Assembly (NCBI RefSeq): GCF_026242055.1
Contig: NZ_JAPJDL010000016.1
Span: forward strand, 62,001-126,000
Source: Lentzea sp. NEAU-D7
GTDB lineage: Bacteria; Actinomycetota; Actinomycetes; Mycobacteriales; Pseudonocardiaceae
Direction: 5' to 3'
DNA length: 64,000 nt
Under the pieces are notes generated by a model that made no database searches, had not been told where the DNA came from, and was given only the letters and a program-made list of their open reading frames with translations. Each line of letters opens with the position of its first letter. Position 1 is the first letter of the stretch. Made by a program: the position numbers and the translations under genes. Below are positions 1 through 64,000 of the stretch, piece after piece.

Positions 1-249
1 CTGTGGAAGCGCGCCACCGACCAGCTCGCCACACCGCTGCAGCTGGGGGAGAACCCGGTCGCCAAGGCGATCAGCGCGCGGTTCGCCGACCTGGCCGTCG
101 GTGAGGACTCAGGTGCCGCGAAGGCGTTGTTGGACCTCTTCAAGGTCCTCGACGACATCGGCAACGCCCTGCGCCGCAACCGCGACACCATTCGCGACAC
201 CGACGAAGAGGCCGAGAAGTCGATGAAGAACGCCGGGGGGTCCTGGTGA
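1..249 (+). CDS. C-terminal fragment of a small helical type VII secretion partner protein (5' end outside window)
   Basis: The frame is open from the first base and ends in TGA at 247-249, leaving 82 residues. They are alpha-helical in character, rich in Ala, Leu, Asp, Glu, Arg and Lys, with no membrane segment, ending in Gly-Gly-Ser-Trp. The stop overlaps the GTG start of the PPE-like gene (GTGA), so the two are translationally coupled. In actinobacterial ESX clusters a small helical (PE- or WXG100-like) protein commonly precedes the PPE-like protein and pairs with it as substrate. That role here is inferred from position; no WXG motif is visible in the part present. Confidence 0.6.
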   Translation: MWKRATDQLATPLQLGENPVAKAISARFADLAVGEDSGAAKALLDLFKVLDDIGNALRRNRDTIRDTDEEAEKSMKNAGGSW

Positions 250-1511
250 GCTACGGATCGCACGACAACAAGGGGAACGGAAACGGGGACGGCAAGTCGT
301 CGCACCACGACGACAAGTACGACCGCAGCGATCTGCACGAGCCGGTCGACTGGATGACGTACAGCCACGAGGCGCTCTACAAAATGGTGCACACGGGCGT
401 GAACCTCGCCGGCGCCCAGGCCGCCGCCACGAACTGGAAGAAGATCGGCGAGGACATCGCCGGCGTGCGCACGAACCTGCTCAAGGCCGTCGAGGACTCG
501 TCGGTCGGCTGGGACAGCGAGTCCGCGCGGCTCGCCCGCGACGGCCTGACCGAGGTCACCAACTGGGTCGACGACACCGCGAACTACGCGACCAAGGTCT
601 CGGACGCGATCACGACCGAGACCAGCAACGTCGAAGCCGCGCGTGCCGCGATGCCGCCGCCTCCCAAGGCGCCCGAACCGCCGGTGCCCGCGGAGACGAC
701 GCTGCCCAGGACGGCGCTGCAGGACAGGTTGCGGACGGTCGACCAGATCGACGGGTTCGGGGCCGAGAGCCTGCGGGAACCGCGCCTGATCGCGCAGCCG
801 CAGACCGAGTTCGCCGGCTTCGAGACCATCGGCACCAGCCCCGTCGACACCCTCGCGGCCAACGACGCCTCGCACCGCCTCGCGGCGGACGTCATGGCGG
901 CGTTCCAGCGCAACTCGGCCGCGGTCGACCAGACCGTTCCCGCGCAGTTCACGCCACCCGTCAACCCGCTCAACCCGACCCCGGTCGGCGGTGACCTCAC
1001 CGGCCGCACGCCGACGACGCCCCCGGACGGCGGCGCGGGCGGTGGCGCGGCTGCTCCCGTCACGACCGGCACGCAGAACCAGAACCGCGGCACCACGAAC
1101 ACGTCCTCGCGCTACGGCGGCGGAGGTGGCGGTGGCCGTGGTGGCGCCGGAGGGGCCGGTGGCTTCGGCGGCGGCATGGCGCGTCCGTTCGGTTCCGGCA
1201 GCGGCGGCCAGGGTGCTGCTGCGGGTGGCGCCGGCGGTCCCGTGTCCGCTGGTGGCGCGGCCGGTGTGAGCGACGGCTCGCGCGGTGGTGGCGCCGGCGG
1301 TGCCGCTGCAGCGGCCTCCGCCGCACCCGGCAACACGACCAAGGCGTTCCAGAACCCGCTCGCGATGGGCGGCGCGCCGATGGCCGGTGCCCCCGTGGGG
1401 GCCGGCGGCCAGAACGACTCCAAGGAACACAAGACGGCGAGCTACCTGGAAGAGGACGACAACGTCTTCGGCCTGGACCGCAAGGCGGCCCCGCCGGTGA
1501 TCGGTCAGTGA
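246..1511 (+). CDS. PPE-like type VII secretion substrate with Gly-rich tail
   Basis: A 421-residue protein. Residues about 34-140 are a helical domain with a Gly-Trp near residue 84, like the helical hairpin of PPE/EspB-type ESX substrates. A Pro-rich hinge (about 137-152) follows, then a disordered Gly/Ala-rich stretch (about 250-375) with long glycine runs. The acidic tail, with Glu-Asp-Asp-Asn-Val-Phe-Gly and a Pro-Pro-Val-Ile-Gly ending, resembles C-termini of actinobacterial ESX-associated proteins. The GTG start overlaps the upstream stop, and its own stop overlaps the GTG of the EspG-like gene, giving a coupled three-gene unit. There is no Sec signal peptide, as expected for an ESX substrate. 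Exact role unknown. Confidence 0.72.
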   Translation: MSYGSHDNKGNGNGDGKSSHHDDKYDRSDLHEPVDWMTYSHEALYKMVHTGVNLAGAQAAATNWKKIGEDIAGVRTNLLKAVEDSSVGWDSESARLARDGLTEVTNWVDDTANYATKVSDAITTETSNVEAARAAMPPPPKAPEPPVPAETTLPRTALQDRLRTVDQIDGFGAESLREPRLIAQPQTEFAGFETIGTSPVDTLAANDASHRLAADVMAAFQRNSAAVDQTVPAQFTPPVNPLNPTPVGGDLTGRTPTTPPDGGAGGGAAAPVTTGTQNQNRGTTNTSSRYGGGGGGGRGGAGGAGGFGGGMARPFGSGSGGQGAAAGGAGGPVSAGGAAGVSDGSRGGGAGGAAAAASAAPGNTTKAFQNPLAMGGAPMAGAPVGAGGQNDSKEHKTASYLEEDDNVFGLDRKAAPPVIGQ

Positions 1512-2263
1512 TCGAACGCCAGTTCACGGTGAGCTCGCAGGAGTTCTTCCTGCTGTGGCAGGCCGTGCACGGCGAGGACCGCGTCGTGCCGCTCGGCACG
1601 CCCCACTTCGGGGCCACCCGAGCGGCGCGGCAGCGCCTCGTCGAAGCGAGTTCACAGACGTTGCTGGCTCGCCGGCTGGGCACGGTCCAACGCCCCGACC
1701 CCGATCTGAGGGCGCTGGTCAGCGGCCTCGGTGAGTTCGACCGCGCGTTGGAGATCGCGTACTTCAAGGGCACCGAACTGGCCAGGGGCGTCGCGTGCGC
1801 CGGCTGGGGCGGTGCCTTCGCCGCCCGCGTGAACGGCGAGGTGCACCTGTACCCGTTCCACCCGACGTCGCTGGCCTCGGCCACGGTGTCGTCGTTGCCA
1901 GGCCTCGCGCCGGGCAACGGCCGTGCCGTGAACGTCCGCTGGGACGACTACGTCCGCGCGGGCAAGGCGGGGGAGCAGGACGGCAAGCAGGCGTTCCTGG
2001 ACGTCCTGCGCGACGCGGGCATCCGCGAGCCGGAGGCGCACAACCTGATGCGGATCGTCACCTCCCGCATCGGCGGCGGCGAGCTGGGCCTGACCGCCCG
2101 CAACCGCGACGGCGTGCCCCGCCCGACCGGCCGATCGGTGCAGTGGCTCGACACCCGCGAGGGGCGCTACCTCCTGCGCAGGCAGGACGGCTGGCTGGTG
2201 CTGGCCCCGGCCGACGCCGCACGCCTGACCAGCGCCGTCGACGAGCTGATCGCGGCGGGATAG
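1508..2263 (+). CDS. EspG-family ESX secretion-associated chaperone
   Basis: A 251-residue soluble protein matching the EspG family in length and layout: an N-terminal strand beginning with Phe-Thr-Val, a central mixed alpha/beta region, and a C-terminal half ending in a helix. EspG proteins bind the tip of PE-PPE heterodimers in the cytosol and deliver them to the ESX machine. The GTG start (1508) overlaps the stop of the PPE-like gene by 4 nt, placing it directly behind its presumed client. No signal peptide or membrane segment. It closes the ESX operon; the next gene begins 75 bp later. Assignment rests on sequence character plus context. Confidence 0.75.
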   Translation: MIERQFTVSSQEFFLLWQAVHGEDRVVPLGTPHFGATRAARQRLVEASSQTLLARRLGTVQRPDPDLRALVSGLGEFDRALEIAYFKGTELARGVACAGWGGAFAARVNGEVHLYPFHPTSLASATVSSLPGLAPGNGRAVNVRWDDYVRAGKAGEQDGKQAFLDVLRDAGIREPEAHNLMRIVTSRIGGGELGLTARNRDGVPRPTGRSVQWLDTREGRYLLRRQDGWLVLAPADAARLTSAVDELIAAG

Positions 2264-2338
2264 TTCCACACCGCCGGGCTACCGCAAGTCCGCCAATCAC
2301 ACATGGACGTGCGGTTGTGCCTCGGTTAGACATGGGGC

Positions 2339-4282
2339 ATGACCGACACCGACGTCGAACTGCTGTGGCGCCCGGACCCCACGACGGACAACGGGATGAC
2401 CGCCTTTCGGGCCTGGCTCTCCGAGCAGGGCCGCGACCTCCCCGACTACGAGTCGCTGTGGGAGTGGTCCGTCTCCGACCTCGAGGGGTTCTGGGGCGCC
2501 ATAGCTTCGTACTTCGACGTCAGGTTCCACACCGAGCCGTCGCGCGTGCTGGGCTCCGCGGAGATGCCCGGCGCCCAGTGGTTCCCCGGTTCCACGCTGA
2601 ACTACGCCGAGCACGCGCTGCGCCGCGGAGCCGACGACGACCTCGCCGTGATCTTCCACCGCGAAGACGGCCTCACCTCCTCGTTGACGTTCGGCGCCCT
2701 GCGCTCGCGCGTGGCCGCGTTCCGGGCCGCCTTGACCTCCCTGGGCGTCTCCAAGGGCGACAGGGTGGTGGCACTGGTCCCCAACGCGCCCGAAGCCCTC
2801 ATCGCGTTCCTGGCGGCCGCCTCGCTCGGCGCCACGTGGTCGTCCTGCTCCCCGGACTTCGGCGCCCGCGCCGTGGCCGACCGCTTCACCCAGATCGAGC
2901 CCGTGGTGTTCGTGGCGGTCTCCGGTTACGTCTACAACGGACGGTCGTTCGACTGCCGCCCGGTCGTGGAGGAGATCCGCGCGCAGATCCCGTCGCTGCG
3001 CGCCACGGTCCTGGTCGACTACCTGGACAACGGCTCGTCCCTGCCGGACGCGCTGTCGTTCTCGGAACTGCTGACCGCGCACGAGGGCGCCGCGCTGGAG
3101 TTCACCCCGGTGCCGTTCGACCACCCGCTGTGGGTGCTCTACTCGTCCGGCACCACGGGCCTGCCCAAGGGCATCGTCCAGGGCCACGGCGGCATCGTCC
3201 TCGAACACCTCAAGATGCTGGGCCTGCACAGCGACCTCGGCCCCGGTGACCGCTTCTTCTGGTTCACCACCACCGGCTGGATGATGTGGAACTACCTGGT
3301 GGGCGCCCTCATGGTCGGCACCACCATCGTCCTGTACGACGGCAGCCCGGCGTTCCCGTCGCTGAACACGTTGTGGCACTTGGCCGAACAGCACCGAGTG
3401 ACCTACTTCGGCACCTCGGCCCCGTACGTCCAGTCGTGCCTGAAGGAGGGCCTCGACCCGTCCTCCCGCTACGACCTGACGGGCCTGCGCGTCGTCGGCT
3501 CGACCGGCGCACCCCTCACCCCGGAGGGCTTCCGCTGGATCGCCTCCGCCGTGGGCAAGGACGTCCAGATCGCCTCGGTCTCCGGCGGCACCGACCTCTG
3601 CACCGCCTTCGTGGCAGCCTCCCCGGACCGCCCGGTGTGGCTGGGCGAGCTCTCCTGCCGAGCCCTGGGCGCCGCGGTCTTCGCCTACGACGAGTCCGGC
3701 AACGCCCTGGACGACGAGGTCGGCGAACTCGTCATCACCAAGCCGATGCCCTCCATGCCTGTCTACTTCTGGGGCGACGAGGACGGCTCCCGCCTCCGCG
3801 ACGCGTACTTCGACACATATCCGGGAATCTGGCGCCACGGCGACTGGATCCGCATCACCCCGCGGGGCTCGGCGGTGATCTACGGCCGCTCCGACTCGAC
3901 CTTGAACCGCGGCGGCGTCCGCATGGGCACCTCGGAGTTCTACCGCGTGGTCGAGTCCGTCGACGGCGTCGTCGACTCCCTGGTGATCGACACCTCGGGC
4001 GTGACCGAGGGCGAGCTGCTCTGCTTCGTCGTGCTGGACGGCGTGACGCTGCCCGACGTGGAACCGTTGCTGCGCCGCGAATTGCGAGCGTCGTTGTCCC
4101 CCCGTCACGTCCCGAACCGCTTCGTGGCCGTGGCCGAGATCCCGAGGACCCTGAACGGCAAGAAGTGCGAGGTGCCGGTCAAGAAGATCCTCGCCGGCAT
4201 GGACCCCGACCGAGCCGTCAGCCGAGGCGCACTCCGCAATCCCGAGTCCCTCCAACCGTTCCTGGAAATCGCCTCGGAATGA
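2339..4282 (+). CDS. acsA: Acetoacetyl-CoA synthetase (acetoacetate-CoA ligase)
   Basis: A 647-residue ANL-superfamily adenylate-forming enzyme that activates acetoacetate with ATP and CoA, feeding ketone-body or leucine-derived carbon into acetyl-CoA metabolism. The N-terminal acyl-CoA-synthetase cap (about 30-95) is present. The phosphate-binding loop Tyr-Ser-Ser-Gly-Thr-Thr-Gly-Leu-Pro-Lys-Gly lies near residues 267-277. A Gly-Asp-Trp-Ile hinge motif and a C-terminal Leu-Asn-Gly-Lys-Lys-Cys-Glu-Val-Pro-Val-Lys-Lys segment carry the catalytic lysine region. Length and the Lys-Cys-Glu-Val-Pro-Val-Lys tail are typical of acetoacetyl- rather than acetyl-CoA synthetases. It stands alone, starting at ATG 2339. 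Confidence 0.9.
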   Translation: MTDTDVELLWRPDPTTDNGMTAFRAWLSEQGRDLPDYESLWEWSVSDLEGFWGAIASYFDVRFHTEPSRVLGSAEMPGAQWFPGSTLNYAEHALRRGADDDLAVIFHREDGLTSSLTFGALRSRVAAFRAALTSLGVSKGDRVVALVPNAPEALIAFLAAASLGATWSSCSPDFGARAVADRFTQIEPVVFVAVSGYVYNGRSFDCRPVVEEIRAQIPSLRATVLVDYLDNGSSLPDALSFSELLTAHEGAALEFTPVPFDHPLWVLYSSGTTGLPKGIVQGHGGIVLEHLKMLGLHSDLGPGDRFFWFTTTGWMMWNYLVGALMVGTTIVLYDGSPAFPSLNTLWHLAEQHRVTYFGTSAPYVQSCLKEGLDPSSRYDLTGLRVVGSTGAPLTPEGFRWIASAVGKDVQIASVSGGTDLCTAFVAASPDRPVWLGELSCRALGAAVFAYDESGNALDDEVGELVITKPMPSMPVYFWGDEDGSRLRDAYFDTYPGIWRHGDWIRITPRGSAVIYGRSDSTLNRGGVRMGTSEFYRVVESVDGVVDSLVIDTSGVTEGELLCFVVLDGVTLPDVEPLLRRELRASLSPRHVPNRFVAVAEIPRTLNGKKCEVPVKKILAGMDPDRAVSRGALRNPESLQPFLEIASE

Positions 4283-4381
4283 TCTAGGTCACTCCGCGCG
4301 CGGCGACCAGGCGTTTAACGCCTCCCTCCGACCCTCTGAACGTGCTCTGACCAGCAGGTTCTGGTGTTAGAGGGGGGCGTT

Positions 4382-4411
4382 TTGCAACTCGGTTGAGGAC
4401 CTGTGTAACCT
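4382..4411 (+). promoter_or_regulatory. Promoter for tRNA-Ser(GCT)
   Basis: A -35-like TTGCAA (4382-4387), an 18-bp spacer and a -10-like TAACCT (4406-4411) lie 26 bp before the mature 5' end of tRNA-Ser. Found by inspection; not experimentally supported here. Confidence 0.5.
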
Positions 4412-4437
4412 ATGTCCCGTGGCCAAGGATGGTCCCG

Positions 4438-4527
4438 GGAGGCTTCGCCTAGTCTGGTCTATGGCGCCGCACTGCTAATGCGGTTTGGGGTAACCCCCCA
4501 TCCCGGGTTCAAATCCCGGAGCCTCCG
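4438..4527 (+). tRNA. tRNA-Ser (anticodon GCT)
   Basis: The acceptor GGAGGCT (4438-4444) pairs with AGCCTCC (4520-4526), with discriminator G. The anticodon stem CCGCA/TGCGG encloses loop CTGCTAA, anticodon GCT. A long variable arm and a T arm with TTCAAAT make it a class II serine tRNA. It reads serine AGC/AGT codons. Confidence 0.95.
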
Positions 4528-4553
4528 CAAGGCCGAGCCTCTTGAGGATCGGT

Positions 4554-4559
4554 TACAAT
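4554..4559 (+). promoter_or_regulatory. -10 element for tRNA-Arg(ACG)
   Basis: A consensus-like TACAAT sits 9 nt before the tRNA-Arg 5' end, in the 41-bp spacer after tRNA-Ser. It suggests the second tRNA has its own promoter; a clear -35 is not visible. Confidence 0.5.
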
Positions 4560-4568
4560 TGAATACAC

Positions 4569-4641
4569 GCGCTCGTAGCTCAACGGATAGAGCATCTGAC
4601 TACGGATCAGAAGGTTGCAGGTTCGAATCCTGCCGAGCGCA
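4569..4641 (+). tRNA. tRNA-Arg (anticodon ACG)
   Basis: The 73-nt cloverleaf has acceptor GCGCTCG/CGAGCGC, anticodon loop with ACG in the CTGACTACGGATCAG arm, and T loop TTCGAAT. In bacteria A34 of tRNA-Arg(ACG) is deaminated to inosine by TadA, which is encoded in this window at 28234-28683. Confidence 0.95.
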
Positions 4642-4647
4642 CTTCGC

Positions 4648-4683
4648 AGATGCCCCGCTGAACTTCGGTTCAGCGGGGCATCT
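4648..4683. terminator. Bidirectional terminator between tRNA-Arg and the small secreted protein
   Basis: A perfect 15-bp inverted repeat (4648-4662 and 4669-4683) closes a CTTCGG loop, 6 nt after tRNA-Arg. It also lies 37 bp beyond the stop of the minus-strand gene at 4721. Confidence 0.88.
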
Positions 4684-4720
4684 GTCATGTGGGAGCTATT
4701 TCTCTCGTTTCACCGTCGGC

Positions 4721-5131
4721 TCAGCGGTCGACCCACACCGCGTCAGTGCCGTCCGGTGCGGCCAGCGTGATCAAGACGCGGTTGGCGCCACCTGGCTTGT
4801 TCGCAGGAATCGGGATGTCGAGTGGCCAGTTCCCGTCACAGCGCGGGGTTGAACTGGCGCTGTCGAGGTAGTTGGGCCACGCGTAGGCGTCTCCGTAGAC
4901 GACCCGGCCGCATCCGACCGCGTGCAGGGTGCCTTCGATCGTCGCCCACCGGTTGCTGAAGGTGACGGTGCCAGTGGCGTAGCTGGCTCCGTAGTCGACG
5001 TAGAACTCCTTGACGACGGTCGCCGACACGGCTGTGGCCGCGGGCGCGCTTGCGAGAACCAGTCCCGCAGCGGCTACGGCTGCCAGGGCAGCGCGGCGTG
5101 TGGCCGGTGCGGACCTCAACGTGGAGAACAA
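4721..5131 (-). CDS. Small secreted protein of unknown function
   Basis: From a TTG start at 5131, preceded by GAAGGGG at SD spacing, this encodes 136 residues. The N-terminus has several Arg, then an Ala/Leu/Val-rich core ending Ala-Pro-Ala-Ala-Thr-Ala, a Sec signal peptide with probable cleavage near residue 34. The mature part is about 100 residues with two Cys that could form one disulfide, is rich in Tyr, Trp and Asn, and looks like a compact beta protein. The frame extends upstream to 5278, but that part does not look like coding sequence. I do not recognise the family. It is monocistronic and convergent with tRNA-Arg. Confidence 0.7.
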   Translation of the reverse strand: MFSTLRSAPATRRAALAAVAAAGLVLASAPAATAVSATVVKEFYVDYGASYATGTVTFSNRWATIEGTLHAVGCGRVVYGDAYAWPNYLDSASSTPRCDGNWPLDIPIPANKPGGANRVLITLAAPDGTDAVWVDR

Positions 5132-5426
5132 GGAAATCCCCTTCGCGGTCGAAGCGCCCGGCAGGTTCCGGGCCCGCAACACGACACGCCGGCACCGGAG
5201 AAGGGGTTGCCGCCCACAGACCTCGTTCACCCGAATGCAGCCGTGCGGGTCAACCCCGCGAGTCATGATCAGCACCACGTCCAGCCCACAACCGGGACCG
5301 TGGACAACTGGTTGAACCGGACACTACGTTGAGTTTCGCCGGTGCTGGTCGACTTCGGTGTGGCCGACGAGTTCTCGCTGGCCCCGCGATGAGCGGCCGC
5401 GAGCTCAACACGAAAGGCCGGGTTTG

Positions 5427-6269
5427 GTGAACACCACCGTCGAGCAACAGGTCCGCGAGTACTACGACCACGCAGGACCCGCCTACCACGCGCTCATGGG
5501 GCAGTTCTGGCACCACGGGGACCTGGAAGCCGAACGGGCCGGGCTGTCGCCGGAGGAGGCGGCGAAGGCGTTGGCGCGCAAGCAGATCGACGCCGCCGGG
5601 TTGCGGCCTGGCGGGACCGGGCTGGACTTCGGCAGCGGCGTCGGCGGGACGGCCGTCTACATGGCCTCGGTCTCCGGCGCGAACGTCGTCGGCATCTCCA
5701 ACAACGAGTGGCTCTCGGCTCAGGCGCGCGCGTACGCGGCCGAGCAGGGGATGGGTGAGCGGGCCGCGTTCCTGACGGTCGGCGACGAGGACTACAAGAC
5801 ACTGGTCGCGTGGCCGGACGGGTCGCTGGACATGGTCAGCTTCTACGAGTCGGTGTGCCACCTGCCGGAGAAGGCCGCCTTCTTCACGGCGGCGTTCCGG
5901 GTCCTCAAGCCCGGTGCCTGCCTGGTCGGGGTCGACTGGATCCGCCGGCCGTTCGGGGAGCACCTGACCGAGGAGCAGATCGCGCCGTTCATCGGGCCGG
6001 TGGAGCAGGTCATCTCCATCCCGAAGCTCGGTTCGCTGGACGAGTACCGCGAGATGATGTCGGCCGCCGGCTTCGACGTCGAGATCGCCGAGGACCTCTA
6101 CCCGGACGTCGAGTGCTGGGGCAGCACGCCGCCGGACGACGGTCAGGGCTGGGGCGAGTACACCGGGGAGCGGGACACCGTGATCCACGACGGCAAGCGC
6201 GTGCTCGATGCCGCGCGGGCCGCCGGTGTCTTCTCCGTCGCGCGGTGGGTCGCGCGCAAGCCCGCCTGA
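5427..6269 (+). CDS. Class I SAM-dependent methyltransferase
   Basis: About 280 residues from GTG 5427, with GAAAGG at SD distance. The SAM-binding motif I, Leu-Asp-Phe-Gly-Ser-Gly-Val-Gly-Gly, is followed by a Rossmann-type core with an acidic strand (Asp-Met-Val-Ser-Phe-Tyr-Glu) and a post-motif Leu-Lys-Pro-Gly-Ala-Cys-Leu segment. The N-terminal Tyr-Tyr-Asp-His-Ala and Phe-Trp-His-His-Gly region resembles small-molecule methyltransferases of the UbiE/sarcosine-tocopherol type. The substrate cannot be told. Alternative starts are TTG 5424 or further upstream. No pathway genes adjoin it. Confidence 0.8.
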   Translation: MNTTVEQQVREYYDHAGPAYHALMGQFWHHGDLEAERAGLSPEEAAKALARKQIDAAGLRPGGTGLDFGSGVGGTAVYMASVSGANVVGISNNEWLSAQARAYAAEQGMGERAAFLTVGDEDYKTLVAWPDGSLDMVSFYESVCHLPEKAAFFTAAFRVLKPGACLVGVDWIRRPFGEHLTEEQIAPFIGPVEQVISIPKLGSLDEYREMMSAAGFDVEIAEDLYPDVECWGSTPPDDGQGWGEYTGERDTVIHDGKRVLDAARAAGVFSVARWVARKPA

Positions 6270-6315
6270 TCTGAGCGAACCGGCCCCGTATCCTGCGTCT
6301 GGGAGACGGGGCCGG

Positions 6316-6687
6316 GTGTCGGAAGGTGACGGATGGCTGATCTCCAGGCAGAGTGGCGGCGTGGAGCAGCGGGAGATCATGCAGCGGGCGCTCGGCGTCC
6401 TGACGCTCACCTACGACGGTGCCGGATCCAACGACTACCTGCGCATGGCCCTCAAGTCGTTGCAGGAGGGCGTGTTCAGCTACGAGGTCAAGGTCGACGG
6501 CGAGCTCAACGAGGCCGGTCAGCAGGCCCTCAAGCAGGCGATGGACCAGGTGCTGTCGCAGTTCGGCTGGTTCACGGCGGGGCTGCTCTACGCCTTCCAC
6601 GGCGTCGCTCAGGCGTACGAGAACGACTACGAGGAAGCCGACGTGCAGGAGGTCCTGCGGCAGCTCGCGATCAGGCTCGCCGACTGA
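6316..6687 (+). CDS. Conserved-type small hypothetical protein
   Basis: About 123 residues from GTG 6316. That start is favoured by GGAGA 9 nt upstream and a TATCCT -10-like box at 6289-6294, but GTG 6361 is also possible. From residue 16 the protein is soluble, helical and acidic, with Trp-Phe-Thr-Ala-Gly-Leu-Leu-Tyr-Ala-Phe-His in the C-terminal half. No known domain recognised. It follows the methyltransferase by 46 bp and could share its transcript. Its end overlaps the convergent serine hydrolase by 17 nt. Confidence 0.6.
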   Translation: MSEGDGWLISRQSGGVEQREIMQRALGVLTLTYDGAGSNDYLRMALKSLQEGVFSYEVKVDGELNEAGQQALKQAMDQVLSQFGWFTAGLLYAFHGVAQAYENDYEEADVQEVLRQLAIRLAD

Positions 6688-7492
6688 CCAGTTCGGCGCG
6701 GACGCCGTCGGAGAACGGCGTCCACGCCTCGACCGCCCACGGTCCGAAACGCAGGTCGGTCAGGGCCACGCAGGCCGCGGAGATCTCCGGATCGACCCAC
6801 AGGAACGTGCCGGACTGCCCGAAGTGGCCGAATGTGCGCGGCGAGAACGACAGCCCCGTCCAGTGCGGTGACTTCGAGTCGCGGATTTCGAATCCGAGCC
6901 CCCAGTCGTTCGGCTTCTGCATTCCGTAACCGGGCAGCACGCCGTTCAGGCCGGGGAACACGACCGACGTCGCCTCGGCCACCAGCTCGGCGGAGACCAG
7001 GCGCGGCGACAGCAGCTCGGCCGCGAACAACGCCAGGTCGGCGGCGCAGGACTCGGCGCCGGCCCCGGCCGAACCGGCCAGCGTGGACGAATTCATCCCC
7101 AGCGGCGCGAAAACAGCCTCGTGCAGATAGGTCGCGAACGGCATTTCGCACGCCTCGCCCACAAAAGACGCCAGAACGTCGAAGCCGGCGTTCGAGTAGA
7201 TCCGGCGGGTGCCGGGCGCGGCCTGCACCTCGGGCTTGTCGAACGCGTAACCGGCGGTGTGCGCGATCAGGTGCCGGACCGTCGCACCCTCGGGGCCGGC
7301 CGGCTGGTCCCACTCGACCGCGCCCTCCTCGACGGCCACCAGCACCGCGTACGACGTCAGCAGCTTCGTGACGGACGCGAGCGGGAACACGCGCTGTTGA
7401 TCACCCAGCGAGCCGGCCACGCCGTCGGGCGTGACCACCGCCACCGCCACGTTCCCGACAGGCCAAGACGCCGCAACTTCCACGCTCTGCAT
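6671..7492 (-). CDS. Serine hydrolase of the class C beta-lactamase / DD-peptidase fold
   Basis: A 273-residue protein from ATG 7492. It has Ser40-Val-Thr-Lys43 (nucleophile and general base of the SxxK motif), Tyr99-Ser-Asn101 (YxN), and a His-Phe-Gly-Gln-Ser-Gly near residue 223 as the third (HxG) motif. These are the three hallmarks of the beta-lactamase-related serine hydrolase family (esterases, DD-peptidases, beta-lactamases). No signal peptide is visible, which favours a cytoplasmic esterase or peptidase role over cell-wall work. A GTG at 7501 would add three residues, but ATG 7492 lies 7 nt after the -10 of a shared palindromic promoter. Convergent with the small gene at 6316. Confidence 0.85.
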   Translation of the reverse strand: MQSVEVAASWPVGNVAVAVVTPDGVAGSLGDQQRVFPLASVTKLLTSYAVLVAVEEGAVEWDQPAGPEGATVRHLIAHTAGYAFDKPEVQAAPGTRRIYSNAGFDVLASFVGEACEMPFATYLHEAVFAPLGMNSSTLAGSAGAGAESCAADLALFAAELLSPRLVSAELVAEATSVVFPGLNGVLPGYGMQKPNDWGLGFEIRDSKSPHWTGLSFSPRTFGHFGQSGTFLWVDPEISAACVALTDLRFGPWAVEAWTPFSDGVRAELVSRRA

Positions 7493-7499
7493 AGGACGC

Positions 7500-7509
7500 A
7501 CGTTAACGT
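7500..7509. promoter_or_regulatory. Palindromic bidirectional promoter (shared -10) between serine hydrolase and rnz
   Basis: The sequence ACGTTAACGT is a perfect 10-bp palindrome. It contains TAACGT on both strands: plus 7504-7509, 6 nt before GTG 7516, and minus 7505-7500, 7 nt before ATG 7492. Both fit TANNNT -10 boxes placed for leaderless transcripts, so one palindrome could start both genes. Confidence 0.55.
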
Positions 7510-7515
7510 CAGGGG

Positions 7516-8427
7516 GTGACAGTCCGGGAACTGATCGTCCTGGGAACGGCCAGCCAGGTCCCGACCCGCCAGCGCAACCACAACGGCTATCTGCTCAGGT
7601 GGGACGGCGAGGGCTTCCTGTTCGACCCGGGCGACGGCAGCCAGCGGCAGCTGCTCAGGTCGGGTGCCGCTGCGAGCGACATCACCCGGATCTGCATCAC
7701 CCACTTCCACGGCGACCACTGCCTCGGCGTCCCCGGCATCGTCCAGCGGCTGTCCCTGGACCGCGTCCCGCACACCGTCCACGCGCACTACCCGCAGTCG
7801 GGTGCCCACTTCTTCGAACGCCTCCGCCACGCCAGCGCCTTCTACGACGCCGCGGACATCAAGGAGGTGCCGGTCGTCGAGGACGGCGAGATCGCCAGCG
7901 GCAGGTTCGGCCGGCTCGAAGCCCACGCGCTCGACCACGGCATCGACAGCGTCGGCTACCGCCTGATCGAACCCGACGGCCACCGCATGCTCCCCGAGAA
8001 GCTCGAGGAGCACGGCATCCGGGGCCCCGCGGTCCGCACGCTCCAGCAGCAGGGCGAGCTCAACGGCGTCAAGCTCGCCGACGTCAGCGAACCCCGCAAG
8101 GGCCAGCGGTTCGCGTTCGTCATGGACACGAGGCTCTGCGACAACGTCTTCGAGCTGGCCGACAACGCCGACATGCTGGTGATCGAGTCCACCTACCTCG
8201 CTCGCGACACAAAGCTCGCGGGCGACCACGGCCACCTCACCGCCCAGCAGGCCGCCCGCGTCGCGAAGGACTGCCGCGTCCGCAAGCTGGTGCTGACCCA
8301 CTTCTCCCAGCGCTACGACGACCCGGCCGAGTTCCTCGCCGAGGCCGCCGCCGAGTTCGACGGCGAGATCGTCATCGCGAAGGACCTGGACCGGGTGCCG
8401 GTGCCGAAGCGAGCCACTGGTCGGTGA
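7516..8427 (+). CDS. rnz: Ribonuclease Z
   Basis: A 303-residue metallo-beta-lactamase-fold endonuclease that removes the 3' trailer of precursor tRNAs. The zinc motif His63-Phe-His65-Gly-Asp67-His68 is intact. An Asp-Thr-Arg segment in the middle and a late Leu-Thr-His-Phe-Ser-Gln-Arg-Tyr complete the metal ligands, and the Gly-Asp-His-Gly-His-Leu-Thr segment matches the conserved RNase Z histidine region. Length is normal for the bacterial enzyme. The GTG start lies 6 nt after a -10-like TAACGT and has no usable SD spacing, so the transcript is probably leaderless. The last 56 bp overlap the convergent epimerase gene. Confidence 0.9.
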
Positions 8428-9229
8428 CGATCTCCGTCAGCGCCGACGAACGGGGCTCCCAGCCCAACGCCCGCAGCCGTGACGCGTCGGCCCGCAGTGA
8501 ACGGATCTCTCCGGGGACGGCGTGCTTCCACGTCACGTCCACGGTCCGTCCGGTCACCTCGGCCACTGTGTCCAGCACGTCCCGGACGGAAGCAGCGGTC
8601 GCGCCGACGTTGTAGACCGACGACGTGCCCACGGAGCACGCCTCCAGAGCCACGACGAAGGCTGCGGCGACGTCGCGCACGTGCACGAAGTCGCGCACGG
8701 CCCCGCCGTCGCCGTAGACCTCCATGCCGGGGACCGTCCCGGCGGCGCACGCGACGGCCCGTGTGATCACCCGAGTGGTGTCCGTGTCACCACCTCCAGC
8801 GACGTTGAACAAACGGAGAGTGGTCGCCCCGATCTGCCCGGACCGCGCCGCCCACGCCACGAGGTCCTCCGCCGCCGCCTTGGAAGCGGCGTACGGGGAG
8901 GACGGCTCCCTGGCCGATTCCTCGGTCAGGACGGCCTCGGATGGCCGGTACACCGTGCCAGTCGAGGCGAGCAGGAATCGTTGGCCCTTCAGGGCTTTGA
9001 GCAGATTCAGCGTCCCGCCCACGTTCGTCTCCCAGTAGGGGAGCGGATCGAGGAACGACTCCCGGACACGGGCCGCGGCGGCCAGGTGGATGACGGCGTC
9101 GACGTCGTCCAGCTCGAACGGCTCAGAGAGGCGTTGCCGGGACAAGACCGGTTCATGCCCGTGAACCCGCAGCTCACGCACCACGGCGCGGCCGACGTAC
9201 CCAGTGGCACCGGTCACCAGAACTCGCAC
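8372..9229 (-). CDS. NAD-dependent epimerase/dehydratase (extended SDR)
   Basis: A 285-residue Rossmann-fold enzyme with the NAD motif Gly7-Ala-Thr-Gly-Tyr-Val-Gly13 and catalytic Tyr113-Ala-Ala-Ser-Lys117. These are typical of UDP-glucose 4-epimerase-like nucleotide-sugar epimerases or dehydratases. An [10 protein letters not shown] motif after residue 180 is also characteristic of the group. Substrate specificity is not clear. There are no adjacent sugar genes. The 3' end runs 56 bp into the convergent rnz gene. Confidence 0.85.
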
Positions 9230-9334
9230 GAGTTGACCCTAAAGGTCGACGGAGACCGCGCCGATAACACACGAGTGAGTTACCCCCATCGCGCTGTGCA
9301 CACAAGCATCGCCGGGCTCCTGCACGATCACGCC

Positions 9335-9505
9335 GTGCTCGAGTTCAAGCGGCAGGAGTTCCTGCGCAACGTGGCTGAGATCGTGGGAGCCGCACCCGCG
9401 CCGCAGTCCGCAGAGCTCACGGCACCGCTGCCGTCGATCAACCCGAAGCGCAGCTTCCTCAACCGCGTTGACCAGGTCCTTCGGGACGCGGCACGCTCCC
9501 AGTGA
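9335..9505 (+). CDS. Small hypothetical protein upstream of the ATP-grasp gene
   Basis: About 56 residues from GTG 9335, which lies 6 nt after CACGAT, a weak leaderless-type -10. In-frame GTG codons at 9296 and 9275 would give longer forms. The sequence begins with a Phe-Lys-Arg-Gln-Glu-Phe-Leu helix, has a Pro/Ser-rich middle (Ala-Pro-Leu-Pro-Ser-Ile-Asn-Pro) and ends in a basic helix. No family recognised. It sits between a divergent epimerase gene and the ATP-grasp gene 177 bp downstream. Reality is uncertain because the frame is also open upstream by GC bias. Confidence 0.4.
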   Translation: MLEFKRQEFLRNVAEIVGAAPAPQSAELTAPLPSINPKRSFLNRVDQVLRDAARSQ

Positions 9506-9682
9506 GCACCGAGATCAGCAGCTGATCCACATCGAGCCGGGCCCGCGCCGACGGGCCCGTCGCAAGATTCATCCGGCTGTTGCCGGACCGTGCTTCGACA
9601 CGCATACCGGGTGGCTCTACGCTACGCGTCACCCGGCGATCGCCGGTCACGTCCTCCGCTTCTCTTAAGCGAGTTTTCGGCG

Positions 9683-11110
9683 ATGAATCATGTCCTCTCA
9701 GCGCTCAACGAGCGCCTCGGCAGGTTGTTCGGTGACCGGCTGGTAGTTCTGGCCGGTGGCACGCGTCTGGCAAAGCGCGCGCATGAGCTGCATACGCTCG
9801 GCGCCCGCCATACGCTCGTGCTCGATACCGACGATCATGCCCCGCTTCATGATTCGGTGATCGCGCGTTGGGTGTCGCTGGGCATCAAGGGCAGCCTCGT
9901 CGCCGTCGAGCAGCGCCGTCTGGGCAAGCTGCTGACCAAGCCGGGCGCCGAGGTCAAGGCGATCCTGAACGACTTCGACGCCCGCGGTGAAGCCGTCGTG
10001 ATCAGCACGCCCTACAACGAGATCAGCTCGTTCGAGGGCCGCCCGGTGCTCAACGCCCGCCGGCACGACTGGGTCGAGCTGGAGAACAAGACCACCATCG
10101 ACGCGCTCTGGGACGAGCTGTCCGCCCGCCGCGCGCCCGCGATGGTGTTCGACCTCGACTTCGAACGTCTCTGGGGCGCCTCGGAGATCCTGGACCGCGG
10201 CGCGGGCGTCGTCTGGTCCGGTGACGGCCCGGCGATCAACGGCGGTGCCAACTTCGTGCGCCGCGTGCGGTCGTACGAGGAGGCCAAGGAAGCCTTCGAC
10301 GTGCTCGCGCCGAAGTGCGACCAGGTCCGCGTCATGCCGTTCCTGGAGGGCATCCCGGTCAGCGTGCACGGCATCGTCTTCCCGGACGGCACCGCGGTGC
10401 TCCGTCCGATCGAGATGGTCGTGCCGCGCCGCCAGGGCCAGGCCAAGTTCCTCTACGCGGGCTGCGCGTCGTACTACGACCCGCCCGTGTGGATCCGCGA
10501 CGAGATGCGCAACCTGGCCCGCCGCGTCGGCGAGCACCTGCGCGGCACCGTCGGCTACCGCGGCACGTTCACGCTGGACGGCATCGCGACCGAGGACGGC
10601 TTCCTGCCGACCGAGATCAACACCCGCTACGGCGGCGCGATGGTGTGCTTCGAGGACGCCGTCCCGACGCTGCCGCTCGCGCTGGTCCAGGTCGCCCTGG
10701 TCGCCGGCTGGGACCTGGGCATCTCCTCGATGGAGTTCGAGGAGCTCGTCCTGCAGGCCGCGGACAACCACCGCGCCGGGGCCGTGGGCGCCAACGTGCG
10801 CGCGGTGCAGCCGACGACGGTCGACGAGCGCCGGGTGATCTTCACCGGCTGGGCGTGCCGGCTCGCGCACGCCGACGAGGCCGCGCACGCGACCCTGCGG
10901 CTGAGCCCGTCGCCGATCGGCGGACGGCTCGACCTCGACCTGCACCGCGAGAACATGCCCGTGGGCGCTCCCGTGGCCGCGCTGACGGTCGCCGCGTTCG
11001 CGCTGGCGGACCAGGAGTGGGGGACGGGCCTCGGTGCCCTCGAGCCCGCCATCGCGGTCGAGGACGAGGCTCAGGTCGAGCAGGCCGTCGAAGAGGCCGT
11101 GATCGCGTAG
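9683..11110 (+). CDS. ATP-grasp domain protein (carboxylate-amine/thiol ligase-like)
   Basis: A 475-residue protein from ATG 9683; an in-frame upstream extension to 9590 looks non-coding. The N-terminal third (about 1-150) looks like a nucleotide/substrate-binding alpha/beta domain. Residues about 180-370 show ATP-grasp features: a Gly-rich loop (Gly-Pro-Ala-Ile-Asn-Gly-Gly-Ala), a Val-Met-Pro-Phe-Leu-Glu-Gly-Ile-Pro-Val-Ser-Val-His strand and a Pro-Thr-Glu-Ile-Asn-Thr-Arg-Tyr-Gly-Gly metal-binding segment. The C-terminal domain is unassigned. Such enzymes make acyl-phosphate intermediates and ligate an amine or thiol; the substrate is unknown. It ends 7 bp from the convergent HEAT-like gene. 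Confidence 0.75.
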   Translation: MNHVLSALNERLGRLFGDRLVVLAGGTRLAKRAHELHTLGARHTLVLDTDDHAPLHDSVIARWVSLGIKGSLVAVEQRRLGKLLTKPGAEVKAILNDFDARGEAVVISTPYNEISSFEGRPVLNARRHDWVELENKTTIDALWDELSARRAPAMVFDLDFERLWGASEILDRGAGVVWSGDGPAINGGANFVRRVRSYEEAKEAFDVLAPKCDQVRVMPFLEGIPVSVHGIVFPDGTAVLRPIEMVVPRRQGQAKFLYAGCASYYDPPVWIRDEMRNLARRVGEHLRGTVGYRGTFTLDGIATEDGFLPTEINTRYGGAMVCFEDAVPTLPLALVQVALVAGWDLGISSMEFEELVLQAADNHRAGAVGANVRAVQPTTVDERRVIFTGWACRLAHADEAAHATLRLSPSPIGGRLDLDLHRENMPVGAPVAALTVAAFALADQEWGTGLGALEPAIAVEDEAQVEQAVEEAVIA

Positions 11111-11117
11111 GAACCGG

Positions 11118-11876
11118 TCACCAGGCGCCCTCGTCGCCGTACGCGGAGACGAGGGCGAACCGGTAGCCCATCAGGGCGGCGGCGACCTCGCGGGGCTGGT
11201 GCACCGGACGCACCAGCCCTTCGCCCAGCACCTTGGGCAGGTCCACGCCCAGCAGTTCGGGCGAGCCCTTCAGCAGCGCCACGGCGATCTCGGCGGCGTC
11301 CGCGAGCATCTCCTCGCCCGGCAGCTCGACCATGTCGCTCATCAGCGCACCGACGAACGGCGGCAGCCTCTCCGGCACCGCGCAGGCCAGCGCGACCAGG
11401 CACGCGACCCGTTCGGACGCCAGCGCCTCGAAGATCTTCGGCGCGCCCTGGGCGACGGCGTGCCGGGTCTGCGTCAGCCAGTCCGGAGCGGTTCTCGGCA
11501 GCTCCCGGCCCAGGGCGTTCCACCGGCGGTGGGTGCGCCGTCCGTCCTCGGTGAACCCCTTGCCCGCCAACGCCACGGCGGCCAGCAGGAAGATCACCCG
11601 GTCCCGCACGTCCCCGGCGACCTTGTACGAGGCTCCCAGTTCCACCAGGAACGGCACGGCGCAGAACGAGGCCTCGGAGACCGTGTCGTCGGTGAGGATC
11701 CGCTCAGCGAGCTGTGAGAGCGCGCTCTGCCGCACGTCCTCGCTGGGGTCCATCAGGGAGCGCAGCAGGCGGGGCACGCGACCGGCGCCACCCCGGCCGT
11801 CGTAGACCTCGCTCCAGGAAATCCTGTCGAGTCCGCGCAACGGGTCAGGCCGTTGCCAGGCGCGCGGCAGCTCCAT
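11118..11876 (-). CDS. HEAT-repeat-like helical hypothetical protein
   Basis: A 252-residue all-helical protein rich in Leu, Ala and Arg. Phrases such as Asp-Val-Arg-Gln-Ser-Ala-Leu-Ser-Gln-Leu-Ala near residue 47 and repeated amphipathic helix pairs look like HEAT/ARM units. It lacks signal or membrane segments, so a cytoplasmic scaffold or nucleic-acid/protein-binding role is possible, but no function is assignable. On the minus strand TACCTT lies 8 nt before ATG 11876, consistent with a near-leaderless start. The gene is divergent from the DNA methyltransferase (62-bp gap). Confidence 0.65.
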   Translation of the reverse strand: MELPRAWQRPDPLRGLDRISWSEVYDGRGGAGRVPRLLRSLMDPSEDVRQSALSQLAERILTDDTVSEASFCAVPFLVELGASYKVAGDVRDRVIFLLAAVALAGKGFTEDGRRTHRRWNALGRELPRTAPDWLTQTRHAVAQGAPKIFEALASERVACLVALACAVPERLPPFVGALMSDMVELPGEEMLADAAEIAVALLKGSPELLGVDLPKVLGEGLVRPVHQPREVAAALMGYRFALVSAYGDEGAW

Positions 11877-11926
11877 AGGCGGGAAAGGTACGGGATGTCA
11901 GGGAAAGGTCCTCGGCGCCTCGCCCG

Positions 11927-11932
11927 TACGAT
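11927..11932 (+). promoter_or_regulatory. -10 element of the DNA methyltransferase gene (leaderless type)
   Basis: TACGAT ends exactly 6 nt before GTG 11939 and no SD sequence is present, the usual spacing for a leaderless actinobacterial mRNA. Confidence 0.5.
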
Positions 11933-11938
11933 CTCGCC

Positions 11939-13144
11939 GTGTCCTTCTCGGTGGCCGACATCTTCTCGGGTGCGGGCGGCATGAGCTTCGGCTTCCACGC
12001 CCACCGCGACTTCCGGGTCGTCGGTGCCGCCGACGCGCAGATCGGCAAGCCCAGCTCGAAGCTGGGGTCGTTGCGCTGCAACGACACCTACCGGGCGAAC
12101 ATCGGCGTCGACCCGCTGGAGGTCGACCTCGCGAAGGTCTCGCCCGCGGCGTTGCGCGAGGTCTGGGGCCTGCAACGCGGTGAACTGGACGTGCTGCTCG
12201 CGTGCCCGCCGTGCTCGGGCTTCAGCCGCATCACCTCGCAGAACCACCTGCGCGACGACCCGCGGAACTCGCTGGTCGGCCGGATCGCGGTGTACGCGCA
12301 GGAGCTGCGTCCCAAGGTCGTGCTGATGGAGAACGCCCGCGAGCTCGTCAAGGGCAAGCAGCGCCACCACTTCGACAGCCTCGCCGAGGAACTCACCCGA
12401 ATCGGGTACTCCGTCTGGGGTGGCACGCACATGCTGTCCAGGTTCGGCCTGCCGCAGCTGCGCGAGCGGACGTTGATGGTGGCGGTCGACGGCGGGTTGC
12501 CGCTGCTCACGCTGGACGACCTGTGGGCGGGCCGGGTCATCCGCCCGTCGGCGATCACGGTCCGGCGCGCGATCGGCAAGCTCCCCGTCCTCGAGGCCGG
12601 CGTCGCGGACCCGGAGGACCCCATTCACGTCTCGCCGACCTTTTCCCAGGACCGCAGTCTCGAAAGAATGCGGGCGATTCCTGCGAACGGCGGATCGTGG
12701 GCTGATCTGCTCCGCTCACCCGAGACGGCGGAGTTGTTGAACCCTGCACAACGCAAGATCGTCGAGCAGCAGAACTGGGGTTCCCACCCCGATGTCTACG
12801 GCCGGTTGTGGTGGGACGAACCGGCCAGGACGATCAAGCGCGAATGCGGGCACGTCGGCAACGGGCGTTATGCCCACCCGGTCCAGCACCGCCTGTGCAC
12901 GGTCCGCGAGATGGCTCTGCTGCAAGGGTTCCCGCGCCAGTTCAAGTTCGACGTCTCGATTCTCGGGAACGCGTACCGGCACGTGGGCGACGCCGTTCCG
13001 CCGCTGATCGCCTACCAGCTGGCCGGACTGACCAGGTGGATTCTCACCGGCGACCGCCCGGAGCCCAGGGAGATGTGCCTGCGCGGCACCTCACTGCGCC
13101 CCGGCGACATTCGCCCGGCGGAAGTTACCGAATTGGTGGCCTAG
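11939..13144 (+). CDS. DNA (cytosine-5-)-methyltransferase, solitary
   Basis: A 401-residue C5-cytosine methyltransferase with its motifs in order: motif I Asp7-Ile-Phe-Ser-Gly-Ala-Gly-Gly14 (SAM), motif IV Pro90-Pro91-Cys92 with the catalytic cysteine, motif VI Glu131-Asn132 (Glu-Asn-Ala rather than the usual Glu-Asn-Val), motif VIII Gln173-Leu-Arg-Glu-Arg177, Arg-Glu-Met-Ala-Leu-Leu-Gln-Gly-Phe-Pro (about 323-332), and motif X Gly343-Asn with Gly-Asp-Ala-Val-Pro-Pro355. The target-recognition region (about 200-310) is where the DNA site would be read; the site cannot be told. No restriction endonuclease or Vsr gene is adjacent, so it looks like an orphan regulatory methylase or modification remnant. 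GTG start, leaderless-type promoter. Confidence 0.92.
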   Translation: MSFSVADIFSGAGGMSFGFHAHRDFRVVGAADAQIGKPSSKLGSLRCNDTYRANIGVDPLEVDLAKVSPAALREVWGLQRGELDVLLACPPCSGFSRITSQNHLRDDPRNSLVGRIAVYAQELRPKVVLMENARELVKGKQRHHFDSLAEELTRIGYSVWGGTHMLSRFGLPQLRERTLMVAVDGGLPLLTLDDLWAGRVIRPSAITVRRAIGKLPVLEAGVADPEDPIHVSPTFSQDRSLERMRAIPANGGSWADLLRSPETAELLNPAQRKIVEQQNWGSHPDVYGRLWWDEPARTIKRECGHVGNGRYAHPVQHRLCTVREMALLQGFPRQFKFDVSILGNAYRHVGDAVPPLIAYQLAGLTRWILTGDRPEPREMCLRGTSLRPGDIRPAEVTELVA

Positions 13145-13455
13145 GTCTTGAACCGAAGGTGTCGATCATCCGTAGCGAAACGCGGCCGCAGATAACTGTT
13201 CGGCAACGAATTTAACGTCACCTGACGGAATGAATGCATCACAGGCCTATCCACTGTGGACACCCTGAGTATGTTTTCGCTGCTCACTGCCTGTGCGACA
13301 CCCTCTCCTTACCTCACTCATACGTGTGTCACCCCATCGGCTAACGTCCCGCTCGCTTCCTGTCGGTTCAGTGTCGATGACGACGTGCCGACCGTCCCGA
13401 CGGATGACGACTTCCCGCCGCGTTCGGGCTAACTTCAGTGAGCAAGAGGAGACCC
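13145..13455. other. Intergenic leader region of the surface-protein gene
   Basis: About 310 bp with no convincing gene. It is less GC-rich than its surroundings near 13190-13290 (AACTGTTCGGCAACGAATTT-like stretch), as expected for promoter DNA. A purine-rich SD (AAGAGGAG, 13444-13451) precedes ATG 13456. Confidence 0.5.
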
Positions 13456-14673
13456 ATGGCTTCCCGGTTCAGGATCGGTACCGCGCTGCTCGGCGCGACC
13501 GCCGCCCTCGCGTTCTCGGCCCTCCCGGCCCACGCTGACGTGGTCATCAAGCCGGACCAGGGCGGCCAGGAGAAGGGCCACACCGTGGTTCTGCTCCCGG
13601 TCGGCAACATCAAGGACCCGAACGAGCTCAACCAGGGCACCGCGGTCATCAAGCTCCGCATCGAGGACGACAAGGACCGCTCCAACGTCTTCGCGTACTG
13701 CGTCGAGCTGCCGACGCCGCTGGAGGACTCGGACGCGCTCAAGGAAGCGCCGTGGGGCACGCACCCGAACCCCAAGTCCCAGTTCCCGACGAACGCGGGC
13801 AAGGTTCTGTGGATCCTGCAGAACTCCTACCCCGGCAAGAAGATGCCCGAGGTCAAGAAGGCGTTCGGCGACCAGTTCGACAAGGAGGAGACGATCGCCG
13901 CCACGCAGGCCGCGATCTGGCACTTCTCCGACGGTGCCGCGCTCGACCCCGACAAGAACCACGCCGACGTCATCAAGCTCTACGAGCGCCTGATCAAGGA
14001 CGCCACGGCGAACGAGATCAAGGAACAGCCGAAGCCGACGCTGGAGATCGACCCGGCGTCCAAGGAAGGCAAGACCGGCGAGAAGATCGGTCCGTTCAAG
14101 GTCACGACCACGGCCTCCGAGGTCAAGCTGACCGCGAACCTCCCCGAGGGCGTCACCGTCACCGACGCGCAGGGCAACCCGCTCGCCGTGCAGAAGAAGG
14201 GCGACGAGCTCTCGGTCAAGGGCACCGGTGAGAAGGTCTCCGAGTTCTTCGTGAACGTGCCGGAAGGCACGAAGGACGGCGAGGCCAAGTTCAAGCTCTC
14301 GGCCGAGGCCGAGATCGCCCTGGGCCGCCTGTTCGTCGCGCACAACAAGAAGCAGGACGACAAGGCGCAGTCGCTCGTCGTCGCGCAGCCGCAGAAGGCC
14401 AAGGTCGAGAAGGAAGCCAAGGCGTCCTGGAAGGCCGGCGTCGTGCCGACCACCACGACCACGACGGCCACCACCACGACCACCACCACGGCGCCGGAGA
14501 CCACTCCGTCCACGACCTCCTCCACCCCGGCCAACCCGGCTCCGGGTGGCGGCGAGGACGACCTCGCGTCGACCGGTGCGTCCATCCTGTGGCCGCTGCT
14601 CGGCGGTCTGGTCCTCGTCGGCGCCGGTGTCGGTGCGCTGTTCGTGGTCCGTCGCAAGAAGGCCGGCGCCTGA
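13456..14673 (+). CDS. Sortase-anchored surface protein with Cys-Gln thioester (TQXA) domain
   Basis: A 405-residue exported protein. Residues 1-27 are a signal peptide ending Ala-His-Ala. Cys82 in Tyr-Cys-Val-Glu and Gln151 in Ala-Thr-Gln-Ala-Ala-Ile-Trp-His are the pair that forms an internal thioester in TQXA/thioester domains, which bind host or surface ligands covalently. A beta-rich region follows, then a Thr-rich low-complexity stalk (about 330-360). The C-terminus has a sorting signal: Leu370-Ala-Ser-Thr-Gly374, a membrane helix and an Arg-Arg-Lys-Lys tail. LAXTG is the form used by class E sortases of high-GC actinobacteria; no sortase gene is in the window. ATG 13456 is chosen for its SD over GTG 13438. 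Confidence 0.87.
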   Translation: MASRFRIGTALLGATAALAFSALPAHADVVIKPDQGGQEKGHTVVLLPVGNIKDPNELNQGTAVIKLRIEDDKDRSNVFAYCVELPTPLEDSDALKEAPWGTHPNPKSQFPTNAGKVLWILQNSYPGKKMPEVKKAFGDQFDKEETIAATQAAIWHFSDGAALDPDKNHADVIKLYERLIKDATANEIKEQPKPTLEIDPASKEGKTGEKIGPFKVTTTASEVKLTANLPEGVTVTDAQGNPLAVQKKGDELSVKGTGEKVSEFFVNVPEGTKDGEAKFKLSAEAEIALGRLFVAHNKKQDDKAQSLVVAQPQKAKVEKEAKASWKAGVVPTTTTTTATTTTTTTAPETTPSTTSSTPANPAPGGGEDDLASTGASILWPLLGGLVLVGAGVGALFVVRRKKAGA

Positions 14674-14697
14674 TCTAGGCAGCCAGCCCCCAAGACG

Positions 14698-14733
14698 AAC
14701 GCCCCCTGGTTCCGCGCCGGAGCAGGGGGCGTT
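14698..14733. terminator. Bidirectional terminator between convergent surface-protein and BNR genes
   Basis: A perfect 11-bp inverted repeat AACGCCCCCTG / CAGGGGGCGTT (14698-14708, 14723-14733) with a T-rich continuation lies in the 78-bp gap between the two stop codons. Confidence 0.85.
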
Positions 14734-14751
14734 TGCCGTTCTCAGGAGGAC

Positions 14752-16089
14752 TTACCGGCGGCTGATGCCAGCCACGTAGATGTCGCCGTCGGCGATCGCG
14801 ACGTCCCGGTTGGACGAAGCCCCCGAGAAGATCGCGCGGGCGGGATCGCGGAAGTTCTCCACGATCTCGACGCGCTGCACCGGCTTGGCCGTCGGGATGA
14901 CGGTCTCCGGCGACCAGAAACGGCCCAGCCGCACCAGGTACGTGTTCACGTTCGGCTTGCCGTCCTCGGTGGCGTAGACGCGCCAGGTGAACGGGTCCAC
15001 CTTCTCGACCTCACGGGTGCGCAGGCCCCGTGCGACCTCCTTGGTCTCCCAACCGCGACCGTTCCAGGTGGACAGGTAGTTGCGCAGCGGGCCACCGGCC
15101 TCGTCGCCCATGAACCACAACAGGAACGGCCGGCCCAGGACCGTGCCGACCTGCTGGATGTAGTCGGGCGACTTCACGTTGTTCGGCAGGGTCAGCGGGG
15201 TCTCCGCGACCTTCAGGTGCTTCTCCTGGTCGGCGTCGTCGATCTGGGTGCCCAGGTCCTTGCCGGATGCCGAGTAGAAGTGCCGGTTCTGCGGGTCGAA
15301 CCACGTGTAGTAGATGTTGCGGTGGTAGCGGTCGTGCTTGTTGCCCTCGGGCCCACCGCCGGCGAGCGTGTAGACGATCCGCACGCGGCCGTTCTCCTCC
15401 TGGCGGAGCTGGCCGATGTAGATCTCGTTCATGTTGTCCGCGCGGGCGGTCGAGCCGATCGCGAAGCGGTCCCCGGTCAGCTCCGTGGAGGTCTTCCACG
15501 TCTTGCCGTTGTCCTTGGACACCACGTAGAGCATCGGGCGCGTGTCCGTCGGAGTGGTGCCGTCGAGGTCGCGGGTCGTCTCGCGGTAGAAGACGTAGAT
15601 CGTGCCGTCGCGGGTGACGAACGGCATCGGGTACGTGGCCGCGTTCTTCGAGATCAGCGTCTCTTCCCAGACGCCGTCGGCCGAGTTCGGCCGGGGCGAG
15701 CGGGACATGCGCAGCTCGACGTTGTGCATGCCGCGGAAGATGAGCAGGTGCCCGTCCCCGGCCTGGACCATGGTCGGGTAGTTGTGGGCGTCCGACGCAC
15801 CGTCCGCGATCCGGTTCGGAGCGGACCAGGTGGACTTGCGGTGGTCGTACGACTGGACGTAGCTGTCCTCGTACTGGCCGGCCCACGAGATGAACGTCTT
15901 GTTCGCCTTCTTGTCGTAGACCCCACCGGCGACCGGACGCCGGTCGCTGCGGGCCGCGACGCTCGTGGCCGTGGTCGTCACCGTGAACTTCGCTTTCCCC
16001 TGAACATCGGCCGTGGCGTTGGCCGAGGAGACCGCGACGAGCGGCAACAGCAGCACTGCGGACATAACTCCACGCAGGAGCCGTGTCAT
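14752..16089 (-). CDS. Secreted BNR-repeat (BNR-4 type) beta-propeller protein
   Basis: A 445-residue exported protein from ATG 16089, preceded by GAGGAAG. Residues 1-30 are a signal peptide. The rest is beta-propeller-like, with sialidase-type phrases such as Ser-Lys-Asp-Asn-Gly-Lys-Thr-Trp-Lys (Asp-box-like) and an Ala-His-Asn-Tyr-Pro-Thr-Met segment typical of BNR-4 family proteins, several of which act on or bind polysaccharides. Tyr, Trp and His are abundant. The enzymatic activity cannot be decided: it may be a polysaccharide lyase/hydrolase or a binder. The long in-frame upstream extension to 16356 lacks coding character. It is convergent with the surface-protein gene. Confidence 0.8.
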   Translation of the reverse strand: MTRLLRGVMSAVLLLPLVAVSSANATADVQGKAKFTVTTTATSVAARSDRRPVAGGVYDKKANKTFISWAGQYEDSYVQSYDHRKSTWSAPNRIADGASDAHNYPTMVQAGDGHLLIFRGMHNVELRMSRSPRPNSADGVWEETLISKNAATYPMPFVTRDGTIYVFYRETTRDLDGTTPTDTRPMLYVVSKDNGKTWKTSTELTGDRFAIGSTARADNMNEIYIGQLRQEENGRVRIVYTLAGGGPEGNKHDRYHRNIYYTWFDPQNRHFYSASGKDLGTQIDDADQEKHLKVAETPLTLPNNVKSPDYIQQVGTVLGRPFLLWFMGDEAGGPLRNYLSTWNGRGWETKEVARGLRTREVEKVDPFTWRVYATEDGKPNVNTYLVRLGRFWSPETVIPTAKPVQRVEIVENFRDPARAIFSGASSNRDVAIADGDIYVAGISRR

Positions 16090-16252
16090 GGAACTTCCTC
16101 CTGGTTCTGACCGCGAAGGCGGCCGACCAGGCGGCGGTGACGACATCTTCGTTGTCACCGAGCCGACTTGTCCAGGCGCAGTTAGCGTGATCGCGGCTAT
16201 CAACACGCGGGGCCTACTCGGGTACCCTGCGTCAGGGACGAAGGAGCACCAC

Positions 16253-16423
16253 ATGAACTTCGACGAGATCAAGAACAAGGCCCTGGACCTGGCCGAGCAG
16301 AACCACGAGAAGGTCGACCAGGGCATCGACGCCGCGGCGGACTTCGTCGCAGGCAAGTTCGGTCACGCAGACCAGGTCGACTCGGTCGCCGAGAAGATCA
16401 AGGACATCCTTCCAGGTGGATGA
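16253..16423 (+). CDS. Small MT0933-type antitoxin-like protein
   Basis: A 56-residue protein from ATG 16253 with AAGGAG 7 nt upstream. It is one amphipathic, highly charged helix pair with a Phe-Val-Ala-Gly-Lys-Phe-Gly-His turn and an Ile-Leu-Pro-Gly-Gly tail. This matches the MT0933 (Rv0909-like) antitoxin family of actinobacteria. In mycobacteria the partner is a START-like toxin (Rv0910 type). Here the next gene is a glycolipid-binding-type protein, not an obvious toxin, so toxin-antitoxin function is unproven. Stop and the next GTG are adjacent, indicating one operon. Confidence 0.8.
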   Translation: MNFDEIKNKALDLAEQNHEKVDQGIDAAADFVAGKFGHADQVDSVAEKIKDILPGG

Positions 16424-17065
16424 GTGAACTCCTTCAACGCCACTGACGCTGGGCGGGTCACCTCCACCGGAGAGACCCGCTCTCCTTCTGCCCGCCGGCC
16501 GGAGATGTTCACCTGGCAGGGCATCCACGAGCCGCGCCTCGAGCAGGTCCGCCTGCTCCTGTCGAGCGACCAGCGCCTCCGCGCGTCGGGCCGCCTCGTC
16601 GCCGCCGGCCCCGAGGAGCAGTTCAACGCCTCCTTCGAGGTGTCCGTGGGCGAGAGCGGCCAGGTCAACCGGCTGCTGCTGCGCACGGCGACAGTGCTGG
16701 AAGAGCGCCAGTGCTCTCTCTCCCGCACCGAGGACGGCGCCTGGCTGGTCGACCACGGCCAGGGCAGCAAGCGCGAGACGTTCAACGACGCGCTCGACGT
16801 CGACGTGCAGTTCGCCGTGCTGTTCAACGCCATCCCGATCCGGCGCCTGGGGCTGCACCGCGAACCGGGCGAGCACGCGCTGCCCGTCGTGCGGGTGTCG
16901 CTGCCCGACCTGGCGGTGAAGGCCGTCACCCAGACCTACAAGACCGTGTCGGTGGGTGACGAGGTCTCGGTGGTGCGGTTCAAGAGCGGTGGGTTCGAGC
17001 AGAACATCAAGGTCGACCCCAACGGCCTGGTCGTCGAGTACCCGCTGATCTCGAAGCGGATTTAG
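16424..17065 (+). CDS. Putative glycolipid-binding domain protein
   Basis: A 213-residue soluble protein beginning at GTG 16424, directly after the stop of the antitoxin-like gene; a later start near residue 28 (Met-Phe-Thr-Trp) is also possible. Residues about 28-213 match the putative glycolipid-binding family: an initial Phe-Thr-Trp strand, a conserved Asp-Val-Asp-Val-Gln-Phe region followed by Asn-Ala-Ile-Pro-Ile-Arg-Arg-Leu, and a terminal Gly-Leu-Val-Val-Glu-Tyr-Pro. Beta-rich, no signal peptide. Molecular function is unknown; a mycobacterial relative was proposed to bind glycolipid, hence the family name. Confidence 0.72.
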   Translation: MNSFNATDAGRVTSTGETRSPSARRPEMFTWQGIHEPRLEQVRLLLSSDQRLRASGRLVAAGPEEQFNASFEVSVGESGQVNRLLLRTATVLEERQCSLSRTEDGAWLVDHGQGSKRETFNDALDVDVQFAVLFNAIPIRRLGLHREPGEHALPVVRVSLPDLAVKAVTQTYKTVSVGDEVSVVRFKSGGFEQNIKVDPNGLVVEYPLISKRI

Positions 17066-17175
17066 AACCGCTCCAAGAACATCCGGTCCACGGGGATGAC
17101 CCAGCGGCAGATCGCCGAGCTGCTCGACATCGAGGGAGCTGATCATCAGCATCGTGTCTTGAGGAGGCGCTGGGG
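17066..17175 (+). other. Possible remnant of an HTH regulator before the DUF397 gene
   Basis: Reading on in frame after the glycolipid-binding gene, this stretch encodes a short piece with Met-Thr-Gln-Arg-Gln-Ile-Ala-Glu-Leu-Leu-Asp-Ile, which looks like the first helices of a helix-turn-helix, before losing sense. DUF397 genes usually lie next to an XRE-family regulator, so this may be what remains of one. The evidence is weak and short. Confidence 0.3.
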
Positions 17176-17337
17176 ATGTCGACGTGGCGGAAGAGCAGCT
17201 ACAGCGTGAACCAGAGCGACTGCGTCGAGGTCGGTCATGGCGTCGGCATCCGCGACAGCAAGGCGCCGACCACGCACCTGCCCGTGTCGGGAAAGGCGTG
17301 GTCGGCGTTCCTGACCAGGGTGAAGTCCGCTCGCTAG
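17176..17337 (+). CDS. DUF397 domain protein
   Basis: A 53-residue protein from ATG 17176 with GGAGG upstream. The opening Trp-Arg-Lys-Ser-Ser-Tyr-Ser, the Cys-Val-Glu-Val and Ile-Arg-Asp-Ser-Lys motifs and the closing Trp-Ser-Ala-Phe-Leu are the DUF397 signature. The family is abundant in filamentous actinomycetes, usually paired with an XRE-type regulator and linked to developmental switching (WhiJ-like systems). No intact partner regulator is beside it. Its stop TAG shares the palindrome CTAG with the stop of the convergent S9 peptidase gene. Confidence 0.85.
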   Translation: MSTWRKSSYSVNQSDCVEVGHGVGIRDSKAPTTHLPVSGKAWSAFLTRVKSAR

Positions 17338-19442
17338 AGCATCTCTCCCAGCACCTCGGGGTCGATGACGATCGGCGCGGGCCGGTAAGCCGGAGGCTCG
17401 ACCCCCATCAACGCCCGGACCAGGAAGTCCCAGGCCCGCGTCCGCACGTAGGCGAGCCGGTCGAGGAGCAGGTGCTCAGCGCCGGGCACGATCAGCAGCT
17501 CGAAGTCCTTGCCGGCGACGATCAGCGCGTCGGCCAGCCGCAGCGACTGGTCCGGGTGCACGGTGTCGTCCAGTTCGCCGTGGATGAGCAGCAGCTTCCC
17601 TTCCAGCCTGTCCGCGATCAGGACGTTCGACGCCCGCGTCCAGGCCGAGGGGTTGTCGGGGCCGTCGACGTTCTCCGCCCAGCCCTGCGCGAAGCACGTG
17701 GCGTCGTGCGAGCCGGACAACGCGACACCGGCCTTGAAGGTCTCCGGGTAGGCGAGCATCGCCCGTGCCGCAGCGAATCCGCCGCCGGAGTGGCCCATCA
17801 CGCCTACGCGTGAGAGGTCCATCCACGGCCGCGACTCCGCCAGCTGGTGCAGCGCCGCGACGTGGTCCTCCAGGCTGCCCGCGTCGGCCAGCCTGCCGTA
17901 CGAGGCGTCGTGGAAGGCCTTCGAACGGCCCGGCGTGCCGCGTCCGTCCAGTGCGACGACCACGAAACCGACCGCCGCCAACGGTTCTCCGTCCATCCCC
18001 ATGCCGCCGGGGTCGAAGCACGGCTCGACCCTCGTGACCTGCGGGCCGGGATAAACGCTGTCCACCACCGCATAGCTCCGCGCCGGGTCGAAGCCGCGCG
18101 GCTTGTAGAGCACGCCGTAGATGTCCGTGGTGCCGTCGGCCGCCTTGACGCGGAACCGTTCCGGCGCGGTCCAGCCCGTGGCGAGCATCCTGCTGATGTC
18201 CGCCTTCTCCAGCGGGACCAGCACCTCACCCGTCCACGAGCGCACGGTCGTCACCGGCGGAGTGTCCACAGTGGATGCCGAGTCGACGAAGTACTCGCCG
18301 TTCGGGGCCACCGTGACGACGTGGTCCAGGGAGTCGTCCGTGACGATCGTGAACCCGGTGCCGTCCAGCCCGACCTGGCACACCGTGCGCCGGTACGGGT
18401 CTTCCGCGACCAGCCCGGACGCGGTGAAGCGCACGACGTCGCCGGACACGTGCAGGATCTCGCGGACCAGCCACTGGCCGGAGGTGACCTGGTTGCGCAA
18501 CGCGCCGGTGCGCAGGTCGTAGCGGTAGAGGTGGCCCCAGCCGTCGCGCTGCGAGAACCACAGCACCTCGTCGTCCAGCACCCGGACGAGGGGCATGCCG
18601 TAGATCAGCTGGTTGGGGCCGACGCGGTTGGTGCCCGTCTCGCTGAGCACCACGCTGACCTCGCCGGACGAGGCGTCCATCCGGTTCAGGGTCAGGGTGT
18701 GCTGGTCGCGGGGGCGGCTGAGGAAGTAGACGGTCGAGCTGTCCTCCGACCACCACGCCCATCCGTTCGAGATGGGGGAGAGCTCCGGCATGAGCAGCGG
18801 TTCGCACTGGGCGCGGACCGTCGTGCCCGCCGCCACGTCGAACACGACCAGCTCGGCGAACGGCAGGTCCGCGTCGCCGGGGTAGGCGTAGCGCTGGGTG
18901 TGGGTCACCGGGACGCCGCCGTCGGCCGGACGTGACTCGACCAGGTGGGTCTGGCGGACCGCGCGCTGGTCGGTGCGGTGGGCGAGCACCTTCGTCGAGT
19001 CGGGAGACCAGGCGAGCGCCGGCGGCATGTGCGGCAGGCCGAACCTGCGCATCAGCGTGCCGTAGTTCAACGCGTCCGGGCCGTAGCCGTACCCGTAGTC
19101 CTCCTCCCCGTCGGTCGTGAGTGCCCACTCGCGCTCACCGGAGCGCGCCCACAGGTCCTGCCCGCGCCGCGACACCGCGACCTCGCCGTCGGGGGAGGTG
19201 ACCTCCAGGGGGTTGCCCGGCGCGGCGATGAACGGCATCGGGTCGAAGTCCGGCGTGCGGGTGCCCGCGGCCGGGTCGACGACGATGAACTGCCTGGTGT
19301 CGCCATCGCGGACCTGGTACCAGAAGCGCCTGCCGTCCTCGATCCACTGTGGACGGACTTTGTCGCCGACGACGAGCTGTCCGGGGCGGGCGATGCGGCC
19401 CAGGAGTTGTTCTGCGGCTTGGTAGTTGGCGGCGGTGCTCAT
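17334..19442 (-). CDS. S9 family prolyl oligopeptidase / dipeptidyl-peptidase IV-like enzyme
   Basis: A 702-residue protein from ATG 19442 with GGGGAGAG just upstream. The N-terminal two thirds is a beta-propeller (DPP IV N-terminal type). The C-terminal alpha/beta-hydrolase domain carries Gly-His-Ser552-Gly-Gly as nucleophile, Asp625/Asp626 in Glu-Leu-Asp-Asp-Thr-Val-His-Pro, and His657 in Ala-Glu-His-Leu. These enzymes cleave peptides after proline or related residues. No signal peptide, so it is cytoplasmic. It lies 28 bp downstream of the DUF4097 gene, forming a likely two-gene operon under the divergent regulator at 20258. Confidence 0.88.
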   Translation of the reverse strand: MSTAANYQAAEQLLGRIARPGQLVVGDKVRPQWIEDGRRFWYQVRDGDTRQFIVVDPAAGTRTPDFDPMPFIAAPGNPLEVTSPDGEVAVSRRGQDLWARSGEREWALTTDGEEDYGYGYGPDALNYGTLMRRFGLPHMPPALAWSPDSTKVLAHRTDQRAVRQTHLVESRPADGGVPVTHTQRYAYPGDADLPFAELVVFDVAAGTTVRAQCEPLLMPELSPISNGWAWWSEDSSTVYFLSRPRDQHTLTLNRMDASSGEVSVVLSETGTNRVGPNQLIYGMPLVRVLDDEVLWFSQRDGWGHLYRYDLRTGALRNQVTSGQWLVREILHVSGDVVRFTASGLVAEDPYRRTVCQVGLDGTGFTIVTDDSLDHVVTVAPNGEYFVDSASTVDTPPVTTVRSWTGEVLVPLEKADISRMLATGWTAPERFRVKAADGTTDIYGVLYKPRGFDPARSYAVVDSVYPGPQVTRVEPCFDPGGMGMDGEPLAAVGFVVVALDGRGTPGRSKAFHDASYGRLADAGSLEDHVAALHQLAESRPWMDLSRVGVMGHSGGGFAAARAMLAYPETFKAGVALSGSHDATCFAQGWAENVDGPDNPSAWTRASNVLIADRLEGKLLLIHGELDDTVHPDQSLRLADALIVAGKDFELLIVPGAEHLLLDRLAYVRTRAWDFLVRALMGVEPPAYRPAPIVIDPEVLGEML

Positions 19443-19470
19443 GTCTCTCCCCAGTGCGTGAGTGGTGTGG

Positions 19471-20070
19471 TCAGAGGCTGCGGGCGGTGATGTCGCCGTA
19501 CGACGTGGTGGCGCGGATGGTGATGCCGGCCGTGCCGTCGTTGCGCAGCGAGTTGGTGATGCGGCCGTAGGAGGTGCCGGCGTCCAGCGAGGCGGAGAGT
19601 CCGGAGGCGACGGTGATGTCGCCCTTCTGGGTGCTGATCTCGGCGGAACCGTTGAGGCGGCCCACCGTGACGTCACCGGCCTGCGTCTTCACGTGGACGT
19701 TCGAGGCCTCGTCGATCCTGACGTCGCTCTGCGCGGCCTCGACCTCGACGTCGCCGAGCCGGCCGACACCGCGGAACTCGGCGCTCGCGGCCTTGGCCTC
19801 GACGCGGGAACCGGCGGGCAGCTGGACGGTGATCTCGACGGCCCCGGACGAGCCGAGGATCTTGTTGCCGGCCTCGGCGCTGATGCGCAGGACGCCGTCG
19901 GCGAAGTCGACCGCGACCTTCTCGGCGGCCTTCACGTCGCGGCTCTGCGAGGCGTCGGCCGGCAGGACGTCGACGGCGGTGTCGGAGCGGTCGGCGGCGA
20001 TGAACTGGACGCGGCCCGCGGGGATGTCGAGAACGGCGGCGATGGGGGCGGGGGTGGCGAAGGTCTGCAT
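19471..20070 (-). CDS. DUF4097-family beta-strand repeat protein
   Basis: A 199-residue protein from ATG 20070, preceded by AGGAG at 7 nt. The whole chain is short beta strands with repeated phrases (Asp-Val-Thr-Val-Gly, Gly-Asp-Ile-Thr-Val, Ser-Tyr-Gly-Asp-Ile-Thr) typical of the right-handed beta-helix-like DUF4097 family. Function is unknown. No signal or membrane segment is visible, unlike many relatives. It is the first gene of a minus-strand unit with the S9 peptidase and is divergent from a regulator, with three inverted repeats between them. Confidence 0.8.
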   Translation of the reverse strand: MQTFATPAPIAAVLDIPAGRVQFIAADRSDTAVDVLPADASQSRDVKAAEKVAVDFADGVLRISAEAGNKILGSSGAVEITVQLPAGSRVEAKAASAEFRGVGRLGDVEVEAAQSDVRIDEASNVHVKTQAGDVTVGRLNGSAEISTQKGDITVASGLSASLDAGTSYGRITNSLRNDGTAGITIRATTSYGDITARSL

Positions 20071-20104
20071 CTCTGGCTCCTGTGGCTCGTTGTTTCTGAT
20101 AGCC

Positions 20105-20225
20105 GAAACGCTACGTTGCGTTTCCAGATTGAGCCAACAACTTCGTTGCGAAGAGAACACATACTTGCAGTTAAAAGGCCTAAGATCGTTGCAACCGGAT
20201 GTAGATCTAACGCAACGATCGTTGC
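20105..20225. promoter_or_regulatory. Operator cluster between DUF4097 gene and divergent regulator
   Basis: Three inverted repeats share a CGTTGC/GCAACG theme: GAAACGC-6nt-GCGTTTC (20105-20124), CTTCG-TTG-CGAAG (20141-20153) and the perfect palindrome GCAACGATCGTTGC (20212-20225). A further half-site GATCGTTGCAA lies at 20184-20194. The spacing in a 187-bp divergent, AT-richer gap suggests binding sites for the regulator encoded at 20258. Confidence 0.6.
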
Positions 20226-20257
20226 AATGAGATGTCGGTGAACGCTATGATCGGCGC

Positions 20258-20968
20258 ATGCCAGGAGGTCGACTCACCCAGCAGGAACGTCGCCAGATCG
20301 CCATCGGCTTGGCCGACGGCCTCGCGTACGCGGAGATCGCGAGGAGCCTCGACCGGCCGACCTCGACGATCACGCGCGAGGTGATGCGCAACGGAGGTCC
20401 GGCCGGCTACAAGGCCGACATCGCCCACCTCGCCACCGAGCGCCGTGCGCAGCGCCGCAAGCAGGCCGCGCCCCGGAGGCGGACGGTCGAGCGCGCGGAC
20501 GGGCGCGATCCCGAGGCCGTGCGGGAGTTCGAGGAGGTGTTCTCGGGCATCTTCATGGGCCAGGGGCTGCCGAAGATGACGGCGAGGGCGCTCGCGAGCC
20601 TCTACGCCACCGACTCCGGCAGCCTGACCGCGTCAGAACTGGTGGGACACCTGGGGGTCAGTCCGGCGTCCGTCTCGAAAGCCATGTCCTACCTGGAAAG
20701 CCAGGGCCTGATCGGCCGCGTCCGCGACGAACGCCGCCGCGAGCGCTACGTCGTCGACGACGGCGACATCTGGTACCAGTCGATGATCGCGAGCGCGGCC
20801 GGTACGACCACACTGGCCGAGGCCGCGCGCCAGGGCGTCAGCAGCCTCGGCCCCGGCACGCCCGCGGCCGTCCGGCTGGAGAACATCGCGCGGTTCCTCG
20901 ACTTCGTCAGCGAGAGCATCGTCCGCGCGGCCGAACAGGCGCGCGACATCCTGCACTCCAGGGCCTAG
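20258..20968 (+). CDS. Two-HTH transcriptional regulator (HTH_38-like plus MarR/GbsR-like)
   Basis: A 236-residue protein. Residues about 4-50 form a helix-turn-helix like that of IS30-type transposases: Leu-Thr-Gln-Gln-Glu-Arg-Arg-Gln-Ile-Ala, then Ser-Thr-Ile-Thr-Arg-Glu-Val. A basic linker follows. Residues about 90-170 form a winged helix of MarR/GbsR type (Leu-Thr-Ala-Ser-Glu-Leu-Val-Gly-His-Leu, Ser-Pro-Ala-Ser-Val-Ser-Lys-Ala-Met). Two DNA-binding units in one chain would fit the multiple inverted repeats upstream. It probably represses itself and the divergent DUF4097/S9 peptidase operon; this is inferred from arrangement only. Confidence 0.8.
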   Translation: MPGGRLTQQERRQIAIGLADGLAYAEIARSLDRPTSTITREVMRNGGPAGYKADIAHLATERRAQRRKQAAPRRRTVERADGRDPEAVREFEEVFSGIFMGQGLPKMTARALASLYATDSGSLTASELVGHLGVSPASVSKAMSYLESQGLIGRVRDERRRERYVVDDGDIWYQSMIASAAGTTTLAEAARQGVSSLGPGTPAAVRLENIARFLDFVSESIVRAAEQARDILHSRA

Positions 20969-21023
20969 GCCGGGTCCCTCGCCCGCTACTGCCGCCCGAC
21001 GGGAATTCCGGGACCCGGCCTAG
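20965..21023. terminator. Bidirectional terminator spanning both convergent stop codons
   Basis: Perfect 14-bp arms CTAGGCCGGGTCCC (20965-20978) and GGGACCCGGCCTAG (21010-21023) contain the regulator's TAG and the thiolase's TAG at their outer ends, so one hairpin serves both genes. Confidence 0.8.
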
Positions 21024-22204
21024 ACGCGGACCGCGACCGCCACGCCTTGGCCGACACCGACGCACGCCGCCGCGATGCCGACGCCGCCACCACGCGCCCG
21101 CAGGTGGCGGCACAGGTCGATGATCACGCGGGGCATCGAGGCGCCGAGCGGGTGGCCGTAGGCGATGGCGCCGCCGTGGACGTTGACCTTCTCCTTGTCG
21201 ATCTCGGGAAGGTGGTGCACGACGGACAGGGCCATCGCCGCGAATGCCTCGTTGATCTCCCACAGGTCGACCTGGCCGGCTTCGAGGTGCAGGCGCTTCA
21301 ACAACTTCCGGATCGCCGAGACGGGCGCGACCGTGAACCGGTGCGGTTCCTCGCCGGTCGTCGCCGATCCGAGCACCTCGCCCAGCGGCTCGACACCCAG
21401 TTCGGACGCGATCGCTTCCGTGCCGAGCAGAGCGGCCAGTGCGCCGTCGTTCAGCGGCGACGCGTTGCCCGCCGTCACCGATCCGCTCTCCGAGAACGCG
21501 GGCTTCAGCTTCGCGAGCTTGTCGAGGCTGGTGTCCGCGCGGACGTTCTCGTCGCGCCGGACCGCCGTCCCGTCCGGCAGCTGCACGGGGAACGCGAACC
21601 CTTCGTGCACGCCCGCGTCCCAGGCGGCAGCGGCACGGCGGTGCGAGCGGAGGGCGAAGTTGTCCATCTGCTCGCGCGTGATCCCGAGCTCGTGCGCCAC
21701 GTTCTCGGCGGCCAGTCCCAACGGGACGGTGTAGTGCTTGGGCATGCGCGGGTTCACGAGCCGCCAGCCCAGCGCCGTCGACACGGTCTCCAGCCGGTCC
21801 GGGAAGGCCTTGTCCGGGCGGGCCGTCACGAACGGAGCCCGCGACATCCCCTCGACACCACCGGCGACGATCAGGTCGGCGTCCCCGGTGATCAGCGCCC
21901 GAGCACCCTGGATGATCGACTCACCGCCCGAGGCGCACAGCCGGTTCAGCGTCACGCCCGGCACCGAGACCGGCAGGCCCGCCAGCAACGCGGCCATGCG
22001 GGCGACGTTGCGGTTGTCCTCGCCTGCGCCGTTCGCGTCACCCAGCAGCACGTCGTCGATGCGCGCCAGGTCGAGCGACGGGTAGCGGCGCAGCAGGTCG
22101 ACGATGGGCAGCGCCGCGAGGTCGTCCACGCGGATGCCGGACAGACCTCCCCGGTACCTGCCGAACGGCGTGCGGGCGGCGTCGATGATCAGTGCGCGTG
22201 CCAT
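21020..22204 (-). CDS. Acetyl-CoA acetyltransferase / 3-ketoacyl-CoA thiolase
   Basis: A 394-residue thiolase from ATG 22204; an ATG nine bases earlier (22213) is possible. Catalytic residues are clear: Cys90 in Asn-Arg-Leu-Cys-Ala-Ser-Gly, His351 in Ala-Tyr-Gly-His-Pro-Leu-Gly and Cys381 in Ala-Cys-Val-Gly-Val-Gly-Gln-Gly, where most relatives have Cys-Ile-Gly-Gly-Gly. It condenses or cleaves acyl-CoA units in fatty-acid or aromatic degradation; which one is not decided. It lies 19 bp behind the second Fn3-like gene and could be the last gene of the tyrA transcript. Confidence 0.88.
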   Translation of the reverse strand: MARALIIDAARTPFGRYRGGLSGIRVDDLAALPIVDLLRRYPSLDLARIDDVLLGDANGAGEDNRNVARMAALLAGLPVSVPGVTLNRLCASGGESIIQGARALITGDADLIVAGGVEGMSRAPFVTARPDKAFPDRLETVSTALGWRLVNPRMPKHYTVPLGLAAENVAHELGITREQMDNFALRSHRRAAAAWDAGVHEGFAFPVQLPDGTAVRRDENVRADTSLDKLAKLKPAFSESGSVTAGNASPLNDGALAALLGTEAIASELGVEPLGEVLGSATTGEEPHRFTVAPVSAIRKLLKRLHLEAGQVDLWEINEAFAAMALSVVHHLPEIDKEKVNVHGGAIAYGHPLGASMPRVIIDLCRHLRARGGGVGIAAACVGVGQGVAVAVRV

Positions 22205-22223
22205 GCGCTCCATCTTGGAGCAA

Positions 22224-23942
22224 TCAGGCCTTGAGCAAAAAAGGAACGTAGCCCGTTTCGGGGTGCACCTCTGAATCGGTGCTGAAGGCCTTCACCTCGA
22301 TGGCGTGCGCTCCGGCGGTCAGCGCCCCCGTGTTGAGTGAAATCCGCCACCGGCCCGCCGCGGCGGGGCCGTCCGCCGTGGTCGGGATGGTCGCGACGTG
22401 GGTGCCGTCGAGCCTGATCTCGAACCCGGCGAGCCCCGCCACCGACGCGTCGAGGGCGTTGACGCGCACCTCCAGGACCACGCGGCCGCGGTTGAACGCG
22501 GCGCCGTTCTCGATGGGCTGGCCACTGGCGTCCAGGACCTCGGGGATCGGGTCGGCGAGCGTCGGTTTCGCGTCCACCAGCGGTGCCTCGGACTCGCGCC
22601 GCGCGCTGCTCTCGGGGCCGGTCAGCTCGACGTCGGTGTGGGTGATCTGGACGCGTTCCTCCGTGACCAGCTGGACGTTCAGGTTGTCGGTGAAGGCCTC
22701 CGCCGGCAGGTCCGCGACGGCCGGGTACTCCGCGCCCGGCTTCCACGGCGAGCCCTCGACGGCAGGCTTGAGCGGCACCTGGACGCCGTTCACCTTGATC
22801 TCGGTGATGGGCGGGCTCTCGCGCGACGGGATCATGGCGATGCGCAGCTGACCTGCGGTGACGTCCGCGATGGGGCTGTTGCTGGTGCCGGCCGGACCGT
22901 CCACGCGCACCTGCGGCGTCGGGCCGGTGAGCGGGACGTCGGCCTTGGCGGTGCGGTAACCGATCAGGTCGACGCCCGCGCGGATCCGGTCGCCCGCCAG
23001 CGCCGCGACGCCGACCAGGGCCGTCGCCTCGCGCCACTGCGGCACGAACGGCGAGGTGGCGACGACGTCACCGTCGCGCACGACCCGGACACCGGCGGGC
23101 GTCAGCACGACCTCCCAGCGCACGGTCACACCCGGTACCGCGGCCGGGACCGGCTTGACCGGGGTGCCGTCCGGGACGAGCTCCACGATCGAGTTGCCGG
23201 AGTTGTCCGTGGAGATCGTGGCGCGAACGGTGTTCGGCGGCACCGGTTCGCCCTGCACGCTGACCGGGCCCGGCACGAGGTCGAGCAGCAGCTTGCCGCC
23301 GGTGCCCGGTGCGTCGGTCTCGATCACGAGGCGGCTCTCGTCGTCGTTGCGGACGAACGGAGTGCGCGACCTCAGCGTCACCGCGCGGGTGCCGCAGCTG
23401 CTGCTGATCACGAGCCGGTCGTCGTCGTCCCCGTCGCCCGAGGTGGCGCGGGCGCAGTCGGTGCGCTTGGAGAGCCGCCACCGTTGCGGGTCGGGCCCGG
23501 TCCGGCTGTCGAAGCGGTCGGCGAACGTGTACGGGGCGCTGTCGGCACGCGGGGTCGCCCTGGTCGTGACGGGCTGCGAGCGCTGGCCGAACGCGTCGAC
23601 CGCGCGGATGTCGACCTGCTGCTCGCGGTCGTTCTCGAGGCCGTTGAGCTGGGTGCCGGGCCTGGTGACGAGCCTGACCTGCTCGCCCCACCGCACCTCG
23701 TACGCGGGCGCGTCGCCGGTCCAGTTGAGCTGGATCTTGTGGTGCCCGGCCCGCGCGACGACACCGGACGGCGTGGCCGGACGGCTCTGCGGGCCTGGCA
23801 CCAGGATCTTCTCCGCCGCGTACGCCTTGAGCTTCGTCGGCGGCGGGGGAGCCGTGGGCAGGTCGCCCCCGCCGGTGTCGCGCAGGACGATCACGCCGGC
23901 CACCAGCGCGAGTCCCGCGGCAACGAGGACGACCCGCTTCAT
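22224..23942 (-). CDS. Membrane-anchored extracytoplasmic Fn3-like protein B
   Basis: A 572-residue protein from ATG 23942; GTG 23951 is an alternative. Residues about 3-20 form a single hydrophobic segment, uncleaved anchor or signal. A Pro-rich spacer precedes an Fn3-like domain (about 55-130) with Trp-Thr-Gly-Asp-Ala-Pro-Ala-Tyr-Glu-Val-Arg-Trp. A jelly-roll-like region with Cys pairs and a C-terminal Ig-like domain follow. It shares layout and key phrases with the gene just upstream (Tyr-Glu-Val-Arg-Trp, Asp-Pro-Arg/Gln-Lys/Arg-Trp-Arg, Thr-Gly-X-Leu-Thr near the C-terminus), so the two are tandem paralogues. Family not recognised. Probably faces the cell wall. Confidence 0.72.
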   Translation of the reverse strand: MKRVVLVAAGLALVAGVIVLRDTGGGDLPTAPPPPTKLKAYAAEKILVPGPQSRPATPSGVVARAGHHKIQLNWTGDAPAYEVRWGEQVRLVTRPGTQLNGLENDREQQVDIRAVDAFGQRSQPVTTRATPRADSAPYTFADRFDSRTGPDPQRWRLSKRTDCARATSGDGDDDDRLVISSSCGTRAVTLRSRTPFVRNDDESRLVIETDAPGTGGKLLLDLVPGPVSVQGEPVPPNTVRATISTDNSGNSIVELVPDGTPVKPVPAAVPGVTVRWEVVLTPAGVRVVRDGDVVATSPFVPQWREATALVGVAALAGDRIRAGVDLIGYRTAKADVPLTGPTPQVRVDGPAGTSNSPIADVTAGQLRIAMIPSRESPPITEIKVNGVQVPLKPAVEGSPWKPGAEYPAVADLPAEAFTDNLNVQLVTEERVQITHTDVELTGPESSARRESEAPLVDAKPTLADPIPEVLDASGQPIENGAAFNRGRVVLEVRVNALDASVAGLAGFEIRLDGTHVATIPTTADGPAAAGRWRISLNTGALTAGAHAIEVKAFSTDSEVHPETGYVPFLLKA

Positions 23943-23961
23943 AGCGGTCACGCTAAGGCGT

Positions 23962-25500
23962 TCACCCCAGCTCGAACACGGTTTCCGCGATAACGGGTTC
24001 GCCACCGTCCGCCGGAAGGACGCTGAGCTTGAGCCGAGCGACCGACCCCGGGGTCAGGTTCCCGGTGTCGAGCCAGAACTCGTGCCTGCCGGGGCCCTGC
24101 TCGTCGGTGGGCAGCGCGACGATCCGCTTGCCGTCCAGTTCGAGCTCGATGCCGCGGTGCCCGATGTCGTTGACCTCGGCCGTGACGAGGACGCGTCCCC
24201 TGCCGGGCAACGGCTGCGGGGGCTTCGCGCCGTCCTCGTGCATGACGTGCAGCCGGGGGCCGCCGGTCTTGATGCCACCGGGCCGGTCCGCGAGCCGGGG
24301 GAGTGCGCCGGGACGGCTCTCGGGCTTGCGGATGACGACGAGCCGCGCGTCCTGGGCGGCGATCCGCCCGGCGTCGAGGGGCACGTCGGTGATCGTGACC
24401 TGCCTGTCCTGACCGGCCTTGACGAGCTTCACGGCGACGACGTCCTGGGGCAGTGCGACGTCCTGGTCGAGTGGGATGACCTCGGTGGGCACGACGCGTT
24501 CCGGCACGCCCCCGACGCCGAACGCGTCCAGGAAGCCCCCGCCGTCGATGCGGATCCGCGGGTGCACCACCCGTTCCGCGATCGCGACGGGCTCGTAGGC
24601 GACCACGACGCCGTCCCGCAGCGCGACCACCGCGTCCGGCAGCACCCGCATCTCCCACCGGTGCCGCACGCCCGCGACGAGCCCGGTCATGGGCGAGTCG
24701 CCGAGGGTGACCTGCTTGCCGGTGCGGGGCAGTTCGGGGTCCGCGACGATCCGCGTGCCCTGCGTCGTGATGTCGAGGCTGACCGAGCCCCTGGGCTGCG
24801 CCTCGGTCTCCGGCAGGTACTGCCACGGGTCGGGCAGCAACGTCAGCCGCACGTGACTGGACTCGACCGCGCCCGCGACGCTGATGATCGCCCGGCCGGT
24901 CGCGCCGTCGTTCGCCGGCACGCCGAAGCGGATGGGCGTGTTCGACTGGAAAGCCGCCATCGGGCAGTCGACGTCGACGCGCTTGCCCGGCCCGAACGGC
25001 CTGAGGCCGAGGCAGTCCGGTTCCGCCTCGACCCGCCACTTGCGCGGGTCGAGCGCTTCCGGGCCGCCGAACTTGTCAGGCTGGCCGACGAGCTGGTCGT
25101 CCCACTTGCCGTTGTAGAGGTCCTTCGGCTTCGCGGCGATCTTGAGCGGCTCGCTGCGCTTGCCGGTGGCGCTCACCGCCCGGATCTCGACCTGGGTCTC
25201 CTGCTCGGGATCGAGCCCCGGCAGCTCGACCTCGGGGGTGGGCACCAGCTGCTCGTTGCCGTTCCAGCGCACCTCGTAGGCGGACGCCGAGCCGTTCCAC
25301 GCGATCTGCACAGCGTCGGCGTCGAGCGCCTGGGCCCTCGGGTTCGCGGGCTTCATCGGTTCCTGGAGCGCGACGACCTCGACGCCGTCCGCGACTTCCT
25401 TCTTCAGGGTGTCCGGCGCGTCACCGCTGCGGAGCGCCACGACGGCGGCGACGACGAGAGCGAGACCACCGAGCCCACCGGCGAGTGTCCGTCGATCCAC
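23962..25500 (-). CDS. Membrane-anchored extracytoplasmic Fn3-like protein A
   Basis: A 512-residue protein from GTG 25500, 9 bp after tyrA. Residues about 5-22 are a hydrophobic anchor. An Fn3-like domain (about 58-125) carries Ala-Tyr-Glu-Val-Arg-Trp. A jelly-roll-like middle includes Leu-Asp-Pro-Arg-Lys-Trp-Arg and two or three Cys. The C-terminal beta domain has Leu-Glu-Leu-Asp-Gly-Lys-Arg and Leu-Thr-Pro-Gly. Paralogue of the next gene (20-bp gap). Tight linkage to tyrA suggests co-transcription, but nothing indicates a metabolic link. A role in surface binding or carbohydrate recognition is possible and unproven. Confidence 0.72.
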   Translation of the reverse strand: MDRRTLAGGLGGLALVVAAVVALRSGDAPDTLKKEVADGVEVVALQEPMKPANPRAQALDADAVQIAWNGSASAYEVRWNGNEQLVPTPEVELPGLDPEQETQVEIRAVSATGKRSEPLKIAAKPKDLYNGKWDDQLVGQPDKFGGPEALDPRKWRVEAEPDCLGLRPFGPGKRVDVDCPMAAFQSNTPIRFGVPANDGATGRAIISVAGAVESSHVRLTLLPDPWQYLPETEAQPRGSVSLDITTQGTRIVADPELPRTGKQVTLGDSPMTGLVAGVRHRWEMRVLPDAVVALRDGVVVAYEPVAIAERVVHPRIRIDGGGFLDAFGVGGVPERVVPTEVIPLDQDVALPQDVVAVKLVKAGQDRQVTITDVPLDAGRIAAQDARLVVIRKPESRPGALPRLADRPGGIKTGGPRLHVMHEDGAKPPQPLPGRGRVLVTAEVNDIGHRGIELELDGKRIVALPTDEQGPGRHEFWLDTGNLTPGSVARLKLSVLPADGGEPVIAETVFELG

Positions 25501-25509
25501 CCGGCGACC

Positions 25510-26460
25510 TTACGACGTTTCCGCTTGGGCGGTGCTGCCGTTCAGACCAACCAGGCGTCCGCCACGAGAGCCGAGGTTGCGCAGTGCGGCGAGCGCTCCC
25601 GGCTTGGTCAGGTCGATCGTGACCGGGGTGCGGCCCGGCTGGTTGACCAGCGCGTTCCGGCCCTCGTGACCGGCCTCGATGGTCTTGGCGAGGCCTCCGG
25701 TGGACGCCAGCGAGCCCCTGGCCGCGCCGAGCCTGCCCAGCGCGTCGTCGACCGCCATCAGCAGTGCGTCCCGGTTCCCCTCGCACATCGCCCTGACGAG
25801 CTCGGGACGGCTGCCCGCGACTCTCGTGCCGTCCCCGAAACTGCCGGCCGCGAGCGCCATGGCGAGCGGCCCGCCGTCGGCTCCGACCGCCGCGAGGATC
25901 GCCGCCATGATGTGCGGGAGGTGGCTGATCCGCGCCACGGCCTCGTCGTGCTCCTCCGGCGTCGTCGGCACCACGTGCGCCTTCAGGTCGAGCGCGAGCC
26001 GGATGACGTCGTTGAGGTGGTCGTCGGCCTCCTCGGGCGTGACGACCCAGGCGGCGCCGTCGAAGAGGTCCGCGGTGCCCGCGTCCCACCCGCTCCTGCT
26101 CGTGCCGGCCATCGGGTGCCCGCCGACGAAGCGCGCGTGCGGCGCGTACCGGTGCACGGCGTCGTGCACGGGACCTTTGACGCTCGTGACGTCCGTGAGC
26201 CTCGTACCTGCGGGAACCTTGCGCAGGAGGTCGGGCAGGGCGGGCAGCGGCACGGCGAGGACGACGAGCGCCTCGGGGCTGCGGCTGAGGGCCTCGTCCA
26301 CGTTCACGACGTCGAAGCCCTCAGCACGTGCCTTGTCCGCGTCCTCTTTGCTCGCCGTCGCACCCCACACCGTGCGCCCGGCAGCCTTGGCGGCTCGCAG
26401 CACGGAGCCGCCGATCAGTCCCAGTCCGATCACGCACACGTCTCGCACGGCGTCCATCAT
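25510..26460 (-). CDS. tyrA: Prephenate dehydrogenase
   Basis: A 316-residue enzyme that oxidatively decarboxylates prephenate to 4-hydroxyphenylpyruvate in tyrosine synthesis. The NAD-binding Gly-Leu-Gly-Leu-Ile-Gly-Gly-Ser lies at residues about 12-19. The family motif Gly-Gly-His-Pro-Met-Ala-Gly-Thr and a later His-Asp-Glu-Ala-Val-Ala-Arg-Ile-Ser-His-Leu-Pro-His segment supply substrate-binding and catalytic histidines. No chorismate mutase or ACT domain is fused. In M. tuberculosis tyrA also neighbours the tadA-associated gene, as here. Start is one of two adjacent ATG codons. Confidence 0.93.
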   Translation of the reverse strand: MMDAVRDVCVIGLGLIGGSVLRAAKAAGRTVWGATASKEDADKARAEGFDVVNVDEALSRSPEALVVLAVPLPALPDLLRKVPAGTRLTDVTSVKGPVHDAVHRYAPHARFVGGHPMAGTSRSGWDAGTADLFDGAAWVVTPEEADDHLNDVIRLALDLKAHVVPTTPEEHDEAVARISHLPHIMAAILAAVGADGGPLAMALAAGSFGDGTRVAGSRPELVRAMCEGNRDALLMAVDDALGRLGAARGSLASTGGLAKTIEAGHEGRNALVNQPGRTPVTIDLTKPGALAALRNLGSRGGRLVGLNGSTAQAETS

Positions 26461-26482
26461 TCCGTGTGACGCGTACCTGCAA

Positions 26483-27688
26483 CTACCGGAGGGCGTCCAG
26501 CGCGAACGCCGCGTACATCGCGACCCCGTGCTCCATGGCGGCCTCGTCGAACAGCACCCGGTTCGAGTGGTTCGGGGCGGCCTCCTCCAGGTCGATCCCG
26601 CGCGGGCACGCCCCGAGGAACGCCAACGCCCCGGGAACCCGCTGCAGCACGTAGGAGAAGTCCTCAGCGCCCATCAAGGGATCCTGCATCGGCTCGCTCC
26701 ACGAAGCACCCATCGCCGCGGCCGCCAGGTCCACCACGTGCTGGCCGACGACGTCGTCGTTCACCGTCACCGGGTACCCCGGCACGATGCTGACCTCGGC
26801 GTGGCACCCGTAGGCGGCGGCGGTGTGCTTGACGGCCTGCTTGAGCTCCTTGTGGACCAGGGTCCGCGTCTCCTCCGACAACGTCCTGATCGTCCCGTCG
26901 AGGGTCGCGACCTCGGGGATGATGTTCGTCGTCGTACCGGCGTTGATCTGTGCGACCGTCACCACCGCGGGCTGGTGCACGCTCACCCGCCGCCCGAGCA
27001 TCGTCTGGATCGCCCCGACCATCGCCGCGGCCGCGGGCACCGGGTCCAGCGCGTTGTGCGGCATCGCGCCGTGTCCGCCGCGGCCCTTCACGTGCACGTG
27101 GAACGTGTCCGCGGAGGCCATCATCGGCCCCGGCCGGCAGGTCACCACGCCCGACTTCATCGTCGAGGTGATGTGCAACGCGAACGCCTTCTCCACGCCG
27201 TCGTCGAGCAGCCCCTCCTCGATCATGTACCGGGCGCCGTGGTGGCCCTCCTCGCCCGGCTGGAACATGAACAGCACGCGGCCCTTGAGCGCGTCACGCC
27301 GGTCCGACAGCAGCCGGGCGGAGGCGGCCAGCATCGCCACGTGCGTGTCGTGACCGCAGGCGTGCATGTTGCCGTCCACTTCGGACGCGAACGGCAGCCC
27401 CGTCTCCTCCTGGAGCGGCAGCCCGTCCATGTCGCCGCGCAGCAGCACCGTCGGCCCCGGCTGGTCACCCTCGAGGACCGCCACGACCGAGGTCGTCGAC
27501 TCGCCCTTCGTGACCTTGACGGGCAACCCCTCCAGCGCGTGCAGGATCGCGGCCTGCGTCTTGGGGAGGTGAAGGCCCTGTTCAGGGTGCCGGTGGATCT
27601 GACGACGCAGCGCCACCGTGCGGGGCTGCAGCGAGCGCGCCCCTTCGAGCAGTCCGGCGAGACGCGGGTCCGGCGTAGTTGTGCTCAT
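26483..27688 (-). CDS. M20-family amidohydrolase (hippurate hydrolase / aminoacylase-like)
   Basis: A 401-residue M20D peptidase-family enzyme that hydrolyses N-acyl amino acids or similar amides with two metal ions. Motifs are an N-terminal Arg-Arg-Gln-Ile-His-Arg-His-Pro-Glu, Leu-Leu-Arg-Gly-Asp-Met-Asp-Gly-Leu-Pro, Ala-Cys-Gly-His-Asp-Thr-His (metal ligands) and Gln-Pro-Gly-Glu-Glu-Gly. The dimerisation domain has Gly-Arg-Gly-Gly-His-Gly-Ala-Met-Pro-His. Near the end, Met-Gly-Ala-Glu-Asp-Phe-Ser and Asn-His-Ser complete the active site. No signal peptide. It ends 22 bp before tyrA and may be co-transcribed with it. Confidence 0.9.
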   Translation of the reverse strand: MSTTTPDPRLAGLLEGARSLQPRTVALRRQIHRHPEQGLHLPKTQAAILHALEGLPVKVTKGESTTSVVAVLEGDQPGPTVLLRGDMDGLPLQEETGLPFASEVDGNMHACGHDTHVAMLAASARLLSDRRDALKGRVLFMFQPGEEGHHGARYMIEEGLLDDGVEKAFALHITSTMKSGVVTCRPGPMMASADTFHVHVKGRGGHGAMPHNALDPVPAAAAMVGAIQTMLGRRVSVHQPAVVTVAQINAGTTTNIIPEVATLDGTIRTLSEETRTLVHKELKQAVKHTAAAYGCHAEVSIVPGYPVTVNDDVVGQHVVDLAAAAMGASWSEPMQDPLMGAEDFSYVLQRVPGALAFLGACPRGIDLEEAAPNHSNRVLFDEAAMEHGVAMYAAFALDALR

Positions 27689-27748
27689 CTCCCGATGGTG
27701 CCACCACCTCGGCTACCGGGAAGGTCGTCTGGGCCCTACGGTGTGCAC

Positions 27749-28237
27749 ATGACACAGCAGGAGCCGGTCAACGGCTTCGCGGTCGCGGTCGTCCGAGAGG
27801 ACGGCCGCTGGCGGTGCAGCAGGATGGACAGCTCCGCGCTGTCGGAGCTGGACGCGGCGATCACACAGCTGCGCCAACTGAGGTCGACCGGAGCGGTGTT
27901 CGGGCTGCTCGCCGTGGACGACGAGTTCTTCATCATCCTGCGCCCCGTGCCGGGCGGCGTCGCGCTCCTGCTGTCCGACGCGGCCGCGGCCCTCGACTAC
28001 GACATCGCCGCCGACGTCCTCGACCTCCTGCGCGTCGACCCGCCGGACGAGGAGGACAACGAGCTCTGGCCGGAAGGCGACCTCGGCGTCCTGACCGACC
28101 TGGGCATGCCCGCGCACGAACTCCAGATCATCGTCGACGAGGTCGACCTCTACCCGGACGAGCAGCTCCAGATGATCGCCCAGCGCATCGGCTTCATCGA
28201 CGAGTTCACGAAGCTGCTCGACACGATCCAGGCGTGA
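27749..28237 (+). CDS. tRNA adenosine deaminase-associated protein
   Basis: A 162-residue acidic soluble protein of the actinobacterial family that regularly precedes tadA (Rv3753c-like). It has an N-terminal Gly-Phe-Ala-Val-Ala-Val-Val-Arg-Glu-Asp-Gly-Arg-Trp and a highly acidic middle (Pro-Asp-Glu-Glu-Asp-Asn-Glu). Its function is unknown; the gene neighbourhood suggests help for the deaminase. ATG 27749 lies 6 nt after TACGGT (27737-27742), so the mRNA is probably leaderless. The stop overlaps the GTG of tadA (GTGA), coupling the two. Confidence 0.88.
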   Translation: MTQQEPVNGFAVAVVREDGRWRCSRMDSSALSELDAAITQLRQLRSTGAVFGLLAVDDEFFIILRPVPGGVALLLSDAAAALDYDIAADVLDLLRVDPPDEEDNELWPEGDLGVLTDLGMPAHELQIIVDEVDLYPDEQLQMIAQRIGFIDEFTKLLDTIQA

Positions 28238-28683
28238 TCTCCTCAGAGGACATGGTCCGAGCCGCCCTGAAGGCGGCCGCGAACGCGGGCGCGGACGTCC
28301 CGATCGGCGCCGTCGTCTACGCACCGGACGGCACGGTGTTGGCCGAGGCCTGCAACGCCCGTGAGACGCTGGGCGACCCGACCGCGCACGCCGAGATCCT
28401 GGCGCTGCGCGCCGCCGCGGCCAGGTACGGCGACGGCTGGCGCCTCGACGGCTGCACCCTCGCGGTGACGTTGGAACCCTGCACGATGTGCGCCGGCGCC
28501 CTGGTGCTCGCCCGCGTGTCGCGCCTCGTCTTCGGCGCCTGGGAGCCCAAGACCGGCGCCGTCGCCTCCCTGTGGGACGTCGTGCGCGACCGCCGGCTCA
28601 ACCACCGGCCGGAGGTGCAGGGCGGCGTGCTGGAGCAGGAGTGCGCTGACCTGCTGGAACGCTTCTTCCGGACCCAGCGTTAA
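28234..28683 (+). CDS. tadA: tRNA-specific adenosine-34 deaminase
   Basis: A 149-residue zinc deaminase that converts A34 to inosine in tRNA-Arg(ACG), letting one tRNA read CGU, CGC and CGA. Zinc ligands are His52 in Ala-His-Ala-Glu54 (Glu54 is the proton shuttle) and Cys83/Cys86 in Pro-Cys-Thr-Met-Cys. A C-terminal Phe-Phe-Arg completes the family pattern. The substrate tRNA-Arg(ACG) is in the same window at 4569. GTG 28234 overlaps the upstream stop; ATG 28252 is an alternative start. Confidence 0.93.
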   Translation: MISSEDMVRAALKAAANAGADVPIGAVVYAPDGTVLAEACNARETLGDPTAHAEILALRAAAARYGDGWRLDGCTLAVTLEPCTMCAGALVLARVSRLVFGAWEPKTGAVASLWDVVRDRRLNHRPEVQGGVLEQECADLLERFFRTQR

Positions 28684-28715
28684 GCCACCTGCGAGGGCTG
28701 TGTATTGTTCTTACC

Positions 28716-28800
28716 GGTGGCGTGTCCGAGCGGCCGAAGGAGCACGCCTCGAAAGCGTGTGAGGTGAAAGCCTCCGTGGGTTCAAATCCCACCGCCACCG
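28716..28800 (+). tRNA. tRNA-Ser (anticodon CGA)
   Basis: The acceptor GGTGGCG (28716-28722) pairs with CGCCACC (28793-28799), with discriminator G. The anticodon arm CACGC-CTCGAAA-GCGTG gives CGA. A long variable arm and T loop TTCAAAT confirm a class II serine tRNA. A TATTGT -10-like box (28703-28708) precedes it. Confidence 0.95.
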
Positions 28801-28806
28801 CTGTTG

Positions 28807-28834
28807 AAGGGCCCCGGAGCGATCCGGGGCCCTT
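28807..28834. terminator. Terminator shared by tRNA-Ser(CGA) and the convergent mycothiol-enzyme gene
   Basis: Perfect 12-bp arms AAGGGCCCCGGA and TCCGGGGCCCTT (28807-28818, 28823-28834) enclose a 4-nt loop, followed by CTTG on the plus strand. Confidence 0.88.
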
Positions 28835-28866
28835 CTTGCGTTCTCAGAACCTCATCGCGCCCATGG

Positions 28867-29637
28867 TCAAAAACGCACGTGCTCCAGCAGCAGTGAGAGC
28901 AGGTCCGCGTCCCCGAACACCTCCAGCCCGTCCACCGGCCGCCGCCGGTACACGGCCAGCACCAGGTCGACGACGGGGCCGCGCACCGCGACGGCCGCCT
29001 TCGCGTGCCCTTCCGTGACCACGGGCGCGGGACCGGTGAGATCGATCACGAACTCCGCCTCGACGTCCGTGGCGTGCAGGTGCACGGTCCCGGAACCGGC
29101 GAGGGCGGCGGTCTCGGAAGGCCACCGCTGGAACGCGTAGGGCAGGGCGAGACCGGTCCACTCGCGCAGCGTGTCCTGGGCGATCTCCGGGTCCAGCGAG
29201 AACGGCACGCCCAGGGCGTTGCACACGTCCCACCTGTGGATCGCCGTCTCGTGCACCATCCGCCGCGACCACACCCGCGGGCCGGGATGGCCGTTCACCG
29301 GCGCGATCATCTCGTCCGGGTCGACCTCGCGCAGCACTTCCGCCAGCGACGCCGCGCCGTCAGTCAGCCAGGGGATCAGCGTGGACGCGCGTTCACCCTC
29401 GTACGACGACAGGTGTTGCGCGCCGTTGCGCGAGAAGTCGATCTCCGGAAGTCTGTCGCGCAGCATCGAGTCGGCCCAGCGGTGTGCGTGGCCGACGTGG
29501 CGCAGCAGTTGGTTGAGGGTCCAGTCCGGAGTCGACGGGACCTGTATGCGCAGGTCAGCGTCGTTCAGGGAAGAGACCAGCAGGTCGGTCTGGTTGATGA
29601 TCTCGGCGCAGCGGCGCTCGTAGCTCGGAATCCCCAC
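28867..29637 (-). CDS. Maleylpyruvate isomerase/DinB-fold mycothiol-dependent protein
   Basis: A 256-residue protein of the actinobacterial maleylpyruvate-isomerase-like (DinB-fold) family. The helix-bundle metal motif is visible as Leu-Leu-Arg-His-Val-Gly-His-Ala-His (N-terminal) and His-Glu-Thr-Ala-Ile-His-Arg-Trp-Asp (middle). Relatives bind a divalent metal and use mycothiol as cofactor; the substrate here is unknown. GTG 29637 lies 7 nt after a TACATT box on the minus strand, favouring a leaderless start over the longer frame to 29724. A perfect LexA-type box sits 80 bp upstream, between it and the divergent nuclease gene. Confidence 0.8.
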   Translation of the reverse strand: MGIPSYERRCAEIINQTDLLVSSLNDADLRIQVPSTPDWTLNQLLRHVGHAHRWADSMLRDRLPEIDFSRNGAQHLSSYEGERASTLIPWLTDGAASLAEVLREVDPDEMIAPVNGHPGPRVWSRRMVHETAIHRWDVCNALGVPFSLDPEIAQDTLREWTGLALPYAFQRWPSETAALAGSGTVHLHATDVEAEFVIDLTGPAPVVTEGHAKAAVAVRGPVVDLVLAVYRRRPVDGLEVFGDADLLSLLLEHVRF

Positions 29638-29716
29638 ACGTCCGAATGTAGGGACGCCGGCCTGTGCCTGGGAGGGGCCCACCGGCCGGCGTTCCGAGAG
29701 TGAGCATACACCATGA

Positions 29717-29732
29717 TCGAACACTTGTTCGA
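29717..29732. promoter_or_regulatory. LexA (SOS) box, perfect match to the actinobacterial consensus
   Basis: TCGAACACTTGTTCGA fits TCGAAC-N4-GTTCGA, the mycobacterial LexA site, at all 12 fixed positions. It lies 7 bp before a TTGATG / 18 bp / TAGTAA promoter-like pair (29740-29769) that points towards the secreted nuclease gene, and 80 bp before the divergent mycothiol-enzyme gene. Confidence 0.7.
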
Positions 29733-29837
29733 GTGATCATTGATGGGCCAACCGGTTAACCGTTAGTAACAACGGCTACCAAAGCTCACCCGATCGGGGA
29801 AAGATGCGTCGGTCCGCCGCATCCCCTGGAGGAAGTT

Positions 29838-32279
29838 TTGAGACCCACCCTGCCCGTCGTCGGGACAGCGGTGGCGGCACTCGTGCTCGCCGCCGTCCCC
29901 GCCGTCGCCGCACCCAGCACCGACGCGCTGATCTCCGAGGTCTACGGAGGCGGCGGCAACTCCGGCGCCACGCTGACGCAGGACTTCGTCGAGCTCGCCA
30001 ACAAGGGCACGAGCGCGGTCAGCCTGGACGGCTACAGCGTCCAGTACATCTCGGCCACCCCCGGCGCGACCACGCAGTGGGGCGTCACCCCGCTGACCGG
30101 CTCGATCGCGCCCGGCAAGACGTTCCTCGTCGCCGAGGCCAAGGGCACCGGCGGCACCGTCGAGCTGCCGGCCCCGGACGCCACCGGCACGATCGCCATG
30201 AGCGGCACCAACGGCACCATCGCACTGGTCGCCGGCACCACGGCGCTGACCTGCAAGACGGCCGCCGACTGCGCCGCGGACACGCGGATCAAGGACCTCG
30301 TCGGCTACGGCACGGCGGTCGTCCGCGAGGCCACCGCGGCTGGTGCGCTGGGCAACACCACCTCGGCGGCGCGCAAGACCGGGCTCCCCGACACGGACGA
30401 CAACTCCGCCGACTTCGCAGTCGGCAACCCGACCCCGACCAACTCCAAGGGCGAGACCCCGGGCGGCGGCGACCCGGATCCCGATCCCGACCCGGACCCC
30501 ACCCCCGGCGACAAGCGCATCCACGACATCCAGGGCGTCACGCGCATCTCGCCGCTGAACGGCCAGAAGGTCACCAACGTCCCCGGCGTCGTCACCGGCA
30601 CGCGCGCCACGGGTGACCGCGGCTTCTGGATCCAGGACACGACCGCCCCCGACGCCGACCCGCGCACCAGCGAGGGCGTCTTCGTCTACACCGCGGGCAG
30701 CGCGCCGACCGTCGCGGTCGGCGACAGCGTGCTGGTCAGCGGCACGATCGCGGAGTACCGGCCGGGCGGCGAGACCGGGTCCAACCAGACCCTCACCGAG
30801 ATCACCGCGCCGACCACGATCACCGTCTCCAAGGGCAACCCCGTCCCGGCGCCGGTCGTCGTGAAGAACATCCCGGCCGGCTACCTGCCCGCGCCGGGCG
30901 GCAGCATCGAGCAGCTCCCGCTGGAGCCCGCGAAGTACGGTCTCGACTACTTCGAGTCGCTCGAGGGCACGCTGGTCCAGGTCGACGACGCCCGCGTCGT
31001 GGGCCCGAGCAACAACTTCGGCGAGGTCTGGGTGACGGTCAACCCCGACCAGAACCGCAACCAGCGCGGCGGCACCACCTACACCGCCTACGACCAGGCC
31101 AACAGCGGCCGCCTGAAGATCAAGGCTGTCGGCACGCTGCCCGCCGCCAACGTCGGTGACGTGTTCGCCGGCGCGACCGTGGGTGCGATCGAGTACACGA
31201 ACTTCGGCGGTTACACGCTGGCCGCTCTGACGCTCGGCGCGCACACGTCGTCCAACCTGCAGCGCGAGATCACCGAGCAGCAGAAGGAGTCCGAGCTCTC
31301 GGTCGCGACCTACAACGTCGAGAACCTCGACCCGTCCGACCCGCAGACCAAGTTCGACCGGCTCGCCGAGGGCGTCACGACGAACCTGCGCAGCCCGGAC
31401 GTCGTCGTGCTGGAGGAGATCCAGGACAACAACGGCGCGACCAACGACGGTGTCGTCGCGGCGGACCAGACGCTGCAGAAGTTCTCCGACGCGATCGTCG
31501 CCAAGGGCGGCCCGCGCTACCAGTGGCGTCAGATCGACCCGGAGAACCTCAAGGACGGCGGCGAGCCCGGCGGCAACATCCGCGTCGGCTTCTTCTTCAA
31601 CCCGCAGCGGGTGTCCTTCGTGGACCGTCCGGGCGGTGACTTCTCCACGCCCGTCCAGGTCGTGAAGAAGAACGGCCGCGCGGCGCTTTCCGTGTCACCG
31701 GGCCGGATCGACCCGCTGAACGACGCGTGGGCGAACAGCCGCAAGCCGCTCGCCGGTGAGTTCAAGTTCCGCGGCCGCACGGTCTTCGTGGTCGCGAACC
31801 ACTTCAACTCCAAGGGCGGCGACGAGGCCATCCACGGCCGCAACCAGCCGCCGAACCGGACGTCCGAGGTGCAGCGCGCCAAGCAGGCCGCAGCGCTGAA
31901 GGCGTTCACCGAGCAGCTGCGCGCGGTCGACAAGGGCGCCAACGTCGTCCTCGCCGGCGACCTGAACGACTACCAGTTCTCGCCCGCGCTCAAGACGCTG
32001 ACCGGTGACGGCAACCTCAAGGCGCTGATCGAGTCGCTGCCCGCCAACGAGCGGTACAGCTACGTCTTCGAGGGCAACTCGCAGACGCTCGACCACCTCG
32101 TCATGAGCAAGAACATCACGCGCTTCAGCTACGACGTCGTCCACATCAACGCCGAGTTCGCCGACCAGGCGAGCGACCACGACCCGCAGATCGTCCGCGC
32201 CCGCCCGTCCACGGGTGACGCGAACGTCGACAGGATCGTGTTCGCGCTCGAGGACCTCATCGACTGCCTGAAGAAGTGA
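29838..32279 (+). CDS. Secreted ExeM/NucH-type extracellular endonuclease
   Basis: An 813-residue exported protein from TTG 29838 with a strong GGAGGAAG. Residues 1-25 are a signal peptide ending Ala-Val-Ala-Ala. A lamin-tail-like domain (about 26-200) contains Ile-Ser-Glu-Val-Tyr-Gly-Gly-Gly-Gly-Asn. An Asp-Pro repeat linker (about 210-222), an OB-fold-like region and an endonuclease/exonuclease/phosphatase domain (about 480-795) follow. The last has Ala-Thr-Tyr-Asn-Val-Glu-Asn-Leu, Asn-His-Phe-Asn-Ser-Lys-Gly-Gly-Asp, Ala-Gly-Asp-Leu-Asn-Asp-Tyr and Ser-Asp-His-Asp-Pro, the metal and catalytic residues. This is the architecture of ExeM/NucH extracellular DNases. The upstream LexA box suggests induction by DNA damage. 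Confidence 0.9.
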   Translation: MRPTLPVVGTAVAALVLAAVPAVAAPSTDALISEVYGGGGNSGATLTQDFVELANKGTSAVSLDGYSVQYISATPGATTQWGVTPLTGSIAPGKTFLVAEAKGTGGTVELPAPDATGTIAMSGTNGTIALVAGTTALTCKTAADCAADTRIKDLVGYGTAVVREATAAGALGNTTSAARKTGLPDTDDNSADFAVGNPTPTNSKGETPGGGDPDPDPDPDPTPGDKRIHDIQGVTRISPLNGQKVTNVPGVVTGTRATGDRGFWIQDTTAPDADPRTSEGVFVYTAGSAPTVAVGDSVLVSGTIAEYRPGGETGSNQTLTEITAPTTITVSKGNPVPAPVVVKNIPAGYLPAPGGSIEQLPLEPAKYGLDYFESLEGTLVQVDDARVVGPSNNFGEVWVTVNPDQNRNQRGGTTYTAYDQANSGRLKIKAVGTLPAANVGDVFAGATVGAIEYTNFGGYTLAALTLGAHTSSNLQREITEQQKESELSVATYNVENLDPSDPQTKFDRLAEGVTTNLRSPDVVVLEEIQDNNGATNDGVVAADQTLQKFSDAIVAKGGPRYQWRQIDPENLKDGGEPGGNIRVGFFFNPQRVSFVDRPGGDFSTPVQVVKKNGRAALSVSPGRIDPLNDAWANSRKPLAGEFKFRGRTVFVVANHFNSKGGDEAIHGRNQPPNRTSEVQRAKQAAALKAFTEQLRAVDKGANVVLAGDLNDYQFSPALKTLTGDGNLKALIESLPANERYSYVFEGNSQTLDHLVMSKNITRFSYDVVHINAEFADQASDHDPQIVRARPSTGDANVDRIVFALEDLIDCLKK

Positions 32280-32285
32280 CCGCCT

Positions 32286-32327
32286 GCCGCTGCCGCCGCG
32301 TCATTCTCCCGACGCGGCGGCAGCGGC
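32286..32327. terminator. Bidirectional terminator after the nuclease gene
   Basis: Perfect 17-bp arms (32286-32302 and 32311-32327) with an 8-nt loop. The right arm lies inside the last codons of the convergent GPP34 gene, so the hairpin also forms the end of that transcript. Confidence 0.82.
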
Positions 32328-32936
32328 CGCGGACGTCACACCCGCCTGGATCGCTTCCACGGCACGGCGAACGGCATCGCCCGCCCAGTTGCCCCTGGCG
32401 ATCTCCTTGGCCCGCTTCTTCATCTCGCGCTTGTCGCCCTCGAACACCTCGTGCACCGCGTTCACGGCGTGCAGCAGCGTGATCAACGACCCCGTGCGCG
32501 CGTCGGCTCCCCGGTACCCGTGCACGACCTCACCGGTCGCCTTCCGCACCTCGCCGGCCGCCGCCTCGTCGACGATCGGGTAGCTCTTCGCCGGGAAGAT
32601 CCCGAACACCTTCCGCGGCACGACCCGCACGACCTCGCGGCCTTCGAGCTGCGCGACCACGTTGTTCCACAGCCGCTTCCGGATGCGTTCCACCGCGCGG
32701 TGCGCCTTCATCGGCTTGTCGAACCTGCCGAGCGCCTCCTGCAGCACCGGATCCCGCAACGGCGTCGGATCGACGACCCCGAGCTTCTTGCCGTTGGGCT
32801 CGAACGCGACACGTCCCGTGTCCACGAGCTCGATCAGCACGGCACCGGCGAGCGCGTTCTCCACCGACGCCCAACTGGAGTTCACCCTGCCGGTCCTGCT
32901 GTCGATGAACAGCAGAGCCAGATCTTCCTGCAACAT
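32301..32936 (-). CDS. GPP34 (GOLPH3-like) family protein, downstream copy
   Basis: A 211-residue all-helical protein of the GPP34/GOLPH3 family. It begins Leu-Gln-Glu-Asp-Leu-Ala-Leu-Leu, has Ala-Leu-Ala-Gly-Ala-Val-Leu-Ile-Glu-Leu with Gly-Arg-Val, and a basic Lys-Arg-Glu-Met-Lys-Lys-Arg-Ala-Lys late segment. In eukaryotes GOLPH3 binds phosphatidylinositol-4-phosphate at the Golgi; bacterial members are common in actinomycetes and their function is unknown. The tail is Ala-rich. Its ATG overlaps the stop of the upstream paralogue by 1 nt (TGATG), so the two are coupled. Confidence 0.87.
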   Translation of the reverse strand: MLQEDLALLFIDSRTGRVNSSWASVENALAGAVLIELVDTGRVAFEPNGKKLGVVDPTPLRDPVLQEALGRFDKPMKAHRAVERIRKRLWNNVVAQLEGREVVRVVPRKVFGIFPAKSYPIVDEAAAGEVRKATGEVVHGYRGADARTGSLITLLHAVNAVHEVFEGDKREMKKRAKEIARGNWAGDAVRRAVEAIQAGVTSAAAAAASGE

Positions 32937-33589
32937 CAGCTCGAACCTCCCCCGGACGCGGCCACGGTGGAGGCGATCACGGCCGCGGTCACCGCCGCGT
33001 GCACCGCCTCCAGCGCCTTCTTCACCGCGACCCCCGCCCAGTTGCCCGCCGAGATCTGCTTGGCTCGCGCGTTCATCTCCCGCTTGTCACCGGTGAACAC
33101 CTTGTGCAGGCCCTTCACCGCGTACAGCAAGGAGATCAGCGCACCGGTGCGCTCGTCCGGCGCCCTGTACCCCTGCGCCACGTCGCCCACCTGACGACGA
33201 AGGTCGATGACCGCGCCGGGATCGTCGAGCGTGTAGGTCTTCGTCGGGAAGATCCCGAGGATCTTGGACTTCTCGACGGTCAGCACCTCGCGCGCCTCGA
33301 GCCGCGCCATCACGTGGTCCTTCACGCGGTTCCGCAGCTTCTCGACCGCGCGCTGCGGCTTCATCGGCTTGGTGATCCTGCCGAGGAACTCCTGCAGGAA
33401 CTCGTCGTCCAGCGGCGCCGGGTCCACGACCGCGAGCTTCCTGCCGTCCGCCTCGAACGCCACCCGCCCCGAGTCGACCAGCTCCAGCAGCACGGCGCCC
33501 GCGAGCGCGTTCTGGACCGACGTCGAGTCCATCCGCACGCCGCCGGCGACCTCGTCGAGGAAGAGCAGCATCAGGTCTTCGGCCAGCAT
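32936..33589 (-). CDS. GPP34 (GOLPH3-like) family protein, upstream copy
   Basis: A 217-residue paralogue of the next gene with the same order of motifs: Leu-Ala-Glu-Asp-Leu-Met-Leu-Leu, Asn-Ala-Leu-Ala-Gly-Ala-Val-Leu-Leu-Glu-Leu, and Asp-Lys-Arg-Glu-Met-Asn-Ala-Arg-Ala-Lys. Of two adjacent ATG codons the second (33589) is preferred: on the minus strand TAACGT (33601-33596) ends 6 nt before it, the leaderless spacing, and the protein then starts like its paralogue. Before element insertion, the tRNA-Ser(GGA) terminator would have been immediately upstream. Confidence 0.87.
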   Translation of the reverse strand: MLAEDLMLLFLDEVAGGVRMDSTSVQNALAGAVLLELVDSGRVAFEADGRKLAVVDPAPLDDEFLQEFLGRITKPMKPQRAVEKLRNRVKDHVMARLEAREVLTVEKSKILGIFPTKTYTLDDPGAVIDLRRQVGDVAQGYRAPDERTGALISLLYAVKGLHKVFTGDKREMNARAKQISAGNWAGVAVKKALEAVHAAVTAAVIASTVAASGGGSS

Positions 33590-33606
33590 CATGCAACGTT
33601 AACGCC

Positions 33607-33642
33607 GGAAGGGCGCCGAACGTTGAAGTTCGGCGCCCTTCC
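33607..33642 (-). terminator. Displaced terminator of tRNA-Ser(GGA)
   Basis: Perfect 15-bp arms (33607-33621, 33628-33642) with a 6-nt loop lie 4 nt from the left 15-bp repeat. Without the inserted element this hairpin would follow the tRNA-Ser(GGA) 3' end within a few bases, the usual place for a tRNA terminator. Confidence 0.65.
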
Positions 33643-33646
33643 AAGA

Positions 33647-33661
33647 GAGCGGAGGATACGG
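33647..33661. repeat. Left attachment-site repeat (copy of tRNA-Ser 3' end)
   Basis: GAGCGGAGGATACGG is identical to 37087-37101. It corresponds on the minus strand to the last bases of the T stem, the acceptor 3' strand, the discriminator and 3 flanking nt of tRNA-Ser(GGA). Confidence 0.82.
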
Positions 33662-33852
33662 CCGCCAGCGCGCCGATGCCGCCGCGCTCGTGCGAGTTAG
33701 GGCGACGTCATCGGACCACGTCGGGAACGGGGTTACGCAGGTGACGTTCTCTGCTCAGGCGGGCGGCGTCAGCAAGCGGGAACACAAAACGCCGGTGGCC
33801 GCACCTGACCTTTTGCACATCCTCAAAACCGCCAGAAGTCACACTAGGCGCC

Positions 33853-33887
33853 AAGGGCCAGCCCGAACGTTCTCGGGCTGGGTCCTT
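33853..33887 (-). terminator. Terminator of the HTH-membrane protein gene
   Basis: CCAGCCCGA / TCGGGCTGG (33858-33866, 33873-33881) with a 6-nt loop and flanking AAGG/CCTT lies 13 bp beyond the stop of the minus-strand gene at 33900. Confidence 0.75.
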
Positions 33888-33899
33888 GACTGCTGGAGA

Positions 33900-34832
33900 T
33901 CAGCTCCACCAGTCGTCCGTCCCTCGAAGTCTCCGAGACAGTCGCCAGATGCTGCACACCATCGACGTGCTCACCACGAACACGATTCCAAGGATCAGGG
34001 CTTCCATTAGCTCAAGGGTCGAAGCGAGGGTCACGGCGGCGACGACGACGGCCAAGGTGAGGACCACTGCAGCAAGTATGATGCTGATCGAGATCAGCAT
34101 CCGATGGAACCTCACGTCATCACGCAGCGCTGCCATGCGCGGGGAATGACTACGGTCGCCGACCCTATGTCCCGTGTTCGGAAGATCACCGTCTTCTTGC
34201 TCGCCATCGTCTTTGGCGTCTTCGAGACGGTTGTTCACCGTGAGGTTGCCGTCAAAGACGACGTCCCGCGTGGTGCTGGCCGTTGGTTCGTCTGCCTGGT
34301 CGCCAGCAAGTCGGTTTCGCTCAAGCACATCTGCACCGACCCCGCTCAGGTGACGCTCACTGATGACCCGGAGCAAGTGTGCCCGAACCTGAGGGGTTAG
34401 CGCGTCGAAGCAGTCTGCTGCCCTGTCCTCGACCAGCTCGCTGACCACCTCCTCATCAATCGCCTCATCCATCATGCTGGTGGGGATGGCGTAGCTCCGC
34501 GCGTCGCGAGGCTGGGTCTCGCGGATCCTCTCCCACAACCACATCACCCTGCGGATCTCGATGGGGTTCAGCTGGCACGCCTGCGCGAACGCCCGCACCT
34601 GGTCGGGTTTCCTCGGCATCGTGCGCGTCTTCGGCGCCACGAAGTGATAGACCGACGACCTCGGCAGGCCACCGTAGAGGGCGATCTGACCTCGCGTCCG
34701 CCCGGACCACTCCACCATCCTGCGCATCATCGCGACGAACTCGAGCTCGTCCGTTGCGTCGAGCACGAGTTGTTCATCGAACTCGTCCGGCCCGCGATCG
34801 ATTCGGCCCAGGGGGTGCGGTTGCGGCTTCAT
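33900..34832 (-). CDS. HTH protein with C-terminal double membrane helix (element-borne)
   Basis: A 310-residue protein from ATG 34832, which has a perfect GGAGGTG SD. Residues about 30-95 look like an XRE-type helix-turn-helix (Thr-Arg-Gly-Gln-Ile-Ala-Leu-Tyr-Gly-Gly-Leu-Pro-Arg-Ser-Ser-Val-Tyr), followed by Trp-Leu-Trp-Glu-Arg. An acidic middle (about 120-225) leads to two strong membrane helices (about 240-262 and 267-290) and a short basic tail. A DNA-binding-like domain tethered to the membrane is unusual; such proteins may sense envelope signals, but no family is recognised. Start ATG overlaps the upstream gene's TGA (ATGA). Confidence 0.75.
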   Translation of the reverse strand: MKPQPHPLGRIDRGPDEFDEQLVLDATDELEFVAMMRRMVEWSGRTRGQIALYGGLPRSSVYHFVAPKTRTMPRKPDQVRAFAQACQLNPIEIRRVMWLWERIRETQPRDARSYAIPTSMMDEAIDEEVVSELVEDRAADCFDALTPQVRAHLLRVISERHLSGVGADVLERNRLAGDQADEPTASTTRDVVFDGNLTVNNRLEDAKDDGEQEDGDLPNTGHRVGDRSHSPRMAALRDDVRFHRMLISISIILAAVVLTLAVVVAAVTLASTLELMEALILGIVFVVSTSMVCSIWRLSRRLRGTDDWWS

Positions 34833-35065
34833 CGCGCACCTCCGGAACCGAACAACGCGGTGAAGAACGCCTGAACCGCGGTACTGAGGCGCTGCAGCAG
34901 GCCGTTTCGTGGGGGGATGATCACGGTCACGATCGCAGCGACCAAGACCACGGTGAGACCCGTCGCGACCAGAGGATCGAGCGTGACCAGGAAGATCAGC
35001 AGGAAGTCGAAGATGAAGCCGCCGACGACCGTGGCGCACACCGCCGCTGCTTGGGGCCACGTCAT
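34829..35065 (-). CDS. Small two-helix membrane protein (element-borne)
   Basis: About 78 residues from ATG 35065 (Met-Thr-Trp-Pro-Gln). Two hydrophobic helices (about 7-27 and 32-50) and an amphipathic C-terminal helix after Ile-Pro-Pro-Arg-Asn. The open frame continues upstream to 35389, but that part is Pro/Ser-rich and does not look coding; a start further upstream is not excluded because no clear SD precedes ATG 35065. It is translationally coupled to the HTH-membrane gene, suggesting a two-component membrane complex. Family unknown. Confidence 0.6.
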   Translation of the reverse strand: MTWPQAAAVCATVVGGFIFDFLLIFLVTLDPLVATGLTVVLVAAIVTVIIPPRNGLLQRLSTAVQAFFTALFGSGGAR

Positions 35066-36508
35066 CGACGGGTGTGCTGGCTCTTCATTGGCCCGTTGTG
35101 TTGTCTCCGGCCGGTTCGGGCTTGAGTCCCTGTTCTTGTTCAAGCTGAGGCTTGAGCCCCGGTTAGCTCGGGGACTTGCGCCCCGTGGCGCCTTCTTGTT
35201 CGGCGGCACGTCGATGCTCGCTTCCGCCAGCCCCGAGGCGGGGCTGGCCGCTTGCGGGGGCCCTGGAGCCCAGCTCCCGCGGACGGAAGCGGGACGTCCA
35301 GGGCCCCCGCTGAGGGATGCAGTCAAGCTCGCCAGTAGGAACGAGAGCCCGACACCTGTCGAGTGGACGGCAATCCGAACGACAGGCACCCTCTTGGCGT
35401 CGGACCAAGAGGGATACGACGATCATGCTTTCACGCGTGTAAGTCGGAAAACAGACTCGCGAGGGAGAAGGTGTCCAGCGGAGGCCAGATTCACGACGTC
35501 TTGGAAGCGTGCGTTTGCCATTGGAAATGCTTTCAGTGTCCAACAGAGCCCATTCCAACTCGTCTGGATTTCGCGACGCGAGTGTCTCACTCGAACTTCA
35601 TCGAGGGCATCGGCGCTGTTCAGGGCCCTTGCGAAACTCCAACGTCCGGTTGGACACCATGCAAGCGTTGGACGTACCTAGTATTCGTGTACGCGGAACG
35701 GCAGTTAGGGAAGCTAAAGGTCGTTCTGTATTGGTGCTCTCGCAGAGGGATGCAGTCGGGCACCGCCGGAAGGAACAAAACGATGGACCTGTCCGCGGCA
35801 ACGGGCAGCCATCACCGATAACACCGCGGAGCCCCAGATCGCCCGCCGCAGCGCGTGATCTGGGGCTTTGCTTTGGGCCGTCCAACTCAAGGCTGGCTGA
35901 ACGACGGTTGATCGTTCCAGTGACAACGCAGCTTCAGCGCGGGTCAGTGGCCGCGCCGTTTGAGCGTGGCGTCCCAAAGCAGCACGGCCCCCCGCCTGCA
36001 GTTCGCGGCTTTGCTCGCGCACGTCGCTCAGCCTTTCCCCGAAGGCTGAGCGCGGGCACGGCATAGGATCTGTGAACGGCCGTCCAGGCTCCTTCGGCAG
36101 ATTGCGGACGGTCCCCTCAGGTTCCCGTCGAGCAGTTGAGCTCCTGCATGCCGGTCAGCTCGCGCAGTTGGCCTGAGGTCGTCATGGCGCCCTCGTCCAC
36201 CAGGGTGGAGCATGGTCGCCGCGTAGGGCTTAGCGAGTCGCAGCGCTTCGTCCGCGAGATCAATGGTTCAGCTGGGGTCTTCTGCCGGCTGGTCACAGCA
36301 CGTGGCCGTTGGACGCCGTGATGTCCAACTGGGCGTGACGGTGTCCAATGCAGCGGTGTCCAGAGCGGCGGTGCCGGACGAGATGATGGCGAGCGGGGCG
36401 CACGAAGGCGGTGATTCCGAGCAGCACAAGCCTCATTAGCAGCGGAGCTCGTCGCCTCCGCGAACTCAAGCGGCAGCGCGACAGCGGAAGGTCAAGAAAG
36501 CGTCGTGC
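35066..36508. other. Element interior without recognisable genes
   Basis: About 1.4 kb in which open frames on both strands have mixed, low-quality codon use and no recognisable domain. The GC level drops in 35.4-35.8 kb. Besides the terminator at 35830-35867 it holds CCAGGGCCCCCGC-type inverted repeats near 35260-35310, where GGGGGCCCTGGAGCCCAGCT is answered by GGACGTCCAGGGCCCCC. It probably contains decayed genes and perhaps a non-coding RNA. Confidence 0.5.
35830..35867 (+). terminator. Terminator inside the element
   Basis: AGCCCCAGATC / GATCTGGGGCT (35830-35840, 35857-35867) followed by TTTGCTTT on the plus strand. No protein gene clearly ends before it, so it may close a non-coding or decayed transcript. 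Confidence 0.7.
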
Positions 36509-36746
36509 ATGGTCGTTGAGAAGTGGCTGACGCACTGGTGGAGAACATCGCTGCGCCCACAGCCTGACCAAACACGATGGTGGGTCTATCGCGCGTCGGT
36601 CCACAAGCATCTCATCTCGGCGTTGGCTGCGCCGCATCGACCGCTTGCGGCCTGGGCACTTGGAAGTTCTCCACGCCCGGATGATCGCGAACGGGCTGGA
36701 GCCGGGCACGGCGCATCTCCTTCACCGCACAATGGTCCGAACACGC
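36509..36746 (+). pseudogene. Tyrosine integrase N-terminal fragment, frameshifted
   Basis: Frame one encodes Val-Glu-Lys-Trp-Leu-Thr-His-Trp-Trp and Tyr-Arg-Ala-Ser-Val-His-Lys-His-Leu-Ile. After a shift near 36620, frame two continues Leu-Arg-Arg-Ile-Asp-Arg-Leu-Arg-Pro-Gly-His-Leu-Glu-Val-Leu-His-Ala-Arg-Met, then Gly-Leu-Glu-Pro-Gly-Thr-Ala-His and His-Arg-Thr. This is the arm/core-binding (SAM-like) domain of actinobacterial site-specific integrases. The catalytic domain (Arg-His-Arg-Tyr) is absent. Its place about 340 bp from the tRNA repeat is where AICE integrase genes lie. Confidence 0.72.
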
Positions 36747-36747
36747 G

Positions 36748-36986
36748 ATGTTGACGCGGTACCTGCACATCCCGCACGAACTGACCGACGCCATCGTGGC
36801 GCGGGTTGGCAGGCCCTCGTGGGCAACTCCGACAGCGGTCGACGAAGCCGAGCTGATCGAGGAGCAACGCGCGGCTCTTGTCCAGCTCGTCTCCACCCTG
36901 CCGCGGAGTTGGCGACGAGGCTCGCCGATGTGCTCCCAGGCGACGCCGAGGAGGACGGTCCCAACGGCGCTCCCGTGTCGGCGTAA
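36748..36986 (+). pseudogene. Broken gene of unknown function beside the integrase fragment
   Basis: One frame reads Tyr-Leu-His-Ile-Pro-His-Glu-Leu-Thr-Asp-Ala-Ile-Val-Ala-Arg-Val-Gly and Asp-Glu-Ala-Glu-Leu-Ile-Glu-Glu-Gln-Arg-Ala-Ala-Leu. After a shift near 36900 another frame completes it: Ala-Glu-Leu-Ala-Thr-Arg-Leu-Ala-Asp-Val-Leu-Pro-Gly-Asp, ending at TAA 36986. The two halves read as one helical protein, so a frameshift is likely. No family recognised. Confidence 0.45.
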
Positions 36987-37048
36987 GCGGGTGCGACAAC
37001 CATCAGCGCAGTCTGATAGCCAGAGCGACTGAGACCCGCAGATGACAA

Positions 37049-37079
37049 AGGCCCAGCCACCTGAGTAGGTGCCGGGCCT
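37049..37079 (-). terminator. Element-supplied terminator for tRNA-Ser(GGA)
   Basis: On the minus strand AGGCCCGGCACC-TACTCA-GGTGGCTGGGCCT, an imperfect stem, is followed by TTTGTC, 10 nt after the tRNA 3' end. It replaces the tRNA's displaced hairpin at 33607-33642. Confidence 0.7.
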
Positions 37080-37086
37080 CTGACCT

Positions 37087-37101
37087 GAGCGGAGGATACG
37101 G
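37087..37101. repeat. Right attachment-site repeat within tRNA-Ser(GGA)
   Basis: GAGCGGAGGATACGG, identical to 33647-33661. The element restores the tRNA 3' end, so the gene stays functional. Confidence 0.82.
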
Positions 37102-37174
37102 GATTTGAACCCGTGAGGGGGTGAACCCAACACGATTTCCAGTCGTGCGCACTAGGCCGCTATGCGAATCCTCC
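37090..37174 (-). tRNA. tRNA-Ser (anticodon GGA)
   Basis: The acceptor GGAGGAT (37174-37168) pairs with ATCCTCC (37097-37091), with discriminator G at 37090. The anticodon arm CACGA-CTGGAAA-TCGTG gives GGA. Long variable arm; T loop TTCAAAT. Host site of the integrative element. Confidence 0.95.
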
Positions 37175-37398
37175 GTGGAGAACCCTACCGGACGGGTGTT
37201 CCGGGGCCCAAAACGGGGGTGGACCTCCGGTCCGGCTCCCGTCACCCGCGTGGACGCAGACCCCGTCCGGCAACGCGCCTAGCCTGGTGAACACATGTGG
37301 AGGGGAGTACTCCCGAAGCAGCGGTGTCGTCAACACGGAGCCCACTGCGGGGCGCCCGGTGCCGTTGGCCAACGAGATCGTTTCGCTGGTGGAGGAGA

Positions 37399-37433
37399 CC
37401 TCCGGTTTAGCTGCCATGCGCTTAAACCGGAGG
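37399..37433 (+). promoter_or_regulatory. Hairpin sequestering the ribosome binding site of the 53-residue protein
   Basis: CCTCCGGTTTA (37399-37409) pairs perfectly with TAAACCGGAGG (37423-37433) across a 13-nt loop. The 3' arm ends in the GGAGG that is the SD sequence 7 nt before GTG 37441, so folding would hide it. A TAGCCT -10-like box at 37280-37285 would give a leader of about 150 nt. Confidence 0.65.
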
Positions 37434-37440
37434 CTCCAAC

Positions 37441-37602
37441 GTGCTCGCCGTTCTCGACGTCCTCAACGACGTCGCGGGAATCCTCAGCGCTCTCGTAGCC
37501 GTTCCCGCCGCGATCGTCACCCTCGTCCGCTCCCGACGCGCTCGGCGTGACCTCCCGCCCGCGCCGGAGTCCGGGGCCGACGCGGCGCCGGAAAAATCCT
37601 GA
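37441..37602 (+). CDS. Small single-helix membrane protein
   Basis: A 53-residue protein from GTG 37441 with GGAGG at ideal spacing. Residues about 5-28 form a hydrophobic helix (Ile-Leu-Ser-Ala-Leu-Val-Ala-Val-Pro-Ala-Ala-Ile-Val), then a basic Arg-Ser-Arg-Arg-Ala-Arg-Arg stretch and an acidic Pro/Ala tail, so the C-terminus is probably cytoplasmic. No family recognised. It lies between tRNA-Ser(GGA) and the YciI-sigma operon. Expression is likely controlled by the RBS hairpin. Confidence 0.6.
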   Translation: MLAVLDVLNDVAGILSALVAVPAAIVTLVRSRRARRDLPPAPESGADAAPEKS

Positions 37603-37669
37603 CGTCCGTGTCGATCTGGCGGGGGGCCGCTCGTCGTGATCCCGTAAGACCGAACCGAGGAGGACGAAC

Positions 37670-38008
37670 GTGAAGTACATGCTGTTGATCTACGCGGCCG
37701 CCGACCAGCAGCCTACCTGCACCGTTGCGGACTGGATCGCCTACGAGAAGGAGATGAGGGACGCGGGCGTCCTGGTCTCCGGGCACTCGCTGGCCGACCT
37801 GGTCACCGCGACCACCGTCCAGGTCGGACAGGACGGGAAGCGCACCGTCACCGACGGGCCGTTCGCCGAGACCCGCGAGGTGCTGGGCGGCTACGACGTC
37901 ATCGACGTGCCCGACCTCGACGCGGCGCTGGAGTGGGCCGCGAAGTGCCCCGGCTCGCGCGACGGCGGGGCGGTCGTCGTGCGGCCCATCGCCGAGTTCG
38001 ACTTCTGA
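37670..38008 (+). CDS. YciI/DGPF-domain protein paired with the ECF sigma factor
   Basis: A 112-residue alpha/beta (ferredoxin-like dimeric) protein. It begins Met-Lys-Tyr-Met-Leu-Leu-Ile-Tyr, has the Asp-Gly-Pro-Phe-Ala-Glu-Thr motif that names the DGPF group, and ends in a Glu-Trp-Ala-Ala-Lys-Cys-Pro segment followed by the terminal strand. ATG 37670 follows GAGGAGG. DGPF genes typically precede ECF42-group sigma factors, as here (10-bp gap). Their exact role with the sigma factor is not established. Confidence 0.88.
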   Translation: MKYMLLIYAAADQQPTCTVADWIAYEKEMRDAGVLVSGHSLADLVTATTVQVGQDGKRTVTDGPFAETREVLGGYDVIDVPDLDAALEWAAKCPGSRDGGAVVVRPIAEFDF

Positions 38009-38018
38009 GCCCGGCGCG

Positions 38019-39197
38019 ATGAACGTCGGGCAGGTGTTCCGGGAGGAGCGCGGCAGGCTGCTCGCGACGCTGGTCAAGCGCTTCGGCGACCTCGACCTGG
38101 CCGAGGAGGTCACCTCGGACGCCATCGAGGCGGCGCTGAAGCACTGGCCGGTGGACGGGGTGCCGGACAGGCCTGGCGCGTGGTTGCTCACGACCGCGCG
38201 CCGCAAGGCCGTCGACCGGTTGCGGCGCGACCAGGTCCACGCGGCACGGCTGGCGTTGTTGCAGGTGGAGGTCGACCGCGCGGATCCGCCGGCCGGGGAC
38301 GGGCTGCCGGACGAGCGGCTGGAGCTGTTCTTCACGTGCGCGCACCCGGCGCTGGCCGAGGAGGACCGCGGCGCGCTGACGTTGCGCTGCCTGGCCGGCT
38401 TCACGACGCCCGAGGTCGCGCGGGCCTACCTGGTGCCGGTCACGACCATGCAGCAGCGGATCGTGCGCGCGAAGAAGAAGATCAAGGAAGCGCGCATCCC
38501 GTTCCGCGTGCCGGACCCGCACGAGCTCCCGGAACGCCTGCCCGGCGTCCTGCAGGCCGTCTACTCGATCTTCACCGAGGGCTACGCGGCCCAGCGGGAC
38601 GACCTGGCCGACGAGGCCATCCGGTTGGCGCGGATCCTCCAGGACCTGCTGCCGGACCGGGAGGTCACGGGGCTGCTGGCGTTGATGCTGCTGATCCACG
38701 CCCGCCGCGACGCCCGCGCGGAGCTGCTGGAGGACCAGGACCGCGCGCTCTGGGACCGCGACATGATCGACGAGGGCAGCGCGCTGGCCGAACGGGCGCT
38801 GACGGGCGGGTACGGGCCGTACGGCGTGCAGGCGGCGATCAACGCGTTGCACGACGAGGCGCCGGACTTCGACAGCACCGACTGGCCGCAGATCGTGGCG
38901 CTCTACGACGTGCTGGGCAAGCTCGCGCCGTCGCCCGTCGTCGCCCTGAACAGGGCCGCCGCGATCGCCATGCGCGACGGTGCCGAAACCGGCCTCGCGC
39001 TGCTCGACGCGCTGGCCGGCGAACCCAGGCTGCGCGACTACCACCCGTACCGGGCGGCTCGCGCGGACCTGCTGCACCGGCTGGGCCGCGACGCCGAGGC
39101 CGCTGAGGCCTACCGCGAGGCCATCGCGCTCGCGGGCACCGAATCCGAACAGGACTTCCTGCGCCGCAGGCTGACCGCCGTCGAGGAGCAATCATGA
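38019..39197 (+). CDS. ECF42-group RNA polymerase sigma factor with C-terminal TPR-like domain
   Basis: A 392-residue protein. Sigma region 2 (about 5-70) has Leu-Ala-Glu-Glu-Val-Thr-Ser-Asp-Ala and Trp-Leu-Leu-Thr-Thr-Ala-Arg-Arg-Lys-Ala-Val-Asp. Region 4 (about 110-160) has Leu-Thr-Leu-Arg-Cys-Leu-Ala-Gly-Phe-Thr-Thr-Pro-Glu-Val-Ala. A long helical C-terminal extension (about 180-390) with TPR-like repeats is diagnostic of ECF42, where it is needed for activity. No anti-sigma gene is nearby. Its stop overlaps the ATG of the next gene (ATGA). Confidence 0.9.
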   Translation: MNVGQVFREERGRLLATLVKRFGDLDLAEEVTSDAIEAALKHWPVDGVPDRPGAWLLTTARRKAVDRLRRDQVHAARLALLQVEVDRADPPAGDGLPDERLELFFTCAHPALAEEDRGALTLRCLAGFTTPEVARAYLVPVTTMQQRIVRAKKKIKEARIPFRVPDPHELPERLPGVLQAVYSIFTEGYAAQRDDLADEAIRLARILQDLLPDREVTGLLALMLLIHARRDARAELLEDQDRALWDRDMIDEGSALAERALTGGYGPYGVQAAINALHDEAPDFDSTDWPQIVALYDVLGKLAPSPVVALNRAAAIAMRDGAETGLALLDALAGEPRLRDYHPYRAARADLLHRLGRDAEAAEAYREAIALAGTESEQDFLRRRLTAVEEQS

Positions 39198-39766
39198 TCA
39201 TGAAATGGCTGGAGGCCGAACGCCTGGGCGTCGCCGACCTCCTCGAAGACCTCACCGACGACGAGTGGCGGCGCGACACCCTCTGCGCCGGCTGGACCAT
39301 GCAGACGATGGCCGCCCACCTGACCACGTCCACCCGCACGGGCTGGCGCGACGTGCTCACCGGCGTCGTGAAGGCGCGCTTCGACTGGGAGCGCATGGAG
39401 GACCAGAAGGCCCGTGCGATCGCCGCACGGTTCACCCGGTCGGAGTTGATCGCACAGATCCGCGAGACCGCCGCCTCGCCGAAGCGCGCGCCGATGGCCG
39501 CCCCGATCGACCCGCTGGTCGACTTCCTCGTCCACGGCCAGGACATCGCGCGCCCGCTGGGCCGCGTCCGCGAGATGCCGCTCGAACCGGCCCAGGCCGC
39601 CCTCGAACACGTGCTGAAGAGTCCGTTCTGGGGTGCTCGCAAGCGTTTTCGGGAGTCCGGAATTTCCGATCTTCCTGCCCCTGACCTGCTGATGATCGCC
39701 ACGGGCCGGAAGTTGTCCACACCTGGGGACAACACTGTGGGCAACTCGAACACACGTTCGATCTAG
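39194..39766 (+). CDS. Mycothiol-dependent maleylpyruvate isomerase-like (DinB-fold) protein
   Basis: A 190-residue protein with an N-terminal DinB-fold bundle: Cys-Ala-Gly-Trp-Thr-Met-Gln-Thr-Met-Ala-Ala-His-Leu-Thr (first metal His) and Asp-Phe-Leu-Val-His-Gly-Gln-Asp-Ile (second His). Smaller than the relative at 28867. Third gene of the YciI-sigma operon, coupled by ATGA overlap, so it is a candidate sigma-regulated enzyme. The last codons (Ser-Asn-Thr-Arg-Ser-Ile) overlap a perfect LexA box that belongs to the following promoter. Substrate unknown. Confidence 0.8.
   Translation: MIMKWLEAERLGVADLLEDLTDDEWRRDTLCAGWTMQTMAAHLTTSTRTGWRDVLTGVVKARFDWERMEDQKARAIAARFTRSELIAQIRETAASPKRAPMAAPIDPLVDFLVHGQDIARPLGRVREMPLEPAQAALEHVLKSPFWGARKRFRESGISDLPAPDLLMIATGRKLSTPGDNTVGNSNTRSI
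39746..39761. promoter_or_regulatory. LexA (SOS) box upstream of SRP RNA and dnaX
   Basis: TCGAACACACGTTCGA matches TCGAAC-N4-GTTCGA at all 12 fixed positions. It lies 14 bp before the -10-like TACACT (39776-39781) of the SRP RNA promoter, covering the place of its -35, where a bound repressor would block transcription. It is inside the 3' end of the preceding gene. Confidence 0.65.
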
Positions 39767-39787
39767 AGGGTTCGCTACACTAGCGTC

Positions 39788-39877
39788 GGACCTCGTGCGG
39801 CACACATCTCGCGAACCTCCCCAGGGCCGGAAGGCAGCAAGGATAAGCGGGCTCTGGTGGGTGCACGGGGTCCCCTT
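39788..39877 (+). ncRNA. ffs: Signal recognition particle RNA (small bacterial type)
   Basis: The conserved SRP hairpin core GGGCCGGAAGGCAGCAAGG is present near 39823-39842. The ends pair (GGACCTCGTGC... with GCACGGGGTCC). The transcript starts about 6 nt after TACACT (39776-39781), and CCCCTTTT ends it. Length is about 86-90 nt. ffs directly before dnaX is also the order in M. tuberculosis. The RNA forms the SRP with Ffh for membrane-protein targeting. Confidence 0.88.
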
Positions 39878-39910
39878 TTCGTGTCGGGGTCCACCGGTAC
39901 TGTCTGCGGC

Positions 39911-41959
39911 GTGGCGCTCGCTCTGTATCGCAAGTACCGTCCGGCCACGTTCTCCGAGGTCGTTGGCCAGGAGCACGTGACCGACCCGCTGCGCGTCGCC
40001 CTGTCGGCAGGCCGGGTGAACCACGCCTACCTGTTCTCGGGTCCCCGCGGCTGCGGCAAGACGTCGTCGGCCCGCATCCTGGCCCGCTCGCTCAACTGCG
40101 TGAAGGGCCCGACGCCCGATCCGTGCGGCGAGTGCAACAGCTGCATCGGCCTCGCCCCGAACGGCACCGGCAGTGTCGACGTCGTCGAGCTCGACGCGGC
40201 CTCGCACGGTGGTGTGGAAGACGCCCGCGACCTGCGTGACAAGGCCTTCTACGCCCCGGCCGAGTCCCGGTACCGCGTCTTCATCATCGACGAGGCGCAC
40301 ATGGTCACCACGCAGGGCTTCAACGCCCTGCTGAAGATCGTGGAGGAGCCGCCGGAGCACCTGATCTTCATCTTCGCCACGACCGAGCCGGACAAGGTCC
40401 TCCCGACCATCCGCTCGCGCACGCACCACTACCCGTTCCGCCTGATCCCGCCCGGCGTCATGCGCTCCCTGCTGGAACGCAACTGCGCCGCCGAGGGCGT
40501 GGCGGTGGAACCCTCCGTCTTCCCGCTGGTGATCCGCGCGGGCGGCGGCTCGGCCCGGGACACCCAGTCCGTCATGGACCAGCTCCTCTCCGGCGCGGGC
40601 CCCGACGGGGTGAAGTACGAACGAGCCATCTCGCTCCTGGGCGTCACCGACTCGGCCCTGATCAACGACGTGGTCGACGGCCTCTCGGCAGGCGACGGCG
40701 CCGCGGTCTACGGCACCATCGACCGCCTGGTCGACGCCGGCCACGACCCCCGCCGCTTCGCCTCCGACCTGCTCGACCGCCTCCGCGACCTGGTCCTGCT
40801 CTGCGCGGTCCCGGACGCGGCGGACCGCAACCTGGTCAGCGCCCCGGAGGACGAGCTGGCCACGATGTCGGCCCAGGCAGAACGAATCGGCCCGGCAGCG
40901 CTGACCCGCTACGCCGAGATCGTGCACCAGGGCCTGGTCGACATGCGGGGCGCCACCGCCCCCCGCCTGCTGCTGGAACTCCTCGTCTCCCGGATGCTCC
41001 TGCCGTCGGTGAGCCAGTCGGAAGCCGCCCTGCTCCAACGCCTGGAACAGCTGGAACGCCGCCCGCCGGCCGCCATCGCGGCAACCTCGGGCGACCCCGC
41101 GGCCCCGACCGGCGGCCCGGTCTTCACCCGCAGGTCCCAGCAACCGGCGGACCAGCCCCCGGCCCAGCCGGAACCCCAGCGAGCAGCCCCGACCCCGGTC
41201 GCGGTCGCAGCCCCGGTATCAGCCCAGCCCGCACCGGCCGCCACTCCGGCACCGGCGGCAGTGCCCACCCCGGCCCCAGCGCAGCCCGCACCCCCGTTAG
41301 CGGCACCTGCCGCCACCCCGCAGCCCGCCGCAGCTGCTCCGGCCCCTTCCGCTCCTGCCGCGTCCGGTGGCATGGACGCCACGGCGGTGCGCCGAATCTG
41401 GTCGGAACTGCTGGCCGCGGTCCGCGCGACCAGCCGCAGCACCGAGGCGATGCTGACCAACGCCACGGTCGGCGAGGTGGACGGCAACGTGGTGACGATC
41501 ACCCACACCTCGGCCCCCCTGGCCCGCCGCCTGGCGGAGCCCCGCAACACCGAGGCGATCGCCGCAGCCCTGTCCTCGGTGCTGGGCGGCACCTGGCAGG
41601 TCCGCTGCACCCACGGCACACCGGGCGCCACCCCGCAGCAGGCAACCCAGGTGAAGGCGGCCCGCCCGGCCCCGATCCGCCCGAGCCAGGCGCAGAACCA
41701 GCAGGCCCGCCCCCAGCCAGAACCGCAGCAGACCCAAGCCCCGCGCCCGCCGCAGGACGACGTCCCACCGCCGCCGGAGCCCCCGGAGCCCGACGACCCG
41801 CTCCCGCCGGAACCGGACGACGAAGAAGCGATGCTGGCCGAGGCCGCCCGCCCGGCAGATCCGGGCTCGGTGAACGAGGTCCAGGCCAAGGACCCGGAGT
41901 CGGTCATGCTCCAGCTGCTGGCAGACGAACTGGGCGCCCGCCCCCTGAAGAAGGCCTAG
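39911..41959 (+). CDS. dnaX: DNA polymerase III subunits gamma/tau
   Basis: A 682-residue clamp-loader ATPase from GTG 39911 ([11 protein letters not shown]). Walker A Gly44-Pro-Arg-Gly-Cys-Gly-Lys-Thr51, zinc cysteines Cys63, Cys72, Cys75 and Cys78, Asp-Glu-Ala-His Walker B and an arginine-finger-type Ser-Arg-Thr sensor are present. Residues about 400-495 and 580-645 are long Pro/Ala/Gln-rich linkers around a C-terminal tau-like domain (about 497-575). It loads the beta clamp and bridges polymerase and helicase. A LexA box lies 150 bp upstream over the ffs promoter, so DNA-damage control is possible. Confidence 0.95.
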
Positions 41960-42075
41960 CCGCCCGCGAAAGGGGCCTAGCCGCACCCAGGAGCGACGCC
42001 CAATGCACGCTCACGCAGGGGTCCCCTTCAGATCTGGGTCCCCCGCGACCCAACATAGCGACGGGGTCTGACACT

Positions 42076-42330
42076 CAAGCGATGCCGAAGGCGAGCCGTC
42101 GTTACCAAAAGGTCTGGGTGGGGTGGGGGGGGGTCGCGGGGGTGCGCCACCCCCCCCCCCCCCGGGCGCGCCGCTCGGGCCCCTGGCCGCCCCCCCCCCC
42201 CCCCACCGACGCGCCCCTCTACGCAACAGGCAGCCGCCCAACGCAACAGGCGTGCCATCTACCCGCGTGCGGCGTGGACCCGGCTTTGGATCAGATTGGC
42301 GGGGTCTGGGGCGGAGCCCCAGGAAACAGG
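42076..42330. repeat. Intergenic repeat unit (copy 1) with long G/C homopolymer runs
   Basis: In the 443-bp dnaX-ybaB gap, 42076-42100 is the exact reverse complement of 60556-60580 (25 bp). Positions 42229-42259 match the reverse complement of 60345-60375 at 30 of 31 bases, and a GATCAGATTG-CGGGGTCTGGGG segment is also shared. Between them are runs of 9 G (42125-42133), 14 C (42150-42163) and 15 C (42190-42204). Rest of the gap: no gene seen. Confidence 0.75.
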
Positions 42331-42402
42331 GACTGCCTCCGAAACCCGAAGCGCCAACCCCCGTACGCTGGACCACAACAAACCCCACCGAGAGGACCAG
42401 CG

Positions 42403-42726
42403 GTGCAACCCGGTCAGTTCGACATGCAGGCCCTTCTCCAGCAGGCCCAGAACATGCAGCAGCAGATGGCGGACGCCCAGCAGCAGCTGGCCGAAACGCA
42501 GGTCACCGGCAACGCGGGCAACGGCCTGGTCACCGCGACGGTCACCGGCGGCGGCGAACTGGTCAACCTCGCCATCGCCCCGAAGATCGTGGACCCGGAG
42601 GACGTGGACACCCTCCAGGACCTGGTGATCGCCGCGATCAAGGACGCCAACGCCAAGGCGCAGGAGCTGGTGGAGCAGAAGCTCGGCCCGCTCGCCCAGG
42701 GCGGCCTCGGCGGATTGCTCGGCTAA
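42403..42726 (+). CDS. ybaB: YbaB/EbfC nucleoid-associated protein
   Basis: A 107-residue DNA-binding protein from GTG 42403 with AGAGGA at SD spacing. A Gln-rich N-terminal helix ([12 protein letters not shown]) precedes the conserved [11 protein letters not shown] strand, then a long helix (Ala-Ile-Lys-Asp-Ala-Asn-Ala-Lys-Ala). It ends in a Gly/Leu-rich tail. It forms tweezer-like dimers. Conserved order dnaX-ybaB-recR. Confidence 0.93.
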
Positions 42727-42731
42727 CACCG

Positions 42732-43340
42732 ATGTACGAAGGCCCGGTACAGGACCTCATCGACGAGCTGGGCAGACTCCCGGGCGTTGGCCCGAAGAGC
42801 GCGCAGCGCATCGCCTTCCACCTGCTGGCAACGGAAGCCGCTGACATCGAACGGCTCCAGCAGGCACTGCAGAAGGTCAAGGAAGGCGTCGTCTTCTGCG
42901 ACGTCTGCGGCAACGTGAGCGCGGAGACGACGTGCCGCATCTGCCGCGACCCCAAGCGGGACCTGAGCCTGGTCTGCGTGGTCGAGGAGCCCAAGGACGT
43001 CCAGGCGATCGAGCGCACCAGGGAGTTCAAGGGCCGCTACCACGTCCTGGGTGGCGCGCTGGACCCGCTGAGCGGTGTCGGGCCGGACCAGCTCCGGATC
43101 AGGCAGCTGCTCAACCGCATCGGCACGGCCGTCAACGGTGTCGACATCTCCGAGGTCATCATCGCCACGGACCCGAACACCGAGGGCGAGGCCACGGCCA
43201 CCTACCTCGTCCGGATGCTCAGGGACTTCCCGGGCCTGACCGTCACGCGGCTCGCCAGCGGTCTGCCGATGGGCGGCGACCTGGAGTTCGCGGACGAGCT
43301 GACGCTGGGACGTGCGCTATCTGGTCGCCGGAGCATGTAG
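42732..43340 (+). CDS. recR: Recombination mediator RecR
   Basis: A 202-residue protein acting with RecF/RecO to load RecA on gapped DNA. N-terminal helix-hairpin-helix ([11 protein letters not shown]), zinc finger Cys56, Cys59, Cys68, Cys71, and a Toprim domain with Val-Val-Glu-Glu-Pro and Asp-Pro-Asn-Thr-Glu-Gly-Glu. The C-terminal [13 protein letters not shown] motif is standard. Five bases separate it from ybaB. Confidence 0.95.
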
Positions 43341-43381
43341 CCGGAACTCCACCGCGGCTGGGCGACACCCGCCTGGTCGCG

Positions 43382-43858
43382 GTGGACGGCCCGTCGGGTG
43401 CGGGCAAGTCGACGTTCGCGAGGAGCCTGGCGAACGAGCTCGGCGCGCAGCTCATCAGCACCGACCACTTCGCCACGTGGGACGACCCCACGACGCAGTG
43501 GTGGCCGCGGCTGCAACGAGCACTCGACGAGGTGGCGCACAACCGCGAGGGCCGCTACCGGAAAACCGACTGGTCCCAAGGGTTTCCGTGCATCGGAGAC
43601 GGCGACGAGGTCGTCATCACTCCACAGAGGACCATCATCCTGGAAGGCTTCTCCTCGGCCAGGAAGGCGAACACCCGCCTGAGCCTCGCGATCTTCGTGG
43701 ACCACGAGGACGAACGAGCGAGGCTGGAACGCGCGGTGAAACGCGACGGCGAGCATCAGCGCCAGCACTTCATCCGCTGGCAGCAGTACGAACGGGGCTG
43801 GTTCGCGGTCGACGAGACCAGGGCCAGAGCTGACTACGTTGTCACGTCAAGCAGTTGA
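43382..43858 (+). CDS. P-loop (uridine kinase-like) nucleoside/sugar kinase
   Basis: From GTG 43382 the frame gives about 158 residues starting at the P-loop Asp-Gly-Pro-Ser-Gly-Ala-Gly-Lys-Ser-Thr. Coding character clearly begins earlier (Leu-Gly-Asp-Thr-Arg-Leu-Val-Ala-Val), near 43336-43366 just behind recR, but no ATG, GTG or TTG occurs in frame there, so the start may be non-canonical (CTG 43366) or lost by a frameshift. Later segments (Ser-Thr-Asp-His-Phe-Ala-Thr-Trp, Trp-Gln-Gln-Tyr-Glu-Arg-Gly-Trp-Phe) fit small uridine-kinase-like phosphotransferases; substrate unknown. The 3' end overlaps the SARP gene by 25 nt. Confidence 0.65.
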   Translation: MDGPSGAGKSTFARSLANELGAQLISTDHFATWDDPTTQWWPRLQRALDEVAHNREGRYRKTDWSQGFPCIGDGDEVVITPQRTIILEGFSSARKANTRLSLAIFVDHEDERARLERAVKRDGEHQRQHFIRWQQYERGWFAVDETRARADYVVTSSS

Positions 43859-46800
43859 GCCTGGACGACGGACGCCTCGGGTGTCCCGATCGCGCTGAGG
43901 ACCTCCAGCGACGTCGACCAGTACGACCGGGCGGCCGCGGCATCCCCCAGCGCGGCGGACGCGTCGCCGGCCAGTTGCAGCGCGCGGCCGAACACCCAGC
44001 GGTGACCTGAGTCCGCGCCGACCGAGACGGCTCGCAGCGCGCAGTCCAGGGCCTCGGCGGCGTCCAGGGTGTCGAGGTGGGTGCGGCCGAGCACGAGCAG
44101 CGCCTCCATCTCGGCCAGGCGGAACTGCGACCTGCCCGCCTCGTCCAGCGCCGCGGTGGCCGTGGCCAGAGCCTCCTCGTAACGGCCGACCGCGCGGTAG
44201 GAGGAGGCCAGGCCGCGGCGGGCCGAGCAGATGCCCCACGAGTAGCCGGTCTCCAGGCCGATGGCCAGCGCGGCCGAGAACTGCTCCAGGGCGTCCTCGT
44301 AGCGGCCGCCGCCTTCCAGCGCGCGGCCGAGCAGGTTCTGCGCGTCGCAGACGCTCTTCACGTTCTCCAGGTCCTGCGCGATCTGCATGGCTGCGGACGC
44401 CTCGAGCGCGGCTTCCTCGTAACGGCCGCGCATGATCAGCGTGATGGCCATGCCCTCGTGCATGGTGTGGCCGAAGTTGCGGGCGGCCGCACGTTCGTAC
44501 AGCTCCCGTGCGCGCACGAAGTAGTCCTCGCCGAGGTCCGGCTTGCCGCGCCACGCCTGCACCTCGCCGAGTGCGCGCATCGAGTTCGCCTGCAGGATCC
44601 ACGAGTCGAGGCGCTTGCCGTCCTCCAGCGCCTCCTCGAACGTCGACGCGGCGCGGTCGAGCTGGCCGAGCTGCATGTAGACGCCGCCGAGGTTGAACAG
44701 CGCGTTCGCGAGCAGCTGGGGCGCCCCGACCCGGCGGGCGATCACCAGGGAGCGTTCGAGGTGGTCGGCGGCGTGTTCGAGCTCGCCGAGGTCGATGTAG
44801 ACGCTGCCCGCGTTGGACAGGACGGCGGCCTCGGCCTGGGGCAGGTCGATGTGCTCCTGCAGCGCGATGGCCTGCTGGTAGTAGCCGAGCGCGTTGCGGT
44901 GCTGCCCGGTCACCCAGTACAGCGTGCCCAGGGAGGACAGCATCGCGAGCTGGCCGAGCTCGTCGCGGGGCGCACGCGCACCCAGCAGGCCGGCCTTCGC
45001 GGTCTCTCGCCACTCCGCGGTCAACGACTGCGTGTAGAAGTAGCCGCGCAGGGCGTCGGCCAGCTGCCACGGCGAATTCTCGGGATCGCGCTCAACGGAG
45101 TGCGCCACCAGCGCGACCAGGTTGGCGCGTTCGACGTCCAGCCAGGTCAGGGCCTCGGTGGAGGTGCTGAACGTCCGCGGCACCACGCCTTCGAGCGGGG
45201 CCGGGCGCGGGAAGCGGAACAGCGTCGACTTCATGGCCGCGGTGGCGTTGTCGACCGAGCGCACCGCCCAGTCCAGCAGGCGGCGCAACGCGAGCCGCGC
45301 GTCCGCACGGCCCTCCTCGAACGCCAGGCGCTCGGAGGCGTAGTCGCGCAGCAGGTCGTGGAACTGGTAGCGGGACGGCGCGTGGTTCGAGATCAGGTTC
45401 GCGGTGGCCAGGCGGTCGAGCCGCCGGCGAGCGTCCTGAGTGGTCAGACCGCTCAGCGCGGCGGCCATCTCGGGCGTGAAGTCCGTGCCGGGGACCAGCG
45501 ACAGCACCCGGAACATCTGCGCGAGCTCGGGCTTCAGCGCCGTGTAGGAGAGGTCGAACGCCGCGTGCACCGCGACCCGTTCGTCGCCCTCGACGGCCAG
45601 GGCCGCGAGCCGGTTGCCCGCCCGCAGCTCCTCCACGTAGTCCGCGATGGACAGCTCCGGGCGCGACACGAGGTTCGCGGCTGCGATACGCAAAGCCAAT
45701 GGCAGATGTGCGCAGAGGGCCGCCAGCTCCAGCGCGGCGTCCTCCTGGGACGCCACCTCGTCCGCGCCCAGGATGCCTGCGAGGAGTGACTTCGTCTCGT
45801 GCCAGTCGAGCACGTCGAGCCGCACGTTCGACGCCGCGTGCGAGACGGCCAGACCCCGCAGCGTGTCGCGCGAGGTCACCAGCACCGCGCACCCCGGCGA
45901 GCCGGGCAGCAGAGGACGGATCTGCTCGGCGGACGACGCGTTGTCCAGCAGCAGCAGGACCCGCTGACCGGTCAACGTGGACCGGAACATGGCCTCCTGC
46001 TCGTCCTGGTCCAGCGGCACCTGGTCGGGCTCGGTGCCCAGCGCCCGCAGGAACCGGGGGAGCACGTCCACCGCGCTCAACGGCGGTCCGGGGGCGTATC
46101 CGCGCAGGTTGACGTACAGCTGACCGTCCGCGAAGTCGGCACGCATCCGGTGCGCCGCGTGCACGGCCAACGCCGTCTTGCCCACGCCGGGCGGCCCGGC
46201 CAGCGTCACGACCGGCACGCCCTGCGCGGTCCGCAGCAGGGCCACGATCAGCGACACGGCCTCGTCGCGGCCGACGAAGTCGGGGATGTCCGCGGGCAGC
46301 TGCGACGGCACGACCCGTTCCGGCTTCGCGGCGACCACCGGCGCACCGGCCGAGGCCGCCACCGCGTCGATCGACCCGGACAGCACCTGGCTGTGCACGC
46401 GCCGCAGCTCGTCGCCGGGGTCGATGCCCAGCTCGTCGCCCAGCAACCGCGAAACGCGCTGGTAGGCGGCCAGCGCCTCGCTCTGCCGGCCGGACCGGTA
46501 CAGCGCCACCATCAGCTGCGCCCAGAACCGCTCGCGCAACGGGTGTTCGCTGGTCAGCCGGGACAGCTCCGCGACCAGCTCGCCGTGGCGGCCCAGTTCG
46601 AGATCGACCTCGACCCGGCGTTCCAGCACGTGCAGGCGGCGCTCGTTGAGCCGCGGCACCTCGTCGCGGTGCAGGATCTCCGACGGCACGTCGACCAGGG
46701 CCGGACCCCGCCAGAGGCCCAGGGCGGCGGCGAACGCGGCCGACGCGGCCTGCAGGTTTCCGGCGGCGCGCTCCTGCTCGCCCTGTTCGATCAGGGGTTC

Positions 46801-47112
46801 GAAGCGCATCAGGTCGATGGTCTTCTCGTCCACGTCGATCAGGTATCCGTCGGGCACCGTCTTGATCGGCACGGACGGCCCGAGCAGTTGTCTGAGACGC
46901 ATCACATATGTCTGCAGCGTGGCGCGCGCACGTGCGGGTGGATCTTCACCCCACACGTTTCCGGCGAGTTCGTCCACGGACACCGACGTGCCCGCGCGCA
47001 GCAGCAGCGACACGAGCAGAGCACGCTGCCTGCCCGCCCTGACCAGCAGAGGTTCACCGTCGAGGAGGACCTGGAGGGGGCCGAGCACGCGGAACTCGAC
47101 CATTCTGCTCAT
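43834..47112 (-). CDS. AfsR/SARP-family transcriptional regulator (HTH-BTAD-NB-ARC-TPR)
   Basis: A 1092-residue regulator from ATG 47112 with GGAGGAGG at 5 nt. The winged HTH (about 1-95) starts Phe-Arg-Val-Leu-Gly-Pro-Leu; the bacterial transcriptional activation domain covers about 100-250. An NB-ARC/AAA-like ATPase (about 285-560) has P-loop Gly-Pro-Pro-Gly-Val-Gly-Lys-Thr near residue 306 and Leu-Leu-Leu-Leu-Asp-Asn for Walker B. A C-terminal TPR array spans about 740-1080. This is the AfsR layout, which integrates signals to activate secondary metabolism or development. No antibiotic cluster is visible here; it is divergent from the peptide importer and might regulate it. Confidence 0.92.
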   Translation of the reverse strand: MSRMVEFRVLGPLQVLLDGEPLLVRAGRQRALLVSLLLRAGTSVSVDELAGNVWGEDPPARARATLQTYVMRLRQLLGPSVPIKTVPDGYLIDVDEKTIDLMRFEPLIEQGEQERAAGNLQAASAAFAAALGLWRGPALVDVPSEILHRDEVPRLNERRLHVLERRVEVDLELGRHGELVAELSRLTSEHPLRERFWAQLMVALYRSGRQSEALAAYQRVSRLLGDELGIDPGDELRRVHSQVLSGSIDAVAASAGAPVVAAKPERVVPSQLPADIPDFVGRDEAVSLIVALLRTAQGVPVVTLAGPPGVGKTALAVHAAHRMRADFADGQLYVNLRGYAPGPPLSAVDVLPRFLRALGTEPDQVPLDQDEQEAMFRSTLTGQRVLLLLDNASSAEQIRPLLPGSPGCAVLVTSRDTLRGLAVSHAASNVRLDVLDWHETKSLLAGILGADEVASQEDAALELAALCAHLPLALRIAAANLVSRPELSIADYVEELRAGNRLAALAVEGDERVAVHAAFDLSYTALKPELAQMFRVLSLVPGTDFTPEMAAALSGLTTQDARRRLDRLATANLISNHAPSRYQFHDLLRDYASERLAFEEGRADARLALRRLLDWAVRSVDNATAAMKSTLFRFPRPAPLEGVVPRTFSTSTEALTWLDVERANLVALVAHSVERDPENSPWQLADALRGYFYTQSLTAEWRETAKAGLLGARAPRDELGQLAMLSSLGTLYWVTGQHRNALGYYQQAIALQEHIDLPQAEAAVLSNAGSVYIDLGELEHAADHLERSLVIARRVGAPQLLANALFNLGGVYMQLGQLDRAASTFEEALEDGKRLDSWILQANSMRALGEVQAWRGKPDLGEDYFVRARELYERAAARNFGHTMHEGMAITLIMRGRYEEAALEASAAMQIAQDLENVKSVCDAQNLLGRALEGGGRYEDALEQFSAALAIGLETGYSWGICSARRGLASSYRAVGRYEEALATATAALDEAGRSQFRLAEMEALLVLGRTHLDTLDAAEALDCALRAVSVGADSGHRWVFGRALQLAGDASAALGDAAAARSYWSTSLEVLSAIGTPEASVVQAQLLDVTT

Positions 47113-47328
47113 GTGACCTCCTCCGCGTGTCGGTGTTGTTTCTACAGCCTAAGAGAGCGTCCGACGCATCTGCCGTGCTCACGTTGGGTCAGCGGTCGTG
47201 CGCCGGACGTATCAGAATGCCTGGTCTAGTGGCCGGATCGTGACCTGAGTAACCCCGGACGGGGTATCTACAACGGTTATGGTCGGCGACCACACCGTGA
47301 GATGTGCGGATTGTCCAAGGGGTGTTTG

Positions 47329-49008
47329 ATGGTCCACTCAGTAACGGCTCGCCGCCGTTGGGTTGCCGCGATCGGCTTCCTCAGCGTCAGCGCGCTCGCC
47401 CTGTCCGGTTGCGCGCAATCCCAGCGCGACTCTGGCGGCGGCGGCAAGGAAGGCGGCACGCTGACCTTCGGCGCTGCCGGCGCGCCGAAGCTCTTCGACC
47501 CGTTCTACGCGACCGACGGTGAGACCTTCCGGGTCTCCCGCCAGATGTTCGAGGGTCTGGTCGGCTTCAAGCCGGGTACCGCCGAGGTCGAGCCCGCGCT
47601 GGCCACGAAGTACGAGCCGAGTGCCGACGGCAAGACGTGGACGTTCACCCTCAAGGAGGGCGTGAAGTTCCACGACGGCACGGACTTCAACGCCGAGGCC
47701 GTGTGCTTCAACTTCAACCGCTGGTACAACCAGAAGGGTGCCGGCCAGTCCGACGCCGTCTCGCAGTACTGGCTGGACAACTTCGGCGGGTTCGCGACCA
47801 CGCCGGACAAGCCCTCGCTGTTCAAGGCCTGCACGGCCAAGGACGCCAAGACCGCCGTGGTCGAGCTGAACGAGGTCACCTCGCAGTTCCCGTCGGTCCT
47901 CGGCTTCACGTCGTTCTCGATCTCCAGCCCCGACGCGCTGAAGAAGTACGACGCGGACAACGTCCAGGCCGCCGGTGACGCGTTCACCTACCCGGCCTAC
48001 GCGAACGAGCACCCGACCGGCACGGGCCCGTTCAAGTTCGGCAAGTACGACAAGGCCAACAACACCGTGGAGCTCGTGCGCAACGACGCCTACCACGGCG
48101 CCAAGGCCAAGCTGGACAAGATCATCTTCAAGATCATCCCGGACGAGACCGCCCGCAAGCAGGCGCTCAAGGCCGGCGACATCGACGGGTACGACCTGCC
48201 GAACGCGGCTGACTGGGCCGGCCTGAAGTCCGACGGCTTCAACGTCGCGATCCGCCCGGCGTTCAACGTGTTCTACCTGGGCATCAACCAGAAGAACAAC
48301 CCGAAGCTCGCCGACCTCAAGGTCCGCCAGGCCCTGATGTACGCGATCAACCGCGAGCAGCTGGTCAAGTCGCAGCTGCCCGAGGGCGCCAAGGTCGCGA
48401 CGCAGTTCATGCCGGACACCGTCAACGGCTACAACAAGGACATCAAGGCCGTCGGTTACGACGCCGCCAAGGCCAAGTCGCTGCTGGCCGAGGCCGGTGC
48501 CTCCGACCTGACGCTGAAGTTCTACTGGCCGTCCGAGGTCACGCGTCCGTACATGCCGTCCCCGAAGGACCTGTTCGGCGCCATCTCGACCGACCTGCAG
48601 GCCGCCGGCATCAAGATCGACGTCGTCACCAAGCCGTGGAACGGTGGCTACCTGACCGACGTCGACCAGGGCATCCCGGACCTGTTCCTGCTCGGCTGGA
48701 CCGGTGACAACGGCACCGCGCACAACTGGGTCGGCACGTTCTTCGGCCGCACCGACAACCGCTTCAACACCGGCGTGTCGGCGTGGGGCAACACCCTGAA
48801 GGACGACCTGGCCAAGGCCAACTCCGAGCCGGACGAGGCCAAGCGCACCAAGCTGTACGAAGAGATCAACAAGAAGATCATGGACGAGTACCTGCCCGCG
48901 ATCCCGATCTCGCACTCCCCGCCCGCTCTGGTGTTGAAGTCGGACATCAAGGGTGTCGTCCCGAGCCCGTTGACCGACGAGAAGTTCGGCCCGGCCTCCA
49001 AGGGCTGA
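47329..49008 (+). CDS. Peptide ABC transporter substrate-binding lipoprotein
   Basis: A 559-residue family 5 solute-binding protein from ATG 47329. The signal peptide ends in the lipobox Ala-Leu-Ser-Gly-Cys28; a Gly-rich spacer follows. The family 5 signature (Val-Glu-Pro-Ala-Leu-Ala-Thr-Lys-Tyr, Leu-Lys-Glu-Gly-Val-Lys-Phe-His-Asp-Gly) and Ala-Ile-Asn-Arg-Glu-Gln-Leu are clear. It captures oligopeptides or related ligands outside the membrane for the importer encoded by the next four genes. It is the first gene of the operon; the 216-bp upstream gap is shared with the SARP gene. Confidence 0.92.
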   Translation: MVHSVTARRRWVAAIGFLSVSALALSGCAQSQRDSGGGGKEGGTLTFGAAGAPKLFDPFYATDGETFRVSRQMFEGLVGFKPGTAEVEPALATKYEPSADGKTWTFTLKEGVKFHDGTDFNAEAVCFNFNRWYNQKGAGQSDAVSQYWLDNFGGFATTPDKPSLFKACTAKDAKTAVVELNEVTSQFPSVLGFTSFSISSPDALKKYDADNVQAAGDAFTYPAYANEHPTGTGPFKFGKYDKANNTVELVRNDAYHGAKAKLDKIIFKIIPDETARKQALKAGDIDGYDLPNAADWAGLKSDGFNVAIRPAFNVFYLGINQKNNPKLADLKVRQALMYAINREQLVKSQLPEGAKVATQFMPDTVNGYNKDIKAVGYDAAKAKSLLAEAGASDLTLKFYWPSEVTRPYMPSPKDLFGAISTDLQAAGIKIDVVTKPWNGGYLTDVDQGIPDLFLLGWTGDNGTAHNWVGTFFGRTDNRFNTGVSAWGNTLKDDLAKANSEPDEAKRTKLYEEINKKIMDEYLPAIPISHSPPALVLKSDIKGVVPSPLTDEKFGPASKG

Positions 49009-49050
49009 GCTGACTAGCTCCCACCACAAGAGAACAACGGGGTAGCTCAA

Positions 49051-50055
49051 GTGCTCCGCTACACCATTCGACGGCTGGTTCAGCTGGTCGGCGTGGTGCT
49101 GGTGCTCTCGCTGCTGCTCTTCGCGTGGATGCGACTCCTCCCAGGAGGGCCGGTTTCGGCCCTCCTGGGAGAGCGCGCTACGCCGGAGTCGCGCGAAGCC
49201 CTCACCAAGCAGCTCGGCCTCGACCAGCCGATCATCGTGCAGTACTTCAAGTTCCTCGGTCGCGCCGCGAGCGGCGACTTCGGCGTCTCCACCGGTGTTC
49301 AGCCCGGTGACTCGGCGCTCGAGATCTTCCTCCAGCGGTTCCCCGCGACCATCGAGCTCAGCTTCTTCGCGATCGTCATCGCGATCGCGATCGGCGTTCC
49401 GCTCGGGTACCTCGCCGCGAAGCGCCGCGGCGGCTGGTTCGACAACCTCAGCGTCATCGGCTCGCTCATCGGCGTCGCGGTGCCGGTGTTCTTCCTCGCC
49501 TACGTGCTCAAGGACGCGGCATCGGTCGGGCTCGGCCTGCCGTCGCAGGGCAGGCAGGGCGACATCAACGCCACCCGCGTCACCGGCTTCTTCACGCTGG
49601 ACGGCATCCTCACCGGTGAGTTCGACGCGACTCTGGACGCGCTGGAACACCTGATCCTGCCGTCCATCGCGCTCGCCACGATCCCGTTCGCGGTGATCTT
49701 CCGCATCACCAGGGCGGCCGTGCTCGACGTGCTCGACGAGGACTTCGTGCGCACCGCCGAGTCCAAGGGCCTCACCGCACCGCTGATCCGCCGCCGGCAC
49801 GTGATGCGCAACGCGATGCTGCCGGTCGTCACGACGATCGGCCTGCAGACCGGTGCGCTGCTCTCCGGCGCGGTGCTCACCGAGAAGGTGTTCTCGATCC
49901 CCGGTGTCGGTCAGGCGCTCGCCATCGGGTTCGAAAGGCGTGACTACCCGGTGCTGCTGCTGTTGATCATCATGGCCACGATCGTCTACGTCGTGGTCAA
50001 CCTGTTGGTCGACCTCTCGTACGCGCTCATCGACCCGCGCATCAGGACGAGGTGA
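49051..50055 (+). CDS. dppB: Peptide ABC transporter permease (DppB/OppB type)
   Basis: A 334-residue inner-membrane permease with six predicted helices. It starts Leu-Arg-Tyr-Thr-Ile-Arg-Arg-Leu-Val-Gln and has the family Pro-Gly-Gly-Pro-Val segment. The EAA-type cytoplasmic loop (Arg-Thr-Ala-Glu-Ser-Lys-Gly-Leu, Arg-His-Val-Met-Arg-Asn-Ala) contacts the ATPases. GTG start, 42 bp after the binding-protein gene. A perfect 15-bp hairpin lies inside codons 30-41. Its stop overlaps the next GTG. Confidence 0.92.
   Translation: MLRYTIRRLVQLVGVVLVLSLLLFAWMRLLPGGPVSALLGERATPESREALTKQLGLDQPIIVQYFKFLGRAASGDFGVSTGVQPGDSALEIFLQRFPATIELSFFAIVIAIAIGVPLGYLAAKRRGGWFDNLSVIGSLIGVAVPVFFLAYVLKDAASVGLGLPSQGRQGDINATRVTGFFTLDGILTGEFDATLDALEHLILPSIALATIPFAVIFRITRAAVLDVLDEDFVRTAESKGLTAPLIRRRHVMRNAMLPVVTTIGLQTGALLSGAVLTEKVFSIPGVGQALAIGFERRDYPVLLLLIIMATIVYVVVNLLVDLSYALIDPRIRTR
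49138..49171 (+). promoter_or_regulatory. Strong hairpin inside the dppB coding sequence
   Basis: CTCCCAGGAGGGCCG and CGGCCCTCCTGGGAG (49138-49152, 49157-49171) are perfect 15-bp arms with a GTTT loop, about 90 nt into dppB. It could stop exonucleases or polymerase and keep the binding-protein mRNA more abundant than the rest of the operon. Confidence 0.5.
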
Positions 50056-50984
50056 GCGCAGTGGCACTCGGAGTCTCCAAGAAGGAAAAGATCGACGACC
50101 TCGCCGAGACCGCGGGCGTCTCGCTCGCGGCGAGCGCGTGGAAGCGGCTCAAGCGCAGCCCGGTGTTCATCATCGGCGCGGTGATCATCGGCATCTTCAT
50201 CGTGGTGTCGCTGCTGTCGCCGTGGCTCGCCCCGCACGACCCGTCCGACAAGATGCTGATCGACCAGGTCGTCAAGGCGCGCAACGAGATCCCGCCCGCC
50301 CAGCCCGGCCACCCGCTCGGTGGTGACCTGCAGGGCCGCGACTTCTTCTCGCGCCTGCTCGTCGGCTCGCAGCAGACGCTGATCGTCGGCGTTGGTGCGA
50401 CGCTGATCGGACTCACCGGCGGCCTGATCCTCGGCACGCTCGCGGGCGCCATCGGCGGCTGGGTCGACTCGATGGTCATGCGCCTGGTCGACGTCATGCT
50501 GTCGCTGCCGTCGCTGCTGCTGGCGTTCTCGATCGCGGCGATGTTCGCGCGACCGAGCCAGTTCACCGTGATCCTCGCGGTCGCGATCGTGCAGATCCCG
50601 GTGTTCGCCCGGTTGCTCAGAGGGTCGATGCTCGCGCAACGGCACAGCGACCACGTGCTCGCGGCGACGGCGCTCGGCGTGAAGAAGGGCGCGATCGTGT
50701 TCCGGCACATGCTGCCGAACTCGCTCAGCCCGGTGATCGTGCAGTCGACGCTCGTGCTGGCCACCGCGATCATCGAGGCGGCGGCGCTGTCGTTCCTCGG
50801 CCTCGGCAACCCGGACGACCGGATCCCGGAGTGGGGGCAGATGCTCGGCGACGTGCAGAACGTCTTCGACACGCATCCGCACCTCGCCGCGTGGCCCGCG
50901 GTCTGCATCATCATCGTCGCGCTCGGCTTCACGCTCATGGGCGAGACCCTGCGCGAAGCCCTCGACCCGAAGAACAGGCGGTGA
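50052..50984 (+). CDS. dppC: Peptide ABC transporter permease (DppC/OppC type)
   Basis: A 310-residue permease. The N-terminal OppC-type leader segment (about 25-80: Trp-Lys-Arg-Leu-Lys-Arg-Ser-Pro-Val-Phe, Pro-Trp-Leu-Ala-Pro-His-Asp-Pro) precedes Leu-Gly-Gly-Asp-Leu-Gln-Gly-Arg-Asp and five more helices. The EAA loop reads Ala-Ala-Thr-Ala-Leu-Gly-Val-Lys-Lys-Gly-Ala, and the end has Leu-Gly-Leu-Gly-Asn-Pro-Asp-Asp. The GTG start overlaps the dppB stop. Forms the heterodimeric pore with DppB. Confidence 0.92.
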   Translation: MSAVALGVSKKEKIDDLAETAGVSLAASAWKRLKRSPVFIIGAVIIGIFIVVSLLSPWLAPHDPSDKMLIDQVVKARNEIPPAQPGHPLGGDLQGRDFFSRLLVGSQQTLIVGVGATLIGLTGGLILGTLAGAIGGWVDSMVMRLVDVMLSLPSLLLAFSIAAMFARPSQFTVILAVAIVQIPVFARLLRGSMLAQRHSDHVLAATALGVKKGAIVFRHMLPNSLSPVIVQSTLVLATAIIEAAALSFLGLGNPDDRIPEWGQMLGDVQNVFDTHPHLAAWPAVCIIIVALGFTLMGETLREALDPKNRR

Positions 50985-50990
50985 GTCGTC

Positions 50991-51985
<995 letters not shown>

Positions 51986-51989
<4 letters not shown>

Positions 51990-53092
51990 GCGAGACCCTG
52001 GTTTCCGTGCAGGACATGAAGGTGCACTTCCCGATCAAGCGGGGCGTGTTCATGGACCGCACCGTCGGCTACGTCTACGCGGTCGACGGCGTCGACCTCG
52101 AGATCAAGCGCGGCGAGACCTACGGCCTGGTCGGCGAGTCCGGTTGCGGCAAGTCCACCCTCGGGCGGGCGATGCTGCGGCTCAACGAGCCGACCGCGGG
52201 CAAGATGGTGTTCGACGGCCAGGACTTCTCCGCCCTCAAGGGCGAGGAGCTCCGCAAGATGCGGCGCCGGATCCAGATGGTGTTCCAGGACCCGCTGTCC
52301 TCGCTCGACCCGCGCCAGTCCGTGGAGTCGATCCTGATCGAGGGCCTGCGGGCGCACGGCCTGGACAAGGGCAAGGAGTCGACCAACAAGCGGCTTCGCG
52401 AGCTGCTCACGGCCGTCGGCCTGCCGACCACCGCGCTGCGCAAGTACCCGCACGAGTTCTCGGGCGGTCAGCGGCAGCGCATCGGCATCGCGCGGGCCCT
52501 GGCACTGGAGCCGGACCTGATCGTCGCCGACGAGCCGGTGTCCGCGCTGGACGTGTCGGTGCAGGCGCAGGTCGTGAACCTCATGGAGCAGCTCCAGGAG
52601 CAGTTCGGCCTGACCTACCTGGTGATCGCGCACGACCTCGCGGTCGTGAAGCACATCTCCGACCGCGTGGGTGTGATGTACCTCGGCGGCCTGGTCGAGG
52701 AGGCCTCCTCCGAGGACCTCTACGCCGAGCCGCTGCACCCGTACACGCGGGCGCTGCTGTCGGCGATCCCGGTGCCCGACCCCGTGGTCGAGGACCGGCG
52801 CGAACGGATCCTGCTCGCGGGCGACCTCCCGTCGCCGGCGAACCCGCCCAGCGGCTGCCGGTTCCACACCCGGTGCCCGTGGCGGCAGGAGACCAAGTGC
52901 GACACCGACCGGCCGGTCCTGCGGGAGCTCAAGCCGGGCCACAAGGTGGCGTGCCACTGGGCGGAGCAGATCCAGTCCGGCGAGATCAAGCCGCACGAGG
53001 TGAAGCCGATCCTGGTGGAGGAGGGCGACGGTCTGTCGCCCGACGTCCCGCTCGTGGGACCGGCTTCGGTGACCGAAGCGCTCAACCCGTAG
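51986..53092 (+). CDS. dppF: Peptide ABC transporter ATP-binding protein (DppF/OppF type)
   Basis: A 368-residue ATPase from ATG 51986 (GAGGAGGTG upstream), overlapping the dppD stop. Walker A Gly50-Glu-Ser-Gly-Cys-Gly-Lys-Ser57, signature Phe-Ser-Gly-Gly-Gln-Arg-Gln-Arg, Walker B Leu-Ile-Val-Ala-Asp-Glu-Pro, switch His in Ile-Ala-His-Asp-Leu. The C-terminal Pro-Tyr-Thr-Arg-Ala-Leu-Leu and Cys-Arg-Phe-His-Thr-Arg-Cys-Pro segment follows, then an extra acidic tail. Pairs with DppD. Last gene of the operon. Confidence 0.93.
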
Positions 53093-53108
53093 TTCGTGTT
53101 CTCCGGCC

Positions 53109-53135
53109 GGGGCCACCTCACTTCGAGGTGGCCCC
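53109..53135 (+). terminator. Terminator of the peptide-importer operon
   Basis: Perfect 11-bp arms GGGGCCACCTC / GAGGTGGCCCC with an ACTTC loop, followed by GTTCGTTTCT, 16 bp after the dppF stop. Confidence 0.88.
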
Positions 53136-53171
53136 GTTCGTTTCTCCAGGGCTCTGCGTTGTCCTCGGTGG

Positions 53172-53753
53172 ATGGACAGTCGTGGCTCGATCCTCCTGCG
53201 CGCGGCGGAGATCGCCTCGGTCGACGGCCTGGAGGGCGTCACGATCGGGCGGCTCGCGGTCGAGCTCGGCATGAGCAAGAGCGGGGTGTTCTCGCACTTC
53301 GGCGCCAAGGAGGAGCTGCAGATCTGCACCGTGCACACGGCGGCGGAGATCTTCGCGCACGAGGTCGTGATGGCGGGCGGAACGCTGCTGGACCTGAGCG
53401 AGCGCTGGCTCGACTACTCGAAGCGCCGCGTGTTCCCCGGCGGCTGCTTCTTCGTCGTGACCCGCTCGGAGTTCGCCGCGAAGCCCGGCCGCGTGCGCGA
53501 CGCGCTGATGCTCTTCAACCTGCGCTGGATCTCACTGCTGGAACGGCTGTGCGGCGACGCCCAGATGGCGTTCGAGGTGGACGCGCTGCTGGCGGCCGCG
53601 GACCGGTTCGCGGTGCTCTACGACGACGCCTCGGCGTACGAGAGAGTGCGGCTGGCGTTGCGCGCACGGACCGCCATGCCGACCGGGATGGAGATGAGCG
53701 TGGCCACGCCGAACGACAACAGCATCGCGAGCCACGCCTCGTCGACGAGCTGA
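53172..53753 (+). CDS. TetR/AcrR-family transcriptional regulator
   Basis: A 193-residue regulator. The N-terminal HTH (about 5-50) reads Ile-Leu-Leu-Arg-Ala-Ala-Glu-Ile-Ala, Val-Thr-Ile-Gly-Arg-Leu-Ala-Val-Glu-Leu-Gly-Met-Ser-Lys-Ser-Gly-Val-Phe-Ser-His-Phe. The ligand domain (about 60-165) contains Gly-Gly-Cys-Phe-Phe. Residues about 150-193 lie in the 136-bp overlap with the convergent DedA gene; the last 30 (Met-Pro-Thr-Gly-Met onward) look like antisense of that gene, so the ancestral stop was probably earlier. Targets unknown. Confidence 0.87.
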   Translation: MDSRGSILLRAAEIASVDGLEGVTIGRLAVELGMSKSGVFSHFGAKEELQICTVHTAAEIFAHEVVMAGGTLLDLSERWLDYSKRRVFPGGCFFVVTRSEFAAKPGRVRDALMLFNLRWISLLERLCGDAQMAFEVDALLAAADRFAVLYDDASAYERVRLALRARTAMPTGMEMSVATPNDNSIASHASSTS

Positions 53754-54193
53754 CCGCCGATGTACCCGACGGTGGCGGGGTAGAGGCTCCACAGCGCCGA
53801 CCCGAGCGCCGCGACCGGCACGAACCGGCGCAGCGGCCACTTCAGCGCCCCCGTCAGCAGCGCCCCGACGATGCCGCCCGCGGGCAGGAACCGCGCCGCG
53901 ATGAGGATCGTCTCGCCCTTGGTCGCGAGCTGGTCGGCCGTCCACACGACCATCGACCGCGCCTTGGCGTTCCGGTTGACCTTGTCGAGGGCCCGCATCC
54001 CCATCCGGCGCCCCGCGGTAAAGTTGATCATGTCACTGAGCAGGCAGCCCGCCGCGGCGACGAGCACGACCAGGTAGAGCGGAACCTCACCGGACGCGGC
54101 CAGGACGCCGGCGCCGATGAGCACGGCCTCCGTCGGTGCCAGCGGCACCACGGCGACCAGGAACAGCACTACGAGGCTGGCTGCGGTGCTCAT
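53618..54193 (-). CDS. DedA-family membrane protein
   Basis: A 191-residue integral membrane protein with four or five helices. The DedA (SNARE-associated) core appears as Pro-Thr-Glu-Ala-Val-Leu-Ile near residue 20, Asn-Phe-Thr-Ala-Gly-Arg-Arg-Met-Gly, and Ala-Arg-Phe-Leu-Pro-Ala-Gly-Gly, the usual Arg-Phe-Xaa-Pro-Xaa-Xaa-Arg motif with its second Arg replaced by Gly. Family members flip lipid carriers such as undecaprenyl phosphate. The last 45 codons run antisense into the TetR gene. Confidence 0.85.
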   Translation of the reverse strand: MSTAASLVVLFLVAVVPLAPTEAVLIGAGVLAASGEVPLYLVVLVAAAGCLLSDMINFTAGRRMGMRALDKVNRNAKARSMVVWTADQLATKGETILIAARFLPAGGIVGALLTGALKWPLRRFVPVAALGSALWSLYPATVGYIGGQLVDEAWLAMLLSFGVATLISIPVGMAVRARNASRTLSYAEASS

Positions 54194-54523
54194 GATCGGT
54201 GAACGTACGTGACCCAGGTGAACAATCCCGACCTGGGTGTTTCTTCAGCGTGCCCACAGGTAGCACGCGCGGCTCGTCCGAACGGCCGCGCCCGTTGTCC
54301 GAAAGGGCATGACTGGGCGTGACACGGGGCGTTCGTGCGCCCCTCCGCACCGCCACCTGCCTGGTGTGATCCAGGTCATCCGCCTTCTGGCGCTCCGGCC
54401 TGAGGGTCGTGCGGCGGTTTCTCCGCGTTGACCTGCGAGATCGGCCGTAGTTAACGTCCGAACTCAATTGGGAAGCTTGTTTACCAATCCTTCGAGCCGC
54501 CGCCTTTGCCCAGGAGGAACGAA
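54194..54523. other. Intergenic promoter region before the phosphoesterase operon
   Basis: About 330 bp without a gene. An ACCCAGGT / ACCTGGGT inverted repeat (54212-54219, 54231-54238) lies just upstream of the divergent DedA gene and may be an operator. AT-richer DNA near 54450-54490 (GTTAACGTCCGAACTCAATT) probably holds the promoter of the phosphoesterase operon. Confidence 0.45.
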
Positions 54524-56092
54524 GTGATCAAAAAGCACACCAGAGCTGGTGTCGCGATAGCCCTGTTCGCGTTGGTGGTCCCCCAGATCGCCGCGTCGGG
54601 CACGGCCAACGCGGCTGATTCCCTGCTGTCCGCCAACAAACCCACCACCGTCTCGTCCGTGGAAGCCGAGACCTTCGGCGGCGCCAACGCCGTCGACGGG
54701 AACTCGACCACCCGGTGGGCGAGCCTCGAGGGCGTCGACCCGCAGTGGATCGCCGTCGACCTCGGTGGTGCCGCCACCATCTCGAGGGTCAAGCTCAACT
54801 GGGAGGTCGCGTACGCCTCCGAGTACAAGATCCAGACGTCGAGCGACGGCTCGTCGTGGAGCACCAAGAAGACCCTCACCGGTCAGAACGGTGGCATCGA
54901 CGACATCGCGATCTCGACGAGCGGCCGCTACGTGCGGATCTACGGCACCAAGCGCGGCACGCCCTACGGCTACTCGCTGTGGGACCTCGAGGTCTGGGGC
55001 AGCATCGCCAACGGCGACGTCACCGCTCCGACCGCGCCGTCCGGGCTCGCGAGCACGGGCACCACGTCGAACTCGGTCAGTCTGCAGTGGACGGCCGCGA
55101 CCGACAACGTCGGTGTCACCGGCTACGAGGTCCTGCGCAACGGCAGCGTCGTCGGCACCCCGACCGGCACCACGTTCACCGACTCGGGCCTCGCGTCCGG
55201 CACCGCGTTCACCTACACGGTCCGTGCGCGTGACCTGGCGGGCAACGTGTCGGCGGCGAGCAACGCGGTGCAGGCGACGACCCTGCCCGCCGGACCCGGC
55301 GACAGCATCACGGTCGTCGCCGCCGGTGACATCGCGTCGCTGACGAACACCGAGCACTACGAGACCGCGAAGCTCATCGACCAGATCAAGCCGAACCACG
55401 TTCTTACGGTCGGCGACAACCAGTACGACAGCGGCACGCTCACGGAGTTCAGGAACCACTACGACAAGTCGTGGGGCCGGTACAAGAGCATCACCCACCC
55501 GGCGACCGGCAACCACGAGTGGGAGGACAACCTCAACGGCTACAAGTCGTACTTCGGCGCGCAGGCCTACCCGGCCGGCAAGCCGTACTACAGCTGGGAA
55601 GCCGGCGAGTTCCACTTCGTCTCGTTCGACTCCCAGCTGATGTACGACACGGGCAGCGACTCGACGCAGCTGAACTGGCTGAAGGCCGACCTGGCCGCGA
55701 ACACCAAGCCGTGCGTCGTCGGCTACTGGCACCACCCGCGGTTCAACTCCGGCAACTACGGCGACAAGCCCAAGATGGCGCCGGTGTGGAACGTGTTCGC
55801 GGACGCCAAGGCCGACCTGGTGCTCTCGGGTCACGACCACCACTACGAACGCATCAAGCCGCTGAACAAGAGCGGTGCGGTGGACGAGGCCAACGGTCTG
55901 CGCTCGGCGATCATCGGCATCGGCGGCGACTACCTCTACCAGGACGTCAAGCCGCGTGCGGGCGTCGAGAACTGGTTCGCGGACACCCACGGCGTCGTGA
56001 AGTTCACCCTGTCCGGTCGCTCCTACTCGTGGGAGGTCGTCGACACGGCGGGCCGGGTGCGAGACAAGGCCGGTCCTTACAACTGTCGTTAG
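54524..56092 (+). CDS. Secreted metallophosphoesterase with F5/8-type C and Fn3 domains
   Basis: A 522-residue exported protein from GTG 54524 with AGGAGGAA upstream. Signal peptide 1-30 ending Ala-Asn-Ala. A discoidin/F5-8C carbohydrate-binding domain (about 33-163; Asn-Ala-Val-Asp-Gly-Asn-Ser-Thr-Thr-Arg-Trp), an Fn3 domain (about 168-255) and a calcineurin-like phosphoesterase domain (about 262-515) follow. The catalytic motifs are Ala-Gly-Asp-Ile-Ala, Val-Gly-Asp-Asn-Gln-Tyr, Gly-Asn-His-Glu-Trp, Tyr-Trp-His-His-Pro and Gly-His-Asp-His-His-Tyr. It likely releases phosphate or acts on surface phosphoesters outside the cell. First gene of a three-gene unit. Confidence 0.9.
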   Translation: MIKKHTRAGVAIALFALVVPQIAASGTANAADSLLSANKPTTVSSVEAETFGGANAVDGNSTTRWASLEGVDPQWIAVDLGGAATISRVKLNWEVAYASEYKIQTSSDGSSWSTKKTLTGQNGGIDDIAISTSGRYVRIYGTKRGTPYGYSLWDLEVWGSIANGDVTAPTAPSGLASTGTTSNSVSLQWTAATDNVGVTGYEVLRNGSVVGTPTGTTFTDSGLASGTAFTYTVRARDLAGNVSAASNAVQATTLPAGPGDSITVVAAGDIASLTNTEHYETAKLIDQIKPNHVLTVGDNQYDSGTLTEFRNHYDKSWGRYKSITHPATGNHEWEDNLNGYKSYFGAQAYPAGKPYYSWEAGEFHFVSFDSQLMYDTGSDSTQLNWLKADLAANTKPCVVGYWHHPRFNSGNYGDKPKMAPVWNVFADAKADLVLSGHDHHYERIKPLNKSGAVDEANGLRSAIIGIGGDYLYQDVKPRAGVENWFADTHGVVKFTLSGRSYSWEVVDTAGRVRDKAGPYNCR

Positions 56093-56121
56093 CCGGATCT
56101 GGCTGTTGATCGGAGGCCGTC

Positions 56122-57251
56122 GTGTACATCGCAACCGCTAGGCAAGCTCCGGCTTCGGGTGGCACCGGCAGGATCGCGGGGAACGTCCTCGCACTGGGCG
56201 CGGTGTCCCTGCTCACGGACGTCTCGTCCGAGATGGTCACCGCCATCCTGCCGCTGTACCTGGTGCTGGGGCTGGGGTTCTCCCCACTGCAGTTCGGTGT
56301 GCTCGACGGCATCTACACCGGTGTGACGGCACTCGTTCGCGTTGCGGGCGGTCACGCCGCGGACCGCTGGCAACGGCGCAAGTTCGTGGCCGGGCTGGGG
56401 TACGGGATCTCGGCGCTGGGCAAGCTCGGCCTGCTCGCCGCCGGGACCTCGGCCACCGCGATGGGGCTCGTGCTGGCCGGGGACCGGACCGGCAAGGGCT
56501 TGCGCACCGCGCCGAGGGACGCGCTCATCACGTTGAGCAGTGAACCTTCGGCGCTCGGACGGGCCTTCGGTGTCCATCGCGCGATGGACACCGTGGGCGC
56601 GTTCCTCGGCCCGCTGCTGGCGTTCTGCCTCCTGTGGACGCTGCCGGCCCGCTACGACGTGGTGTTCGTGGTGAGCTTCTGCTTCGCGGCACTGGGTTTT
56701 CTCGTTCTCGTGCTGTTCGTGCGTGATCACCGGGACGTGCTGCCACGCGTCGCGGTGTCGCTGAAGAGCGCGTTCGGTTTGCTGCGGTCCAGGCCGTTCC
56801 GGCGGGTCTGCCTGGTCGCGTGCGGGCTCGGGTTCCTGACGCTGGGCGACGGGTTCATCTACCTGTTGCTGCAGAAGAAGCTCGACGTCGAGCTCGCGTA
56901 CATCGCGTTGCTGCCCCTCGGCACGGCAGGCGTGTACCTGCTCGCAGCTGTGCCGCTGGGCTCACTGGCCGATCGCGTGGGCCGGTGGAAGATCTTCCTC
57001 GCCGGGCACGTGGCGTTGCTCGGCGCGTACGTGCTGCTCGCCGGTGTTTCCGGGATTTCCCTGCTGGTCGGGGTTCTGGTGCTGCACGGGCTCTTCTACG
57101 CGTGCACCGACGGCGTGCTGATGGCCGTCGCCGGGCCGATGATCCCCGACGAGCTGCGCACGTCCGGCCTGGCTCTGCTCCAGACCGGGCAGGTGCTCGC
57201 ACGTGCCGCCTCTTCCGTTCTCTTCGGTGCTCTTTGGACGTGGTTCGCTTG

Positions 57252-57255
<4 letters not shown>
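56122..57255 (+). CDS. Major facilitator superfamily transporter
   Basis: A 377-residue membrane protein from GTG 56122 with about eleven or twelve helices. Motif A-like Gly-Gly-His-Ala-Ala-Asp-Arg-Trp-Gln-Arg-Arg-Lys follows helix 2. A Gly-Asp-Arg-Thr-Gly-Lys-Gly-Leu-Arg-Thr-Ala-Pro-Arg-Asp-Ala-Leu-Ile stretch is typical of a bacterial MFS efflux group. A second motif A (Ser-Leu-Ala-Asp-Arg-Val-Gly-Arg-Trp-Lys) begins the C-half. Substrate unknown. It starts 29 bp after the phosphoesterase gene, and its stop overlaps the next GTG. Confidence 0.9.
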
Positions 57256-60097
<2,842 letters not shown>

Positions 60098-60109
<12 letters not shown>

Positions 60110-60157
60110 ACGGCAGCGAAGCAGGAGGGAACGCCACACGTCGGACAGAGTAGCCAC
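60098..60157 (-). CDS. leuA leader peptide
   Basis: A 19-codon frame, GTG 60157 to TGA 60098, with three consecutive leucine codons (CTC CTG CTT) after Trp-Arg-Ser and an earlier Leu. It lies 78 nt before leuA on the same strand. Leucine-codon leader peptides before leuA are known in Streptomyces and corynebacteria and sense charged tRNA-Leu. No strong SD is seen, so initiation is uncertain. Confidence 0.6.
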
Positions 60158-60289
60158 AGTTCTGGGGTTGATGGAACTTGGCGACCGGATCGTGGGACAT
60201 GGGCGGCTTTTCGGGGGACGTGCGGGTCGCGGCTTTGTGGGTGGTCGCCTTGCGGGCGGCGAGCTTGGGTTGCGTGCTTCCCCTGGGGG

Positions 60290-60580
60290 CGCTGCCCCCA
60301 GACCCCCGGCAATCTGATCAGGGGGCCCGCGCCGTGCGTGGGTTGATGGCACGCCTGTTGCGTCGGGCGGCTGCCGGTTGCTTTGCGGGGTGCGTTGGCG
60401 GTGGGGTCCCATCACGAGCCGCACCAGGAGCGGGCCACACCTGAGGAGGGGTGTCAAGCGGACGAAAAGCATGTCCGCTTGACACCCCTCCTCAGGTGCA
60501 GCGAGAGCTATGGCGCGACTCGTGATGGGACCCCACCGCCCGTGCCTTGTGGAAGGACGGCTCGCCTTCGGCATCGCTTG
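60290..60580. repeat. Intergenic repeat unit (copy 2, inverted relative to the dnaX-ybaB copy)
   Basis: In the 559-bp gap between the leuA leader and the small membrane protein. Segments 60345-60375 and 60556-60580 match copy 1 in reverse orientation. Between them lies a nested inverted-repeat cluster absent from copy 1. No gene is seen in 60158-60716. Confidence 0.72.
60397..60540. repeat. Two nested perfect inverted repeats (cruciform-like)
   Basis: Outer arms 60397-60418 and 60519-60540 are perfect over 22 bp. Inner arms 60438-60463 and 60473-60498 are perfect over 26 bp with a 9-nt loop containing GAAAAGC. The whole 144-bp structure is non-coding. Confidence 0.9.
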
Positions 60581-60716
60581 GAAGGGCGGGGAGGCTCGCC
60601 TTCGGCTTCGCGGGCGGGGGCGCGGGCGGGTGCCAGGCGTGATCGCGCGTGCGGCCAGGCGCGATATAGGTCAACTTGCAAGTTTTGGCGAGGTCAGACC
60701 TGGGAATCGTTCATGT

Positions 60717-61013
60717 ATGTCCAGATTACGTACCTCCAGCGGCCGCGGCACGGCTTCACGCGTGATCAGCGGCATCGGTGCGCTCTTCGCCTTCATCGAA
60801 GTGCTGTACATCCTGATGATCGTGTTGGGCGCGAACCAGGGGAACGCGTTCTTCAAGTTCATCCAGTCCCTTGCCGAGCCTCTCGCTCTGTTCTTCCCGG
60901 GGCTCTTCGCGACCGGCAACTACAACCTCGACGTCTTCCTCAACTACGGTCTCGCCGCCGTGTTCTGGCTGGTCGTGACCGGTTTGCTTGCGCGTGCGGT
61001 GTCGCGCTACTGA
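60717..61013 (+). CDS. Small membrane protein, tandem copy 1
   Basis: A 98-residue protein from ATG 60717 with a basic N-terminus (Met-Ser-Arg-Leu-Arg) and two membrane helices (about 17-40 and 72-95). Between them is Gly-Ala-Asn-Gln-Gly-Asn-Ala-Phe-Phe-Lys-Phe-Ile-Gln-Ser-Leu-Ala-Glu-Pro-Leu-Ala-Leu. The adjacent gene has the same pattern, so these are tandem paralogues. The layout recalls small YGGT-like actinobacterial proteins, but no family is confirmed. The start is chosen because upstream sequence is the intergenic repeat. Confidence 0.7.
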   Translation: MSRLRTSSGRGTASRVISGIGALFAFIEVLYILMIVLGANQGNAFFKFIQSLAEPLALFFPGLFATGNYNLDVFLNYGLAAVFWLVVTGLLARAVSRY

Positions 61014-61031
61014 GTAGTAGATTCCGGCGGT

Positions 61032-61319
61032 ATGCGGACGCGTGTGGTCGGTATCGCCGCCGGAGTCATCAGTTGGGTCGGCCTCGCGCTGGCGGTCGTG
61101 CTCGTCGTTCACGTCGTGCTCACCGTCGGCGGGGCCAACCCCGGAAACCCCATCACCAGCACGGTCAAGTCTCTGGCCGAGCCGGTGGCTTTGGCGTTCA
61201 AGGACCTGTTCGCGCCAGAGGACGCCAAGTTGCGCGTGATCGTCAACTTCGGGCTGGCCGCCTTGTTCTGGCTCGGCGTTCGAGCGATCGTCCTTAAGCT
61301 CGTTAGGCGGCTGAACTAG
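61032..61319 (+). CDS. Small membrane protein, tandem copy 2
   Basis: A 95-residue paralogue of the preceding gene, 18 bp downstream. Helices at about 5-30 and 67-90 flank Gly-Ala-Asn-Pro-Gly-Asn-Pro-Ile and Ser-Leu-Ala-Glu-Pro-Val-Ala-Leu-Ala-Phe-Lys-Asp-Leu-Phe. The second helix begins Val-Asn-Phe-Gly-Leu-Ala-Ala-Leu-Phe-Trp-Leu, matching Leu-Asn-Tyr-Gly-Leu-Ala-Ala-Val-Phe-Trp-Leu in copy 1. Function unknown. Confidence 0.72.
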   Translation: MRTRVVGIAAGVISWVGLALAVVLVVHVVLTVGGANPGNPITSTVKSLAEPVALAFKDLFAPEDAKLRVIVNFGLAALFWLGVRAIVLKLVRRLN

Positions 61320-61329
61320 GTTCCTGGTC

Positions 61330-61830
61330 ATGGCGCGCGACGACTTCTGCAGCAGCTGTGGCACTCAGTACTCCGACACGTCCGCGTACCCGCGCAGGTG
61401 CGTCGGTTGCGGGCACATGGTGTGGGCGAACCCCTCGCCGGTGGTGGTGTTGCTCGTGCCTGTGAAGGACGGGCCCCGCACCGGGTTGCTGACCGTGCGC
61501 CGGGCCATTCCGCCCGTGGGTGAGCTTGCTTTCGTCAGCGGGTTCATGGACCGCGGTGAGTCCTGGCAGCAGAGTGCCGTGCGGGAGCTCGAAGAAGAGG
61601 CGAACGTGCGCATCGCGCCTGAGGACCTGCGGCCCTTGCACTTCGTGTCCACGCCGGACGGCGGGACGGTGCTGATGTTCGCCACCGCGCCCGCGATCAA
61701 CGCCGAGGACATGCCGCCGTTCGTGCCGAACGACGAGGCGTCCGAGCGCAAGGTCATCTTCGACTGCGTGCCGTTGGCGTTCCCGCTGCACAACGACGTC
61801 GCGACGAAGTACTTCTCAACTGAACTGTGA
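61330..61830 (+). CDS. NUDIX hydrolase with N-terminal zinc ribbon
   Basis: A 166-residue protein. The zinc ribbon Cys7-Ser-Ser-Cys10 and Cys24-Val-Gly-Cys27 is followed by a Nudix domain with the box Gly71-X5-Glu77-X7-Arg85-Glu-Leu-X-Glu89-Glu90, complete except that the final Gly-hydrophobic pair is Ala-Asn-Val. A zinc ribbon before Nudix is also seen in NudC-like NADH/RNA-cap pyrophosphatases, but this protein is much shorter and lacks the NudC Ser-Gln-Pro-Trp-Pro-Phe-Pro-X-Ser motif. Substrate unknown. It ends 15 nt inside the convergent nitroreductase gene. Confidence 0.87.
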   Translation: MARDDFCSSCGTQYSDTSAYPRRCVGCGHMVWANPSPVVVLLVPVKDGPRTGLLTVRRAIPPVGELAFVSGFMDRGESWQQSAVRELEEEANVRIAPEDLRPLHFVSTPDGGTVLMFATAPAINAEDMPPFVPNDEASERKVIFDCVPLAFPLHNDVATKYFSTEL

Positions 61831-62376
61831 CTGGCCCCAGGTGCCGGTGAAGACGGTCTCGGAGAGCGGCAGGCGCTTGCGTTCGCGCTGCTCACGGGCC
61901 TGGAGGTCCTCGGGGAGGTCCGACACGTCGCCCTGCCTGCCCAGCGCCATGGCCACCAGCGGGCGGACGTCGGCGGGCATCGCGAACGTCCGGTGGGCCG
62001 CTTCCCCGTCGAAGCCGCCCATCATGTGTGTGATCAGGCCCAGGTCCACGGCCTGCAGGGCCATGTTCTCCATCGCGAGGCCCAGGCCGAACTCCACGTT
62101 CGGGATGTCACCGCGGTCGTCTTTGGTGAGCACGCAGCCGATCAGCAGGACCGAGGCGCGGAACGCCCAGGTCCTGTTGCCGCGCGTCAGGGTTTCGAAG
62201 ATCGCGTCGAACGTCCCGGTACCCCGGTGACCCGCGATGAAGCGGGCCGGTTGGCTGTTGCCGTGGGACGGGGCCCAGCGGCCCGCCTCCAGGACGGTGC
62301 GGAGTTCTTCGTCGGACACGGTCGCGTCGGCGGAGAAGGCGCGAGGGCTCCAGCGCTTCGAGATCAGCTCGTTCAT
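61816..62376 (-). CDS. Nitroreductase-family FMN oxidoreductase
   Basis: A 186-residue protein from ATG 62376. It opens Lys-Arg-Trp-Ser-Pro-Arg-Ala-Phe (FMN phosphate-binding Arg) and has Glu-Ala-Gly-Arg-Trp-Ala-Pro-Ser-His-Gly-Asn-Ser-Gln-Pro, Gly-Leu-Ala-Met-Glu-Asn-Met-Ala-Leu-Gln-Ala, and Ala-Met-Ala-Leu-Gly-Arg-Gln-Gly-Asp. It reduces nitro-compounds, quinones or related substrates with NAD(P)H. Its ATG overlaps the stop of the upstream membrane-glycosyltransferase gene by 1 nt (TGATG). Confidence 0.88.
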   Translation of the reverse strand: MNELISKRWSPRAFSADATVSDEELRTVLEAGRWAPSHGNSQPARFIAGHRGTGTFDAIFETLTRGNRTWAFRASVLLIGCVLTKDDRGDIPNVEFGLGLAMENMALQAVDLGLITHMMGGFDGEAAHRTFAMPADVRPLVAMALGRQGDVSDLPEDLQAREQRERKRLPLSETVFTGTWGQSQFS

Positions 62377-63599
62377 CAGATCGCATACTGCCAAACGGCC
62401 AGCGAGTAGGCACCGAACCAGGCGCTGAACAGCGTCACCATGCCCAGGATCGTGAGGACGGTGGCCGGACGGCGGCGCGCGAGGACCAGGGCCAGGGGGA
62501 GCAGCAGCGTGAACGCCGGGAGCAGCAGGCGGGCCTTCGAGTTCATCAGGCCGTTCGAGCCCAGGTCCATGACCAGGACGCCGAGGCCGTAGACGACGAG
62601 CGGCCACTCCAGGCGGCGCTGGAAGGCGTAGAAGACCAGGACGATCGCCAGCGCCAGGAGCCAGACGGTGCCGGTCTCCAGCACCGAGCGCGGGTTGGCC
62701 AGGTGGCCCAGGGCGAACTCCCAGGTGGCCTCGCCGCCGTCGAACTTCGAGCCCCAGCCCCGTTGCTGCACGCCGAACCAGCCCATGAGGTCGCCGGTGC
62801 GGACGGCCACCCAGCCCAGGTAGCCGAGCAGGCCGAGCGGGGCGACGGCGCCGCCCACCCAGGCACGCCAGTCCGTCCTGTCGGCCAGCACGGCGACCAG
62901 CGCGGCCAGGCCGACCGCCACGATCAGGGCCGCCGCGGTCGGGCGGACCAGGCCCGCCGCCGCGCAGCAGACGCCGGCGAGGATCCAGCGCTTCTTCACC
63001 ACGCCGACCAGCGCCCAGACGGCGAACGCGCAGAACGTCGCCTCGGAGTAGGTCATCGAGAGCACGACGGCCATCGGGGACGCGGCGAACAGCGTCACGA
63101 AGATCAGGCCCGCGCGGTCCGAGCCGTCGCGGACGGCCCGGCCGAGGACGAACAGGCCGTACGCGCAGAAGATGCCGCTGATCAGGCTGACCGCGAAGGC
63201 CGCGCCGACGACGTCCACGCCCGGCAGCCCGTCCACCCACCTGATCAGCGCCGGGTAGCCGGGGAAGAAGGCCAGCGGGGTCTCGGCCGTGCGGCGCCCG
63301 AACGCGTCGTACGGGGGCGACGGGACGCCGTTGTAGCCGCCCGACGCGATGCCGAGGAACCAGTCGCCGTCCCACGACCTCAGGTTGTCGACCGAGGTGT
63401 CGCCCTTGCCGGTGAGCTTGTTCTGGTACTCCACGACGAGCTGCAGGACGAGGAGACCGACCTGCCGCACGACCAGGTAGATGAGCGCGGGAGCGGCCCA
63501 GAGAGCGGCCGGGTGTCTGAGCGCTTCGGCCATCCGCGAGCGCGCACTGCTCTCATGCACGGCTGCTGGGGCCTCCACGACATCGGCGCTCGACGACAC
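62376..63599 (-). CDS. PIG-V-like membrane mannosyltransferase
   Basis: A 407-residue polytopic protein (about ten helices) from GTG 63599. On the minus strand TACTCT ends 6 nt before this GTG and no SD is seen, so a leaderless start is preferred to GTG 63641. The first extracellular loop carries [11 protein letters not shown] and Phe-Phe-Pro-Gly-Tyr-Pro, the lipid-linked glycosyltransferase (PIG-V/GT-C) pattern with the catalytic Asp. It probably adds mannose from polyprenyl-phosphate-mannose to cell-wall or protein acceptors. Divergent from aspartokinase. Confidence 0.85.
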
Positions 63600-63703
63600 C
63601 CGGACAGAGTAGTCACGCGCATCACGGCTCCAGAGTCTCACCAGGTGGTCCGGGTAGGCTGCCTTCGACGTGGGGTTTTAGTCGCGCGAAGGAGGTCAGG
63701 TCG

Positions 63704-64000
63704 GTGGCGCTCGTCGTCCAGAAGTACGGCGGTTCATCGGTGGGAAGCGCCGAGCGGATCAAACGCGTGGCCGAGCGCATCGTCGCGACCAAAAAGGCGG
63801 GCAACGACGTCGTCGTCGTGGTGTCCGCCATGGGCGACACGACTGATGAGCTGCTCGATCTCGCGCGCCAGGTCTCGCCGGTGCCGCCCGCCCGTGAACT
63901 CGACATGCTCCTCACCTCCGGTGAGCGGATCTCCATGTCGCTGCTCGCGATGGCGATCAACTCGCTCGGTGCCGAGGCGCGCTCCTACACGGGCTCGCAG
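63704..64000 (+). CDS. ask: Aspartate kinase, N-terminal part (3' end outside window)
   Basis: 99 codons from GTG 63704, preceded by a perfect AAGGAGGT (63689-63696), run to the window end. The start [12 protein letters not shown] is the aspartokinase signature (substrate Lys). [12 protein letters not shown] and Thr-Ser-Gly-Glu-Arg-Ile-Ser follow. It phosphorylates aspartate, the first step to lysine, threonine, methionine and diaminopimelate. leuA also lies close to ask in mycobacteria. A second in-frame start for the beta subunit, if present, would be outside. Confidence 0.95.

Follow-up and report, generated by a model that had tools for sequence, protein, structure and literature searches.

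Within the 64,000-nucleotide stretch of the Lentzea sp. NEAU-D7 genome that we analysed (hereafter the window), two exact copies of a 15-bp sequence, GAGCGGAGGATACGG, enclose a 3.4-kb interval that carries an integrase pseudogene, a pair of membrane/HTH genes overlapping by 4 bp and a conserved non-coding region (Table 1). An earlier note on this DNA had described the outline of the locus correctly: the repeats are identical, the second lies in the 3' end of an intact tRNA-Ser(GGA), a GC-rich hairpin ends 4 nt from the first (at ~33642), and the integrase fragment and the gene pair lie between them. No other copy of GAGCGGAGGATACGG occurred in the window at up to two mismatches, and the two copies found compare with a mean of 0.24 in shuffled sequence, 2 of 100 shuffles reaching two matches. 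The lower GC content of the interior was also borne out, at 63.9%, the two 10-kb flanks standing at 70.4% and 71.2%, with none of 106 same-sized windows elsewhere in the 64 kb reaching so low a value. The interior does contain few genes, and the gene pair is indeed intact, but calling it gene-poor DNA that had kept only two coupled genes overlooked the structured, conserved non-coding region adjoining the pair.

Table 1. Features of the tRNA-Ser(GGA) locus, in window coordinates.
Feature	Position	Strand	Basis or remark
Terminator-like hairpin, ancestral and chromosomal, 3' of tRNA-Ser(GGA) in congeners	33607..33642	-	Parted from the tRNA by the insertion
Left direct repeat, probable truncated attL	33647..33661		13 of 55 core bases left, plus 2 matching flank bases
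Element remnant, interior	33662..37086		Absent at the site in congeners; low GC
Intact 310-aa gene with an HTH-like N-terminal domain and hydrophobic (TM) segments at the C-terminal end	33900..34832	-	47-49% aa identity to pRL1 protein
Intact gene, 78-aa small membrane protein	34829..35065	-	59% identity to pRL1 75-aa protein
Conserved non-coding region with predicted structure, divergent to the pair	35207..35880	+	Strand suggested by 3' hairpin; 68-71% to pRL1; fold z -7.0
Box 1, GGGATGCAGTC	35314..35324	+	Motif search
TGTCCAA ... TTGGACA inverted boxes, predicted long-range helix	35537..35656		113 nt start to start; helix in consensus fold
Box 2, GGGATGCAGTC	35747..35757	+	Motif search
Terminator-like hairpin, then TTTGCTTTG	35830..35867	+	Counterpart in pRL1; not listed by terminator scanner
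Second cluster, three TGTCCA boxes	36322..36362		Stretch picked after the boxes were seen
Tyrosine integrase pseudogene	36453..36985	+	Alignment to G012 integrase region; in-frame stops
Replacement terminator-like hairpin for the tRNA, element-borne	37050..37078	-	Counterparts by att core in pCM32, G012, G050 and the G023 scar
Right direct repeat (attR), within tRNA 3' end	37087..37101		Repeat search and att comparison
Intact tRNA-Ser(GGA), integration target	37089..37174	-	ARAGORN

The 3.4 kb were missing from this place in all 23 congeneric genomes examined, a count that excludes six rows (L025-L030) with short matches from other families. Eighteen of the 23 had a clean empty site of the kind that the note had predicted, in which the terminator is followed by one repeat copy ending tRNA-Ser(GGA), the hairpin ending 14-19 nt ahead of GGATACGG; the ancestral 3.4 kb that would have contradicted an insertion was seen in none. 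Three more congeners had an empty site with one additional hairpin, one (G023) looks like a scar from which the element is gone while its terminator-like hairpin is still there, and one (G012) carried a different element of ~12 kb at the same tRNA.

The integrated elements of G012 (11,951 bp, 55-bp direct repeats) and G050 (11,666 bp, 56-bp direct repeats) and the Saccharopolyspora endophytica plasmid pCM32 (NZ_KM260754) share a tyrosine integrase family and a tRNA-Ser(GGA) 3' target with the window, and in all of them, as in the window, the integrase C-terminus points toward the tRNA and a terminator-like hairpin lies by the att core. In pCM32 an undamaged integrase gene (495 aa) adjoins attP, and the G050 integrase matched its product over 433 of 495 aa. 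Since the match of the G012 integrase to that of pCM32 is split into two overlapping pieces in different frames, the G012 integrase may also be broken. Compared at the DNA level with the G012 integrase region, the window pseudogene was 79% identical in its N-terminal part and 70% in its C-terminal part, with ~760 bp lost between them, including most of the catalytic domain. The att direct repeats differ as well, the 15 bp of the window standing against the 55 and 56 bp of G012 and G050, respectively; thirteen of the 15 repeated window bases belong to the att core of the related integrated elements. The exact 31-nt att core occurs once in the window's own genome. The left boundary of the remnant depends on the 13 core bases.

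Taken together, these comparisons make it very probable that the 3.4 kb are the remnant of a pCM32-type integrative element at tRNA-Ser(GGA), and the note's proposal of a decayed integrative element at this tRNA was right, given the empty sites in congeners and the related elements that use the same tRNA with an adjacent integrase. The insertion, its family and target, the deletion in the integrase and the shortness of the left repeat are established by sequence comparison, and we infer that the short left repeat is a truncation. The homologous tyrosine integrase beside the tRNA (as a pseudogene) and the insertion at the tRNA 3' end with its own terminator-like hairpin are features of the pCM32 type found in the window; the 55-56 bp direct repeat is lacking, with 15 bp in its place and 13 core bases on the left. 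Reading that short left att as a truncation makes the 3.4 kb a "remnant of" the family rather than a "member". The tRNA would have stayed intact because the element brought a duplicate of the 3' part of the tRNA along with its own terminator hairpin. Later deletions would then have taken most of the element, including the catalytic part of the integrase and presumably rep and tra genes, and also the left end with 42 of the 55 att bases. Since the integrase of the remnant is broken, excision by its own integrase is not expected.

A naturally small 3.4-kb mini-element, which the note had allowed for, would account for the short, exact 15-bp repeats at both ends and for the intact gene pair inside. 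However, the truncated left att and the internal deletion of the integrase, which also contains stops, make this very unlikely; related elements are 11.7-14.6 kb long with 55-56 bp repeats where integrated, and when 390 genomes of the family were searched at the DNA level with the non-coding part, it turned up once, in the own genome, apart from a 54-bp match in G310 (L064/L095), which was dropped because it lies within coding sequence. That the repeats arose by chance and the 3.4 kb are ancestral, as the shortness of the repeat might suggest, is next to impossible in view of the 23 congeners without the sequence and the two other genomes occupied at the same tRNA with long repeats. Both readings were therefore rejected on the congener empty sites, the integrase deletion and the long repeats in relatives.

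The remnant resembles actinomycete AICEs and their remnants in having been inserted at the 3' end of a tRNA by a tyrosine integrase encoded next to att. According to PMC3218068, AICEs are defined by int, rep and tra (FtsK/SpoIIIE) genes, whereas neither a Rep nor an FtsK/SpoIIIE-type Tra was found in the remnant. When 15 pCM32 proteins were searched against the window, the integrase alone matched; plasmid DNA matches to the window were limited to the integrase and gene-pair region, and the Pfam scan covered seven window proteins, some of the interior ORFs among them. Since rep and tra were not found, we did not file the locus with the AICEs that the earlier note had named.

The gene pair and the divergent non-coding region recur together, at ~69% DNA identity, on pRL1 (NC_010849), a linear plasmid of Streptomyces sp. 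44030 that has no match to the window's integrase part; comparison with pRL1 was also used to pick the start of the 78-aa gene. The HTH protein had no match in the G012 or G050 elements, and pCM32 was not among the six records that it matched. Relatives of the HTH protein occurred in 32 of 297 family genomes. Of 31 loci inspected, 24 have a membrane ORF that ends at most 11 nt from a possible HTH gene start. The HTH_31 match of the 310-aa protein (E 0.0098) misses the curated cut-off, and its AlphaFold model, with a mean pLDDT of 49, was set aside. The best E in a PDB sequence search was 0.32. The window pair matched nothing in PADLOC, NCBIfam or PHROGs, and the pRL1 HTH protein gave weak PHROGs matches (best E 0.008). 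The pair has no curated family, and translational coupling is likely.

The ~650-bp non-coding region was 71% identical to that of pRL1 over ungapped positions (65% counting gaps), which exceeds nearby fourfold-degenerate codon sites (57-60%). A third copy with the same landmarks lies beside the pair in G185, a genome of the same family; a two-sequence profile matched it weakly (E 0.09), in the box 2 part. The TGTCCAA/TTGGACA inverted boxes were present in all three regions, an arrangement reached by 1 of 20000 shuffles, and TGTCCA boxes numbered 3, 4 and 5 versus ~0.25 expected, counts reached by 4, 1 and 0 of 2000 local shuffles. Among 390 genomes of the family, the pair of GGGATGCAGTC boxes at a spacing of 415-437 bp, also present in pRL1, occurred in the own genome and in G185 only. 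It was found in 1 of 394 class genomes (the own genome), in none of the 392 genomes from the G765 genus, presumed to be Streptomyces, and in no viral contig, further viral scans likewise giving none. The longer pattern GGGATGCAGTC-N-AGGAAC-N-CGGCAA matched one viral contig (L065, AT-rich) and five genome contigs, none of the latter actinobacterial by record title, and these matches were taken as chance; this genome-wide scan, which may omit the window's own genome, is blind to G185-like copies, the pattern being too strict since neither AGGAAC nor CGGCAA stands at the corresponding places in G185. A search of 33500-37700 with Rfam 15 covariance models at E up to 1 returned the tRNA and a match below gathering score at 34059-34101, so that a known RNA family was rejected for the non-coding region.

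The three whole regions folded at z -7.0 (window), -6.6 and -4.8 (20 shuffles each), and the consensus fold energy had a z of -7.9, with none of 100 shuffled alignments as low. Six shorter pieces folded at z -1.4 to -5.0, so parts of the region are not exceptional. In the predicted RNA, 14 compensatory changes were two-sided, a number not above that of shuffled alignments (12.7 +/- 2.7); covariation therefore gives no proof of an RNA. No promoter-like site was found, and the number of terminator-like sites was not above expectation.

Tentatively, the module may be a plasmid maintenance or replication-control locus. The surviving module would consist of the small membrane gene overlapping the HTH/membrane gene, together with the divergent region, which, either as a transcribed RNA or as a cis-acting locus, would maintain plasmid-like replicons or control their replication; the HTH protein would act with this region, perhaps by binding the GTGTCCAAC boxes, and the small membrane protein would be its partner. 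A more specific version, which we regard as rather doubtful, is that 35207-35880 encodes a large, structured non-coding RNA of a new class (~650 nt, with two GGGAUGCAGUC boxes, an intrinsic terminator and a long-range helix of UGUCCAA with UUGGACA). This RNA would work with the HTH protein, anchored in the membrane, and with the small membrane protein in the replication or maintenance of actinobacterial plasmids, and would have been moved into the chromosome by the integrative element. A ParA-type gene lies within ~5 kb in both pRL1 and G185, and none of 10 further pRL1 proteins scored above the Pfam cut-off, with no replication protein among these. PMC7157519 describes RNA-based origins in prophages of non-RepA cluster A mycobacteriophages (RedRock, Alma) as ~600-670 bp, non-coding, needing no protein and lying beside parA, and the non-coding region is like them in its length, in being non-coding and in the ParA-type genes near its pRL1 and G185 copies. 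No homology to these origins was found: the segments from RedRock and Alma, two of the five phages described, shared no box and gave no profile match.

A DNA-level origin or operator array, in which the HTH protein binds iteron-like GTGTCCAAC boxes and folding is incidental, has a modest but real chance of being correct: the enriched TGTCCA boxes, their second cluster, the position directly upstream of the gene pair and the unremarkable covariation agree with it, whereas fold energies far beyond shuffles, the terminator-like hairpin with its pRL1 counterpart and the distance of the conserved boxes from the gene start do not. It is unlikely that the pair is phage-defence or toxin-antitoxin cargo with the non-coding region as its antitoxin or regulatory RNA. 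The small hydrophobic protein likely coupled to an HTH protein, the close spacing of the two ORFs across loci and the patchy distribution in the family would suit such cargo, but the window pair has no match in the databases above, and the other pairs examined lacked such a region by motif, BLAST and profile, although a diverged copy could escape these searches.

As such, the remnant is ordinary for actinomycetes. The locus illustrates clearly how an att site decays and how the terminator of a tRNA can be exchanged for that of a mobile element; G023 probably holds the scar of such an exchange. In the surviving module, a non-coding region next to an uncurated gene pair has been kept both in this chromosome and on a linear plasmid of Streptomyces, which suggests a plasmid-maintenance or regulatory locus.

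When the site was searched for by DNA in 40 relatives, using the GPP34 gene together with its terminator as the query, the locus was recovered in all 23 congeneric genomes among them, and the 3.4 kb was absent at tRNA-Ser(GGA) in 23/23. Eighteen of these congeners had the terminator hairpin followed by a single repeat copy forming the 3' end of the tRNA, the empty-site order that the earlier note had predicted. Three sites (L005, L007, L009) were empty with an additional hairpin between the terminator and the tRNA, and one (L003, genome G012) held a different element plus an additional hairpin. The last (L024, genome G023; also L096) had neither the ancestral terminator nor an element, and an element-type terminator directly adjoined the tRNA; we read this site as a scar, perhaps a terminator swap left by a lost element. 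The additional hairpin in L003, L005, L007, and L009, GGCGGCGAGTGCTC...GAGCACTCGCCGCC, separates the ancestral terminator from the tRNA copy; its exact pattern was found in 3/30 genomes searched (a set without the L005 genome), solely at the tRNA-Ser(GGA) site, and is perhaps the scar of another element.

Within the window, a sequence search returned the exact 15-bp repeat that had been claimed, whose right copy forms the 3' terminus of an intact tRNA-Ser(GGA). The lower GC content claimed for the interior also held, at 63.9% between the repeats compared to 70-71% in the flanks, a value below every one of 106 equal-sized windows elsewhere in the 64 kb. The number of tandem GPP34 matches varies among congeners. 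The 366-bp segment to the right of the tRNA contains a 10-bp perfect hairpin (CTCCGGTTTA/TAAACCGGAG) and then a short hydrophobic ORF. It had an 83% match over 344 bp in L022 (G006), the sole match among the congeners' loci compared, some of which are too short to reach it, and in many other congeners its two flanks directly adjoin each other.

Features of the element and its surroundings (window coordinates)
Feature	Position	Strand
Tandem GPP34 (Golgi phosphoprotein 3) genes, n = 2	32301-33592	
Left repeat copy, 15 bp	33647-33661	
310-aa HTH protein gene, C-terminal membrane segments	34832-33900	minus
78-aa membrane protein gene	35065-34829	minus
Non-coding region	35207-35880	
Integrase remnant, first part	36453-36730	
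Integrase remnant, second part	36733-36985	
Right repeat copy, 15 bp	37087-37101	
Intact tRNA-Ser(GGA)	37089-37174	minus
366-bp segment	37221-37586	

The plasmid DNA nearest to the integrase remnant was that of pCM32 from Saccharopolyspora endophytica, in which a hairpin directly follows the integrase and precedes a copy of the tRNA-Ser(GGA) 3' half, and whose products include a Prim-Pol protein and a Zot-matching ATPase. G012 carries an 11,951-bp element at tRNA-Ser(GGA) with a 55-bp direct repeat, and G050 an 11,666-bp element with a 56-bp repeat, in contrast with 15 bp in the window. The G050 integrase showed 80% identity across 434 aligned positions, while the G012 integrase region (L093 6041-7503) matched that of pCM32 as two overlapping pieces that differ in frame (60%, 326 aa; 74%, 174 aa), which may reflect a frameshift or a misassembly or sequence error. 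Thirteen of the 15 bp in the window lie within the att core known from the G012 and G050 elements, and the Lentzea genome has a single exact occurrence of the 31-nt core pattern; we infer that a deletion cut the left att site.

The two parts of the integrase remnant were 79% and 70% identical, respectively, to two stretches of the G012 integrase region separated there by 759 bp. Since the first protein piece ends at residue 152 in pCM32 numbering and the second starts at 404, and the pCM32 Phage_integrase domain spans residues 301-416, most of the catalytic domain has been lost. With in-frame stops also breaking the reading, self-excision would not be expected from this sequence. In one survey, an AICE is accepted only if int, tra, and rep are all on one fragment, and fragments with fewer of these are regarded as probable AICE remnants, prophages, transposons, or other islands (PMC3218068); AICEs are elsewhere described as decay-prone (PMC9513070). 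Of 15 pCM32 proteins searched, the integrase alone matched the window. We class the element as the remnant of an AICE-like one, not as an AICE proper.

The two surviving genes overlap by 4 bp, and both proteins are encoded on the linear Streptomyces plasmid pRL1 (59% identity for the 78-aa protein, 47% for the HTH protein). HTH protein matches at E <= 1e-6 occurred in 32/297 family genomes, own genome counted. We surveyed 31 loci, comprising 30 fetched from 41 HTH matches (window included) and pRL1: the membrane ORF ended <=11 nt from a possible HTH gene start in 24, 18 of them with a 4-bp offset, and seven were negative in the membrane-ORF test, a simple hydropathy measure. C-terminal membrane segments were present in 17/31 HTH ORFs. 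The two pair proteins of the window had nothing above cut-off in Pfam (the small protein being scanned within a longer 186-aa ORF) and no match in NCBIfam, PADLOC, or PHROGs. A second HTH match lies outside the element in the same genome (G000:C23:156492-156743, 41% over 84 aa), and 12 congeners carry matches similar to it.

DNA similarity to pRL1 extended past the pair genes over 35207-35870. Identity across the non-coding region was 70.9% in 611 ungapped columns (64.6% with gaps counted), compared to 60.3% (78 sites) and 57.1% (28 sites) when the two pair genes were compared at their fourfold-degenerate positions and 64.9% and 73.0% across all their codon bases, so that by sequence comparison its constraint looks at least equal to theirs. 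Whole-region single-strand folds gave z-scores of -7.0 for the window, -6.6 for pRL1, and -4.8 for genome G185 (20 shuffles each), and six shorter pieces gave -1.4 to -5.0. The window and pRL1 consensus fold reached -175.7 kcal/mol, compared to -120.5 +/- 7.0 for 100 column-shuffled alignments, with 14 two-sided changes, near the null of 12.7 +/- 2.7. Thus, the modeled structures are evidence for folding, not covariation.

The sequence GGGATGCAGTC is present twice in the window, pRL1, and G185 regions, at spacings of 433, 415, and 437 bp, and a TGTCCAA/TTGGACA pair is spaced 112-113 bp in all three. The latter arrangement arose in 1/20000 shuffles and was not found in 528 kb of other loci; TGTCCA boxes numbered 3, 4, and 5 in the three regions, compared to ~0.25 expected. 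The paired GGGATGCAGTC pattern occurred in 2/390 family genomes (own and G185), 1/394 class genomes (own), 0/392 genomes from the genus to which G765 belongs, and no viral contigs. G185 had been identified as the HTH protein's best non-self match ahead of this pattern search. A two-sequence profile (window and pRL1) detected the G185 copy weakly, so the case for this third member is made by the boxes, the order in which they come, and the neighboring pair. Beside other pairs, motif, BLAST, and profile searches found no counterpart of the region. The G185 pair and its non-coding region (L073, G185:C21:45000-62000) occur in one stretch together with a ParA-type gene, a weak match to a recombinase, and ORFs resembling, by eye, AbiE-type and lanthipeptide genes.

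A ParA-type gene lies within ~5 kb in both pRL1 and G185, and a scan of 10 pRL1 proteins returned no replication family above cut-off. Prophages of non-RepA cluster A mycobacteriophages replicate from ~600-bp non-coding RNA regions adjoining parA (PMC7157519). The region described here is likewise non-coding, with a ParA-type gene nearby in pRL1 and G185. Comparison with RedRock and Alma, two such phages, revealed no relatedness in sequence. A serious rival is that the boxes form a DNA-level operator or iteron array to which the HTH protein would bind. By analogy with the prophage origins, we propose that the non-coding region may be a maintenance or replication-control locus.
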